64,000 bases of DNA from contig JAHRHY010000025.1 of the NCBI GenBank assembly GCA_019671135.1, positions 124,001-188,000 on the forward strand, in the 5' to 3' direction. Position 1 is the stretch's first letter. Every line of letters begins with the position of its first letter. A model generated the notes under the pieces. That model did not search any database. It was not told where the DNA came from and worked only from the letters and a program-made list of their open reading frames with translations. This document shows positions 1 to 64,000 of this stretch, piece after piece. The DNA comes from Linnemannia hyalina. Its lineage: Eukaryota > Mortierellomycota > Mortierellomycetes > Mortierellales > Mortierellaceae. The position numbers were made by a program, and so were the translations under genes.

Positions 1-1
1 C

Positions 2-2305
2 AAGGTTCCTAGGGAGGAGGGCTGGATCAAGTCGATCCTTGAGTTTTTCCTCATGCACGCCTTCTTTGACATCAAGAAGGTTGACGCCAAGAGCAAATAC
101 ACCGAGGCCCACGCTCTGCCCACCCCTGCCCTCTCTGCCGCCACTCGTGAGCACTGCAGGAACCGCTTCTACGGCATGATGGGTGAGCTCTCGACCATGG
201 CTCCCCTCGCCGCCAAGAAGGAGTCAGATGAGGCCGAGACGGTCAATTACAGCCGCAAGTTGAACGGCACTATGCTAGATGGAACTTTCTGGTGCTCCTT
301 TGCCCTCCACATGATCGTCGATCTTGAGAAGAACAAGAACTTTGAGAGCCTCGTCACCCTCGACGACGAGGCAGCCAAGGCCAAGAAGACCGCCCTTGCC
401 CTCGTCACCAAGATCCAGGACAAGGCCAAGAAGGCCTCCAAAGAGCTCAAGCCCCAGTACAAGGCTTTCGAGCTACTCTTTGTCCAGATGATTCTTCAGC
501 TGTACGTCGAGCCCGAGGATTCGACCAACATTCTTGGAGAGTTGCACGACTGTTACGACAAGGTCTTTGCTGCCCCCAAGAAGGCTAACGGCAAGAAGGC
601 TGCCTCGAACGATGATGATGATGATGAGGAAGAGATCCAGCCCGTTGAGGTCATTGTCGATATCTTGCTCAGTTTCTTGATCAAGCCCTCCGCCTTGCTT
701 CGCCATGTCTCTGAGCAGGTCTTTGTTATCTTCTGCGACAAGATGACCAAGACTGGATTGGAGCTGATGTTGTCGACCCTTCAGACCAAGGACAACAAGG
801 ACGACATGTTTGGTGAGGAGGAGGAGGATGATGATGCCGAGGCTGATGCCCACAACCACTCAGACGACGATGATGAGGACGGTGACTCAGATGAGTCTGA
901 TGAGTCTGAGGATATGGATGTTGACGAGGATGAGGACGATAACGCCCCTGTCGATGAGGAGTTCAGGAAGAAGCTTGCCGCCGCATTGAACGTCAAGGAT
1001 GCCGACGACGAAGATGAGTCTGAGGAGGAGCTGTTGGACGACGACCAGATGATGGCTTTCGACGACAAACTGAACGAAATCTTTAGGCAGAAGAAGTTGG
1101 CCAAAGCCCAGCAGAAGGACGCCAAGCAAACTCTCATCCACTTCAAGAACAAAGTCCTCGATCTCTTGGAGCTTTATATCAAGAAGCAGTCTTCCAACGA
1201 GCTGGTTCTCGATCTGATTGTGCCCTTGCTGTCGCTTGTCCTCATACCCTCGGCTGCCAACAAGCCCGTCCACGACAAGATCTCGGCTCTTCTCCGCAAC
1301 AAGCTTGCCAAAATCAAGGACTACCCCCGCGATGTGAACGACGAGGCAGTGTTTGAGATCCTGAACCAGGTCCACGAGCTCGCCAAGAAGTCGCCCGACG
1401 CCAAGTTCTCTGGATTGTGCGGTGATCTGTCGGTTCTTTTGGTCAAGGTCCTCATTGGTGGCCAGGACGAGAAGACTGCCGTTGGTGAGACCATGGTCGA
1501 GGCCCCTGTCAAGAAGACACGTGGCACCAAGGGCAAGACTGCTGCCGCCATGGACCCCGAGGAGGCCGCTCTCAAGGCCAAGCAGGACCGCATTATTGCT
1601 CTTTACAGCGAGAGCTTGAGGGAGTTTATGACGCGCAAGAACTCGAACTTGTCGAGCAAGATGTTTATGGAGTTTATTGAGCGTTTCCCTCACCTTGCAT
1701 GGCACCTTTCGAGCACGCTTCTTGCCTACACCAACCCCAAGGCGACCGTCAAGTCGTTCCGTCAGGCCATGGCTTTCAACATGTTGTCTGCTCTTGTCAA
1801 GCGTCTATCGAACAAAAAGACGCCCAAGTTTGAGGAACTATTCTTGCAGACGCTTCCCTTGATCCGAGGCTCTTTAATCGAGACTTTTGAAGGAGCATTT
1901 GTGGAATCGACCGGCGAGGAGGCCAAGTCTGCGAAGGGATTGAACGTTGCTCGTCTGCGTGAGATTCTCAAATTTGCGATTTTGTCGGCAAGGATGGTCA
2001 AGCGTGCAGAGGACCTTGACGTGACGGAGATCTGGGAGACGGAGAAGCTTGGACCGTTGCTGCAGAAGATCAGCGAGGACGGTCGGTTTAACAGCGGCGC
2101 GCTTCGTTCGTTGATTCAGCAGATGCTGGGGTTGATTGGATCGGATATCAAGTTGCCAACGGGGTCGACGAAGAAGCAGGAGAAGCAGCAGAAGCGGAAG
2201 CAGGAGGCTGAGGCGGAGGAGAAGAAGGGCGGATCAAAAAAGAAGGCGCACCGGTCGAAGAAGCGCAAGGTTGGAGGCGACAAGAAGGAGAGCGTTGAGG
2301 CATAA
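2..2305 (+). CDS. POL5: Pol5 / MYBBP1A-family nucleolar protein, 3' part
   Basis: The frame is open from base 2, so the gene starts left of the window and about 767 residues of the C-terminal part are visible. Despite the name, this family (yeast Pol5, animal MYBBP1A) is a HEAT-like helical nucleolar protein needed for rRNA synthesis and large-subunit ribosome assembly, not a true polymerase. Seen here: helical segments, two long acidic runs (around 604-640 and 820-955), then the family-typical block LLDDDQMMAFDDKLNEIF followed by helical repeats, and a Lys/Arg-rich C terminus (KKKAHRSKKRKVGG) that looks like a nuclear/nucleolar targeting tail. No intron is needed in the visible part. The TAA stop is followed by T-rich sequence. 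Identity rests on the acidic-domain layout and the DDDQMM block, recognised by eye. Confidence 0.85.
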   Translation, partial: KVPREEGWIKSILEFFLMHAFFDIKKVDAKSKYTEAHALPTPALSAATREHCRNRFYGMMGELSTMAPLAAKKESDEAETVNYSRKLNGTMLDGTFWCSFALHMIVDLEKNKNFESLVTLDDEAAKAKKTALALVTKIQDKAKKASKELKPQYKAFELLFVQMILQLYVEPEDSTNILGELHDCYDKVFAAPKKANGKKAASNDDDDDEEEIQPVEVIVDILLSFLIKPSALLRHVSEQVFVIFCDKMTKTGLELMLSTLQTKDNKDDMFGEEEEDDDAEADAHNHSDDDDEDGDSDESDESEDMDVDEDEDDNAPVDEEFRKKLAAALNVKDADDEDESEEELLDDDQMMAFDDKLNEIFRQKKLAKAQQKDAKQTLIHFKNKVLDLLELYIKKQSSNELVLDLIVPLLSLVLIPSAANKPVHDKISALLRNKLAKIKDYPRDVNDEAVFEILNQVHELAKKSPDAKFSGLCGDLSVLLVKVLIGGQDEKTAVGETMVEAPVKKTRGTKGKTAAAMDPEEAALKAKQDRIIALYSESLREFMTRKNSNLSSKMFMEFIERFPHLAWHLSSTLLAYTNPKATVKSFRQAMAFNMLSALVKRLSNKKTPKFEELFLQTLPLIRGSLIETFEGAFVESTGEEAKSAKGLNVARLREILKFAILSARMVKRAEDLDVTEIWETEKLGPLLQKISEDGRFNSGALRSLIQQMLGLIGSDIKLPTGSTKKQEKQQKRKQEAEAEEKKGGSKKKAHRSKKRKVGGDKKESVEA

Positions 2306-2735
2306 TTTAGCTTTGCATTCTTTGTTCTTTATTTTTTTTCACTTTGCATTTTAGTATATCGTTTTTTTTCTATTATTTTCTAGTTTCCACTATGCATCCC
2401 CACACAACAATGTATTCATCCAATTATCACCATGTCGCATGAGTTTTCGTTGGATTATTTACTTTCTTTCTTCTGAGAATGTGATTCAGTACATTCCATG
2501 GTGATCTAAGACGATGGTGCCCTTGGCTATCCACAGGAATGTTGCCTTGGTGGCGTGTTCTCCCCACTCTTCGGCTAAAGTTTTTCAAAATCGGTGGCTT
2601 TTCTCGGTGACCTTTCAACCCATGTTTTTCCCATAGAACGGGAAAGTTCATCGCTTGCCATTCAGGATCTCATCTTTTTCTCCCGTAAACCAGAGTTCAT
2701 CCCCCCAGCAAACAGCCCCACCAACGCCTCGCACA
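2306..2735. other. intergenic: POL5 3' end and Net1-like promoter
   Basis: The left part is T-rich (several runs of seven to eight T) and probably holds the POL5 3' UTR. The right part is the leader of the next gene. An in-frame ATG at 2655 would extend that gene by 27 residues, but the ATG at 2736 has a better context (CGCACAATGT) and starts the compact Ser/Ala leader. I see no RNA gene here. Confidence 0.5.
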
Positions 2736-4852
2736 ATGTCAGCTGCTGTTCCCCCCAAGGCCGCCAAGGTCACAACGACCACCCCCACCACAACCATCAG
2801 GAAGAAGGCCATCAACAACCCGCACAGGGTCCAAGTCCTTGTCGACTTTCCCGACCCTACGGTCACGATTAAGTCCGTCTACCCGATTGCCATCCCCGGA
2901 CCCCAAAGGAAGTTCGTCGCCGTTGCTGATGGCGACAAGACTTTTCACGAGTTGAAGGACGTTATCAACGACGAGTTGCATCGTCTCTACGCCGAAGAAG
3001 CGTAAGTTTACCTGCACTTTTCCTGTATTTGTGTCTTTTTCTTGCCTTGTGTCGTGCCTTGGACAGCACGCACATATTGAAGTCAAATTTGATCGGCATG
3101 CTCCTTCTCATATATCTTGATTATTACCAATGTTGAACGACGGATCGTTTGCCGAGAGCACAGACGCGTCCCTCTACCATATTGTTGTGTTCAAGAGGAC
3201 GCGTCTCTGACAACATATATTTTGCTGCTACATTTCTACCGCTAACCTATCAAAACAATATCTCATTCTCTCTCTCCGCTTTCTTATCCCAATTAGTCCC
3301 TACGGCCTCTGCGGGTTTAAGAACTGGCAATACAGCAAAATCCCCGAGAGGTACCTCATTCGCGATGTCCTCGGCAAACAATGCGATGTCCATGCCACCA
3401 GAGAGCTCCTCTCGGCCAAGAAACTGGGCAAGTCGACCAAGCGAAAGGTTGAGGGAGAGATGCCTTCTTCTCTCTCTTCCTCCTCTTCCTCTTCGTCGTC
3501 CTCTTCGGCAATCGCCGTCGCGTCCGACGCCACTAGCTCTTCTGCCCCTGTTCCCAAGGCCAAGAAGGCCAAGAAGGAGCCTGCTTCTCCCTCTACCGAG
3601 ACAAAACCCAAGGCCGTTGTCAAGAAGGGTGCCATCGCCACTCCTGCCATCAAGGAGACTGCCGAGGACAAGGCCCTCCAAGCTGCCTATACCAATCTGA
3701 CTGAGGAGCAGATCATGTCGAACATCTCGGGTACCCATACGCAGGGGAAGAAGAAGGCGCCATCCGGCATTGTCACCCCTGAGGCTTCCGAGTCCTCCGC
3801 CAGCCCGGCCCCTACACCTGCTCCTGCTACCCCCAAGAAGCAAAAGAACGCCAAGAAGGTCGATGTTGTCACGATTCCTACCCCTGCTCCCGTTCCAACC
3901 AAGGCTGCCGAGAACGAGGTCAAGAAGGTCTCTGCTACTATCCCTTTCCCCAAGGATAGCAACGACAAGTCTGAGGAGGATATTATGAAGGAGATCAGCG
4001 CTTACCACAAGGCCCAGAAACTGGTGGAGGAAACGAAGGAGCCCGTCGCCGTCGTTAAGGCCAAGAAGGAGCCAGCAAAGGTCAAGAAGGAGCAAGCCAA
4101 GGCTAACAAAGCTGCTGCTACTCCTGCTGGAGAAGAGTCCTCCAAGCCAACCGGCGCTTCTGCTGCTGCCAAGGGCAAGAAGATTATGAACAAGGGCTAC
4201 CAGTCTGATGACTCTTCCGACTCTGCACCAGGTAATTCATCTCACTTTTAATCATTTATGATGTTCACAATACAAGTGCGTAGTATCATATAGCTAATAT
4301 GCTGCTTGTAATTAATTACGTGTTTTAGTTACTAAGGGACACTGGGGTGCCCGTCGCAAGGATGACGATGTGGAGGAGCTGCAAAGATGGGCGGCGCAGG
4401 ATCCCGCCTCCTTGACAGATGAACAACGCAATGAGCTCCGACTCTGGGACAGGCGCAAGTACAATCGCGACCTTATGACAGCAAGGCGCAGAGCAGAGAT
4501 CAATTCCAAGTCTGCGGATCCTGTAGTTGCAGCTGCAGCCACTTTGTTCTTAGACTCGCTCAATGTCCGTGGTCGTCCCGGTCGTCCCTCAGTCGCTTCT
4601 GAGAGCCCCAGGAAGAAGATTGAAAAGTATATTCAGGAGACGAGTGAGAAAAAGGTGAAGGATGATGGGGATGATGAATCAGAGGAGCAGGAAAGAAAGT
4701 CGTCTTCTTCGTCTTCGTCGTCCTCGACGCCCGACGCTGAGGCACGGGTCAAGATGGAGCAGAAGTCAATCAAAGTGGAACCCAAGCCTGTTGAACGTGA
4801 GAAGTTGCCACCCTCCATGCTCACTGAGGACTCTGACTCTGAGGAAAACTGA
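2736..4852 (+). CDS. Net1/Dnt1-like nucleolar protein (Cdc14-binding N-terminal domain type)
   Basis: Three exons: 2736-3001, 3297-4231 and 4329-4852, joined with correct phase (574 aa). Introns begin GTAAGT and GTAATT and both end TTAG. The N-terminal 130 residues form a compact domain (RVQVLVDFPDPTV ... RKFVAVADGDKTFHELKDVI ... PERYLIRDVLG) resembling the N-terminal domain of yeast Net1/Tof2 and fission yeast Dnt1. Those are nucleolar scaffolds that bind Cdc14 phosphatase and silence or organise rDNA. The middle is disordered Ser/Lys/Ala/Pro-rich sequence with repeated KAKK and VKK blocks. The C-terminal exon holds a conserved-looking stretch (GHWGARRKDDVEELQRWA) followed by acidic/serine tracts. 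The family call is by pattern only. It is certainly a nuclear-type basic protein. Confidence 0.6.
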
Positions 4853-6131
4853 GGGAAAGTTTTTGTAGTTTTAGTTTTGTATTTGTTTGTGTGTCTTTCG
4901 CTTGTATCTTTTGTAACAATACATTCCTTGTTCAGTTTAATCCCTCTGCCCATTACTGGCTCTATTGGATACCCAAGTCGTTTTATTCTAATGGATTCCT
5001 AGAGTTGTAGTGTCAGACGACGACGAAGTGCCAATGCTCTCCACCACCATCATGACACCCGCGATCCTGAAGGTTCCTTACCCGCTTCTGGTCCTCGGAT
5101 ATCTCTCCGTTTCTTGATACACCCACCATCAATACTGAGAGGCGGTCAAGTTGAAAATGCCCTTTGACTTGAAAGGGGACAAGGAAGTGAGAAAAATAAG
5201 GAGTGGGATAATGAGATACGGTTGCTTTGTAGAAGAAAGGGAAAGGGGAGTGAAGGGGGGAACGAAGAAGGAGAGGAAAGGGGTAAGGAAAGAGAACGAT
5301 TGTTCAGGTAGACTCTGGAGGAAATATTCTCACTCCTCTTTGTAGAAAGGGAGGCAGACAATCAATCGATGGTTGAAGGGTGGACGTAGAAGAAACGCGG
5401 TGGAGAGAAGGAGAAGTAGGAAGAAGGGAGAGGAGGAAGGAGAGAAATGGGGGGCAAGGGAGGAAAGGAAAGAGAAAGGAAGGAGAGAAGGGACAAAGCA
5501 AAAAATGGAGAGAATGAACGGTGTCAACAAACCAACGAATGCTCATAGCAAATGGTGCTCGGGTCCATTCCTTGTAAGCATCAACAATAATACTCACAAC
5601 ATGTCCCATTGTTTTTCTTTGTTTCTCCTTCCTTTCTCTCTTTCCTTGCTCTCTTCTTTCCACTCCTTCTTCTTCACCTTCATCTTCATCTTCGTTTTCA
5701 ACGCACACCATCGTCAATACCGACTTGATTCGATATCGCACGGACAAGCCAGGCAGAGAAGACAACAATCAGTCGCACTGGACAACGATAATTTTCATTT
5801 GGTAAAGACACCTACGCGCTTTCGTTAATATGATGGCATCTTTTCGGTGGGAGCGACAGGGTGGCATCTCTTTACTTGCAATACAGAGGTGGGGTGTTTG
5901 ACGTCTTACAAATGAACGACATAGAGTCATGGAGATGATTAAAGAACTGATCCCAACGTTTCATTCCTCCATTCTTTAGAAGGTGACTTTCTGTTTTTAT
6001 TCGACGTGACAGTCAAACGCCTTCTTGCCCCTCAAACCTTTCTCCACAACCTCATATTTCTTTCAACAACAACAACAGCAACAACAACTCACTAACACAG
6101 CGCCACTCAACAACCAACCACCAAACAAAAA
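4853..6131. other. long intergenic with purine and pyrimidine blocks
   Basis: No gene is supported. From about 5160 to 5520 the plus strand is strikingly G/A-rich; from about 5600 to 5695 it becomes C/T-rich. Long open frames here on either strand are by-products of this bias. The last 80 bases are a CAA/CAACAAC-rich leader leading directly into the ATG at 6132. Confidence 0.5.
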
Positions 6132-9100
6132 ATGGAATACGTGAATCCAACAACAATCTCGTTCGTCGCCGCAGGAGCAGGCGCGGGAGCCTACTATGTC
6201 TATGCCAACGTGATTGAGCCCCAGAACCAGGCCCAGCGCGTCCTCCAGGCTGAACAGGCCCAGAAGGAGCTTCTGATGAAACTTGATGAGGAGGAGGCTT
6301 TGCGACGTGGGATTAAAAAGCAGACTACCAAGAGGAAGTAAGTATCTATTTCGTTATTATCTTTGCATGTTTGATTGCGGAGAAACGGAAGGGAGGTGTG
6401 GGGTGTGAAAAAAAGGAAGGCACAATGAAAGCGAAGAAGGCCCATGCGTGCACAAGGAAAGGAAGGCTCTGCCAAGATTGTTAGCAAAAGAAGTGGAGTT
6501 ATCGTTACACAGGGTTGATCGATTGCAAAAATGGGCCGATGATAGGTAAAGCGACCAATGGGTGTGCAGATAGAAAAGAGGGCCAGGAAGGCCACTCATG
6601 ACTTCGTGCAACAGAAGCAACCACCTCACTAAGTCGCGATACCACTCCACGACATACATTTCTTTCCACATCTTCCTTGTCCCTCGTCCTCTCCACACTT
6701 GACTAACCCAGCGCCTTTTTTGTTGTTTGGCACATAGGACCATTGTCGTTGCTCGTCCAAAAAAGATTGAGCACGACAACTCGGATGTGACACCCGAGGA
6801 TCTCAACGATATGATTTCGACCTCCAACCCCTTCGACCTCCTCGAACGCCCTCACACCGTCGCTAAAGCCAACGGATCAGCGGCAACAAAGTCCAAGAAG
6901 GGAGCAGTCTCCAAGAAGAAGGCCGAGGTCGTTATTACCGCCGCCGTCGCTCCCAAGGAGCAGCAGTCGCCCAAGGCGGTGTCGTTCGACCTCAAGCCAG
7001 AGATCAAGGAGTTGCCCAATGCCGTCGTATCCAAGAAGGAGCGGAAGGCTGCCAGCAAGAAGGAGGCAGCATCTACTCCTGCTCCTGCAGCTGTTCAATT
7101 GAAGGTTACAATTGCCACTGCAAATGCAGCAGCTGTATCCACGAAGGCTGGCGCTGCTCAGTGGCTGGAAGCCGCTTCCCCCAAGGAGCCAGAGGATCTC
7201 CATACCCCTGAGCCCTTCAAGCCCACCCGTGGTCATAAAAACACGTTCGCTGCGCCAGCACCATCAGCACTCTCTGAACCATTCCATACCTTCAAGTCTG
7301 CCAAATCCTCACAAGCTCGCAAGCAGCAACAGCAACAGCAACAGCCTCAACAAAAGCCCGCTACTGTCGAAACGGTCGTGGAAGTGCCTCCCAAGCCTGT
7401 AGTTTCTGTGGTCAGCGAAGAAGAGCGTACCCTTGCCCTCCAAGAATTCAAAGCCCTCCAGGCACTCGTCCAAGCCCGCGACCTGGCCTTGGCAGCAGCC
7501 GAGAGCCGCGCCGAACGATCCATGCGCAAGATCCAAGAGCTTCAGAAACAGATTGAGTCTGAAGCGGCCCTGGTCAAGTCTGCACAAAAGATCGAGAACA
7601 AGGCTCAGAAATTGAACGAGAAGGTAGTGTCGCTTCATTACACCAACTCGATCTTGGTCCGCCAGCTCTCAGTCGATAAAGAGAACCTCAAGACTGCCCA
7701 GTTACAGGCTATCAAGAAAGAGGCCGAGTTTGCTGCCGAGACTGTTGTTGGTAACAAGGGTGCCGATGCGGAGTGGGAGACTAAACTGGAGGCGTTGGAG
7801 CAGGAGCGTGTTCAGCGTGCTGCTCAAGTCGAACATATTCAAGAATTGAACCATGAACTGCAGCAGCACCGCACTCAGTCCGAGTCCGAGATCTCGCAAC
7901 TCTCTCAGAGCCTGGTCGAGGCTGACCGACGTGCTGAGGGTGCTCTTCGGGAACGGAACGAGATCCTTCACCAGCTGTCGATGATTGTTTCTGACAAGGA
8001 GGCTAGGATCGCGTCGTTGGAGGCAGATATTGGAGCCCTTGAGGGAGAGCTCGAGAACTCCAAGGTGCAGGTCGAGCAGTATGCTGAGGCGGTCGGGCAG
8101 GCAGAGGAGGTGTCCCAGAGTCGTCATGAAATCTTGGAGGGTGAGAAGCATTCGATGCTGGAAGAGATTGATCTCTTGAGGGGCTTGCTTACCCTGGAGG
8201 AGACCAAGGTCGTGGAGAGGGACGCTGACGTCAAGAAGTTGAAGGAAGAGCTCGAGGTCGTCCAGGAACAGATCAGGAAATTGGAAGGTGACCACGCCAG
8301 CGCTCTCACTGCCAAACATAAGGAGCACCAGTATGTCCTATCGACCAAGGAATCTGCTCTGGCCATCCACATCACCAACTCGACCACCGCCCAGGCCGAG
8401 GTCGAGACCGTCCGTTTACTGTTGAAGGAGGCTCGTGAGAATCACCGGGGCGAACTCGAGAAGTTAAGCCAGGGGCTCCAAAAATCCAACATCCAAATCG
8501 CAACCTTGACTACGTCCCAACAGTCATGGACTACCAAGATGGCAGAACTCACGGAGAGGTCGAACGAGAGCAACGACAAGGCAATGGAGCAATCTGCGAC
8601 GTTGAACAAGCGGATCCAGGAACTTGAGCAGGAGATGGTCATCAAGGAGTCCAGCCACCGCATTGTCTTGACCGAGAAGGAAGATGTGGTCACCAAGTTG
8701 TCTGCACTCGAGACTGTTCATGAATCCTGCCACGGACAGCATGGTGCCCTGACCAAGGAAAAGCAGGACCTCCTCCAGACTGTGTCAACAAAGTCTTTGG
8801 AGCTTGACCATTTCCGTCTGGAGAAGGAGGCTCTTGCATCCGAGTTGGCCCAGAAGAAGACCGCGTATGAGGAGTTAAAGTCTGCCAAGGAAGGCGTCGA
8901 TGCAGAGTTGGAAGCCTTGATCGAAGCATCAGATACTAAAAAGACCGAGATCGAGCAGGAGTACGACGCTCTGAGTCTGAGGGTTGTCGAGTTGGAGCAT
9001 GAGCTTGACGGCCTTCGCCAGCAGCAACAGACAAAGGCGAGCGACCATACTGTTGATGAGGTTGTGCAGGATGCCGGCGAGGGTGCTGCTAAGAAGGCAG

Positions 9101-9180
9101 CGACGACGACGGATGGAGAGCAGAAAGGGCAGGAGGTGTTTAATGCTCAGGTGGAGGGTCTTGCCGTTGCTACCTACTAA
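6132..9180 (+). CDS. N-terminally membrane-anchored long coiled-coil protein (kinectin-like layout)
   Basis: Two exons, 6132-6337 and 6738-9180, with a 400-nt GTAAGT...ATAG intron that restores a Lys codon (882 aa). Residues about 7-28 (TISFVAAGAGAGAYYVYANV) form one small-residue-rich hydrophobic segment near the N terminus, a likely signal anchor. Next comes a basic Lys-rich stretch, a Pro/Ala/Ser linker with a short Gln run, then about 550 residues of near-continuous heptad coiled coil (ELQKQIE, LEQERVQ, LEADIGALEGELEN). This layout (membrane anchor, basic linker, long cytosolic coiled coil) matches ER proteins such as kinectin or p180/RRBP1. No sequence family is recognised, so the role is inferred from architecture only. 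The start is favoured by the CAA-rich leader and by splitting the anchor onto exon 1. Confidence 0.75.
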
Positions 9181-9338
9181 GCACTACTTTTGTTATCATT
9201 ATTATCCCGCTTTTCTTTTCGTCTTTGAAAAAAATGTATCTAAACGCGTCGTAAGAAAGACATCACAGAAAATTATAATGGCATGGTGACAGGAGAAAAA
9301 GACATGTATTATTTGTGTTGTCTATTTGATGCTCTCTA

Positions 9339-10570
9339 CTATTCTTCCCAATCTACTGACTCCGTCCCGTGGACGGCGCCCCGCTGTTTGAGGCACTTCA
9401 GGTTCGTGGGACTAAGACCAATGGCTCCGGCAATGACTGTGTCAGATACGGCAATCACCGCGGGGCCTCACCACATGCCAGTTGAATAGAGAAAGCGCTC
9501 GGACATATCCACTACATGTCAAACTCTAAAGGTACCGTATCGGGTTACTGTGACAAACTTCAGCGACCGAAAGCTCCATGAAACGTTGTTGACGACGCCC
9601 AGAAAGTCATCAAGAAATAGCCATGCATTCCCACACCTCTAAGTTGCCATCCAACATGTTTCTCCGAACTGATGCTCTTCAGACCCCGCCAACGATAATT
9701 TCATCGACCGCAGTGAAATGAAGGGAAGGGTGCTCCGCGACGTGGAGAAACCGTTTTTTCTGTTCGTCCCAGAGGCGGATGTTTCTTTTCGAATTGCCTG
9801 AAGCAAACATGAACACCGTTCGCCGAACATGTAATAGCCGCTATCGTGTTGTTTTGAATTGTTGTAACGATTCTAGTGGTACCAGATTAGTCTCCCAAAA
9901 GCGGACACCCCCCATTCCGACTGAACGACATGACGTGGTGGCCCGTCAGAGAAAACGTAACGGTGGTAACGTCGCCAGTGTGACCAAGAAGAGTGCGGAC
10001 AAGCCTGTCCGATCGAGCATCCCATAATTGCACAGTCTTGCCCTTGCTTCCGGAGGCGATCCAATGGTCGCACAATGAGAATAAACAGTGCGTACCGGTA
10101 CGAGGCCAGAATGGCCGAAGTGAGCAAAATCAACCGACCCTGTCCTAAGGTCCACAACTGACGTAAATCTGGTGAACCCTGTGGTGGGGGATTTGAACTC
10201 CGCCAGTAGAGAACGCCACCAAAAGGACTCGGGTGGATCCAAGTTGGAACACTTGACTAGGTTCTCCTTTAGTCACGTTGTATTGTTGCATAGACCCATT
10301 TCTCGTGACCCGTAACGAGAAGTTTGCCCATCGGAAGAGTATGCCACGCTTCTGGCAGCTTCGTAGCGATAATACTCGTCGGTCCATGTTCCTGCCAAGT
10401 TCACGTCCCAAAGTCGGATGGTTTTTGTCAACGCTGCAAGAGTCGAGCTGCGCGTTGGCGGCGTGGCGGTACATGGCGTCTGCCGTTGGAACAAATCGAT
10501 CGCGGTAGACAAACTGTCGAAGTATCCCACCTGGAGGCGCAGGCACGCGAGCTAGATCAACATACGTTTC
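9339..10570 (-). pseudogene. decayed WD40-repeat C-terminal part of a NACHT/WD40 gene
   Basis: Reading the minus strand and allowing frame changes, this stretch follows the C-terminal WD40 part of the intact gene at 11898-15740. Pieces that match: DHWIASGSKGKTVQLWDARS against GQWIATGSKDKIVQLWRFHC; LTKTIRLWDVNLAG in an earlier repeat; GVVNNVSWSFRSLKFVT against GQVNSVAWRPGLLEFAT; and the tail GPAVIAVSDTVIAGAIGLSP against GPAVLASTGTIIADAVGLST, ending at a TAG in the homologous place (9339). At least three frame changes and several internal stops separate the blocks, and no NACHT part remains. It is a dead, 5'-truncated paralogue in the same orientation, not an exon set. The right limit is approximate. 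Confidence 0.8.
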
Positions 10571-10678
10571 AAAGAATTAAGGTGAAACCCAATTGAGTGA
10601 TCAAGTCGCAACCGCTTCAGGAACGTCTAAATCGTTTGAAGTACCTGAATGGAGTGCTGTTGTGTTGTCTATTTTATT

Positions 10679-11187
10679 CTATATATTACGAGAAAATATA
10701 CCTTGTCTATGGAGAGTTCTTCTAATAGTAGACTTGGAAACCTTGGTGGGGATAGCGTGGGTAATATCGGCAAGGGCGACACGGCGGTTCTTGTGGACAA
10801 CGCTAACGACAGCTCGGACATCTCGATCGGAGAGGATGCGGGGTCGACCTGGGTTCTTTTTTTTCTCGACAGTTCCTTTCTCCTTATACAACTTGACGAT
10901 CCTGTGGACAGTCGCCCTGTGTACATTATATAGGTTGGCAATAGTAGGGATCGAAGAGCCAGCCTTGCTCATGCCAACGATCTGGTTGCGCTCCTCGACG
11001 GATAGGGCCATCGAACAACAGGGAAGGAAAGAGGTGGGGTTACGGAGGGCTTGTGTGTTATGGGAAGGAAAAGAAGGGGAAAGAAGTGAAAAGAAGAAAA
11101 AAAATGCTCAAAAATTTTTACTTCATGTCTAACGTGAATCTTTATTTTCTCAGCAAATCCAAAGAAAAAAGAAAAAAAGTGCAGTAC
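10679..11187 (-). mobile_element. Tc1/mariner-type transposase fragment (DNA-binding domain only)
   Basis: The minus-strand frame 11011-10679 codes for 110 residues starting at a good ATG. It contains the two helix-turn-helix modules typical of Tc1-like transposases: NQIVGMSKAGSSIPTIANLY for the first and VSKSTIRRTLHRQGI for the second, joined by a PGRPR minor-groove linker. The DDE catalytic domain, which should follow, is absent: the frame stops at TAG just after the second HTH and the next bases are unrelated. The sequence GTGCAGTA near 11187 could be the 5' terminal-repeat end beside a TA target, but no matching repeat is seen on the other side. So this is an internally cut relic lying directly upstream of the WD40 pseudogene. 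A stand-alone HTH protein cannot be excluded because the reading frame is intact. Confidence 0.7.
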
Positions 11188-11897
11188 ATAGAACCTCACC
11201 ATCCGCGTAGGAACATTGCGAGGTAGAAGGCTAAACTAAATGGGGTGGGATGGGCGGAACATGAAGTGGGTTTCCCATCTCGTGCAATGTTTATAAGTCG
11301 TCGGACAAGTCCTCGGCGAAAAGATACATCACCGGTCACTGTGAAGTGTAGCCTCATGACGCATCCAGACAACTTTTTTATTTCACGGACATAATGCAGG
11401 CAATGTTTAAACATGTTTTGTACAAATGCTCCGAGTCGTGTTGGTTCTCAGTAGGAAAACACTGTCAAATCATTCAGCAGGCGACGAATCATAGCACTTG
11501 AAAGAGATTGAAGCTTCGTTCTTTGCCTGTAGGGTGCATTGGAGAAGGAAACAGTGATGGTGCTTATCCATTTCAATGTGCGGCGAAAGGAAAAGTAAAT
11601 GCTTCGCTAACGATTTTTTGCACGGCAAAAGGAGAAAGAACGATATTCGCTGCCAGTCCAATGCATGGGAAAAGAAAAAGGTAATGTCAAAGGATAAATG
11701 AGAACGTCATGAGACCAAAACGGATAGCGAAAGGAAGGATGGTTGGAGAAAAAAGAGGAAAAACAAAAGAAGAGAAACAACAAAGGCAACCGAGACCAAA
11801 AGTAAACCCGTTTCAGAGTTCGTAAGTCCAGTAAATCACGTGAAGTGGGCAAACTCCAAGATTCCTCAAAGGCAACATTCCTCTAGGGTTGTCAACA
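11188..11897. other. intergenic between Tc1 relic and NACHT gene
   Basis: A/G-rich on the plus strand. It should contain the 3' UTR of the minus-strand NACHT gene. No coding or RNA feature is supported. Confidence 0.45.
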
Positions 11898-14800
11898 TTA
11901 CTCCTCCTCCTTATCCAGCTCTAGAGATCTATGAATGGCGCCACGTTGCTTGAGCAACGCGCGATTGGTTGTACTGAGTCCTACCGCGTCGGCTATGATA
12001 GTGCCCGTGGAGGCAAGTACAGCAGGCCCAGAGCTCCAAATCATCTGAACTGACACTCGGCCCGACTTTTCCAACACCTTCCAGACTCGAATGGATCCAT
12101 CGTCGCAGCCAGTCGCAAACTCCAACAAACCCGGCCTCCAAGCGACACTGTTGACTTGTCCAAAGAACTCCTCGATTACGGCCATACATCTCCAAGTCTG
12201 CGCTCCGTATCGTGCAACAAAATTCCACAGCCGAATCGACCGATCGCTGCGTATCACGATCCACTGACCGCACGACGAAAACGCAACGCCGTAAATGTTG
12301 TCGTGACGAGGAAGATAACCATGTGACTCATCAGCGCCGTGTACGTCAATGGGTCGCACTTCCGAGAGCAGACTGGTTGCATCCTGACGACCGCTCGGTG
12401 AATAGTCGATAGCCAAGTCCGGTCCTCCCAGATAACGACCTAGCATTGCCCTAAAGTCGCCTGTGTCCTCCCTCCAGACGTTAAATGTGTTGTCCTTGCT
12501 TTCTGATGTGCTCTGCAGACCGGTTAATGAAAACGCCAGGCTGGTGACTGATTTGGAGTGGCCAGTGAGAGTATGAACGGGCTCTCCGCCGCAATGAAAC
12601 CTCCAGAGTTGCACAATCTTGTCCTTGCTCCCGGTAGCGATCCATTGCCCACAAGGTGAGAACGCCAGGGCGTCAACTCCGTCTTGGCCACCTCGGAGGA
12701 CAAAGTCGGACTTTCCTGTGGTGACATCCCAAATGTGTACATCTCCTTCGCGTCCAGCCGTGGCGATCTGAAGACCATCTGTAGAATAGGCAATACAGTT
12801 CGCTTGGAGACAGCTGCCGGAGAAAACTTGCTCGAGCTCTCCCGAAACCGCGCTGTGTTGCTGCACAGTCCCGTTTTGACGGCAAGAGACGAGTGAGAGA
12901 CCAGAAGGAGAGAATACCACGCCAGTGACCGGGTCAGAGGGTCCATGCAGGCCTAGTCCCGATCCAGCAGTGCTGACCTCCCAGAACCGTATGGTCTTGT
13001 CACGACTGCTCGAGACAAGCTGCGATCCGTCAGGGTTAAACATCAAGCTCGTCACGCGTCCATGATGGCCGACAAAGACAGAAAGGAGACTCCTCGCCTG
13101 CGCGTCCCATAGTTTCACTGTGCCATCGATGCAGGAGGAGGCGAACAGCTGACCATTAGGCGAAAACCTTGTGCATGAAACGTCGCCTGTATGTGCTCGC
13201 CAAATCGGTCCCTGCCTGCCAGAAGCCATCTCCCATAGCTGCAGCATGCCCTTCCTGAATCCTGACACGAAGCGACGACCATTCGGTGAATAAGCGATGC
13301 AACGGATTCCCTCGGAACTACTTTCCATGTCCTTTGTCAGCAGTCCAGTCTGCGTGTTGAATATCCGAATCGTTCCATCATGACTGCCGCATGCAATCTG
13401 CTCTCCGTCTGGCGAGTAGGCGAGACCAGTGACGGCTCTGGTATGACCTTGCAGTACGAAAAGGACGTTGGCCGTTTGAGCATTGCACAGGCTCACCGAT
13501 CGGTCGGTACCAGCAAAAGCAAACTGGTCACCAGTAGGCGAGAATACCACGGATGTCGCTGAGCAGGGAAGCACCCGAATCAGGCCTCCTCGATCTGTTA
13601 TACTAAAGTCCCAAAACCTCAAAGTCCTGTCCTTGCTACCAGAAAGAATTTGGTGACCGTCAGGCGAATATGCGAGGCTGGCAACTCCATGTGAATGACC
13701 CCAAGAAACGCGAGTCTGTCTCCAGGTCGTAGTATTGTAGATGTTGATGTCGCCATTTTTTAATCCTGTCGCCAGCAACTTTCCATCGGGCGAAAGAACG
13801 CATGCCTCCACCCGCTCTGCCTCCTTTAGGTACGATAGCTCTCCAAATCGAGCTCCTTCCATCTGCGCACTTCCGAAATCCGCCTGACGGATCCAACTCC
13901 TGCTAAGGTTGACGCCTTTGAGATCCGCCCCCTGCAGCTGAGCAGAATCAAACTGTCCTCCAGACAAGTCGGCTCCTGGGATGCTGATACCCTGTAAATC
14001 CGATCCATTGAATTGTACGCCAGCCCTGACTAGAATGGTGATGGCGTTGGAGGAAGCTAGGGCTGCTTTCTGATCATTCTTGGACAGTTCAATGATGGCG
14101 AGGAGCTCCTGCTTGAAACACGGGTCCAGCGTGACGCGCTCAGCCAAGAACTGTGCGATTGAGGGCTCCATAACAAGGCTCCGCTTAGACAGCGGATGGT
14201 TTTGAATCGTAGGCGAGGTAGCTGTGTTGAGACGAGGTTGCGGAGGAAATTCTTCTTCATCGTTGACTGGTCCGTGGACAGTGCGAGAGTAAAAGTACTC
14301 CAAGACAGATTGGTGGACAAAGCGATACTGGTTTCCTGCTCGACTCAGTAGACTGGCGCCACGTAGAAGAGACGTATCGGGTTCGGGACTGAAAAATGCT
14401 ACTTTCCATGAGTTCTTGTCCCGTCGATGAGAGTAGTCGACAACCGGCTTCCCGTCCTGCTCCCGAAAGATCGCCGCTGCCAAGTCCTGCTGAAACTCAA
14501 TCCCGTTCCGCTCAAACCCGTCGTCTTTCAACTCGTTGAACGTCGTCTGGTCATCCACGCTCAGCTTTTGGCTCTGTAAGCGGCGTTTGTTGACGCCCAG
14601 CCAGTGCTCGACGAAAATGTCATAGAGTTCCACGCGAGTAATGTGAAGACTGGAGAGGTTGGTTGCGCCCTGAACAACTCTGGGCATGGACTCCAGCGCC
14701 AGGGTCAAGAGGAAGGGGTTCTTGACCAGATCCATCAGGTTGGGAATTGTCGCCAGCTTGTCCATGTAGTCCTCCTTGATCCACGTCCTTGGCTCTAAAG

Positions 14801-15740
14801 GAACATATCGCTCCACATAATCTTCGATCTGGCTCTTGGAGAATGGAGCGATGACGGCTTCTTGAAAGAGGTTATTGGCGACACGATGGTATTGGTCCAC
14901 TGCCGTTGGTACGAAGTGATCACGGTAGTCAGGTCCGAGGTACTGAGTGCGACATGTAATAAGCAGCTTGGCCTTCCAATGACCGGTTCGGTTGAGGAGG
15001 TTCGTGGTGTGGAGGTTGACAATGAGTTGGCACTCATCGTAGCCATCGCATATTAAAAAGAGCTGGTGGTTTTGCTCCAGCTCCCGGATCTGCATTTCGG
15101 AGAACTTGTAAGCCCAGAGCTGCTCGACAACCAACTCTTTTTCCGGGCGCTCGAGAGCAGGCAAGTTGATGAAAAGAGGGACCCGACTGCCAATTTCATA
15201 ATTGCTCCAGAGTTCGTATTCCAGGTGGCGGATGAATGTCGACTTGCCAGCCCCTGAGTCGCCCAATATCAACATCACTTGATCATCGCCAGCTAGGAAT
15301 TCCTGGACCTTGTCTGTCAAAGAGAATAGTTTGTTGTATGGTGCCTGCAGGTTGGGTTTGGCCAATGGTGGGATGTAGACGGCTTGCTTGTATTCCTCGA
15401 GCCTCTGATTCTTTAATGTGCTCAATGCGTACTCCACTGTAGGAATTTCTCGGACTGGAGTGGGAGAGAGATATGGCAAGGTGAATGGGGTTGATGAAAG
15501 GGGATTCCATGAAGTTACATCGGATAGCAAACTGGATCCGTCAATGGTGTGATGTTGTATTCTTTGCAAAGCGGTCGAAGTACTGGTAGTCGCAGAGAGT
15601 GAACGACGAGACTTTGCTGGGCGGTCGAGTTGAGGTAGGATGCGCTTGCCGCTGTTGGTCAGGTCCCGATGGTTTGTTGAAAGTGGGTTGGTCGCGCTAG
15701 ACTGAGATCGTGAGTGCTCATGAGGTGAACTAGACGACAT
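11898..15740 (-). CDS. NACHT - pentapeptide-repeat - WD40 STAND protein (fungal NLR-like)
   Basis: A single open frame of 1280 residues from ATG 15740. About 120 N-terminal residues are Ser/Thr-rich with no recognisable effector domain. Then YIPPLAKPNLQ and a NACHT NTPase: Walker A GDSGAGKST (about residue 160), Walker B LFLICDGYDE, and an ITCRTQ sensor. A helical region follows, then pentapeptide-like A(D/N)LxG repeats (GADLSGGQFDSAQLQGADL) around residues 580-635. The rest is about 13 WD40 repeats, many ending (I/L)R(F/L)W or VQLW. NACHT-WD40 proteins are signal-sensing, oligomerising ATPases; in other fungi relatives control heterokaryon incompatibility and self/non-self responses. Upstream, CCCAAG/GTAATA (donor 15847) and GCACGCAG (acceptor 15749) could bound a 99-nt 5' UTR intron. 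It lies 2.3 kb from a decayed copy, suggesting local duplication and loss. Confidence 0.9.
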   Translation of the reverse strand: MSSSSPHEHSRSQSSATNPLSTNHRDLTNSGKRILPQLDRPAKSRRSLSATTSTSTALQRIQHHTIDGSSLLSDVTSWNPLSSTPFTLPYLSPTPVREIPTVEYALSTLKNQRLEEYKQAVYIPPLAKPNLQAPYNKLFSLTDKVQEFLAGDDQVMLILGDSGAGKSTFIRHLEYELWSNYEIGSRVPLFINLPALERPEKELVVEQLWAYKFSEMQIRELEQNHQLFLICDGYDECQLIVNLHTTNLLNRTGHWKAKLLITCRTQYLGPDYRDHFVPTAVDQYHRVANNLFQEAVIAPFSKSQIEDYVERYVPLEPRTWIKEDYMDKLATIPNLMDLVKNPFLLTLALESMPRVVQGATNLSSLHITRVELYDIFVEHWLGVNKRRLQSQKLSVDDQTTFNELKDDGFERNGIEFQQDLAAAIFREQDGKPVVDYSHRRDKNSWKVAFFSPEPDTSLLRGASLLSRAGNQYRFVHQSVLEYFYSRTVHGPVNDEEEFPPQPRLNTATSPTIQNHPLSKRSLVMEPSIAQFLAERVTLDPCFKQELLAIIELSKNDQKAALASSNAITILVRAGVQFNGSDLQGISIPGADLSGGQFDSAQLQGADLKGVNLSRSWIRQADFGSAQMEGARFGELSYLKEAERVEACVLSPDGKLLATGLKNGDINIYNTTTWRQTRVSWGHSHGVASLAYSPDGHQILSGSKDRTLRFWDFSITDRGGLIRVLPCSATSVVFSPTGDQFAFAGTDRSVSLCNAQTANVLFVLQGHTRAVTGLAYSPDGEQIACGSHDGTIRIFNTQTGLLTKDMESSSEGIRCIAYSPNGRRFVSGFRKGMLQLWEMASGRQGPIWRAHTGDVSCTRFSPNGQLFASSCIDGTVKLWDAQARSLLSVFVGHHGRVTSLMFNPDGSQLVSSSRDKTIRFWEVSTAGSGLGLHGPSDPVTGVVFSPSGLSLVSCRQNGTVQQHSAVSGELEQVFSGSCLQANCIAYSTDGLQIATAGREGDVHIWDVTTGKSDFVLRGGQDGVDALAFSPCGQWIATGSKDKIVQLWRFHCGGEPVHTLTGHSKSVTSLAFSLTGLQSTSESKDNTFNVWREDTGDFRAMLGRYLGGPDLAIDYSPSGRQDATSLLSEVRPIDVHGADESHGYLPRHDNIYGVAFSSCGQWIVIRSDRSIRLWNFVARYGAQTWRCMAVIEEFFGQVNSVAWRPGLLEFATGCDDGSIRVWKVLEKSGRVSVQMIWSSGPAVLASTGTIIADAVGLSTTNRALLKQRGAIHRSLELDKEEE

Positions 15741-16552
15741 AATTGGTCCTGCGTGCACCAGACAAATGTTGTGTTAGAACTCTGTTTTAACTTGTATCTT
15801 CCCACTAGAAGAAGTTGAATGCGTTTGTGTTGTGTTGTATTTATTACCTTGGGACACGTTGTGAGAGTTTGTTGATCAGTCGGAAGTTGTGTTGGCGTTG
15901 GGAGAGGGTGACTGCCGGCTAGGTGAGAGTAGGCCTGAAGTAATTGTACAAGGAACATTGCATATTAGTCGTGGTTGGAATGGCTAAGGATGTATCAATT
16001 GGCATGGAGCTTAGAGCAAGGTTGTTCTTACCACGAGGCCAGAAAGGTGCTCTTTTGGGCCCTCTTTGGTGATGGAGCAGGGCAAGTTAGTCAGTCAAGT
16101 CGGGCAATTAACAGATGAATGTCGATGAGAGAAGGCAGGATGAGATGAAAGACGAGAAGGGATGATGAGGACGAGGAGAACGAGGATGAAGGAGCAAAGA
16201 GCAAGGAGAGGTGTTTGCCGTCCATTCAAGTCGTCCACCCTGCCACGTGGGAAACAAGGGGTCTGGAACTTCACAACGGGCGAAGTGGACTGTGTTCACG
16301 TGCTCACTCAACGGTTTGTTCCAGACATATCTCAACCCCATGTAACTGACAACTGACAGACGACTAAGCAGTACAATATCATTTCCTCCTCTGTCGAAGA
16401 TTAAATAACCAAGGTCCAGCTCCTCCAGCCCCCGTCCTCTCTCGTTTTCCGCTCTCTTTTGTTGATTCGCTTTGTTGATATCTTGCTACTTTCCTATATC
16501 ATTCTTGGATACCATCCTTTTTTCTATATCCTTCCTATCCTTCTACACCAGC
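15741..16552. promoter_or_regulatory. divergent intergenic between NACHT gene and small gene
   Basis: Contains the leader of the minus-strand NACHT gene (possible 99-nt intron, 15749-15847) and, toward the right, a pyrimidine-rich leader (CTCTCTCGTTTTCC and repeats of CTATATC) running into the ATG at 16553. No defined operator was recognised. Confidence 0.4.
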
Positions 16553-16869
16553 ATGGACAAGTCGGCTCGCTCTGCTCTGACAGCACCAACCAGACGAGAA
16601 CTCTTCACGCGTTGTGAGATGGTTTTGTTCGGGTAAGGTAAGCGTTAAGCAATAGTCGTGGGAGAGTTTTATGCACGACGCGATAGGGCTCTGATCTCAG
16701 GATGCTCTGTTCTGAAGATCTGGTACCTAACAATCCTGCTCCGGTGCCTGATATTCAAGAGTCTGATATCAAGGAGCAACGGATGGAGAGTCGCGCGAAG
16801 AAGCCCAAGCGAAGGAGCACAATAAGGCCGGGCAATAGTTTTTACAAGTGGGCAGTTTTTAATTCATGA
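16553..16869 (+). CDS. tentative two-exon small basic protein (82 aa)
   Basis: Proposed exons 16553-16632 and 16701-16869 with a 68-nt GTAAGG...CTCAG intron; joining them keeps the frame (LFG then MLCSEDLVPN). The product ends in a strongly basic stretch (ESRAKKPKRRSTIRPGN) that could be a nuclear signal. Support: a pyrimidine-rich leader before the ATG, an intron of ordinary fungal size with good borders, and phase agreement. Against: small size, no family match, and it could be the first exons of a longer gene I cannot follow. No function is proposed. Confidence 0.35.
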
Positions 16870-19800
16870 TCTCCCGCAAGCTCTACTTCCTTGATGGTGA
16901 GAAAAAAGGATCGAGCAGGCATAATAGAACAACAGAAGAACGCGACAAAAGATATGTGATACCATGCGAGATACCCTTTACCTCTAATTGAGATCTCCAC
17001 ACGTCTGAGTTTTCCACACGTCATTGTCACCACCACCATTTTGTCTATGAACGAATGCAGGGTCTCACTGAAGAAAACGACAAAAAAAACGGCGTATTGG
17101 AAAAAACTTTGTTCCTTCACCTGGCGCGACGATCAGTTCAGTTGTATGTTCAGGAACAATCATCGCTCCTGTGTCTCGTGCGAAAAAAGCACAAGTAAAG
17201 AATTCCCTCAATTGCCCAATAAGGTACCCACCTTCGTCTCCTGGTACCCTTTGCTGCACCTTTACACGTTTTTAGATCAATTTACTAGAAGACATGCATC
17301 GGAAATGGTATGGTAGGGACCAAAGGTCCAAAGGTTTTACAAACTCTCTTTATTTGTGAGTGTCTTGTAGCTTCTTTCCCAAGTTGTACTCGTTGTACCA
17401 GGGAAATGTCATCTTCTTTTGTGAGCGGATCCTTCACCCGGTGAGTAGAGTGAACTTTGTCGTCCCTTTTTGTTGGCTCTCTTGTGTTGCGTTGCGGGCG
17501 TCCATTCGTTTTTGATTTGGGCGTCAAGCGGAATATTTTTTGTCCCTGGTAAACCACAAATTGGAGAATGTGACTGGTGTGAGGTGCTTGTGAGTACCCT
17601 GTAGGTGGGTGTGTGGATGTTCATGGAAAGGATGTTCAGGGAAGGGGTATGGCTAAGATGTTCGAATAGCTTTACGATGGACAGTTGAATTGGCGGAGGT
17701 GAGGTGAGATGTGTAGTATGGCCAAGTCATGTTCTCGTTATGACGATGTGGAAACGAAAGTAAAGGAGGGGGAAGAAAGCGCCCAGGGCAGGCAACATTG
17801 GAAAGCAGATAAAGAAAAAAGAGACCCATCACTCGACCAGCTCTTGAACTGATACTCACGCATGGTAACACCAAGAAAGGAAAAATATAATGAAAAAGCA
17901 TAGCATGCGTCTGTTCTTGCATTACTCAAAAACTCCTCGGAGAGATTTCTTGATGCAATGGTTGACGCCGTTGTTTGTAGAAAAGGGATTGTTGTCTAAT
18001 GTCTGGCCACCTGCAAGTCTAACCTCTAAACAAAGCGTCCCTTTTGTTCTTCCTTACCCTGGTGCAATCAATCAAGGTCTTACTCCTCGGACTAGACTGG
18101 GCTGTAGGAATGGAATCATTCTCCGGGCGTAAATGGCTAAGTAGAATGGATAAAGAACAGGGGGGAGGGTGTGGGGTATTATTTCCTTTTGTGAGTTGAA
18201 CTGCGGGTGGCGGAAATAATGGAGCTCAATCACGAAAAACGAGGCGAAGGTCTAAAAGGGTCTCTGTGTGGAAAGTAACAGTATCACTAAAGTAGTGTTT
18301 GAGTACTGCGGGGGCTACAGCCATAGTTTTTTTTTTGTTTGAGCATGCCTCGGCATGTCTAGGGGGAGGAAGGCTGCCGTAGATTTTACGCCACAATTTC
18401 GTTTGTCGCTACTTTTAGTATTTTAGGCAGAGAGCTGTTCTACTTAGGCTCGTGTTGGTTTTCGTTCATGGACTATTTCCTCGTGGGTGAGCGCGTCCGA
18501 AATAGCAAAGACAAAACAGGGTGAGCGAGTGAGAACAAGAGGAAGGTGTGAGTGAAGGCCCGAAGGGGGCTACCAAAAGGAAGATTCTGACATTTCTACG
18601 CATGGTGACTCTTGAGCACTTTATTTTTATTCGCATTTGGCACGCGCTACAACCCTCTCCCTTGCAAAAATCATGAAGCAGCGGGTTTGATTACCGCGAC
18701 GGTCCACCTTCTCGTCTCTCGTCCCCTCCCTCACATTCAACTAAAAACCACTGCCCCCTGCCCTGACAAATAAAGCGCTCCGTTGAGTAAACGAGTGTAA
18801 AGAGACAAAGAAAAATAGAACCCTTCTTCGTGTTCTATGGACCCCCTGCCCTCCCTCTGTCCTCCAATAATCCTGTACTCCATTTAGCCACAATCGCTTA
18901 TTTATTCTTTTTAGTTTGTTTTCCATCGCGGCTTTTTTGCTTGAGGGAGTGGTCAAAGGAAAGAACGAGAAAAGAGAGAAAAAAAAGTGTATATGAGAGG
19001 GAAACCTGTACGACGCTCATGAGATGTAACCCAAATATGTTGATGTTCGACGCTGTCCATCAGTTTGGAAAACTAGGAAGGTTGTTACCTATGCCTTTTT
19101 TCATGGGTTTTCATGGTTTTTTCATGGGAACACTTCTGTGGACACATCGATTGAACGCTGTTTCTTGACAACAACAATAGTCGCTCCCTATCCATACAAG
19201 CCTTTGGCTCTGGAATGAGGACATGGATACGTGTGAAGGAGGAAAGAGAGCCTGCGACAGAGAGGCATGAAGGCACGCAGTTTTCACTTTGATATCATAG
19301 GTGGGGGAGAGACAAGATGAAAATATAGCATTTTGAGCGAGCATGAGGTGCATAGCATATGTGGACGCAAACCCACACAAGGGTCAGCGATGGATTTGAG
19401 ATATGTCCATTGAGATCGTTTCAATGAGAAAGCAATTTATCTTCGAGTAAAATAACGCTCTCTTTTTTTGCCTGTCTCTTGTTCGGTCCATACTTCCTCC
19501 AGGGTTCAATCTTCCACAGCGGAGAAAAAAAATAAAAAGGATGTGTTGGTGGAGAGACTGGATCCATTAGGAGAAACCTTCGCCTATGATGTCCTTGCAA
19601 GGTACTCTCTTCTCCCCCCCCCTTCGCCCAATTTGGATTTTGCTTTCATGGGTCATAAAATGACTGAGGGGCGCTGAGTTGTGTACTTGCATACCATTTT
19701 CACGAGTCGACAAGGACAATGAGACAAATGGGACAAAGGGACGACAGCCGGTGTGTAGTTCCAATGGAACAAGATAAGGATGCACAAGTCAAAGGAAAGG

Positions 19801-20380
19801 ACGAAAGGGGGCGGTGTTGCAAGAATTGAGTGGCGTCTTGTCAATTTTTAGTCATTCCTCGGGCTGTAGTAGTGGAGGGATGAAGGCGACGCCAGGACGA
19901 GGAGAAAGGAGCAATTTGCAATGCGAGAGAAGGTACACAAGAGAAGGCTGTTGGGGGTAAGGGACGGGATTACAGTGGGTCGTTCTTTAATGATCGGTCA
20001 ACGGAGTGATATACTCCTTTTGTCCGGAAGAGAATGAGGTAAAGGATGAGGATGGAGCATCGGTCTGATCTTGTGACCCAACCACATTCATAATACATGG
20101 TCATAAATTACTCAGTATTCGATGTTCGACGTGGAGGGGTGAAGAACTATAAGCTCGGCGCTTTGTTCTATTCATGTGTTGCTTTGGATGCTTTGTTTGT
20201 TGGTAATGGGCAAAGACGGAAGGAAGAAAAAGAAAAAAAAAAAACGTTTAAAAGAGATGGGACAAGGTTTGATTTTCCTCTTCTTTCTTTTCTTCTTGTC
20301 TTCACTCGACTGCGCTCATTAGTCCTCAACACATCCATACCCTTCAGTCGCCCATTTGACATAAATATCTTGTAACCCCT
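16870..20380. other. gene-poor region, left half
   Basis: No gene is supported in about 3.5 kb. Open frames are short, lack recognisable domains and lie on both strands. A basic 90-codon frame on the minus strand (17285-17557) has no family features. Poly-T runs and short polypyrimidine tracts are frequent. A near-palindrome GCATGCCTCGGCATG lies around 18343. The region may hold untranslated transcripts or distal control elements, but nothing in the sequence proves this. Confidence 0.4.
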
Positions 20381-23300
20381 ACTTTCAATCTTTTTGTTAC
20401 CTTGACCTACTGTCGCATCCTTACTCTCTCTCGCACATTCGTACATCTTTCACATCTCTCCATCCTCACACCCCTATCTCACTCCAACCCACTCTTCCTT
20501 CGTCACTTTCACTCTCTTACGCCACCAGCAACAAGATCATGTAAGTTATCCATTTGTCATCTTTGCCCTACCTATCCTCCCCAAATGAAGATCCTCTAGC
20601 CTATGCACGCACACGCCATCCTCTTTCTCTTTCTCTCTCTTCCTTCCATCTCACTGGGTTGGTTCTCGTCTTGTTACCAGGGTCATCCCTCACTCAAGGT
20701 GGTTTAGACAGAGTACAACAACAACCACAACAGCATGTCGCTTTTCCTTTCATTTTTTAAGCGATGGCCAATGGCTAACGAGCCCTCTCTGCACGACCTC
20801 ACCTTTTCTGCTTGCCGCTCTGCATGACAAGTTCATTGCCCCCTAAAATATCCTTTGCTCTTCCTTCCCCTGGCTTGCCACATCATTCATCAGACATCTG
20901 TTTCCCGACTTTCTTACCGAGGATCGCAATAAAAAGAGTGAAAAAAAAGTAAGCTACCTTTTTTTAGTGGTAGTCAATAACCACTGGACCCCCTTTTTTC
21001 TGAGCTTGATTTTGAGGGATATTTTCATTATCTTCCGCGAACTGCAAGTTATCCTCTTACACACCATTGACAACATCTTTTCTTCAAACGCTTGTCGTCT
21101 TTCGCACATCCTCGTCACCACTCCCATTCACATTCCTCATTCACGCAGAATCCCCTGTCGTTCGCAACAACTGCATCTTTGGATCTGAAAGAAGAGGATG
21201 GTTACATGTGAATAACAAGGCGTGGGCAATGAATGGACAAAACCTGAAACGTGACTACAATCCCTTCTTCTCTGTTCCACCCCATATCCCCAAAAAAAAG
21301 TAGTCCAGGGGAGAGGAATCAAGGATTGTCTCCTTGTGCTGTTGCTCAGATTTATTCATTTGCGCCGTTGGATCATGGCCCCATGTGCGGATGGATCCGT
21401 CCCTGCTTGGCTCGTTTTTTGGCCGATGCCATGTTTGGCTGAGCACTTCTTTTTTCTTTTCTTTTCTTACACCACCTTCTCCCGCTCTCGCTCTTTTGGA
21501 TTGCTTGCATGCATGGGAACAAAAAGAAAAGAAAAAAGGACGCTAAGAAAAAGAAAACAATACTCGTGCATAAGGTCCACAACCACCCTTCCATCGAAAC
21601 CGACAACAAACACCTTCTCGGATCGATAACAGACTGAAAGACACCCCTTGTCCAATTGTCTATTATGCCTTGCTCCTCTTCCTTCTCTCCTCCCTTCTTT
21701 CGCATCTCATCCACTGTTTTCTTTTCCTTTTCCCTCCAAAGAGTCATCATTTCTTGTCCTTGGTGTTGTTTGATTTGCCTGCATGCAACATGTGCGTTAT
21801 GTCTCCCCTCTTTCCTCCCTCCTACAGTATTACAGTATTGTTACTCCGTGTTTTTCATATATTTTTGGGGACAACGGGATCATCAACGTGCTCAATAATA
21901 GGTTGCCTACCATCCCTCTCCTATTTTTTATTTTTTTGAGTAAGAATGCGTGGTGTGCGAAAAGATGATGAGCCGTACCGCTCCATGGTCGCTCCCCCCC
22001 CAAAAAAATACTGTTTCCTGATTTATTTTTCTTGTTCTCTCCTTCGGCTTGGTTCCAAGTCGGAGAAAAAAAAACAGAGTACGCATCATACTCTAGGCGA
22101 GATCAAACAACATCAAAAAGTATAAAAACTAATCCGTCGGCCGCAATGCCTTTTTTCTTTGTTTTTCTGTGTGTTTTGTTGTAACGTTCAGCCCTTTTCT
22201 ACCGTACAGTACTTCTTGAATCCCAGATCGGCGGACCTTCTATTTCGCACAGGCAAAGAAGACACACAACCCAGAAAAAGGTAAACTCAAAAAACACAAC
22301 AATGTCCGTTTCCTCTCTTTCCATTCCCTACATGCTTACAAGTGCCTTCGTACAGTCGTCATCCCTCTTTCTGGAGAGAGTCCGACCATCCTTTACTTCA
22401 CCTTACCGACAAACCCAAAAATACTCCCTTCTTGCACACTCTCCGTCACGCATGCACGCCTTGTCCGATCTATACCATGCACCATACATCACACTACATC
22501 AACATCCGTTCTTCCTCTGCTTTCATCTTTTCTATTTTCTTCCTTTTTGTTTGGGTCAGAGAGGGAAAGAGGGGACTATCTGACTAGCGCGTATTCCGAC
22601 TTATTGCTCCCTCTTGTTCGAGGCAATGGGGAAAGAAGAAAGAGGGATGCTCCATTGGCATATGCTTGCCTTGGGCTGGGTCTCATTGTTGTTATATTTT
22701 AGTCGTTTGTGGACTAACAACAAAAATTCTCCTTTGTGGACCCTGGACATGCGCACCGACCTTACTTGTCCTTTGTTCCTTTGTTCTCGTTCATTCGTTC
22801 ATGGCAGGGCTGATGTGTGTGTTATGTTTATTAAACTTCCATATCGATCCAAAGGCAGAGTTGCATCATTTCATTCAAAAGAGCAAGGAGATTGGGCAGG
22901 GGGGAGGCGATGACGAGCAAAGTGGAAGTTGTTGTGCAGTTGGACAAACACATCGAGATCCAGTCTTTTCGCCTTGATTATTGTTGTGCTTTCTTTCCTT
23001 CTTTAGTCCAATTGGGTGTCCATCTGTTCACCGATTGCACCATCGCCAGTGCTTCCCTCGGAAAGAGAGAAGGAAAGAAGGGTGTCCAAGTGATTGCATT
23101 GTTCATTTGGGCTGCGTACTTTTGTTTATTCGTTTGTGTATGTGGAGTAGGGAATAATAGGCTGGTGTGGACAACGGGGGCGGCGCGAGGTGGTGTAGTG
23201 GCGGACTTTTGGGTCAAAGACGAAGGATACTGCTACCCGAGGGATTTGCGTTCCTTTTCCTTCATGGGTATGTGGCAAGCACGATTAGATCGTAACTGTT

Positions 23301-25624
23301 GGTTGTCGAGTCTCTCATGGTAATATACTGTATGGTTCCAGTGGGTGTTGAGAGATGGATAGACACTCTCTCCCTCACTCGGACTTGGCTCCACCCTCTG
23401 TTAGGACTTAAGGTTCACTGTTCACATTGGTGTTGGTCATGTGGCAACAAGAGAGAGTTTGTGCTTTCACTTTGTATTGTACGCCCCCTTGTTTTGTTTT
23501 TGGTCAATACGATATTTGTCTGACAAATATAGTCAATGAGCCACAAGAAGTGGGTGGGGAATCAAGTGAAAGCCCTTTTCGGTGGGAGTACACAACTATG
23601 GTATCGACATGGGCAAACATGCAATTGAATAGGGATCGGATCGATATTACACACCTGTTTGGCTAAGAAGGGGCGAACAAAACTCCTCCTTTGCTCTCCC
23701 CCTTCCTTCTACTTCCCCTGCCTGCGCCTGGGCATAGCCTTCTTCTTTCCACTTCACCTTTTACTTCGTCTTTTTCACCAACCATTTCTTTTCTTCCTCA
23801 TTACTTCCTGATCATTATTTTACCGAGAGTAAAAGTGTGCTATTCTTGCCCTGGGTGTTACCTCCGCAAGGCAAAGAGGGCTCTTGAGGAAAAAGGAGGT
23901 TGTGGAGAGAAGGGATTTGTAACAGGACAAAAAAAAACTACAAGAAGAGGAGAGGACCCATGAGGTGGGTGGGTGGGTAGGAAGGTTTGAGAGATGGGCG
24001 TGCGGGTATTTTTTGAGTTTTCTATGTTGTTAGTTTGGCAGACCATAGCCTGCCCTTTTTTTCTTGTCTTTCTGTATGTTCGATGGTGTATGCCTTGAAC
24101 CATAAAACACACACACAGACACATCGATCCCTTCACTTTCCCTACCCATCCCCGACCACCTATTGACAAAAGAGAAAGAAGGAAGTAACTTCAATTCAAC
24201 AACGGGGAGCAAGCATAAACAACAACAGCAATAATAACAACAACGCACAAGCAACGATGAAGTTGCATGGTACCAGTGGTGGCGGTACTTTTTTTTCTGT
24301 TGCAAGGGAGTTGTAACAGCAGCAACGACCTCAAACCACCAACAATTCTCCTTCCCTCCCCTCTCTTTTTATTTTTCAAGAGCAGCAACTCCACCCAACC
24401 CAAGCAAGCAAAAGCAGCATGCACACACTTCCATTCGATCCTTCTGAACATGTCATTGCACTAAACCCAGCAAGGGACTTCTTTACACACACTCAAGTCA
24501 AACAAACAAACATATACAACATGTTTGCTTGATACTTACTACACACACAGACGCTCATAACTGATACTGATATGAATCATGTCCTTATTTGTCTCTCACT
24601 CCTGCCATCATCACATCGCACCTTTTTTATCCACTTCCCTCTCTCTCCTCTTTTCTCTACTTTCTTTTCTTTCCCCTCTTTTCTTTCCCTTCTTTCCTTC
24701 TTTTCTGTTTCTTCCTCTCCCTTTTCCTCCTCTCCTGATATTCAACCAACCGACCTAATAGCTCTCTGTCACTCCTTCGACAACGAACAACCAATCAACC
24801 AAGCAGGCAAGGACATATACTGGATCATCGCCTTCCCCTTCCCTCTCCCACTCAGCCCTCGCCACTTTCAGGAACGCACACATCCAGACATTCATTACCG
24901 TTTGGATTAAGCCAGGACCAACAATTCATCGTCCGTCCCTTTGCATAAGGTAAAAGAGCAGTCAACCAACCAACCAGCCAGCAGCCAGTCATGACGGGAT
25001 GTTACCAGGAGTGTACCCGCCTTATCTTTAAAACCCTCTTTTTTTTTGGACATATTTCTATTCCCGGGTTAGCCTGGCATCATGGACAGGGATAAGGAAC
25101 AAGAGCAGGGGCAGGGAGTAGGAAAGACAGGATCAGACATAGGATGGACAAAGGAACAAGTAAAGGGAACAATGAAGACCCTGGTGCACTTCTTGATGTT
25201 CCATTGTAACAAAGGGATTACATCGAGTCCCCTCGTACACAGTCAGACACCTTCGCTTCGGGAATATATTATCTTAAAAACGGAGGTATGCGGTTCAACT
25301 CACCCAGCTCTTCTTTCTTTCTTCTTCTCTTACATTGTCGGCTGTTACAGCACGTACGTTAGCATTATCCTCCACGTTCTCTTTCCTCTCTCTCGCTCTC
25401 TCTCGCTCTCTCTCGGGCCGTCTGTCTCTGTCTCTGTCTCCCTCGCGGTCTCTGTCGCTTCACATCTGTCTCAGGCTTCGGACAAGCCCGTCTTTTTTAT
25501 TCCCTCAACTCCTCAATCAGTGCAGCCGGCAAGCAACTACAACCACAGCAACAGCAAGCGAGCAACCAACACCTAAACTGACACCACCAACCAACCAACA
25601 ACAACAACATCAAACAAATAGGGA
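20381..25624. other. gene-poor region, right half, with leader-like stretches
   Basis: About 5.2 kb without a supportable protein gene before the LRR gene at 25625. Two stretches look transcribed. 20400-20540 is a C/T-rich leader ending AGATCATGTAAGT, in which the only ATG overlaps a strong 5' splice site. 22119-22302 has a TATAAAA-like box followed by an A/C-rich leader and an ATG opening a 93-codon frame of no recognisable family. 24180-24420 and 25500-25620 are rich in CAA/CAG. These may be non-coding exons of a long 5' UTR of the LRR gene or separate non-coding RNAs. Confidence 0.4.
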
Positions 25625-27763
25625 ATGGTTAGATTGGGAAGAAACAGATCATTACCTGTACCCCCCAGCCATGGCGCCACAATGCGCAAGGCCAACACAA
25701 ACGTGTTCTCGTTCCCGACCCTCACATTGACCAGGACCCTCAGCGAACGGAGTAATGAAGGCGGGAACAACTCGCGCTCCTCCTCCCTGTCCCGTACCAT
25801 CTCCCGGACGCGTTCTGGACCCTCGACTCCCATCCCGTTGGCACCGATCATTGCGGCGATTCAGCGGGGTAACTTTGTCAAGCTGAGCGAGATGGATATC
25901 GAGGCGTTGCTTGAAGACATGTCAGGAAAAGATTCCAAGGTCCTCGAGGCGCTCAACATTACCTCGGCGTCGATCTCGGCGAGTGATGCCAAGATCCTGG
26001 CCAAGCTGATCAAGTCATCGGATACTGCCAACATCAAGACGCTCAAGATGGAGGGCAACACGATCAGTCAGCAGGCGTCCAAGTTGATGTTTGAGGGCTG
26101 GAAGTTCAACAGGACGATTAGCACGCTCAGTCTTGCACGGTCCGGTGTGAACGACAAGACGGTCAAGTACCTGGCTCGAGTGATTGTCAAGAACGAGGCG
26201 TTGAAGACTCTGGACCTGTCGAGCAACCATATCACGGCATTGGGAGCAGAGTACCTTGCGGATGCGATGGTCCAGAACCGGAGTATCACCCGACTCAGTA
26301 TCCAGTCCAACAACATCAGGAAGGCAGGAGCCCCTTTTATTGCCAAGATCCTGAACAAGAATCGGGTCGTCCGTCACCTCAACGTGAGCTCGAACGGTTT
26401 GGGCGCAGACGGCGTCAGTATTATTGCCGAGTCGGTGCGGTTCAACCGGACGTTGACTTCGTTGAGTCTGGACATGAACGAGATGGGGTCCAAGGGCGCC
26501 AATGCGATCGCAACGGCGTTGATCTCAAATCGTCACCTGACTCATCTGTATATGCCCCACAACAACATTGGCGACATGGGTCTGGCGGATCTCTGCGAGA
26601 GCCTCAAACGGAATTGGACGCTCATTAGTCTGGACCTAGAGCTCAATCACATCGGCAGGGAACAGTCTGCAGTCGGATTGAAGGCCCTCGGAGAGCTCCT
26701 TTTGGTCAGCACCTCGCTTCGGGAGGTCAACCTGTCGTTCAACCTGTTTTCGGCCGAGGCGATTGCTGCGCTGGCGGCGGGCATGTGCAAGAACTCGACT
26801 CTGGAGAGTGTCCTCCTCAACAACTGCTGTCTCCCTACCGAGGCTGCGGTGTCTTTGTCCAAGGTCTTGTCTTCCCCTTCTACAGGATTGCAGAACCTGG
26901 GTCTGACCAACAACGGGGACATTGGAGTCGAGGGCTATTGGGCGTTGGCGTCCAACTTGATCCGGAATCGGTCTTTGAAGGGCATTCAGCTGGACTACAA
27001 CTCGGACGACCGTCAGGCGCTTTATGAGTCCTTCCAGAACTCGTTGACAAGGAACCATATCTGGCAGCAGGCGATCTATGCGGCGGCATGTCGGATCTTG
27101 TTCTTGTCGCGGATTGTCCTGTTGGGTCGCCCTGCCAACCAGAAGCAACTTCAGAGGCAACAGGAGCATCACATCAAGAACCATCAACACGGATGGAATA
27201 TCTTCCGACGAGTCAAGATGGGCCGGACCAACTCTTCCAACTCTTTGGCGTCGTTGTTAACGATAGGCAAGAATCATCGGTCGAATGGAGCGGATGGTGG
27301 AGGACATGAGGGCGATATAGCCAACATGAGCCACAGCAATAGCCACGCCCGTCACATTTCGACCATGGCCGCCGCCTCTGCCGCGTCTACAATTGCAGTC
27401 GTCACCAACAGCAACGGAAGTTTCCACGGCGCTTCCCCGTCTCACCACCACACCTTGGCCCACCGCCCCTCGATCTCGAGCACCACCTCGGCCGCAGTCG
27501 ACTACGAGTACAACCCCCACAAGATCCTGGCGAACCTGTGCAACATGCCCCACGAGATCTTTGAGTCGATCTGCGCATTTTTGGATCCCGGCCGGACAAT
27601 GAACATTGCGCAGATCCGGATGACTGTCCAGACGGCGGGCGATCGGTCAACGTTGGCGCTGTATTATACCCGAGAGAAGATGCTTGAGCGGATCTTTCAT
27701 TCTAGATATATCTCGCCTTTGGGGACCAGGTACAGCTTGAAGCATGGCGACGAGCGTACTTAA
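25625..27763 (+). CDS. leucine-rich-repeat protein, ribonuclease-inhibitor/RanGAP type
   Basis: Single exon, 712 aa. Residues 1-75 are disordered and Ser/Arg-rich. Residues about 95-480 are a run of about 13 LRRs of the 28-29-residue RNase-inhibitor kind: LKTLDLSSNHITALGAEYL, ITRLSIQSNNIRKAGAPFI, LTSLSLDMNEMGSKGANAI, LTHLYMPHNNIGDMGLADL. Such repeats build a curved protein-binding scaffold, as in RanGAP and NLRC-type proteins. A His/Ser/Asn-rich linker follows (about 515-620). The last 80 residues contain NMPHEIFESICAFLDPG, which resembles an F-box-like helix pair, so a ubiquitin-ligase adaptor role is possible but unproven. The start is set by the CAA-rich leader. The bases just before it (CAAATAG) also look like a 3' splice site, so an upstream exon cannot be excluded. 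Confidence 0.85.
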   Translation: MVRLGRNRSLPVPPSHGATMRKANTNVFSFPTLTLTRTLSERSNEGGNNSRSSSLSRTISRTRSGPSTPIPLAPIIAAIQRGNFVKLSEMDIEALLEDMSGKDSKVLEALNITSASISASDAKILAKLIKSSDTANIKTLKMEGNTISQQASKLMFEGWKFNRTISTLSLARSGVNDKTVKYLARVIVKNEALKTLDLSSNHITALGAEYLADAMVQNRSITRLSIQSNNIRKAGAPFIAKILNKNRVVRHLNVSSNGLGADGVSIIAESVRFNRTLTSLSLDMNEMGSKGANAIATALISNRHLTHLYMPHNNIGDMGLADLCESLKRNWTLISLDLELNHIGREQSAVGLKALGELLLVSTSLREVNLSFNLFSAEAIAALAAGMCKNSTLESVLLNNCCLPTEAAVSLSKVLSSPSTGLQNLGLTNNGDIGVEGYWALASNLIRNRSLKGIQLDYNSDDRQALYESFQNSLTRNHIWQQAIYAAACRILFLSRIVLLGRPANQKQLQRQQEHHIKNHQHGWNIFRRVKMGRTNSSNSLASLLTIGKNHRSNGADGGGHEGDIANMSHSNSHARHISTMAAASAASTIAVVTNSNGSFHGASPSHHHTLAHRPSISSTTSAAVDYEYNPHKILANLCNMPHEIFESICAFLDPGRTMNIAQIRMTVQTAGDRSTLALYYTREKMLERIFHSRYISPLGTRYSLKHGDERT

Positions 27764-28222
27764 AAGTGCTTTGATCGATGAGAGAACCTTGGTTCCTCAT
27801 AGATTGAAGTACACATGCAGTCATTCCTTTTCTTTCACAGGTGTAGTCACCAGGTTGGCTTTCATATCTTCTCTCACTCTTTCTTGTTTTTTTCAATATT
27901 TCACTTTCCACATTTCAAATCAGCAAAAAAACAAACCGTCAGCATTTCTTTTCCACACTTCCTCAATAAATCAGCAAGTATCGCATTCTTTTTCTATTAG
28001 CCGCTGTCCAAATGGGGGTGTCCCTAGCTGGGGAGAGAATTGCACTGTACTCACTGCCTCTCCGATCTGATCCAACGTTCTCTGAACTGAGCCCCATTCA
28101 CAATGGTTTTTGAAGGCAAACGATTTTGTCTAGTAAAAATAATGCAAGAAATGCCTGTCGTTGTATGTATATCTAATCTGTCTAAAATGCTACAAAATGG
28201 GGTTGTATCCATCGAAAAACTT
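27764..28222. other. convergent 3' intergenic
   Basis: Between the tails of the LRR gene and MIA40. T-rich on the left, with 3' UTR character. No further feature is seen. Confidence 0.4.
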
Positions 28223-28609
28223 CTAAACGTTCCTAGTCTCTTGTTTCTCGCTCTCGTCCTCCTTCCCCTCTACCTCCACATCATCGTCCTCCTCATCCTC
28301 GCCATCATAATACCCATTGGCCCGGAAACAATCATTCATGGCCGTAAACTTTTCCAAACAATCAGACCCCTTGGTCTCGGCTTCCGAAAGAACAAAGCAG
28401 GAGAAGGCTTCTTTGAAGGTGTCACCACAAGGGCCTTGGGCCATCCCGCCGAGACAGGGGCAGTCCCAGTTGAACTCGCCGGTTTCGGGGTCGTATGCTG
28501 CTGATTGGTTTGATGGGATTGAAGAAGTGGAGGAGGAGGAGGGGGAGGGGGAGGGTTCGAGGAAGTGGAGGGTGTCTTTTCCGTTTTCTTCTTGTCGTGA
28601 GTATGACAT
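28223..28609 (-). CDS. MIA40: Mia40 / CHCHD4 intermembrane-space oxidoreductase, short form
   Basis: 128 aa. The redox-active CPC motif is at residues 50-52 (NWDCPCLGG), followed by a twin CX9C pair: C61/C71 and C84/C94 ([13 protein letters not shown] and [11 protein letters not shown]). Mia40 catalyses disulfide formation and import of small Cys proteins in the mitochondrial intermembrane space, handing electrons to Erv1. The spacing fits the family. Unlike yeast Mia40, there is no N-terminal targeting sequence or membrane anchor; the protein is the soluble form seen in animals (CHCHD4). The C terminus is acidic ([18 protein letters not shown]). ATG 28609 begins the frame and no intron is required. 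Confidence 0.92.
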
Positions 28610-29285
28610 TGGGCGGAGGTTTTGTGTGTGTATAGGAGCGGTGTTGGTGTTGTTGTTACGCTATGGCAGCAAGAAAGAAAGCGGATCAAGAAAAAGGAGG
28701 GATTTATTTAATTAGGAGACTAATTTTTTTGGCGTTGAAAAGGTGTGAACATGTTCATTCATAGAGTATGTTTTGAATACGTAGACAATGGTCTGTTGTG
28801 TACCTTTCTGTCGTGTATGGCTGAAGGAGTATTCTCGAGGAAGAGGAATGCCTGTGGGAATGAATGAGTGAAGGGGGAGAGAGGGGAATGGAATGGAAGG
28901 AGCGGGAAGTCCGGGCCTTTTTCTACTTTTTTTTTTTTTTGCCTTCTTGGGACCTGAAGAGAGGAGAAAGCAGTCTCTTTTTTCCGATCTGACAAATACA
29001 ATACGATCGGGTTTCGCCACCAACTTTGCCGTTCTTCCTTTTCGCAGATGTAGACAAGAGGCGTAGGAAGTAGTCAATTGAAAATGCGTTTATGTCAATT
29101 GTGGAAGCAAGAAAAACAAAAAAAAAAGGAGAAAAAAAGAAGTGGCGCCTAAGAGGCAAACGACCTTTTTGCGCAGAGGACACGCCCATTCCTTGCGCAG
29201 GCGAAAACGAAACTCCTTCCCAGTCCTTCCTCCGCCTCCATCACTCCCTTAACTCCTACATCTCGAAACCAAAGAATGAAGGGGT
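28610..29285. other. intergenic between MIA40 and TFB5
   Basis: Holds the MIA40 promoter (minus strand) and the TFB5 3' UTR. Contains runs of T (28929-28940) and A. No other gene is supported. Confidence 0.4.
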
Positions 29286-29726
29286 TTACTTCTGTTCCTT
29301 CTCCTCGACCTTGTAGGTGTTCTCGTTCAGGATCTCGTCAATGTCGTGGCGGAGCTGCTCGACATAGGTAGTGTCGATGTAGACGTGTGTGTCGTCCAGG
29401 TCCTCAATGATGAACTGGTACTTTTCGTTCAATCCAATGATAATCTGCTTCACTGAGGTGTCACTGGCATTGTGGAGGAGAGTGGAAGGCGAGGTTAGAT
29501 CTATGGAAGTGTGTTGGATTTGTGCGGTGCAACCGAGAGAAGATTGGACAAAGGGTATAAAATGCTAGTTTTCTTACCACTCGATAATAGTGCCTGTGGG
29601 TAGTGTAAGTCAAGAATTGGGGAGTAACAGGAGAAGGAGTGAGTTGACTTTGGTTCCAGGTACCAAGGAGAACGGTAAAGAGCAGTGAGAGTAAGAAATT
29701 CGGTTACCCTTGACAGCCTTGACCAT
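29286..29726 (-). CDS. TFB5: TFIIH subunit Tfb5 (TTDA/GTF2H5)
   Basis: Three exons on the minus strand: 29726-29708 (MVKAVK), 29593-29578 (only 16 nt) and 29463-29286, giving 70 aa. Splicing restores MVKAVKGTIIECDTSVKQII, then LNEKYQFIIEDLDDTHVYID and VEQLRHDIDEILNENTYKV. This matches the Tfb5 pattern (K-G-x-x-x-x-C-D-x-x-x-K, I-x-x-L-D-D-T-H) and the family length of about 70 residues. Tfb5 stabilises the TFIIH core through Tfb2/p52 and is needed for nucleotide-excision repair and transcription. Introns are both 114 nt, beginning GTAACC and GTAAGA. The gene is head-to-head with CDC20, but a LINE now separates the two promoters. Confidence 0.93.
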
Positions 29727-29900
29727 TGTGCTGACTGAGTGTGTGTCGAAGTGTGAATGAGTGAAAGGGAGTAGGTGGCGTTGGTTTCTGTTGACGTTGG
29801 CGGCGTTGAAGAAGAAAGGGAAGAAGGAGAAGAAGAAGGAGTGGGCAAAGAAGACGAAGAACGATTCGCAAGGAGAAGAGAAGCAGAAGAGAGCGATGGC

Positions 29901-29917
29901 AAAGAACTGAACGACGG
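29901..29917. repeat. target-site duplication, left copy (LINE)
   Basis: The 17-bp AAAGAACTGAACGACGG directly beside the poly(T) tract. An exact second copy is at 33673-33689. Confidence 0.85.
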
Positions 29918-32900
29918 TTTTTTTTTTTTTTTTTTTTTTTTTGAGGGAAAAGAGAGGATTTATTGTGGCTTAAACAGCCTTGATAGAGTTATTTTGTGCT
30001 ATGGTTTTGGTGATTTCGCGAAGTATGGTGTGGATGATATCGCTACTAGATTGAGTGTGTTGATGAAGAAAAAGAACGGTGTTGGCTGATGAAATACCAA
30101 TGAGGCAACAAGCCAGCAATTGTGGGATAGTGATGTTAAATTGGGGTTTGATATCAAAGGTTGGAGGATGGAAAGACAAGACCTTATCAAGGTCATCATC
30201 TGACCAAAGTGGTTTGGATGTGTGTTCCTTGAGGATTGTTTGCCAAGCGATGTATTTAGGAGCGCACTGAAAGATGTGATGCGCCTTGTCCTCACGTCGC
30301 TCACGACATCCGGCCATGTTACAATGAGGATCCTGCTTCCAGATTTTTTGACGTAGAGTTCCGCAAGGAAGCCAATCCCTTTTAAATCTCCACCACGTGG
30401 TCCTGGCCCGGTGTGGTATTTTAGCGCTCCAGAATTGGCGCCACTGTTTCGAGGTTCCCGTCTCTGGTTGGGTTGAGGAGTTTGGGTTTAGTGGTGTGTC
30501 TTGCCTCAAAAAGGCTCGAAGGTGTTTGTTCGTGGCCGATTCCAGAGTGATGGGATTACTGTCGTTTGGGATCAAGACAGATGAGAGGATATGCTGTGCC
30601 AATGTATCATCCTGCGTGATCTTGGGTGGGTTCGAGAGTGCTTGCTGCATACTGTGGCGCATTCGACGACGTTCTTGGTAGGCCTGGATCCCTAGTTCCA
30701 CTTGAGCAAGGCGGAGCTTGGGGGAAAGGTGTGTTTTTCTGACCAGTTGGAGGAGCCCATTGTTGTCAGGAGAAAACTGAAAGAGCTCTTCCACTCGGAG
30801 TCTGAGGGTCTTGATGGTGGTATCTGTCGTTTCAAACCACCATTCGATTGGTGAGGAGGCAAGTGTTACAGAGTCCGGCAAGGGATCAGCAAGGGCCAGT
30901 GCTTTGAGGGAAGGGAGGAGGGACGCCGCAGATACCAATCGTTGCAGACCGGGAAACCCTGCCAATAAGGATCTGTACTGTCCGTCCAGGGGTGCTAGGA
31001 GGAAGGCAAGGCGGTGAGACGTTTTGGTCCTCCATCGGATGATATCAAGAATGATGTCCTTACCCCAAGAGACATTAGTGGAGAGAGCATTGCGGATATG
31101 CTTGAGTTGGAAAACATGGCATTGAGTAGCTGGGTCAATAACGCCTAGGCCACCCTTGTCCCTTGGAGTAGTGATCACCTCCCATGATGGCCTTGGTTTA
31201 AAGGAGCATACGAATTTGGTGACTGCAGCCTTCACCTTTCGCAAAAAGTCGAGCGGGGGGTTGACAATCCAGGATAGGTGCCAAAGTTTGGAGAGGATAA
31301 GAGAGTTGATGATGGTGGCTCGGCCCAGGACGGAGAGGGATCGGGAAGAGTGTATGGTTATGGCTGATTGTATCTTCTTCAGAGTCTTGTCCCAGAAGTC
31401 TTTTTCCTGATCGCGGTTGAAAAAGATAGGGAATCCAAGGTAGATCAAAGCATCGGCGGAGTTGTAGTCATGCCATCGCACGTCCAAATGTTCCAGGTGG
31501 GTCTGCAATTCTTTGGAGTAGGAGGGGGCCATAGGAAAGGCCACAGTTTTGGACAGGTTGACTTTGGCATTGGATGCGCGGCCATAGGTCCGTAGGGTAT
31601 CCTCCAATGCTGACCATTCGGTTGTGGAGGAGATGAGAGTCATGAGGTCGTCTGCATAGGCGCTGAGCTTGATGGGATCCGTGCGACCAGGGATTTCAAT
31701 ACCGTGAATAGCCGGGGATCGTTCGATAGAGGCAAGCAACGGTTCAAAGGCTATGTTGAAGAGGAGGGGAGATAGTGGGTCACCCTGGCGAAGTCCTCTT
31801 GATTGTGGGAAGGTGTCTGACACAAAGCCGTTGATATTGAGTGCAATCCTGGTAGAGAAGAAAAGTTGAATAATCGACTCCGTAAGGCATGATGGAAATC
31901 CAAGTCGTTTCAAGACCTGTTGAAGATAGGTAGGATGCACACGGTCGTATGCTTTTTCCTGATCCAGTAGTACGCCAATATGTCTTGTCCTTCTTGCCTT
32001 GCAGTAATCTCGGAGTGTTGAGAGCACTAAGCCATTGTCTGCTATATGTCGTCCTGCCGTGAATCCTGTTTGGTGCGATTCTGTCAGCTTGGTCATGTAC
32101 GGTTGAATCCGTAGGGTAAGGATTTTGGTGAAGAGTTTGGCATCCGAGTTAATGAGTGAAAGAGGTCTCCAGTTTGCCAGTTTTGTCGCATCGCCCTTCT
32201 TGAAGAGGAGGATCATCACTGTCTCTTGCCAGGATGTGGGGAAAGAGGCAAGTGTCAGCGCATCGTTGATAATTGCGGTGAATAGTTCCTTGATCCAGGG
32301 TATGAGGAGGATGTATCGATAGAGCTCAAAGGGTAAGCCGTCCTTGCCTGGGGCCTTATTAAGGGGCGTCCTGCTCACAACGTGGTCTAACTCATCAGAT
32401 GTGATAGTCCCTTCGAGTCTGGCGCGATCCTGGTCAGATAGGGTTGCATGTGGGGGGATGGCATCCAGTAGTCGGTTAGTTGCATTCTGGTCGGAGGGGT
32501 CGCAGGAGTATAGGCGCGAGTAAAAGTCTGTTGCTACTTCCAGACGTTCATTGGTTGAGGTTGTCAAGGCATCGGTGGCAGGATTGTGTAGGTGTGGGAC
32601 GAGTCGTTTTTTGTTGCGTTGAGAGATGGCTCGGAAGAAGTAGGCGGTGTTGCCTTCTCCTTTTTCACGCCATAAGGTTCCCGACCGGAGGGCATAGGCA
32701 TCCAGTTCTTCCGATGTATGTTGTTGAAGAGATGTTTCCAAAGCTTCCAGATCCTGAATGATTGCGTCCTTAGTTACACCGGTTGCAAGAGGGAGCTGGG
32801 CTAGTTTGTTTTGGCGTTGTATGTTGAGGTCTCTTAGGGCGGATTGTCGATCCTGTTTCCTTTTGATGGAGGCTGAGATGCAGAAACGTTTGATTTCCAT

Positions 32901-33672
32901 CTTGACCCTGTCCCAGTGTTGGATCTTGCTTTGGTGAGGACGGGGTAAGGAGAAGGTCGCCAGGTGGTCGGTGAGATTCTTGATAAAGTCGCAGTTGTTG
33001 AGGAGCTGGGTATTCATTCGCCATATCCCTCGACCTGTCATGGGGGCGGAGGCGGGGGAGAGTGTCAGTAGTAGCATGTCGTGATCCGAGAAAGGAGATG
33101 CGCAGAGTTGCTCAGATTTAGATACCTGTGAGAGGAATTGGATAGAGGAGAAAATGTAATCAATGGTATGACGGACTTTGTTTCCTGCAGGGGTGCAGGT
33201 GGGCTTGGGGTTGGTATGAAGTGGGGTGATGCAGTCTACAAGATGAGTATCAACCCAGTCCTGAAACAGGGGATGAGGACGAGGGTGAGTGTAATGTATG
33301 TAGTTAAGATCGCCTAAAAGAAAGGCCTTTGGGGGAGGGGAGAGAAAGAAAGGGAGGGAGAGACAGTTCAGCATGAATAGCCTTCGTGCTGTCCTGTTGG
33401 CTGGGGCATACATAACACAGAATGTGGCCATAAAAGAAGAAGATGAAGAGGTGACGGTGGTAATAATAATCCTTCCTTGTTCTGCGTAAGAGGTGTTAGA
33501 GAAGGAGAGGTCAGGATTGCGAAGAAGGAGTGCACAGTGGGGGGACCAAACAGAGCTGTGAGTGTTGAGATATTGGTTGTAATTGATCTGATCAGCAGTG
33601 GTTGGCGATGTTGGTAGGTTGATTTCCTGAAGGGCCATTATGTCAAAATCCGTTTGTCGAAGCCAGGTGAAG
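29918..33672 (-). mobile_element. non-LTR retrotransposon (LINE, L1/Tx1-like), 5'-truncated, with poly(A) tail
   Basis: On the minus strand one uninterrupted frame runs from host ATG 33731 to TAA 29970. It contains an APE-type endonuclease (DFDIMALQE, LLGDLNY, HTIDYIFSS, SDHDMLLL), a reverse transcriptase (RPLSLINSDAKL, GFTAGRHIADNG, LLDQEKAYDRV, GLRQGDPLSPLLFNI, catalytic SAYADD) and a C-terminal CCHC-like knuckle (CNMAGCRERR...HHIFQC). A 25-nt poly(A) tail (T on the plus strand) follows an AATAAA box. Exact 17-bp duplications flank it. No ORF1 is present, so the copy is 5'-truncated near the start of the endonuclease domain. The intact frame and perfect duplication point to a recent insertion. 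Clade assignment is by motif style only. Confidence 0.93.
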
Positions 33673-33689
33673 AAAGAACTGAACGACGG
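33673..33689. repeat. target-site duplication, right copy (LINE)
   Basis: Exact copy of the left 17-bp sequence, marking the 5' end of the inserted element at 33672. Confidence 0.85.
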
Positions 33690-34112
33690 ACAGGCAGGGC
33701 CTATTTGTGTAGAACTGTTCCAAGCAGACATAATATTAAGGGGACCTTCAAGCTTGTTCGTTTACCTGGAAGGCCATTGCAAAAAAAAACGCCTTGCAAC
33801 GACCGACCTTGCTTCTTGCTACTACATCACACCTTCAACAGGACAGGACAACAACCGAGAGGAAGCAGCCTTGAACAGAAATCAACCATTTTGCATTGCG
33901 GACACATTCACATTCAAGATTTATACACAACAGCATACTCCCAACCCGTACAATCACCTAGAAAACAGCTCGTCTTACTCTTACTCTTTGTTCGTTTTGG
34001 GTTGTGGATTCCCCTAACAACGACGCGTGAACCATCTGTACCTCTGACACACACCCTTCCGATCCACAAAGCCCACCTTGCTTTTTGCAACAACCACCTA
34101 ACAACAGCACAG
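33690..34112 (+). promoter_or_regulatory. CDC20 promoter and leader
   Basis: Host sequence right of the LINE. The segment just before ATG 34113 is rich in AACAAC and CAAC units, like other leaders in this window. The reading frame is open further upstream of 34113, but its translation is not protein-like and ATG 34113 is followed by family-like Ser/Pro-rich sequence. Confidence 0.45.
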
Positions 34113-36915
34113 ATGTCGTTCAGCACACCAGACATGAAGAGATCCTCGGTGGGTACCAATCTACACCAGTCTCCAACTGCCGCATTGCGACGAAGCCAAC
34201 TATCGCCTGCTCGAAAATCAGCACCAAGCTCGCCTGTCAAGAAGAGCCATTTCCTTGCGTCACTTCAAGCCGCTGCAGGAGGAGGAGCAAGCAAGATGGG
34301 TGGCATGAGTGGTAGTAGCGGTAGCGGAGTCTTAGGAGCGACAACAACAATATTAACCGCCGCCACCTCCACTGCGACGTCCACAGCCACTATCGCGTTG
34401 TCGGCTGCATCGACCCAGGTGTCAAAAGAGGCAGCTCGATTTTCACGACATTTGGAGTCTCTCAAAAGCGGAAAGGGCCTGCCTGCTGCGAGAGGCGGGT
34501 TTTCGAACAGTGGCAATAGAAGTGGTGCAGGAGGTGCAGGTGGGTCAAGATTTTCTGCTTCAGCTACTGCAGGAGTATTTGGAGGTGGCAAGTCGTCGCT
34601 GCTGTTAGGGTCCTCTCCATCCATCGCCAAAGTACTCAACAGCAATAGTGCTGGAAACAATAGCAGTGGAGCAACAACAACAGGAGGAGGAGGAGGAGGA
34701 GGAGGAGGAGGTGGTGGTGGTGGCAATGCTTCTGCCACCTCAAACGCGACCACGACCGACCATTTCAGCATCGAAACACCAAAAACCCCAAGCAAGAGCA
34801 ACAATCGCTCCTCTTTCTTCTCTTCTTCTGTCCCCTCTACCCCAAAGTCAACCCTCGGCAAAAGAACCAGCGCAGGCGTCGGCTTATTCCCTTCAACCCC
34901 TTCTTCACAATTCAACATCCCCTCTTCACCATCGCCCTTCAGCGTATCATCATCTACAGCAACCAACAACGACTCTTCAGGACTCAGGACCCCTTCCAGC
35001 AAAAGCAGTGTCGCTATGAGTTCGCAGACAAGTAACAACAGACCGCCAACAGCAAAGACACCATCAACATCACCGCAACGCCCACGAACACCTGGTGGCG
35101 GTCTCTCTCGTACGAGCAGCTCGTCAATTGTCAGCACAAAGTCCCTGGCCGCACAGGCAAACTCTTGCTTGACACGCACTGTGAGCTGTGGCAACTTGAC
35201 GACGACCAAGAAGCTCGAGGTTGTCAAGAACGACTGGGTCGGCAGCAACGCTTCACCTAAGAAGGGTAAACGCACCTTCAACCCGGTAAGGACCAAATCA
35301 CGCTGCTTTTGTTTGCTATTGGTGTATGTGTATTATCGTGTCGTTGTTCTTATGTGACTTTGTAATTCTCATTCTAATAAAATATGCGATCAATAGGGAG
35401 ACCGGTTTATACCCAGGAGGATTGATATGGCGAGTGCGCAGGTCATGATTGATATGGCCAAGGGCCCAACACTCCACCGAGCATCTTCATTTTCAGGATC
35501 ATCTGCACCGACTCACCACCATATCCCTGTCGACCCATTGGATGGATCAGCTTACAGCCAAGAGGTTGCCAGGGCGTGTGGTCTCGATCTCAACAGCCGC
35601 ATTTTGTGCTTCAATGCCGAAGCCCCTTCGCTGGACAATCGAGAATCGTCTGTGGTTCGGCAAATGTACAGTCGCCACCCAAGTTTCACGCGATCCAACT
35701 CGAACTTGTTGTTGAAGAAGAGGACCATCTTGACCAGCCCCGAAAGAATCCTTGACGCGCCTAGCTTGGTGGATGATTACTACCTGAATCTGTTGTCGTG
35801 GTCTTGTATGAATCAGCTGGCGATCGGACTGGACAAGTCAGTATTTGTGTGGAATGCCGATTCGGGACACGTCGAGTCTTTGGTCACGCTGAAGGGCAAC
35901 TTGGATTCGGTCACGTCGGTCTCGTGGGCAGACGATGGCGCGTCGTTGGCAGTCGGAACTTTTGAAGGTGATGTTCAAGTTTGGGATGTCGAGACAAGGA
36001 CCAAGCTCCGAACTATGTCGGGACATGCTGCGCGTGTTGGAGTGTTGGCATGGGACAAGCAGATTGTCAGCTCTGGATGTAGAGATGGATCGATCTGGAA
36101 CCATGATGTCCGTGTACATAACCACAAGGTTGCGGAGCTGTCGAACCATACGAACGAGGTCTGTGGGCTGACTTGGAGAAGCGATGGAATGCAGTTGGCC
36201 AGTGGTGCGAACGACAACATTGTCAACATCTGGGATGCCCGCTCCACCGTCCCCAAGTACACCAAAACCAATCACACCGCCGCCGTCAAGGTACTTTTCT
36301 TTCGTGCCTTTGATGGCCTGCAGTTGTTTTTATTTCATCCTTGAGCAAAAGCGCTAACTCGGTCGTTAATTATTTCACAATGGCTTGCAGGCGTTGGCAT
36401 GGTGCCCGTGGCAGTTGAATTTGCTAGCATCAGGAGGTGGGACATACGACAAGCAGATCCACTTTTGGAACTCGACATCGGGTGCGCGCGTGAACACACT
36501 GAATGCGGGATCTCAGGTCACGTCGATCATCTGGGCCAAAGAGTACAAGGAGTTCATGTCGTCCCATGGTTATCCGAACAACAACCTGTCAGTGTACAGC
36601 TACCCTTCGATGAGCAAGGTGGTGGACATTCCAGCGGCTCACGACTCGAGAGTGTTGCATTCTGCAGTCTCGCCTGATGGACAGACTGTGGCGACGGTTG
36701 CGAACGACGAGAATTTGAAGTTTTGGAAGTTGTTTGAGAAGCAGCCCAAGGATGGCAAGGGTAGCAGTAAGAGGGCGAAGCTGTCGTTGTCGGGTTCTGC
36801 TGGTAGTGGCAGTGGTGGGCTGTTGGAGGATGATGGCGATTGCGGTGGAGATGGCGGAACTGGAGGTGGGTTCCTCCATGGCAAATCGATTTCATCCCTG
36901 ACACGCATCAGATAA
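34113..36915 (+). CDS. CDC20: Cdc20-type activator of the anaphase-promoting complex
   Basis: Three exons: 34113-35285, 35397-36290 and 36391-36915 (863 aa). Cdc20 brings substrates such as securin and cyclin B to the APC/C and is the target of the spindle checkpoint. Seen in order: a long disordered N terminus (about 390 residues, with a Gly run near 34687-34723 and many SP/TP sites); the C-box GDRFIPRR right at the exon 1/2 junction; a Mad2-binding-like segment DLNSRILCF; seven WD40 repeats (LVDDYYLNLLSWS, GCRDGSIWNHDVRV, NDNIVNIWDAR, HGYPNNNLSVYSYPSM); and a C-terminal Ile-Arg tail (SLTRIR) that docks on APC/C TPR subunits. The WNADSG and HGYPNN features favour Cdc20 over Cdh1. The C-box lies much further from the N terminus than usual for the family. 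Confidence 0.9.
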
Positions 36916-37212
36916 CTCCTCGACACCGCACATCTACCGTCGAGTTCAAGAACAGGAAACAACCGTCAACTTCCTCCTCCCCCTCTCTCTCTCTCTTTTG
37001 CTGTACATATAAACTCGCTCATCGCTTCGTCGTTCTTGATTATTGGATGTAGTCCTTTCTTCTCTCTTTTTTCTTCTTTACCGTTTATGAATACCCCCGT
37101 CAGAACAAATGAAAGCGAACGCAAACGAAGCAAGAGAAGGAAAAATAATAAAGGGTATATAGGAATCAAATTCTAAGGCGTCGCTATGAAGCGCAGCCCA
37201 TGCGAAGAGGAT
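36916..37212. other. 3' intergenic of CDC20
   Basis: C/T-rich then A-rich sequence. Nothing beyond 3' UTR character is seen. Confidence 0.35.
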
Positions 37213-37323
37213 TCAGCCGCCTAGTGGTGTTGGTCCTGCCGAGTATAAGAGAGGGCCGGCCTTGGAGTTGTCAGCGTTGGAGTCACTTGCTGTGGCATTG
37301 GTGGTGGTTGACAAAGAGCTCAT
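37213..37323 (-). CDS. tentative 36-aa small ORF
   Basis: Minus-strand frame MSSLSTTTNATASDS... ending LLYSAGPTPLGG. The ATG is preceded by a long C/T-rich stretch and by CCATAACGCAG, which looks like a 3' splice site of a leader intron. It is Ser/Thr/Asn-rich, then ends in a Gly/Pro motif. Kept only because the leader layout is that of a real gene. No family is recognised and it may be non-coding. Confidence 0.25.
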   Translation of the reverse strand: MSSLSTTTNATASDSNADNSKAGPLLYSAGPTPLGG

Positions 37324-37673
37324 CTTGACCTGCGTTATGGTTGATGGCGGAGTGAGGGAGAGGAAGAAGAAAAGAAAGAGGGGGAAAAGAATTTTGGTGA
37401 CCAAAGGAACAAACAGGATGAAAAAACTCAAGCTAAAGCTGTGATGTGATGTTTCGTTTGAGTTGATATTCACACATTGATTGATGGTGACGATCACGAT
37501 CACGCGCGAGTGGTTTATTTTGCTTGCATGTGTATGTTGGTGTGATGGAAATCAAGTAGAAGTTAAAAGAAGTACAAGAAAAAGAAAAAGAGCTGTGCTA
37601 CTCAAAAATCTTAATCACGGCTTTTAGCAAACAAAGAATATTCAAAGAGAAAAAAAATATATCGATCTGGCAT
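37324..37673. other. intergenic
   Basis: Leader of the small ORF and 3' end of the next minus-strand gene. It contains a GATCAC-type direct repeat (CGATCACGATCACG, 37490). Nothing else is supported. Confidence 0.3.
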
Positions 37674-38159
37674 TCAAGCGTCGTAGGCGACAAAGATGCG
37701 GTTGACAAGGATACTCCGCTGATCCTCAAGAATCTGGATCTTCATCGTAAGAGCATCCTCAAACCCTCCAATATCATTTCGGTACTGCGCCCAGATCACC
37801 AGTGCCTCATAATGTCCTGCCGGCGGCCTTGGTGCCACTTGAGAAGCAGAATTGAAGGTAGGTAGGGTAAGGGTGTCGATGGCAGCAAAGCGAGCAGAGA
37901 CGAGGTGGGAGATGACCTTGGAGAGACGCTCGTATTCGGATTTGAGGATCGATTCTCCAAAGGCTGAGGCTGGACTCAGAACGAGTTGTAGTTGTCGGAT
38001 CGGACTTGCAGCTGCTGTCGGAGTTGCAGGTGTTGGTGCGGTCGCCGGTCGGGCTGTGGCTGTCGGTGTGTGAGGCCCAGTTCCGGCTTGTCCTGCTCCT
38101 GTGGACGGGTTGGCATCAGTGCCATTGTTGTTGTTGATGATGGTGGCGTTTGGATTCAT
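37674..38159 (-). CDS. small unknown protein, copy A of a tandem paralogue pair
   Basis: 161 aa from ATG 38159. An in-frame ATG at 38237 would add 26 residues, but the TTTTTGCCCAG just before 38159 looks like leader sequence. The first 60 residues are Asn/Thr/Ala/Pro-rich and disordered. The rest looks alpha-helical: GESILKSEYERLSKVISHLV ... GHYEALVIWAQYRNDIGGF ... ILEDQRSILVNRIFVAY. The helical half matches copy B just upstream (38308-38658) segment by segment, in the same order and strand, so the two arose by tandem duplication. No known family is recognised. Helix-rich, small and cytosolic by appearance (no signal or membrane segment). Confidence 0.6.
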   Translation of the reverse strand: MNPNATIINNNNGTDANPSTGAGQAGTGPHTPTATARPATAPTPATPTAAASPIRQLQLVLSPASAFGESILKSEYERLSKVISHLVSARFAAIDTLTLPTFNSASQVAPRPPAGHYEALVIWAQYRNDIGGFEDALTMKIQILEDQRSILVNRIFVAYDA

Positions 38160-38307
38160 TTTTTTTGCATTTGTCCGTTTGCTGGGCAAAAAGTAGGAAA
38201 AAGGATCGCACCGTGGAAACCGGGACACAGAGGCCATTTATTTTGGATTAAGGGGGTTTTTGCCACCAAACGATAAACAGAAAGGGAGTTTCTACTACAC
38301 AGACACG

Positions 38308-38658
38308 CTAATGGGTAGTCCTGCTGGCGAGACCCTTGACAATATCCATCTTCATTGCCTCCAAAGCCTTGATAGCCTGTTCCAGATTTTGACAATACCC
38401 TTTCAAGTCATCCTGGCAGCTGAGCCAGATAGAGGCTATCTCGTAGAATCACAATTGCCCGCCCTTGAGCGAAGGCGGCCGAAGATATCCGCTAGGGGAA
38501 CTGAGAAGGGGTGGGTCTTCCGGTAAAGGGCTGAGGGTACGCAGAGCGGCCAGGTGGGCTCCTTGAAGGTTGGTGATCTTGCGGTTGATGCTATCGTATT
38601 CGTCCCTGAGGATCGATCCTGCCAGCTGGACATGGGTGTTTGGGGTGTATGCGGCCAT
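38308..38658 (-). pseudogene. copy B of the paralogue pair, interrupted by one in-frame TGA
   Basis: ATG 38658 opens MAAYTPNTHVQLAGSILRDE and continues to a TGA at 38449-38451, then in the same frame FYEIASIWLSCQDDLKGYCQ ... EAMKMDIVKGLASRTTH to TAG 38308. The part after the TGA aligns with copy A (HYEALVIWAQYRND), so coding once ran through this codon. No GT-AG intron of plausible size removes the TGA without deleting the conserved segment. Options: nonsense mutation, sequencing error, programmed read-through, or a short 69-residue product. I list it as a pseudogene with that doubt. The stop of B is only about 150 bp from the start of A. Confidence 0.55.
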
Positions 38659-40441
38659 GTTTCTTTTTGTTTTGTTGTTGGCAATTTGAGTTGTCTGTGA
38701 AGGTGTATCAAGGGACGTTGTCAGATTAGAAGAAGAGACGGGGGACTGTAGGGGAGGAGAACTGAGGAAGAAAAGAAAGTGAAAGTGAAAGTGAAAGTGA
38801 AGAGTGGGTTTATAGATAGCGCGCAGTGGGGGGGGGAGACAGCAATGTCAAGAAAGAATGGCATTGTTGTTTTGATTTTAATTTCAGTTGACTTTCATCT
38901 TTGTAATGTCAGCAAGCAACAAAAAATGATACGCCATAGTACACCACGCCCTTGACATAAGAGCGAGATCGGCTCTTATGTCGGGTTTCTAATCTATTCA
39001 GTTCAATTAGAGTTTTTTTTTGTTACTTCTTTTTATTTTTTATTTTTGAAAAGAAATTTCCAGGCATCTACGCCGTGTAAGATATAAAATTCAAAATGGT
39101 CATCCAGGCTGTGCAACTTGTACATTAGTTGACCATGACCAACACGTCTCTTCTTAATCAGAACAAAAATTTCTTTGCTTTCTCAACGCAGTCCCACTAT
39201 GCTTTGGTATCTAAAGGAGCCTGATCGGACGTTAATGATTAAGGGAGCGAGAGGAGTTTAGCAATTGAGTAGAGCAGCAAGGTGGTCGGGGACGTTGGAA
39301 CCTAAGCGGTGTCCTGTGCGCGATAACGTTATCTGAACCCGTAATGTGACCATCCCTCATCGAATAAACTGGTGGTATCCTGCAATCTTAATTTGAGCAG
39401 ACCTGAATTCCTGGTCGCCTCTTCCAATCGTCGTTTGTCGTTTGACGTCCGTTGCTCATGCAAACGGATTCTCCTCGCGCCAGTCAAGCCTGGAAGAAAG
39501 AAAAAAAGAGTAAGTTTGAGAGCACCGTGCGTTGCCATGTCAGGAAGGGGTCTATCGACATGGGAATAAAGCAATTTATTTTTTCACACGCACCATCACC
39601 ATTGGTATTTTAGACTTCCCTCTCTCATTCAGCTACTCCTCGCGCCGTTCCTTTGCTCATCACATCCATACACCCATCAGCGTCACTTCACTTTTGAGCC
39701 CCACAATATAACACCCTCAACCACAATTGCCCCGGTCGTCCTGTGATAACAATCGTCAACAGTTTCTCAGTCGCTCCTAAAAGTCTTCTTCATCGGTCAC
39801 TACAATCAACTGTGAGATGCTTCACCTAATCCTTGTTGTCCAGGACACCTACTCAACAACCGCACAACTGTCAGCAGCTGTCAATTTCTAGTAATATCAA
39901 CCAACCAAAAACCCATCGCACCCAGCAGTACGTTCACCACGTCAAGTCGACACACTTCACCCTCAGTCCGTTTTGTCTCGTTCAAACCAAGCAACTTGTT
40001 CGTCAAGTCCGCTCATCAAAAAAACTATAAAAAGCCACCAAGACAGCGGTACGTGGAGACATGACGATGCACCAACAACAATACATTGCGACGAAGAAGA
40101 ACACGCTCGTTTGCTTGTAGTCGCGGGGTGGCGATATCGATATTTAAAAAGAGAGGCGATGATATGTGGGTCTTTTACCACTCCTCTTTTAACCAAAGAA
40201 GATTGATGTTCTACAAAAAAAGGTTGATCACCTTGCAGGTAGGCCACCAACCTTTCTGTCCTGATCTTGATTCGATACTCCTGCTCAGCAGTATACATCA
40301 CAGTTCCCTCCCTCTCCTTGACCAAAAAGACACATTTGCATAAAAAAGTACCACTTCTTCATAACATATTTTTGTACTTCAAGCTACCTTCTTTTGTATT
40401 AATGCAATAATATTAAAGCTAAATGGTGATGGTGTAATGGC
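38659..40441. other. intergenic with a perfect hairpin and a transcript-like plus-strand stretch
   Basis: The only clear element is the 11-bp stem hairpin at 38954-38982. From 39600 to 40060 the plus strand is C/A-rich like a 5' leader; it carries a possible mini-intron (ACT/GTGAGA ... GTCCAG/GACACC, about 39810-39842) and only tiny ORFs. On the minus strand near 39500, CTTTCTTCCAG/GCTTGAC looks like a 3' splice site without a convincing gene. A non-coding transcript is possible. Confidence 0.35.
38954..38982. repeat. perfect 11-bp inverted repeat (hairpin), 7-nt loop
   Basis: GACATAAGAGC - GAGATCG - GCTCTTATGTC. The stem is perfect. It lies alone in an intergenic stretch, not next to a gene end. 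Confidence 0.7.
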
Positions 40442-42266
40442 TTAGTGCTCAACGGGTGCAGGGGCAAGTTGAGCGCCATGGGTATCAATCTCGATCTTGG
40501 CATCGACCGCATCCGCACGCGCAGCGAGCTCCCGCTCCAAACGATCCTCTTCGTCCATCTTATCCAAAGGATCGACATATGTGGTTCCATTGATCTTGCA
40601 GATAATGATCTGCATCCATGCGGGCAAGACATTCTCGACGGTGAAGCCTTCATTATTCCAATGCTCCTTTAGGTCCTTGTCCGAGGGGTGATGCGACCGC
40701 CAGAGATGAGTTCGAGAACGTAGATGGATCCGTTGATGGCGGCGTAGGTGCCGATACCGGCGATGAGGCCGTAGGAGATGGAGTATGAGAGGGGCATGAG
40801 GGCGATGGTCAAGAAGGCTGGGATGGCGTCACCAACGTAGTTCCAGTTGATGGATTGAACGGATTTGGCCATCATGGATCCGACGACGATGAGGGCAGGG
40901 CCGGTGGCCCAGGGAGGGAAGGATGCGAAAATGGGAGAGAAGAAGAGAGAGACGAAGAAGAGGAAGGCGGTGAAGATCGAGGTCAGACCTGTGCGGCCGC
41001 CCTCTGTGATACCGGCTCCGGATTCGATGTAGGCTGTGACGGGGGGCACTCCAAAGAGAGCGCCAATAGTGATGGAAGATGCGTCGCACAAGAAGGCGGC
41101 GGTTGAACCGTCAAAGTCGCCATTCCTGTACATATATCCTCCGAACTTGGCCATGGAGTACAGGGTACCGGTGGTGTCCATGATGTCGACGTAGAGGAAG
41201 GTGATAAGCGCGATCCAGATCTCGTGGTTGTTAAGGTCAAAGTTCATCTTCGCGAATGTCATCTGGATGGGGTGGAAGGTGACGACCTTCTTGAAGTAGT
41301 CGAATGAGGCCTCACCGGCGGGGGTGTAAGGGAAGTAGGTAAAGTTGGTTCCGCGGATCCAGGAGAGGATCGAGACGGCAAGAATGCCGTAGAGGACCGA
41401 GCCCTTGACGCGGAGAGTGAGGAGGATGGAGATGAGGATGAATCCAAAGATGCCCATCCAGGTGGTCGGACTCCGCATATGGGTTCCGTCAATACAGACA
41501 CCCGTGGCATCTCTATCACATCCATCGAGATGAACCAGCGTCGCGGCGTCTGCACCAATGAGTCCAATACCGGCCGAGGTCTGCATTCCAATAAAGCACA
41601 GGTACAGTCCAATACCAGCACCGGAAGCAATTTTGATACTCTGAGGGATCAACCGAGCAAGCCATTGTCGAACACCAAAGAAGGACAAGAGAATGAAAAG
41701 CAAGCCCTCGACAAAGACGGCGGCGAGGGCGGTCTCGTACTTGATCTTGTTGCCTCCATGAAACCCGACGACGGTGTATGTAAAGTAGGCGTTGAGACCC
41801 ATGCCGGGGGCGAGACCGATAGGGAGGTTGGCGAATAGACCCATGAGGAGGGTGGAGATACAAGCAATGGCTGCGGTGGCTGTGATCATATCGAGTTTGA
41901 GGGTTCCAAGACATTCGTTATAAGCCGGGTCGGTCAGGCAGACTGGGTCTTCTGCGTTTTCGCATACACAGGGTCCACCCGAGTCCGTCACAATCAAAGC
42001 ATTCACCGAGATAATGTATGCCTAAAGAAGTGAGGAGGAGGAGTGTGTATGTGTTAGTCAGAAGAAAGAAGACATAATGCTCACGCTGACAAAAAAGTAT
42101 TCTTTCATACCATGGTGACGAAGGTAGTGAGGCCGGCGCGGATCTCGGTGGTGAACTTGGATCCGACACGCTCGCGACGGGCGCCGGAGCCCTCGAGGCA
42201 GAAGTATTTTCCGACCCTGGATTGGGCCACGCTCTGGTTCAATCGGTCCAAAATTGAGCCTGCCAT
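40442..42266 (-). CDS. azgA: AzgA-type purine (adenine/guanine/hypoxanthine) permease, with apparent C-terminal frameshift
   Basis: Exon 1 is 42266-42114 (MAGSILDRLNQSVAQSRVGK ... LTTFVTM); a 92-nt GTATGA...TTTAG intron follows; exon 2 starts at 42021 (AYIISVNALIVTDSGG). The protein is an NCS2/AzgA-family proton symporter with about 12-14 membrane segments, importing purines at the plasma membrane. Family signatures: GLFANLPIGLAPGMGLNAYF, DIMDTTGTLYSMAKFGG and ESGAGITEGGRTGLTS. The exon 2 frame stops at 40669 right after SGGRITP. One base out of frame, the expected tail continues (SDKDLKEHWNNEGFTVENVL ... VDPLDKMDEEDRLERELA) to TAG 40442. A one-base loss in the CCCC run at 40685-40688 explains this. 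Without it the product lacks about 80 cytosolic C-terminal residues; the membrane core is intact. Confidence 0.9.
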
Positions 42267-44159
42267 CGTTTTATTTTGTTCGTTTTGAGTGAGTGTGAGG
42301 AGCAAAAGGGGCGAAGGGTGAGTGAGTGTCTTTCAAGTGATGAAGGAGCAGGAGAGGGAAGAAGGAAAGAAGAGTTGGCCAAGGGCTAGGACAGAGGAAA
42401 ACAAAAAAAAAGTGAGGGAGACACTTGTTCTTATATGGCATCGTTGTTGTTGTTCTTCAATCCATGGATGATAAGGAGTAGGAGACCTGAGCAAAAGAGC
42501 AGCAACAAAAGTAAACAATCATCCGTTTGTTTGTTTATTTGTTGTATGTTTGATTTGTCGTTTTGTCGAGCGAGAGAGGAAGAGACCAAAGGAAAACTTT
42601 ATCCTTCAACACATGCATAAGCTTCATGTCCTGATTAAGTTTTTATGTTGTTTTATGCTCTGGAGATTAGTCAGTTTGTGTCAAGCCAAAATCAGACAAG
42701 GCGAGAAAAGGGTGAAGGGATGTATGCCTGGACTGTGGACGCAAAAGGTCTTATTTTTTCTTACTATTGAAAACGGAACGGGCGCAACTGAAGATGGGAA
42801 GGCGATGGCTTCTGTTGTTGCATGACCAATGTCAAGTCTGACACGGCGTGGGTACAACTCTTTATCCGCTAATGTGGGATGTAAATCCCACACCTCTCTT
42901 GTTCAGTTCCATCTCACTTGATTATATATTGTTGCCAGGGGTATGGGTAGACGATAGGAGGAAAACCGAAAGGATACGATGGAAGGGTACATGAGTGTTC
43001 TGACACAGAAAGGGAATGAACAAACACAAAAAGGAAATTTGCGGGGTAAGAACAGTTTTGTTATTTTGTCCGAACTAACCAACGATCGCCTTCGGCACCG
43101 CACTGCATGCCACGGGAAACCTTTTTCTTTCTTTCTCAATTTGCTCACAAGACAAGTGCGTCCCGAAAAACAAACGAAACAAGTCGTGCACCCTCTAGCG
43201 AATAACCCTAAAGTTAGGACACCCAGACAGCTGATTGCATGCAAGTCAACAATCGAAAAAAAGTACGAGGTGCGATCGAAGGACAAGAGAGGCGTCTGAC
43301 TGGGTTTCGGGATGCACAGATGGAAGGTCCATATTGCTGTTGATGCTTCTTGATACCAAAGCTCAAGTGAATAGTAAGAAATGAGATCGAAGGCTCGTTT
43401 GTTTGTGGTAGGGCAGAGAGAAAGAATGATCCGAGAAAAGCAGAAAAATAAAAACGAAATCTGAGGGTTGAGCTAGGGGTGAGCAAGGGTGAACATGGTA
43501 CATGAACATGATTGGGCTGGAGATAATTACGGATGCGAGGATCTTCAATCGGAACAAAAGGAAGCAAAGGAGGGATGAGATAACGGATTGTAGTGGGTTT
43601 CCTGGAGCAAGACCAAAGGGTGATGGAATATGCGGGGTCAATCACCTGTGCAGAGGGAAGTAGGGTGATGGTGGTTGAGCCTATCGACAAACAGCTGGTT
43701 GGATGAAGTAATGGCATCTAGACCCTTGTCAAGTGCAATAGGAGGTTGAATTGGGGCCTGAAAAAGCGCGGCGAAGAGGCGTACTTTTGGACCGTTTTAT
43801 CGATCAATCAAAACGCGAATGGGACGCCACCAATGGCACGTCGTGCGTCAGTTTCGAAAGAAGTGAGGGAAAGTCACACCAAAGAGAACGCGTTGTTTCC
43901 CCTTCTCTCATTTCTCGGCGGACTCTGTGACTGCTCCTTTTGAACCCATGGTTAGGCAATGGGCAGAATAAAGAATATGGCTCACCTTTTTTTCTTCTTT
44001 GTTGTTTTGCTCGATCCAGCAACAACAAACTCGATTCAAAAAGCATTGAAGAGCAAACTCGCGACCGCCTCTGCTTAGGTTCTCTACAGCAGACAAGCAA
44101 GCATCAGCAACCATCACTAGAGAAGCAAGCATCAACAACCAACACTAGAGAAGCACACA
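42267..44159. other. intergenic, permease promoter and next gene's leader
   Basis: About 1.9 kb. A 167-codon minus-strand frame (43717-43214) has no recognisable features and I do not call it. The last 60 bases carry a 28-bp tandem duplication (see separate entry) in the leader of the next gene. Confidence 0.4.
44097..44152 (+). repeat. 28-bp tandem duplication in a 5' leader
   Basis: Two adjacent 28-bp copies beginning GCAAGCATC and ending ACTAGAGAA, with two mismatches, seven bases before ATG 44160. Confidence 0.75.
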
Positions 44160-45806
44160 ATGGACCGAGGTGGAGGAGGAGGAGTCACATACGCTAACAG
44201 GAATGGCCGTCAAGACTATGACGACCGACATGCTGACAATGGAGGACACCATGGTTACAACAGCCACTCGAGTGATTCGAACGGAGGAAACTACAGAAGG
44301 AACCCAGCACCAGGTTACAACACCGGTCCTAGCGGCGGGGCTGGAACTGGGGGTGGTTACAACAGCGGTCGAGGAGGCGCGTCTTGGGGTCAATTTAGCG
44401 GCAGCAATGGGAGACCACGCAACGACAACGCGCAATACCCAGACCGCCCATCTAACATGGCCCCGAGTAGCAGCGTTCACGGCGGAAGTCCTCCCAATTC
44501 TCACGGCTACGACGGTCCTGGTCGAGGCGAGCACCGCAACTATGACGACTCGTCTTACAGGGGTCAAGGCAACAATAGCGGTAGTAACGATGGACGTCCG
44601 GACCCGTCAGAGTCACTCAAGGCTTATCAACAATCCAAGAGCAGTGACCCTTATGCCGTCGGGCTGAGATCTTCGGCGGCCTTCTTTCACGAGACTTACG
44701 ATAAGCTGGAGCGTCCTGGCGGTTTTGCCGATGTAAGTGTTTTCCCCCCCCTTCTTTTCGAATGCCATTATCCAGCAAGTACATTTACTTTACTTTACAG
44801 AGTAGCAATGTCCTAACTCGATACGCGGTCTTGTTAAATTATCATACTTAATAATAGAGTACAGCAGGGACACAGTACACGGTAACAATCATCAAGACCT
44901 ACCGCGAGATGGCGACGCAGACAACAGAGGATCAAGTCTCTGGATCACAGGATTCGACCTGGAACGGCGTTCGCATCATCAGCTCAGGAAAGCAGCAGCC
45001 CACACCCCAGCATCCACCCCAGCACCAACACCAACAGCAACAACAGCAACAACAGCGTACAGCCCAGGCATACCCTAAAGCACCTATTGCGCCCGTAGTC
45101 GCCGCCCCTCCTCGCTCCACAGCAACTGTTACTTCATTACTCAACGCTGTCCTCACCCCAAGCCAGTCTCCTGTTGTTTCATCCGCAACCGCAGTAAAGC
45201 CCAACGCGTCAGGATCATACGGATCTTCAGTCCAGTATTCTTCAGATGAGCGACGTCCTCATGGAATGACAGGTAGCTCATCGGGCGGGTTAAAATCTAA
45301 CGACAGTGTACCAACAGCGTCGAGCGCATACCAGAAACCTCCCTACGCCACAGCATCTTCGGCGAACAAGCCCTTGGCTACCTCTGACAACTCTTCTTGG
45401 ATGGCAGCACCAGATTCTGATACCAAGAGGAGTGCGACAACTACCCAGCAGGATAATACCCGGAACGAGATGACCAAGAAGCTAGATCCAAGAGGAGCAC
45501 CACCACCAGCAGCAGCCAGCGCAAAGGGAGATCCTTGGTCACAGCCAGCGGCAGGGACCGCTGCAAAAGCGGACAATTGGGCTCAACCAACTTCAACGAG
45601 CAACTCGAGAGCAGAGTCTGGATTCAGCGGCTGGGGGAACACTTCTCAAGGAAAGGCTGTCAGCGATCTTGTCGATTGGAGTACGGGGCTTGTGTCAGAG
45701 TTTCCTACAGAGGCCAAGCCTACGTTTATGGCTGTGACGGAGCGCTGGGACAGGATGGACAAATATGACCCTTCGTATACCAACAACCGTCAAAAGACAC
45801 AGCAAG

Positions 45807-45855
<49 letters not shown>

Positions 45856-47431
45856 GCAACAACAACAGCAACAACAACAGCAACAACACCAACAACAACA
45901 CCACCAACAGCAGCAACAACAACAGCAACAACAACAGCAACAACCACCACCACCACTACCACCACAACAACAGCAACAGCAGCTGCAGAGCTCGCGCTCA
46001 GACTCAAAGGATGAAGAAGGCGAGGATCGTCATCGAGACCGTGGGCGCGCCCAAGAGAAGCAAGAGGTTGTCCAGGAACAAGGAGGATCAGATCCGTGGC
46101 TCAATGACGGAAATACTGGCCTGTCAGACTGGGGAAGTTCTGAGCCTGGGGAGTCACAAATGATCTTTATGGACCGTGACGACGCGAGTAGTCAAAGTCA
46201 GCCGCCACAGCCGAGCGAACAGGAACATCACCAGGAACCAGAGCGCCATCATAACGATGATGACGGACATTACCCCAGCACCGGAACATCTCAGGACCGT
46301 CGGGCTATGACATCCGAGGAGAGATTCAACAACAGCTATAATAGACCACCAAGCAGCGGCGGGGGTGGCATGGGAGGAAGTGCCAATGGTCGACACAGCA
46401 GCAACAGCAACAGCAGGGGTGGACCAGGACCGCGTTATGGTGATGGCAGCAGTGGCGCTGGCGGCGGCGGACACAGCTATGAGCGTGCGCAGAGACATGG
46501 ACCTATGACGGTCACGCCTTCTTCGCCAGTTGGTATTACAGGCCGTCGGTACTTTAACAACACCTTAGATCGCGACTCTGCCCTTGGCGCATGGTCTGCA
46601 GCCTCACAGAGTGCGTCATCAAAGCCAGGCCCTAGTCAAGGTGTTCCACCATCCGGGTCTTCTGGGTTGTTGCCAGGCTCGGGCGCGGCTGAAGGATCTG
46701 TACTGGTCAAGAGCTCTGGAAGTACAATGAGTAGTGGCGGTCGACCTGCACTTGCGACAGCGAGTGACTTTGGCAGTTTCTTCCAAGCGGCGGCGATGTT
46801 TACACCACCACCAGCGAGGGCGCGACAGGGAAGTCAAATGCGTCGGGGAAGTGAGAGCGAGAGCACGATGACGCATCATAGTAGTCCAAGCAGGAGTAGG
46901 GAGTCTTCGAGGTCGCGACCACCGTATTCCGGAACTGCTCTTGAGCACACTGAGGAGGAGCCTGAGCGCACTGAGGAGACTGTTGAGCAGAACTCATTCG
47001 CAGCTGGACACGAACACATTGACGAGGATGGGGATCTTATCAAGGACGTGGAAATTGCGCCTGTTGTTGTTCCTAGTGCTGGTACTGGCACTGTTGTTGA
47101 GGAGGACAAGGGAGATAAACAGCAAGAAACGGTGGAGGAGGATGATAGGAAGGAGGCGGTGCGTATGAACAGCAACTCTAGTCGGACTAGTTCGCAGGCG
47201 ATGGAGGATAACCTGCTGACCTTTCAGATGCAGAAACAGGCCGTTGTCGGTGGCAGTGGTGATAAGGAGAAAGAGGAGGAGCAGGAGGAGAAGAAGCAAG
47301 AGGAGGACAAGAAGCAGGAGGACAAGAAGCAGGAGGAAGAAGTTGTTGATAGTCCTGGAGCCATTGAAGTCGAGAAGGTTGTCTCAGGTTCGACCCAGGG
47401 CAGCCCCAAAGCTGACTCTGACGACGTGTAA
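44160..47431 (+). CDS. large disordered protein with GW/WG-type tryptophans and a polyQ tract
   Basis: Two exons, 44160-44732 and 44858-47431, phase 0 across a 125-nt intron (1048 aa). Exon 1 is Gly/Asn/Arg/Ser-rich with RG motifs. A short folded-looking stretch lies at the junction (FFHETYDKLERPGGFADSTA, then TQYTVTIIKTYREMAT). The rest is low-complexity: Ser/Gly/Pro, a Gln tract of more than 60 residues coded by CAA/CAG (45800-45988) broken by His, and an acidic Glu/Lys C terminus. Tryptophans are spaced singly in small-residue settings: SWGQFSG, TWNGVR, DPWSQP, DNWAQP, GFSGWGNTS, VDWSTG, DPWLNDG, SDWGSSEPG, LGAWSAA. That is the layout of Argonaute-binding GW/WG proteins. No family is recognised; the Argonaute link is inference only. 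Confidence 0.7.
45800..45988 (+). repeat. CAA/CAG trinucleotide tract (polyQ)
   Basis: Near-continuous (CAA)n with interspersed CAG and a few CAC/CCA codons, in frame within the gene above. Likely length-variable between strains. Confidence 0.9.
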
Positions 47432-47614
47432 TTTGACTCTGTCGTGAGAGAGGAAATTTATTAAAGGAATCATCTCAAAAAGGTTTTTGTTTGTCTTTGT
47501 CCTTGTTGCCACCACTTTCACCTTCCTGCTTTTAATTATTTACCCAAAGACACTCCACGCGACCTTGTTCGAGACCATTGGATTCGACAGACTAACAGGA
47601 ACATACATTCAGCA

Positions 47615-48125
47615 ATGGCCATCACACAAGGCACCAACGGTGGACAGGCAACAGCAGCCAGCGAAGCTGCAGCCTTTGAAGCCGAACGCAACCGGTTGAT
47701 CACCAACATCCAAATCGTAATTCCTCTTCCTTTCCCTCCCCCACCTTCAAACTTCACGACAACAACCATTGCTGCATTCAACAAAGAAAGGAACAACTAA
47801 CACAGCTCCATGTTCCTTTTTCTTCTCGTTTATTTAATGGTTGACACAACAGGAAATGGGCCAAGTGTTAAGCAATGTAAACATCCTGAACCGGAACCTA
47901 GAGACGATCATCACGATTGGACAGGAGTTTGAGCAGTTGAGTCAGTTGTGGAAACATTTTCATGCCTCGGCGTTTCAGCGTGCGGAGGAGGAGAGGTTTG
48001 ATAGGGAGTTGTTAGCTCAAGAGGAGGAAGACGATCAGCTGCGGAGCCAGGAGCAAGAAGAATATGGAGGAGAGGAACCGCAGAGTCAGGAGCGGGAGCA
48101 ACGAGAAGAGCAGGAGGATGTGTGA
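47615..48125 (+). CDS. DAD1: DASH complex subunit Dad1
   Basis: Exons 47615-47716 (MAITQGTNGGQATAASEAAA ... ITNIQI) and 47853-48125, phase 0 across a 136-nt GTAATT...ACAG intron (124 aa). The core EMGQVLSNVNILNRNLETII followed by TIGQEFEQLSQLWKHFHAS is the diagnostic Dad1 signature. Dad1 is one of ten subunits of the DASH/Dam1 ring, which couples kinetochores to spindle microtubules in fungi. The family is usually 75-110 residues. The extra C-terminal part here (EEERFDRELLAQEEEDDQLR onward) is a charged Glu/Gln/Arg tail with no known role. The PPR gene converges on it 280 bp downstream. Confidence 0.93.
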
Positions 48126-48405
48126 GATGGAGGAGGCGCGGGAAGACTCTATCCATGTCCGAGGGAGAGAGAGTCGGGAAGATCTGAAACGAAATGGGAC
48201 GCCAGATTACAGAAGAAAACACGCGAGCCAGCGTCAACGCAGCAAACTTGTACAATAATACCAACGTTTCTATTTAACAACAAACACCAACAACCATCTA
48301 TCTACTTATTTTTCAATACACAAACAAACTAACAAAAACAAAGTCGAAGACAACAGTTTGAAACGGAGAAGAGTCGATATGTCTAGAAGCGAGGATGCGA
48401 TTTTA

Positions 48406-50724
48406 TTACTTGGGAGATTCAGAGAAGGAAGAGGGGAGAGGGAGACATCGGAGTTCTTTCAAGACTTGACCCTCGAGGTCAGAGTCCATCTCGCGTCGTG
48501 CGACTTGAAGCATCAGCCTGTAGGTCGCCTCGTTCGGTTGGATCGACATTCCTGCTGTTGATGTGTCGGACGTTGTTGAGGTGGTAAAAGAGGAGGGGCG
48601 TTTCCGGTGGTCGCGTTTCCAGGATGCGCGTCGGCGGGATGTCTGGTGATGAGTCGGCGTTGTGAACACAGCAGGTCCCGTAGAAGTGGTGGAAGCGGTG
48701 GCAGCGTCGTTGTTGGTATAATTCTCCTCGTGACTCGAACCAAGACCAAGAGATCCAGCTCCGATATCGCCACCGTCGACCTGCATCTCGGAAAAGATTT
48801 CCTTCGCAGCCCTGGTCTCGCCCAGATCAACAAGGACCTTCAGGATCTGGTTGACGAGGACAGTGTTGATGGGCCGCTGTTGTTCTCGGTGGAGGGTTGT
48901 CTGGTATAGTTGCTTGTATGTCCTGGCGACGCCGTCGATATCCGACTCTTGGATGTGCGACTGCATCATGACCGAGAGGGTCTGCAGGTTAGGGACGACT
49001 GCGTTGGTTCTAGGGCTCGTTGCTTCTAAATGGCTCCTTAAGCGGGTGGAAGATGGTAACCTTGGCGACGTCAAGACTCCCAGGCCTGCGGTTACTGATC
49101 TGTTCCTAAAAGACCCATCAGCGCCGGCACAGCTGTTGGTAGAAGCAGTAGAAGACCCTTGACTCTGCATGTGGTTCCAGATCTGGTCGGCGCGTTCAAA
49201 CTCCTTGGCCTTGAGCAACGTATCCATCAACATGGTGTACAAAACAATGTCAGGCTTCATTCCCGTCAATAAAAAGTCCTGCCATATCGCCCATGCCTGG
49301 TCAACAGGTCCTGAGAGCGCGATTGGATGTTGATAAGGGGGTGTTGCAGTTATTGAGCGTGTGGTGTTGGCGGCAGTTGTGGCGGAAGATGCGGAAGGCC
49401 TGCCGATAGCTGAGTTGGCGGCGGGAGATGAGTTGGTGCCGAGTGTGCTGGTGACGGATCCGATCCAGTTCATTAAAGTTGTGTACTCTGAGACCCTCAG
49501 CCCATGGTAGTCGTCCGCGGGGTTATATACATGCGGAGGCGCGCCGCTATTGCTTGTTGCTAAACCTGTCGAGAAAAGAGGGGTCGAAACGAGTTTGGAT
49601 GCATATCGACGTTTCTTTTGTCGCTCCTTCTCGTTCAGCCAGATCAAGTCCGTAGTGATCCTGAGGAGTTGCTCTAGATTGTTACGGGTCTTGGGTTCAC
49701 GCCCCAGGAGAAGAAACAAGGTCCGTGTATGTCGTCGAGGGATTAGGATGGTGTCGTACATGGACTGAAGGCGGCTGAGGTAGCTGTAGTTTACCAGCGC
49801 TGACTGTAATGTTGCTACTGATGAAGAGCGCCCGGTTGTGGTGGTGGGTTTGAATGAAGACGACGACGAGGAGGAACCGAGGCGATGGAGGGATTTGTAG
49901 AGTTCGGAGAGGGCGTTGGCGGTAGAGGTCCAGGATTGAACGGGTTCGAAGGGGTTGGACCCGTTGTCGTCACTGTTGGAGAACTGAGATCCAGAGCCTT
50001 TGGTGGGGAAGCGCCAGGAAGAGGATTTGATGTGGGTTTGCTTTGTTGAAGGCTGTGCAGGTGGCGTGGGCTCGTCCTTGTCATCCTGCTTTGGCGATGC
50101 GGACGTTGATATGTATGCAGAGTGTGACGCGGCCCTTCCTTGTCCTCCTTCTCCTCCTGGAGTAACTGACCCTGACCTTGAAGAACGACTCGGTACTGTT
50201 GCAGCAATGGGTTCTCTCCGGAAGCGTGTATCCTGCAGTGAACGCTGGTGATCGTATCCCGAGGAGTAGACTGATGGATCGTTGTTAGATTTAATGGAGA
50301 CGGCGGTCGATAGTTTCCTTAGGATAAAACTAGCAGCTCCTTGCGACGAGACTGTGCGGTTCGATCCGGGCAGAGAGAGAGCGGTCATGGATTGGGTGGC
50401 GGCTGTGGTATGGCGCGAAGGATGAAGGTGTCCTCCTCCCCCTCCTGATCCAGACCCACGTATCCGGCTGACAGCAGCAGTTGGATTGTATGTCGTAGTC
50501 GCGGTAGGAGTGGTAGCCTGGACATGGGCATGTGCGTGGGCGGGACAGAAGAGGTGACGGGCCGAGAAGTGAATCACGGCGTTCCAGGTATGGAGGGATT
50601 CCTGTTCCTGGGCGAGAAGAAGTCTTCGACTGGAAGGTGATCGTCTGTGTTGTTGGCGTCGTCCATGGAGTAGTAGTAGCCCCCCTGGTGCTCGACTTCC
50701 TCCTGCTGGAAGCGGCTTTGGCAT
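48406..50724 (-). CDS. pentatricopeptide-repeat (PPR) protein, probably mitochondrial
   Basis: Single exon, 772 aa. The N terminus is Arg/Ser-rich with few acidic residues (GRRQQHRRSPSSRRLLLAQ), fitting a mitochondrial presequence. Residues about 70-290 are Ser/Thr-rich and disordered. The C-terminal half carries PPR helices: DQAWAIWQDFLLTGMKPDIV/LYTMLMDTLLKAKEFERADQ, then VNQILKVLVDLGETRAAKEI, and PNEATYRLMLQVARREMDSD at the end. PPR proteins bind organellar RNA in a sequence-guided way and act in processing or translation. The exact orthologue (for example an Aep/Atp-type translation activator) cannot be named. The gene is head-to-head with eS25, sharing about 300 bp. Confidence 0.85.
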   Translation of the reverse strand: MPKPLPAGGSRAPGGLLLLHGRRQQHRRSPSSRRLLLAQEQESLHTWNAVIHFSARHLFCPAHAHAHVQATTPTATTTYNPTAAVSRIRGSGSGGGGGHLHPSRHTTAATQSMTALSLPGSNRTVSSQGAASFILRKLSTAVSIKSNNDPSVYSSGYDHQRSLQDTRFRREPIAATVPSRSSRSGSVTPGGEGGQGRAASHSAYISTSASPKQDDKDEPTPPAQPSTKQTHIKSSSWRFPTKGSGSQFSNSDDNGSNPFEPVQSWTSTANALSELYKSLHRLGSSSSSSSFKPTTTTGRSSSVATLQSALVNYSYLSRLQSMYDTILIPRRHTRTLFLLLGREPKTRNNLEQLLRITTDLIWLNEKERQKKRRYASKLVSTPLFSTGLATSNSGAPPHVYNPADDYHGLRVSEYTTLMNWIGSVTSTLGTNSSPAANSAIGRPSASSATTAANTTRSITATPPYQHPIALSGPVDQAWAIWQDFLLTGMKPDIVLYTMLMDTLLKAKEFERADQIWNHMQSQGSSTASTNSCAGADGSFRNRSVTAGLGVLTSPRLPSSTRLRSHLEATSPRTNAVVPNLQTLSVMMQSHIQESDIDGVARTYKQLYQTTLHREQQRPINTVLVNQILKVLVDLGETRAAKEIFSEMQVDGGDIGAGSLGLGSSHEENYTNNDAATASTTSTGPAVFTTPTHHQTSRRRASWKRDHRKRPSSFTTSTTSDTSTAGMSIQPNEATYRLMLQVARREMDSDLEGQVLKELRCLPLPSSFSESPK

Positions 50725-51022
50725 GGGTGTGCGATCGTTTTAGTCCTTGTCAGTGGAAAAGAGAAGGGTGATGGAGATCTTTTCTTCCTTCTTCCTTGCC
50801 CCTTCCCCTTCGGTGTTTTCGGACCTTTTTTGTGCCCCTCTCTTTCAAGACGATACAAGTGCGACCAAGGAAGTGTAGGTGTGAGGAAGTAATGGTACGT
50901 TCCTTCAGTGCCTGTTTACATCACATGACTAGCTTTGAAAAACTTAATTCCGAGCAGAGAGATGAAAGTGCATTTAGGCGTGTGCGGTGTCTGAGGACTG
51001 AAATCTCTCTCTTACAATCACA
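50725..51022. promoter_or_regulatory. shared divergent promoter, PPR gene / eS25
   Basis: About 300 bp between two divergent starts. It contains ACATCACATGAC (a possible E-box-like core CACATG) near 50920 and, just before the eS25 start, a pyrimidine run AATCTCTCTCTTACAATCACA typical of ribosomal-protein leaders. These are patterns only. Confidence 0.4.
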
Positions 51023-52444
51023 ATGGTTAGTTGGGACCCATCAAGCAGTAGCACTCCGCTACAGACCGCACATCCCAATCCATCGACAATAACTATCGAT
51101 CCATCGATCCATCCCGACAACTCAACAACCATCGGCAACTATCGTTATCAACACTGGCGCCATAATCGATATGGTATTAACGAACGGCACGGGAAAAAAC
51201 TTTGGCCAGAAAGTTCATCGCCTTGGTCCAGCTCTTGCTGAACGATGGAGTGGAGGGTTATGGTCTGGCTGAGCTGAGGCAAGCGGAAGGAGCTCGCAGG
51301 GCGTACCGGAGAACAGTACCGGAAGTCATCGTTGAGTCGTTTAGTCGGCCAGTTCATCGCACTCTGGATCTGGCCTGCTGATCGCCACGGACTTGTGCTG
51401 TCGGAGCGCTCTTTGTTCACCTTGCATCGCCTGGAGCTTTTCGCTATCGCACAGGAAACACGGGAAAAGCAATTAAACTTACAGCAGGATGCCTTCCTGC
51501 AACGTCGACCGACGTTCAACGGGATCAGCAATACTTTTATTCGTTCAAACAGCAGGATGATGCAACTCGACATAGTAGGGCACTTGGATGATGGAACACT
51601 GTTGTGAAGTTTAGCACTGAATCGTGTCAGCAATCCAGGAATCACCGATGTCACCTCACGCGCTCCACACTTTCTCATCTTTCACTTTGTTGGAACTTAA
51701 TATTAACCGTGTTTCTGCTATTCTATCTATTGCAACCTCTGAACACTACTAGGCTAAAAAGGACGTCGCCGCTAAGCCTACGTCATCTTCGGGTGGCAAG
51801 GCCAAGAAGAAGGTACGGCACCCCGCTTCGAATTTGCTATGTTGGTGGACATGGAGTTGTTATGGAACGAGTGGACGATAATGTGAAGAGGGATGATATT
51901 ATCAGCAGCAATTGGCTTGGCGTTGTGGAAGTGAAAGGTTATCATTGCGATATCAATTGAGCTGGATCTTTTGGAGTCGAGTGGTTCATTCTCTTTTACA
52001 ACAAAACAAATCATTTGTTTTAGCTATCGTTTGAACAGACAGGACGCATTGGACGCAATTGAGAGACAATAAGGAACACATCGACACCATTCAATCAAAC
52101 CAGCCGACATGCCCACTCACCCATTGCTCTTCCAACTTGATATAAAATAGAAATGGTCCAAGGGAAAGGTTAAGGATAAGGCCAACAACGCCGTCATCCT
52201 CGACAAGACCACCTACGACAAGCTCATGAAGGAGGTCCCCACCTACAAGTTGGTTTCCCCCTCGGTTCTCGTTGACCGTCTCCGCATCAACGGCTCGCTC
52301 GCCCGTGCTGCCATCCGCGAGTTGGCCAACCAGGGTGTCATTGTCCCCGTCAGCACCCACGGTGCCCAGTGGATCTACACCCGCGCCACCGGTCTTGAGG
52401 AGGAGAAGAAGGCTGCCCCCAAGAAGGCTGCCGATGAGCAATAA
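51023..52444 (+). CDS. RPS25: 40S ribosomal protein eS25
   Basis: Exon 2 is 51753-51812 ([20 protein letters not shown]) and exon 3 is 52151-52444 ([20 protein letters not shown] ... [20 protein letters not shown] ... IYTRATGL), phase 0. This is clearly eS25: a Lys-rich tail and a winged-helix domain at the head of the 40S subunit. The first exon must supply only the start Met. I prefer ATG 51023, directly followed by GTTAGT (727-nt first intron). ATG 51171, followed by GTATTA, is the alternative. A start codon split off by a long first intron is common in fungal ribosomal-protein genes. Product 118 aa, within the family range. The second intron (338 nt) ends AATAG. Confidence 0.9.
51170..51610 (+). 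other. coding-like remnant inside eS25 intron 1
   Basis: Within the first intron the plus strand has two adjoining protein-like open stretches in different frames: [20 protein letters not shown] ... [12 protein letters not shown], then a frame ending [16 protein letters not shown]. The minus strand is also open for 176 codons (51678-51148). The composition is more GC-balanced than the flanking intron. It may be a relic of an inserted gene or element. I recognise no family. Confidence 0.3.
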
Positions 52445-53297
52445 ATCATCTCTCACCGTCCTAGGATCTGACTATAGTTGCTTTTCATCAAAACCACAAA
52501 TCCAATCTTGTTTATATTATTGTATATACTGTTATTGAATGGGTGTGGATGTGGAGAAAGGAGGTTCAATTGAGTTTTCGGTGTAATTGTGTTCGTGTGA
52601 TAGGGTTGACGCGACGGACGAGGAGCAACACGCGAGGAAGAAAACGATGTGGACGTGGACCCTGCATTGGATCGTGTCCATTCAGTTGAAGAGGTCAATT
52701 GAGCCCTTGGGTTACGATTCCTCTCCTCCTCTTTACGTTTGCCTGCTTCCTCCGCCTGTTGGCCAATGGCGGGCCTGGCTGTATTTTTATCCGAGGTGAT
52801 CGAATCGAAGCAAGGAGAGTTGTTTTTTATGCCGAGATATTCTTCAAGGGTAATAATTTGTTACTTCAAGCGAACGATGTATGTGAAGAAAAAGGTGGGA
52901 TCGGAAGGAGGGAGGTCATTCGAAGTTATTTTTTGTTGATACTACCAAGAGCGGTGATGCCGGTTAAGGATCGGCCAATGTTGTACCGAAAGAGAAAACA
53001 GCAGGAAGAACCGATGTCCAGGGGCACGATGAGTATGAGCAATTGGATGTATCCAGTCATCCAGTCACTCGTTCTTGGTCCCCGTGTGTCACGCTGAGAA
53101 AGGACCCCTCTCCCACATGAAAGTATATTTTATTTTCGATCACTAAAATTCTATTGCGGACCTGACTGCGATTCGTCTCTACTTCACGAGGTACTGTGGA
53201 GTGACAGTTTCGAATAAATAGCGTGTCTCTCTTTCACAGTTTGTTCTTTCTTCGTTATACCCCACACTCCTCTCTCCCCTTTTCCCATCATCACAAC
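52445..53297. other. intergenic
   Basis: The eS25 3' UTR and the promoter of the nitronate monooxygenase gene. Short open frames have no protein character. The last 70 bases are C/T-rich leader. Confidence 0.4.
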
Positions 53298-55638
<2,341 letters not shown>

Positions 55639-55776
55639 ATTGGCGATACCTAGACAAAATGAGAGTAGAAACTGGTGAGGCGACAACTTGTACAGGTCGA
55701 CCAGTGACCCCTTTGTGAATAAACATCCATTGAAAGTGCGTTATATATGTTGCCACCAAAATTTAGGGTCCAGGAG

Positions 55777-55818
55777 TCATCCTCAGTCACTCATCCTCAG
55801 TCACTCATCCTCAGTCAA
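55777..55818 (+). repeat. three tandem 14-bp units upstream of the F-box gene
   Basis: TCATCCTCAGTCAC repeated three times, the last ending AA. It lies 84-125 bp before ATG 55902. On the minus strand each junction reads GAGTGACTGAGGAT, giving spaced TGACT cores (bZIP half-site-like). A promoter array is possible. Confidence 0.7.
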
Positions 55819-55901
55819 TCGTCCTTTTAGGTTTTTTGACGCCAATTTTTTGTTTTCTTCTTCTCTCACATTTACATACACCATACGGCCACTTGACACG
55901 C

Positions 55902-57878
55902 ATGGACAAGGAATCACCATCCCCCACCACCAAAAAGAAATGCAACGATGCACCAGCATCCTTCCACACACTCCCTCAAGAGATCCAAGACATGATCCTC
56001 CCCCTCCTCACCCTCCACGACCTCACCTCCTGCATCCGCGTCTGCCATGCCTGGTCGAATTTACTCCTCCCGCACATCTGGACACATCTCCATCTCGGTC
56101 GAAGGCATGGACTGGATGAAGTTGAACGGAGTTGGAGGAAGGGGTATGCGCGGTTTAAGGAATGTGCGGAGGCAGGCAGTTTGAGGAAGTGTGGGGCTTG
56201 GATCCGAACTGTGGATACTACGTGTTGTAGTATAGTTGATGTTTTGCTGAAGTTTGCTGGTAGCGGTGAAGGAGAGGAAGGGAAGGAGGAAGGAGTGTGC
56301 AGGGGATTGAGAGAGCTACAGGTTTTTGATCAGCCGTGTCCAGATTCGGAGCTTTGGATGGAGGACACGAGGGAAACTATGGATAGTTTACCGTGGGAAG
56401 ATGGTGATGAGGATGAGGACGATGATGATGACCAGGAACGTGGTGGGTATGGGTGTGAGGATGATGATGGTGGTAAGGAGGAAGGCGAGACCTACGAGGA
56501 TGCGGAAAAGGCATCAGCAAAGGAAACAGGAACCTGTGTTGCTGTTTCAGTACCGCATAGGGCTTGGGCAAGAGCAGGCCTAGAGACGAACGCTATTCTC
56601 GCACTACTTCGACAGAACCCGCACCTCAGGACTTTGAAACTCGGGGGAGAGATGATGTCGATGGTTCGCGACCTCCGCTTTCTTATCCTAGACGCCGTCC
56701 CCGCATCGATTGAGCATCTGGAGTTATGGGATTGGAAGCCTGCAAGCAGGAAGAAGGAAGAGTATCTGAGCCAATGTGGGTACCCGACCTACCAACACCC
56801 CGATCTGCTGCCGACGCTTCCATGTTTAACGAAACTGGTTATTGGGCGAGGGTCGATCGAGGATGATGCGGCGTTGGTCCGGATATTGGGGCGGTGTCCA
56901 AACCTCGAGACACTGTGTCTTCATGACTTAGGATATATGCAGTCGTTCTCGTACCGGAGCATTGCAGCGACGATCCGCGGGTTTTGTAAAAAGTTGACGG
57001 GGCTCCATCTAATCAACTGTGCAGTTCCCTCTCAGAATGACCTATGTCTTTTACTGGACGCCTGTCATGAGTCCGGTGGGCTGAAGGATTTCGGGTTCCC
57101 TTGTCCGCCCGAGTTGAAGAGTTTTGTGTTTGCGGAGAAGGCGGCGAGGGCGTTGTTGAAGCATAGTGGGACGCTCGAAAATGTGCGTTTGGATGGGTGT
57201 TCATCGTTCTCGAGTGAGCTCGTTCAGGAATTGTTGTGTTCTGCCCCACGGTTGAGGCGGTTTGATTCCATATCGCGGTTCCGATTCAGTCAGATGGATG
57301 TTGTCCTCGATGCCAAGGATGTTGTGCGGTCGTTGTCAGGAGAAGGGGTAGAGGGAGAAGAGAAAGGTTGGGTGTGTTTGGGACTAGAGTCATTCAAGTG
57401 CAGGATCGGGGGAGTACCCCGCCCAGACGTCCTCACACGTACCAACGGCCGGCCCTTTACTGGCCCCCTCCACACCACTTCCACCTCCGCCGAAAGCCTC
57501 CAGATTCAACAACAAATCTACACCCAACTCTCCCGGCTCACCGACCTCCGCGAACTAATCCTGGGCCACCACGAGGTGAACTTGAACTACGTCATGTTCC
57601 TAGACGAGATGGACACCGAGGGCGAGTACTACGATTTCGATAACCCAAGCCAGGATATTCAGGGTGGGTACCAATACGAGTGTTTAGATATGCGGTTGCA
57701 GAGTGGGATGGAGCGATTGAATGCGTTGAAGGCATTGCGGAGGGTTGAGGTTGAGGCGATGGCGGTTGGGTTCTTTGAGGAGCCGGAGCAGAAGTGGGTG
57801 GAGGAGAATTGGAAGAAGTTGGATTGGAATTGGAGGGATGGATTCTGGAGTGACCTTGGCTATGCCGATTACTATTGA
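55902..57878 (+). CDS. F-box / leucine-rich-repeat-like protein
   Basis: Single exon, 658 aa from ATG 55902. The N-terminal F-box is LPQEIQDMILPLLTLHDLTS followed by CIRVCHAWSNLLLPHIWTHL, predicted to bind Skp1 in an SCF ubiquitin ligase. An acidic insert (EDGDEDEDDDDDQE) lies near residue 175. Then irregular LRR-type units: NPHLRTLKLGGEMM, CPNLETLCLHDLGYM, LTGLHLINCAVPS, LENVRLDGCSSF. It ends with WVEENWKKLDWNWRDGFWSD. The substrate is unknown; such F-box/LRR genes are a large, fast-changing family in these fungi. A decayed relative lies inverted about 1 kb downstream. Confidence 0.88.
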   Translation: MDKESPSPTTKKKCNDAPASFHTLPQEIQDMILPLLTLHDLTSCIRVCHAWSNLLLPHIWTHLHLGRRHGLDEVERSWRKGYARFKECAEAGSLRKCGAWIRTVDTTCCSIVDVLLKFAGSGEGEEGKEEGVCRGLRELQVFDQPCPDSELWMEDTRETMDSLPWEDGDEDEDDDDDQERGGYGCEDDDGGKEEGETYEDAEKASAKETGTCVAVSVPHRAWARAGLETNAILALLRQNPHLRTLKLGGEMMSMVRDLRFLILDAVPASIEHLELWDWKPASRKKEEYLSQCGYPTYQHPDLLPTLPCLTKLVIGRGSIEDDAALVRILGRCPNLETLCLHDLGYMQSFSYRSIAATIRGFCKKLTGLHLINCAVPSQNDLCLLLDACHESGGLKDFGFPCPPELKSFVFAEKAARALLKHSGTLENVRLDGCSSFSSELVQELLCSAPRLRRFDSISRFRFSQMDVVLDAKDVVRSLSGEGVEGEEKGWVCLGLESFKCRIGGVPRPDVLTRTNGRPFTGPLHTTSTSAESLQIQQQIYTQLSRLTDLRELILGHHEVNLNYVMFLDEMDTEGEYYDFDNPSQDIQGGYQYECLDMRLQSGMERLNALKALRRVEVEAMAVGFFEEPEQKWVEENWKKLDWNWRDGFWSDLGYADYY

Positions 57879-58901
57879 ATCGTTGAAGGCGCTCAGCATC
57901 ACCGACATGATCTGGTTACTTGTAAATAAAAGGGGCGATCGTAAATACACAATGACACGCTGAAGCCGACCTCCCATTGCTATTTCGATAATCTGTTGAA
58001 CGGCACCTGGTTATTTCGACCACCTGTTGCTATAGGAGTGAGACCAGTTACTATGGAGACGCCATATGAACACCAGGTGAACTAAAAGAAACTAAAAGAA
58101 CTAGAACTAGAAGAGCCAGAGGAACCAGCAGAATTAGAAGGACCAATAGAATTAAAAGAACCAGAAGAACTAGTAAGACTAAGAAAGCTAAGAAAATTGG
58201 GAGAACTTGAAAAATCACAACAATTGCAACAACTAGAGCAACTGTAACAACTAGAGAACTAAAAGAACGAAAACAACGAGAGAAACATGACAGTCATATA
58301 TAGGGGCGAGGGAAGCGCCTTCTACCTGTGTTCGTTACTTCAAGGATTGTAGTCAACTGTACCGGTTTTTTTACCTTCTTTTTGTTGTAATCTATTAATC
58401 GACACTATGATTTGCATACTTGTGCAGAGACCGATAACTCTTCTCTAAGTTCCTAAGATAACGAATCTTCAAAAATTGGCTTAGATCAGCTTATCAAACA
58501 AACGCCGATACTTTATTTTTCAGAAACAGAAACAAATCGCTTGTCGATGACGTCGGTCACACCGATCGGGCAATCAAATGAAACAAAGACATTGTCGCGT
58601 CGCACAGCCTCACTGATCGACTTTTAGCATCGTCGATCTACCCTTGGCACAGTCAGTTATGCTGAGAAAATTATTATATACATTTTCTTTTCAATCCTTC
58701 ACGTTCTTCCCTAATTCACCTTGGCATATGTCACTCGCGCTCTTCGAGTTCACTATCCATGGCCATAGTACCATTGTCACAGAAGAAGCACATAGCTTAG
58801 GAGCATCAAGTGCAAGGGTATGTGAGAATTTCATTTTGAATGAAAATTTGCTTTCTGCCTTGTATCTGATATTAATCCCCAACCTTCACACGTCGAAACC
58901 A
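57879..58901. other. tail-to-tail intergenic between F-box gene and its decayed paralogue
   Basis: Contains the leucine-periodic stretch at 58053-58247 (separate entry). The rest (58250-58900) shows no supportable gene. Confidence 0.4.
58053..58247 (+). other. leucine/glutamate-periodic ORF remnant with in-frame TAA
   Basis: ATG 58053 opens METPYEHQVN, then TAA (58083), then in the same frame KKLKELELEEPEEPAELEGP and further to LRKLRKLGELEKSQQLQQLE, ending TAA 58245. At DNA level it is a degenerate AGAACTA/GAACCAG-type repeat. Leu recurs every three to four residues. It could be a broken coiled-coil end or a degenerate minisatellite. Confidence 0.35.
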
Positions 58902-60026
58902 CTACACCAATAATCCAAACCCAACATACCTCCGAGGGACGAAAGCATTGTACAAGATCGTATGACAACTAGGCCAGCTCGCCTCCATCCACTCCCTCTC
59001 CTTCTCGCCAACATAAACCTCCATATCCTGCAACCCGACACACTCCAGTTTATTCAAATCCCACAACAGATCCAACCCGCTATCGAGTGTCATCGCTAGA
59101 CACTCATACAGTCGATCCTTCTCGTTCGTGCTCCCGAAATCACTTTGATGCGACGAACACCTGGCACCCACCGTCAGCTGTCTCAGTCTTGTCAGTCGAC
59201 CCAACTGCGAATAAACTTGACGTTGGAGGGCGATATTTTCTTCAGCGGCGCCAAGCAGGAAAAATTCCTCTGGAGGCACGAAACAGATCGCCCGAGTAAT
59301 CTCGGGACGTGGTATCCCATCAATCTCACACCCAAACACCTTCAACTTGGTGCAGACCCATTCGGACCTGACCACATCACGGGCGTTAAATCGTTCATCC
59401 CTCTCGTCTGCGTACCGAGTATCACCGAGGAGGCACAGTTCCTTGAGGTTGGGGGTTGTACGGAGCAATTGTTGGATCTCCTCCCTGTCGAAATTGGGGT
59501 GGGGTACACTGTTCATCGGCACAACCTCCAGTGCCGAAGCGCCACCACTGCCCGTAGTCCAAACTTAGTATCGATATCCCAGTTGTAATTGTGAAAGACA
59601 AACTTCTCAATCCTTCGGTGTGCACTTCCTGAGGAACTCGGCAATACTCTCGTCGTCACCCTTCAGATCCTTGATCTCAACCGACGTCAGCTACGGCAGG
59701 ATCGGTGGCGCATGTTCTAGGAAGGTAGAGAGGGCGGCCAGATCGATCGAATGGATAAGATGCCCATGGGATTTGAGGGCTCCTGCAGACTCGCAACTCT
59801 ACAATAACGCCTCGTCCCAGAGAAATGGCCTCTCGCCCTCTATATTTCACCCCCTGCTCCTGTTCCACTCCTTGTACTCGACATGCCGCTAGATATGAGG
59901 GTGGAGGAGTTGTTTCCAGGCCTGACAGACGCGGATGCAGATGGCCTAGTCGCGTTGTGAGAGGTAGCCGGCAATAATATCCTGAAGCTCCTGGGGCAGG
60001 TTGGCGAGTGCGGGTGATTGAGTCAT
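58902..60026 (-). pseudogene. F-box/LRR pseudogene (inverted paralogue of 55902-57878)
   Basis: Starts at ATG 60026: MTQSPALANLPQELQDIIAG, then TAG in the F-box, then AICIRVCQAWKQLLHPHI followed by a second TAG exactly where the intact paralogue has Trp (HIW). The middle LRR part is mostly missing or out of frame (LTSVEIKDLKGDDESIAEFL survives). The C-terminal 206 residues are open (59522-58902): IDGIPRPEITRA, LQRQVYSQLGRLTRLRQL and LYECLAMTLDSGLDL match GVPRPDVLTR, IQQQIYTQLSRLTDLREL and YECLDMRLQSGMERL of the intact gene. Two nonsense codons plus a deletion make it non-functional as an F-box protein, though the open 3' part could still be expressed. Confidence 0.8.
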
Positions 60027-60288
60027 CGTTGTGGTTGTTTTCGAGTGAAGTATTGGTTGATGGATGGGCGGAGACAGAAGTAAAAAGAGCCTTCAAGAAA
60101 AGAAACTAATTATTCTTCCTTGCCAAGGGACTCCATCTGTTTGTGTGTGCATCTTTTTTTAATGCATCACGTGAAACTCAAGAACGAAGTGACAAGATGG
60201 GCTCTAGCCTGCAATCTTTGCTCTTTACGTCTTTCTTTTTTTCACGGCCGGAACACTATCCCCGGATTCACCGATCGATCCTCTACTC

Positions 60289-61001
60289 ATGTCCCATGCC
60301 TCTCCTCCACCTGCCGTCTCGACTGAGACTCTCCTTCAAGTCATTCAACAACTCAGCACCCGTCTGGACCGCTTCGAACAAGCCCACGACCGCTACGCCA
60401 ACACTGCTCTCCTTCAGGTCGACACTGTCCCAGTCGCTAACACTCGCATTATCGGGGTTACACAAGCAACAACACTTCGACCTGGTCAGGACCTGGTACG
60501 CCTCTATCCCGCTATCCTGGAACAAAACTTTTACACTGCTGAGCTCGCAGACGACCACCAATTCTTTTCCCTCAGCGACTGCCATTATACTGAGGGCATG
60601 GTTTACAAGGCACCTCCCGTCCCTGATCACGCAGAGGCCAATCTCAGCCCGGCAGCCAAGAAGCATGATGCGGACCTTGCAACAATACAAACTCGATGGC
60701 CCACCACACCAGATTCTACGACACCTTCGCTAACGACATTCTGGAACTCAAGCGGGAGACATCGGAGCCTGGAAAAGTAATGCTCCAGTTCCTCAACACT
60801 ATGCGGATTGCAGCGGCCAACGACGCAGCCAAGATCAGCCAGCTGCGTTCCAAACTGTACTACAATGCGGAAAAAACTAAAATCTTGGACTGCTCCTTCG
60901 GGCGAGGGCGACAGAAGCACTCAAAATGCAGCCGCGATGTAAAAGTGAGAACCACGACCATTAATGAAGTATTCTCACTACAGGCTTCGAGAAGAAAATA
61001 A
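60289..61001 (+). pseudogene. retroelement gag-like fragment with a frameshift
   Basis: ATG 60289 opens MSHASPPPAVSTETLLQVIQ and a helical region (LSTRLDRFEQAHDRYANTAL ... LSPAAKKHDADLATIQTR). After IQTR near 60697 the sensible frame shifts by one: LAHHTRFYDTFANDILELKR ... MRIAAANDAAKISQLRSKLY. A one-base deletion explains this. The coiled-coil then helical order resembles gag-type proteins of fungal retrotransposons; no zinc knuckle, protease or RT follows. Classification is by general look, so low confidence; a broken host gene is the alternative. Confidence 0.4.
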
Positions 61002-61868
61002 ACGTATGCTGGTTGAGAATACCTGGGTCACGCAGGACGCGTCATCACACCACTCGCTTGGATTTATGGATGACCTTGCGGGCAGAGATGGCTAGTGTGT
61101 GTATACAACCGCAGTGGCTGACACCGTGAGAGTAATGGTTGCTGTGGGTCTTGAAGGTATGGTGTGCATGGTTAGAGTCATGCAGATGAAAAAAAACACA
61201 CATTTTTTTAATGTCGCCCGTCTCGACATTTTAGATATATCGACATAGAGAAAGAAAGAAAGATTATCGAACGGGTGCATATAACTGGAGCGAAAGGCGC
61301 CGTGAGCGCGAGCAGAAGCAGTACCACCCACCGTTCCCATCATTGAATCAAAAACACCGGGCAATCTACCCTTCATTCACCTGTAACTTTTGTAACATTC
61401 TCAATCATTCAGTCTTACTTTATTTAATTTTCAGTAGAGACGTCATATCTTTCTTTAGGACCTTTGTCTCTCCTGCCTTCGAATTATGTTTATATGTTAA
61501 TTTGAATGCACGGCCCAGCATTATACCTTCGCCCCCTTGTCCCTTCCATGCTGCTACTCTTTTGCTAGTCGCCAATGTCAATTCATCTGCCTGCACTTTA
61601 TATATGTCTTTATGGTTCATACTAGACTAATGACTACACTAATGACTAAGCTAGTAGACCCGCCGTTAGTCAATACCACTCTCCCTTCTCCTAGAAGAGA
61701 GAGAGAGAGAGAGGCATCGTCCAGGGCACACCACGAGGAGGTCGCGGGTCAAGGTAGTGCCCCAACAAAAACAGCTCCTCCAAGCGCCTCCAAACGAAGG
61801 TTGGCTTGAAGGAATTAGAAAAACAAACCCGGGCTTAGAATTCCGCCGAAGGCGTCCATCCTCGCCCT
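61002..61868. other. intergenic before the inverted repeat
   Basis: No gene is supported. A GA microsatellite lies at 61697-61713. The outer limit of the left repeat arm may lie in here, but it cannot be seen because the partner sequence is outside the window. Confidence 0.35.
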
Positions 61869-62731
61869 CAACGACGACGACAGTTTGACGAGGGGTACCG
61901 AACACACTGACCGAAGGGCATTCCAGCGGCCGCGTGGGCCCGGCTCCTCTTTTTTCTCCACGGCCCCAGAACAGAGCACACGTAGTCTCTGTCTGGGACC
62001 GCCGCACGTTGGTGTTAGTACTCCTGTTTGTCGTGTCTGTCCTCTTGTTGGTTGTCGGGTTGTTGTCGGGCTGTTGATTTTGTCGGGCTGTTGGTTTTGT
62101 CGAGTTGTTGGTTTTGTCGAGTTGTTGTTGCTTGTCGAGTTGTTGTTGCTTTTCGAGTTGTTGTCGATGGTGGCCGCCGGTGGTGGTTGTCGGTGGTGGT
62201 TGTCGATGGCGGGTGTTGATGGTGGTTGTCGATAGTGGTTGTCGATGGTGGTTGTCGATGGTGTCGATGATGGTTGTCGATGGTGGTTGTTGATAGTGTC
62301 GGTGGTGTCGGTGGTGTTGGTGGTGTCGGTGGTGTCGGTGGTGTCGGTGGTGTCGATGGCGGTGGGTCGATAAGAAGAAAAGAAAAGAAAAAAAGAAGGA
62401 AGAGAGAGAGCACTCAGTCCTTCTTCCTTTGTTCTCTGCCAAGCCATCGATGACCTCATAGCCGTCCGTCTCTCTCTCTCTCTCTCTCTCTCTCTGTCCA
62501 AACACCCAAAAGGAAAAGAAGGTGGTGGAAGGGAGAGGAAAAACTGGTTGGTCGAGAGGGAGCACGCACATGCTTTTTTCGGAAAAAAAGCCGAGACCAC
62601 CCTGGGAAAATGGAGTCATCATGCAAATGAATGTCAGTTGCATGATAACGTATCCATCGCGTCCTTTTCCTCCATCGCCACCATCGCGAGGTTTTCTTTG
62701 GTTGTTTTTTGTTTGTCAACATTGCCTGGGT
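61869..62731. repeat. left arm of a large inverted repeat (foldback structure)
   Basis: The reverse complement of 63179-64000 apart from point changes and copy-number changes in internal short repeats. Matching landmarks: CAACGACGACGACAGTTTG here against the complement at 64000; the segment with GCGGCCGC (61929) against 63939; the TC/GA tract at 62468-62497 against 63415-63446; and TTGTCAACATTGCCTGGGT at the inner end against ACCCAGGCAATGTTGACAA at 63179. Internally rich in GTTGTCGATGGTG and GTCGGTGGT units. The minus strand is open for 325 codons from 62643 (MQLTFICMMTPFSQGG), a Thr/Gln/His-rich frame caused by the repeats. Confidence 0.85.
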
Positions 62732-63178
62732 TCGGCTGAATCGTATCTTTCTTCAGAGCCTCTGCCTTTTCGCCGTCGAATTATGTTCGAGTAATGGAAA
62801 GAGAGTCTAAGAGAAGATGCGTGTATGTGTTGCCAGAAAGGAACGGGATAAGTGTAAGAGGATGAAGGATGGCGATGGAAGTATCGAAGTGAAATACGAG
62901 ACAAGATGGAAAAAAGAAAAGTACAAACTATCATTCCCTCATCTGTCAACACTGCCCGATTCCCTTTGATACCTTATCTCTTATTACCTTTTCCATGTCT
63001 CTATTCCCCACATGGTCAGCTACGACGTCGTGCTTGTTTGTTTGATGGTCGTAATGGAGAAGTGAGTTGGGTCGGTCGACAGAATAAGGGGATAGATACG
63101 TTACTCCCCCTTCCATTGTTTTCCTTCTCTCTCTCGGGGTCTTGTGGGTTGGCCTTCAATCGAGCAAGATTCATACGG
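62732..63178. other. 447-bp spacer of the inverted repeat
   Basis: Single-copy sequence between the arms. No ORF with protein character, no transposase and no RNA gene was recognised. Confidence 0.6.
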
Positions 63179-63412
63179 ACCCAGGCAATGTTGACAAACA
63201 AAAAACAGCCAAAGAAACCCTCATAACGGTGGCGATGGAGGAAAAGGACGCGATGGATACGTTATCATGCAACTGACATTCATTTGCATGATGACTCCAT
63301 TTTCCCAAGGTGGTCTCGGCTTTTTTTTCCGAAAAAAGCATGTGCGTGCTCCCTCTCGACCAACCAGTTTTTCCTCTCCCTTCCACCACCTTCTTTTCCT
63401 TTTGGGTGTTTG

Positions 63413-63447
<35 letters not shown>

Positions 63448-64000
63448 GGACGGCTATGAGGTCATCGATGGCTTGGCAGAGGACAGAGGAAGAAGGACTG
63501 AGTGGGTTCATAATGCTTCCCTCTCTCCCTCTTCCTTCTTTTTTTCTTTCTTTTCTTCTTATCGACCCACCGCCATCAACACCACCGACACCACCGACGC
63601 TATCGACAACCACTATCGACAACCATAATCGACACCATCGACAACCACCATCGACAACCACCATCGACAACCACCACCGACAACCACTATCGACAACCAC
63701 CACCGACAACCACTATCGACAACCAACAACTCGACAACCAACAACAACTCGACAAAACCAACAACTCGACAAAACCAACAGCCCGACAAAACCAACAACC
63801 CGATAACAACCCGACAACCAACAAGACGACAAACACGACAAACAGGAGTACTAACACCAACGTGCGGCGGTCCCAGACAGAGACTACGTGTGCTCTGTTC
63901 TGGGGCCGTGGAGAAAAAAGAGGAGCCGGGCCCACGCGGCCGCTGGAATGCCCTTCGGTCAGTGTGTTCGGTACCCCTCGCCAAACTGTCGTCGTCGTTG
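63179..64000. repeat. right arm of the large inverted repeat (runs off the window)
   Basis: Starts ACCCAGGCAATGTTGACAA and continues as the complement of the left arm to the last base, so the full arm length is unknown. The plus strand is open for 179 codons from 63267 with the same beginning as the left arm's minus-strand frame, so the two frames point away from each other. The internal CAACCACTATCGA units are fewer than in the left arm. Confidence 0.85.

Follow-up and report, generated by a model that had tools for sequence, protein, structure and literature searches.

Passages of three papers describe HDV-like ribozymes as having a P1 helix of 6-7 bp, a P2 helix of about 7 bp, cleavage at the first base of P1, and a catalytic core built from L3 and J4/2 (PMC4908430, PMC3774820, PMC8256844). 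In 26 fungi, according to one paper, 230 HDV-variant ribozymes were recognized and cleavage was demonstrated in examples of two species; 11 fungal examples fitting the published consensus had been known earlier (PMC5640933). Another paper mentions, citing a review, an HDV-like ribozyme of an unnamed cold-tolerant fungus (PMC3774820), so that an earlier notice of a relative of the sequences described here is possible. In the open-access literature we found no report of an HDV-like ribozyme in Mortierella (papers on Mortierella and ribozymes being judged by title), and none of HDV ribozymes paired in an inverted repeat or palindrome among the open-access matches listed, judged by title and start of abstract. 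Another kind of system, the Foldback and Mutator-type foldback transposons, carries long inverted arms with internal tandem repeats.

In the present study, we analysed a 64,000-nt stretch of the Linnemannia hyalina genome (the window; contig C18, positions 124001-188000, so that window coordinates equal C18 coordinates minus 124000) together with the 51.5-Mb assembly of 50 contigs to which it belongs. The first long protein of the window, which is POL5-like, has its best named relatives in Mortierella sp. NVP41 (90%) and Linnemannia zychae (87%), a further entry reaching 94%; this puts the host among the Mortierellaceae, close to Linnemannia. We propose, with reasonably high confidence, that the foldback at its right-hand end is one of at least five palindromic members of a noncoding repeat family, which carry outward-facing HDV-class ribozyme candidates just before a poly(A)-signal-like hexamer and were built by inverted duplication.

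The foldback, first suspected at 61869-64000 in a sequence-only reading, is present. Inside the window it forms an imperfect inverted repeat far beyond chance, whose outermost arms show 97% complementarity over 277 nt, with more arm pieces inward of this outermost pair and the innermost pair lying 425 nt apart. With the sequence past the window included, C18:185534-186742 aligns with C18:188335-187168 over 1232 columns at 90% (BLAST, E cut-off 1e-20). The left arm of this palindrome, hereafter A, occupies 61534-62742 (minus strand in the outward direction, BLAST self-match, about 1.2 kb), and the self-comparison beyond position 64000 that had been recommended follows the right arm (63168-64000, plus strand) on to about 64335 (C18:188335), some 335 bases outside the window. 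Arms of about 1.2 kb replace the 0.8 kb estimated before, the earlier start at 61869 being a mere mirror image of the window end; the spacer, put at 447 bp, measures 425 bp (62743-63167, no strand). Tandem repeats with units of 17-18, 13 and 9/27 bp fill 62058-62359 of the left arm (minus strand), and units of 13, 17 and 34 bp fill 63602-63819 of the right (plus strand). The comparison of GA/TC runs and of 9-, 13- and 17-bp repeats bears out the claim that short-repeat copy number is unequal between the arms. The most conserved part, a ribozyme-like core, falls outside 61869-64000, on both sides of that interval.

The suggested genome search for further arm copies, made with arm, middle and flanks and complemented by self-comparison, returned at least five palindromes as well as relatives with a single arm or a rearranged structure on C47, C48 and C2, all such genome-wide counts being lower bounds. 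Besides A (C18:185.5-188.3k), the palindromes are B (C18:206.6-209.3k), C (C18:263.0-266.2k), D (C48:540.8-544.8k) and E (C48:599.3-603.4k). Between left and right arm, trimmed and counted over aligned columns, identity is 96.4% in A, 97.7% in B, 99.8% in C, 99.9% in D and 97.0% in E. Because five palindromes at different places have non-identical arms, differing in 0.1 to 3.6% of aligned columns, a simple assembly mirror is unlikely, as the initial reading had also held. The outer flanks of the five are different or only partly common. The loci of D and E are copies of one another in opposite orientation, lying within an inverted duplication over 8 kb long (98.9% identity) that carries a T-box gene. 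This duplication, C48:534148-542582 / 601566-610000, has a T-box gene on each side and is joined to palindromes D and E; near both, there is also a stretch that looks like the 3' end of a gene for alanyl-tRNA synthetase, with a DHHA1 match that stays below the cut-off. In the arm tree, the left arm of A groups with the left arm of B (support 0.956), and both arms of D and the right arm of E are nearly identical. Such identities and grouping fit the copying of an existing palindrome with some arm homogenisation.

How the first palindrome may have arisen is indicated by the single-armed relatives. In two of them (C48h and C47a), a relative of A's left flank (window 61201-61490, no strand; C18:185.2-185.5k) passes directly into the spacer, and in A the inverted left arm intervenes at this very place. 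On this arrangement, the most economical view is that a linear unit came first and gained its left arm as an inverted copy. The spacer itself is matched in plus orientation in A, D and E and in minus orientation in B and C. A rearranged locus at C47:107660-108714 (L037/L014) has the spacer rather than the arm duplicated in inverted orientation (429 columns, 97%). Five single-armed ribozyme copies lie on C2 within 80 kb, at 1826.8-1829.0k, 1854.6-1856.5k, 1864.0-1866.3k, 1895.3-1896.7k and 1904.5-1906.4k, and four of them have long CAACA-type tandem arrays upstream.

Dispersed palindromes of this kind (five of them), with long arms and tandem repeats of varying copy number, resemble Foldback transposons, and a Foldback-type transposon had indeed been suggested. 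The rival to be weighed is a Foldback-type or Mutator-like element with long terminal inverted repeats, internal tandem repeats and a transposase supplied elsewhere. Unlike such elements, the arms of A-E end at different places and have no common ends, no direct repeat of at least 7 bp accompanies any arm-end pair (0 of 5; BLAST-defined ends, windows of about 50 bp), single-armed relatives and solitary cores exist, and a Pfam scan of eight nearby ORFs gave no transposase domain. Since the arm ends differ between copies and target-site duplications are lacking at all five pairs, a Foldback transposon is not supported, and we hold it to be very unlikely. The related proposal, that the arms are the terminal inverted repeats of a larger element, is not supported either, because the conserved piece lies within the arms and single-armed copies exist. 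We also considered protein-coding arms: long open frames run in either direction, yet single-base differences from copy to copy put them out of frame, and this idea was rejected. Two database searches gave no relatives of the arm frames, plasmid sequences were without a match to the palindrome, and the exact core pattern had 0 matches in viral contigs.

Several other features of the surroundings were recorded. A LINE-like element with an endonuclease/reverse-transcriptase frame, recognized by eye, occurs at window 29970-33731 (minus strand) and at C48:396001-399562; the two copies agree at 99.6% over 1893 bases of the one in the window, which therefore points to recent movement or copying. On C18 there are a tandem array of an approximately 84-bp unit over 2.6 kb (229834-232483) and an inverted gene pair, 95.8% identical and F-box/LRR-like by eye (271085-272640 / 282440-283998). 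The window further holds a 1286-aa frame (11898-15758, minus strand), by eye resembling a NACHT-type NTPase with pentapeptide and WD40 repeats, and 60 ACA-type triplets (85% matches) inside an 840-aa frame (45799-45978).

When distant copies of the family are aligned, one block is nearly unchanged and whole units match at only about 67-78%. A 31-nt core within this block is identical in all ten arms of the five palindromes. Allowing up to 3 mismatches, it occurs at 20 places in the genome and at 0 in the reversed control; 14 places are exact (the ten arms included), 1 has one mismatch and 5 have two, and by contig they fall on C18 (6), C48 (5), C2 (5), C47 (3) and C14 (1). A looser pattern yields 23 places, namely these 20 plus C14:762319, C1:3135025 and C11:1103334. 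The set of 22 cores used below comprises the 20 places, C14:762319 (C14_762) and C1:3135025 (C1), with C11:1103334 not included. The flanks of C14_450, C14_762 and C1 have no long match to other copies, and little is common beyond the core. A tRNA-like or SINE reading of the core, based on weak box similarity by eye only, was dropped.

On the outward strand, this core fits the fold of an HDV-class self-cleaving ribozyme, and cleavage is predicted. The candidate, about 90-120 nt long, sits in the outer part of each arm and faces outward. In the left arm of A it covers 61657-61763 (minus strand), with P1 at 61763-61757, the candidate catalytic C at 61669, P2' at 61663-61657 and predicted cleavage 5' of G61763; its right-arm twin starts at C18:188106 (64106), past the window end. 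P1 is GGGGCAC/GUGCCCU, crossed by a pseudoknotted P2 of at least 5 bp, GACCCGC/GCGGGUC (GCGGGTC in the DNA); P3, ACC/GGU, closes the loop L3, UCCUCGU, and is followed directly by the 3' strand of P1, then by the P4 stem and by GACUAAC before P2'. P1.1 can be fitted with CC of L3 opposite the GG after P1'. The helices follow each other as P1-P2-P3-P1'-P4-P2', with two of them crossing, and the order and sizes of the elements agree with those published for HDV-like ribozymes.

The copies conform to this model to different degrees. P1 has 7 bp in 17 of the 22 cores (the 10 arms, 5 on C2 and 2 on C14), with one U-G in the B arms; it is damaged in C47a, C47b and C48h (one A.C mismatch each) and in C47z (two mismatches), and C1 pairs 6 of 7. 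L3 is either UCCUCGU or UCCUCGC. J4/2 reads GACUAAC, GACUAGC or GACUGAC in the 16 rows of the alignment introduced below (A3), its candidate catalytic C being assigned by sequence only. In C14_762, P2 is GGCTCGC/GCGAGCC, giving 2 compensatory pairs, both from that single copy. The P3 and P1.1 pairs are invariant across copies and for that reason carry no covariation test.

We then expressed the model as a strict descriptor, which was written after the sequence had been seen, following the HDV consensus, and which demands a 7-bp P1 starting with G, a 3-bp P3, L3 of the form UCCNNGN, GG after P1', a P2 of at least 5 bp and a J4/2 of C-N-R-A type. In 290,188 bases it recognized 16 sites, every one of them at a core; 1.28 Mb of dinucleotide-shuffled sequence from the C18 stretch contained none. 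Once P1 was no longer required to start with G, and with two loci added, there were 17 sites in 296,188 bases, each at a core of the family or at a solitary relative, the reversed control giving 0. Relaxing L3 gave 18 sites against 3 in the reversed control, and any 7-nt L3 gave 160 against 119; the power of the descriptor therefore lies in the loop. Seventeen of the 22 cores pass it (the ten arms, five on C2, both on C14), and C47a, C47b, C47z, C48h and C1 fail.

Comparison with the Rfam models gave matches below the curated cut-offs, which are detection thresholds and not part of the definition of a ribozyme. At curated cut-off, nothing was found in the window. On 161-base stretches, C14_450 matched RF02682 (the F. 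prausnitzii HDV ribozyme) over the full model length with E 6.2e-4 and 28.8 bits, and RF00094 with E 0.25; C14_762 matched RF01787 (drz-agam-1) with E 0.021, RF00094 with E 0.29 and RF02682 with E 1.4; the right arm of A matched RF02682 with E 0.53 and RF00094 with E 1.2, and unrelated families have equally good E-values there. All HDV-type matches stayed below the gathering score of their model (28.8 of 44 bits, 21.5 of 37, 21.5 of 50). All seven HDV-type matches, from three models, start at the predicted G1 or two bases earlier. By E-value the best are those to RF01787 and RF02682, which start at the predicted G1; the likeness has its limits, since the scores stay below the cut-offs, the P1 sequences differ and RF02682 is off in the 3' half. 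J4/2 and P2' agree with the candidate model in 2 of the 5 HDV alignments inspected, RF00094 on the right arm of A and RF01787 on C14_762, and in these two the family's catalytic C is aligned with the candidate C; in the three others (RF02682 and RF00094 on C14_450, RF00094 on C14_762) it is not, and the 3' half is placed elsewhere. Whole-length scans of eight loci at loose E-values yielded an HDV-type match in a single one, L041 (C14_450), and none in L017 and L028 (arms of A and D). Across the genome, RF02682 found one place, C14:450585, with E 0.047 (61 of 3283 candidates scored), and RF00094 found nothing at E 10 (86 of 1253 candidates scored). Matches below cut-off also occur in control genomes (RF02682 in 8 of 14, RF00094 in 4 of 14). 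The many microRNA matches from the loose scans were disregarded as chance on repeat-rich stretches. The weight of the Rfam support is on the common 5' register and a single good match, less on the scores.

Pairing was assessed in alignment A3, which contains 16 of the 22 cores (13 distinct rows; the left arms of A, B, C and D, the right arm of E, and C1 left out). Here, pairing holds in 97.0% of cells. Both sides have changed in 4 of 23 pairs, two each in P2 and P4, and the covariation score was reached by 0 of 500 shuffles; 3 of the 4 double-changed pairs rest on C14_762 alone. Two further alignments, A1 and A2, hold 16 and 17 of 20 cores, near-duplicate arms being left out. In A2, which is without C14_762, 1 of 23 pairs is double-changed and the score was reached by 81 of 500 shuffles. 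P1, P3 and P1.1 hardly vary across copies.

The same near-invariance would be expected if the core were conserved as DNA, for example as a site serving a protein or recombination, or were a plain 3'-end processing element, with the HDV fit arising by chance. The symmetrical arrangement, the Rfam scores below cut-off and the fixed place before AATAAA, described below and expected of a plain 3'-end element too, can be read in this way. Against it stand the crossing helices P1-P2-P3-P1'-P4-P2' with matching L3 and J4/2, the strict descriptor with 0 sites in shuffles and in the reversed control, the agreement of three Rfam models in 5' register, and the compensatory changes in P2 of C14_762. We consider such a site quite unlikely, and the HDV-class candidate the better reading of the core.

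Relative to the fungal variants, which likewise put an HDV-class fold into varied contexts in fungal genomes, the present candidates differ in several respects, as far as the sections concerned describe them (PMC5640933). Those variants typically have C-G at the cleavage site, and here it is G-U, fitting the general R-Y rule; loop E replaces part of P4 in them, whereas P4 is drawn here as a plain stem. The extra nucleotide between P2 and P3 of the variants may have its equivalent here, one G standing there as drawn. Paired ribozymes in a palindrome, of which we see candidates here, find no mention in section 7 of that paper, which treats the fungal variants (PMC5640933).

Two further elements accompany the candidate on either side. 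About 200 nt upstream lies a conserved stem-loop (61944-62013 in the left arm, minus strand; 63856-63925 in the right, plus strand), in which 87.5% of cells pair and 2 of 18 pairs are double-changed; its covariation score was reached by 2 of 500 shuffles, and its count of double-change pairs by 256 of 500. Downstream, 42 nt after P2' in the left arm of A, stands the hexamer CATAAA (61609-61614, minus strand), a possible poly(A) signal, which is AATAAA in B-E. (A/C)ATAAA follows P2' within 57 nt in 21 of the 22 cores, as AATAAA in 19 and as CATAAA in 2 (both arms of A), while C47z has none within 110 nt. At random places of the same sequence, the hexamer falls within 57 nt in 3.6% of cases, and in 63-nt windows it is absent from the antisense side (0/22) and upstream of P1 (0/22). 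The 21 occurrences are not independent, since most of the copies are related; the hexamer is nevertheless also present in C14_450, C14_762 and C1 (AATAAA at 24, 19 and 4 nt after P2', respectively). Therefore, we place the ribozyme candidate just before a likely poly(A) signal. No shared gene was noticed downstream of the candidates in the frame lists, the eight ORFs scanned with Pfam, or 2-4 kb stretches on C2 and C14.

This position bears on the possibility that the ribozyme marks the 5' end of a lost non-LTR retroelement or its non-autonomous derivative. The presence of HDV-like ribozymes at the 5' ends of retroelements is well established, and the ribozymes of R2 and L1Tc/ingi resemble the candidate in a P1 of 6-7 bp, a P2 of at least 5 bp, a catalytic C, and cleavage, here predicted, at the first base of P1 (PMC3774820, PMC4035085). 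Moreover, the LINE-like element lies about 1.4 kb from the C48h copy, although on the opposite strand. Unlike in R2 and L1Tc/ingi, among the listed frames of at least 180 aa we noticed none for a reverse transcriptase immediately downstream of A-E; in the palindromes and several relatives, conservation extends to the upstream side of the predicted cleavage site, the stem-loop included; and the poly(A)-signal-like hexamer comes directly after the candidate, so that little transcript would remain downstream. We take a retroelement remnant to be an unlikely reading.

The palindromic copies raise another question, namely whether the selected product is double-stranded RNA for silencing, as the idea of a hairpin RNA locus implies, the ribozyme-like core then being incidental or a trimmer of the precursor. 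Arms of more than 1 kb with few mismatches would indeed yield long double-stranded RNA. Yet, between the right arms of A and D, the outer 420 bp match at 92-98% and the inner blocks at 78 to 97%, and the core is also present without a palindrome. We regard a silencing locus as improbable, and return to the family of ribozyme candidates as the preferred reading.

Taken in this way, the history might be as follows. An ancestral linear unit would have consisted of flank, spacer, GA repeat, CAACAA-type tandem repeats, stem-loop, ribozyme and AATAAA. Most likely, the spacer gained an inverted copy of the arm on its opposite side, and the resulting palindrome would then have been copied to other places. 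RNA transcribed outward along an arm would be cleaved by its own ribozyme immediately 5' of G1 in P1, and cleavage would release the ribozyme together with the poly(A) end, leaving the repeat- and hairpin-bearing upstream RNA without a tail. On read-through of both arms, the ribozyme may instead pair with its complement in the other arm, giving long double-stranded RNA in which the ribozyme would be masked.

The symmetry of the palindromes also invites comparison with delta-like and viroid-like circular RNAs and retrozymes, as covered in part of PMC8256844: like these, a palindrome transcript of either strand would be self-complementary and carry one ribozyme. Here, by contrast, we deal with a genomic repeat, and database searches with its open frames gave no relative. 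That the palindromes give rise to rod-like RNAs that cleave themselves, lack a tail and carry one HDV-class ribozyme per polarity, maybe circularised or amplified, as a fungal, DNA-encoded counterpart of retrozymes or delta-like agents, strikes us as a highly speculative proposition with little probability.

For the biology of the family, the finding may be viewed from two sides. The occurrence of 22 nearly invariant cores in palindromic, single-armed and solitary settings, nearly all directly before a poly(A)-signal-like hexamer, suggests one job, the removal of the RNA tail. Furthermore, the head-to-head pair sets two kinds of transcript against each other, one started in the spacer, which may cut itself, and one reading through both arms, which would form double-stranded RNA and may stay uncut.
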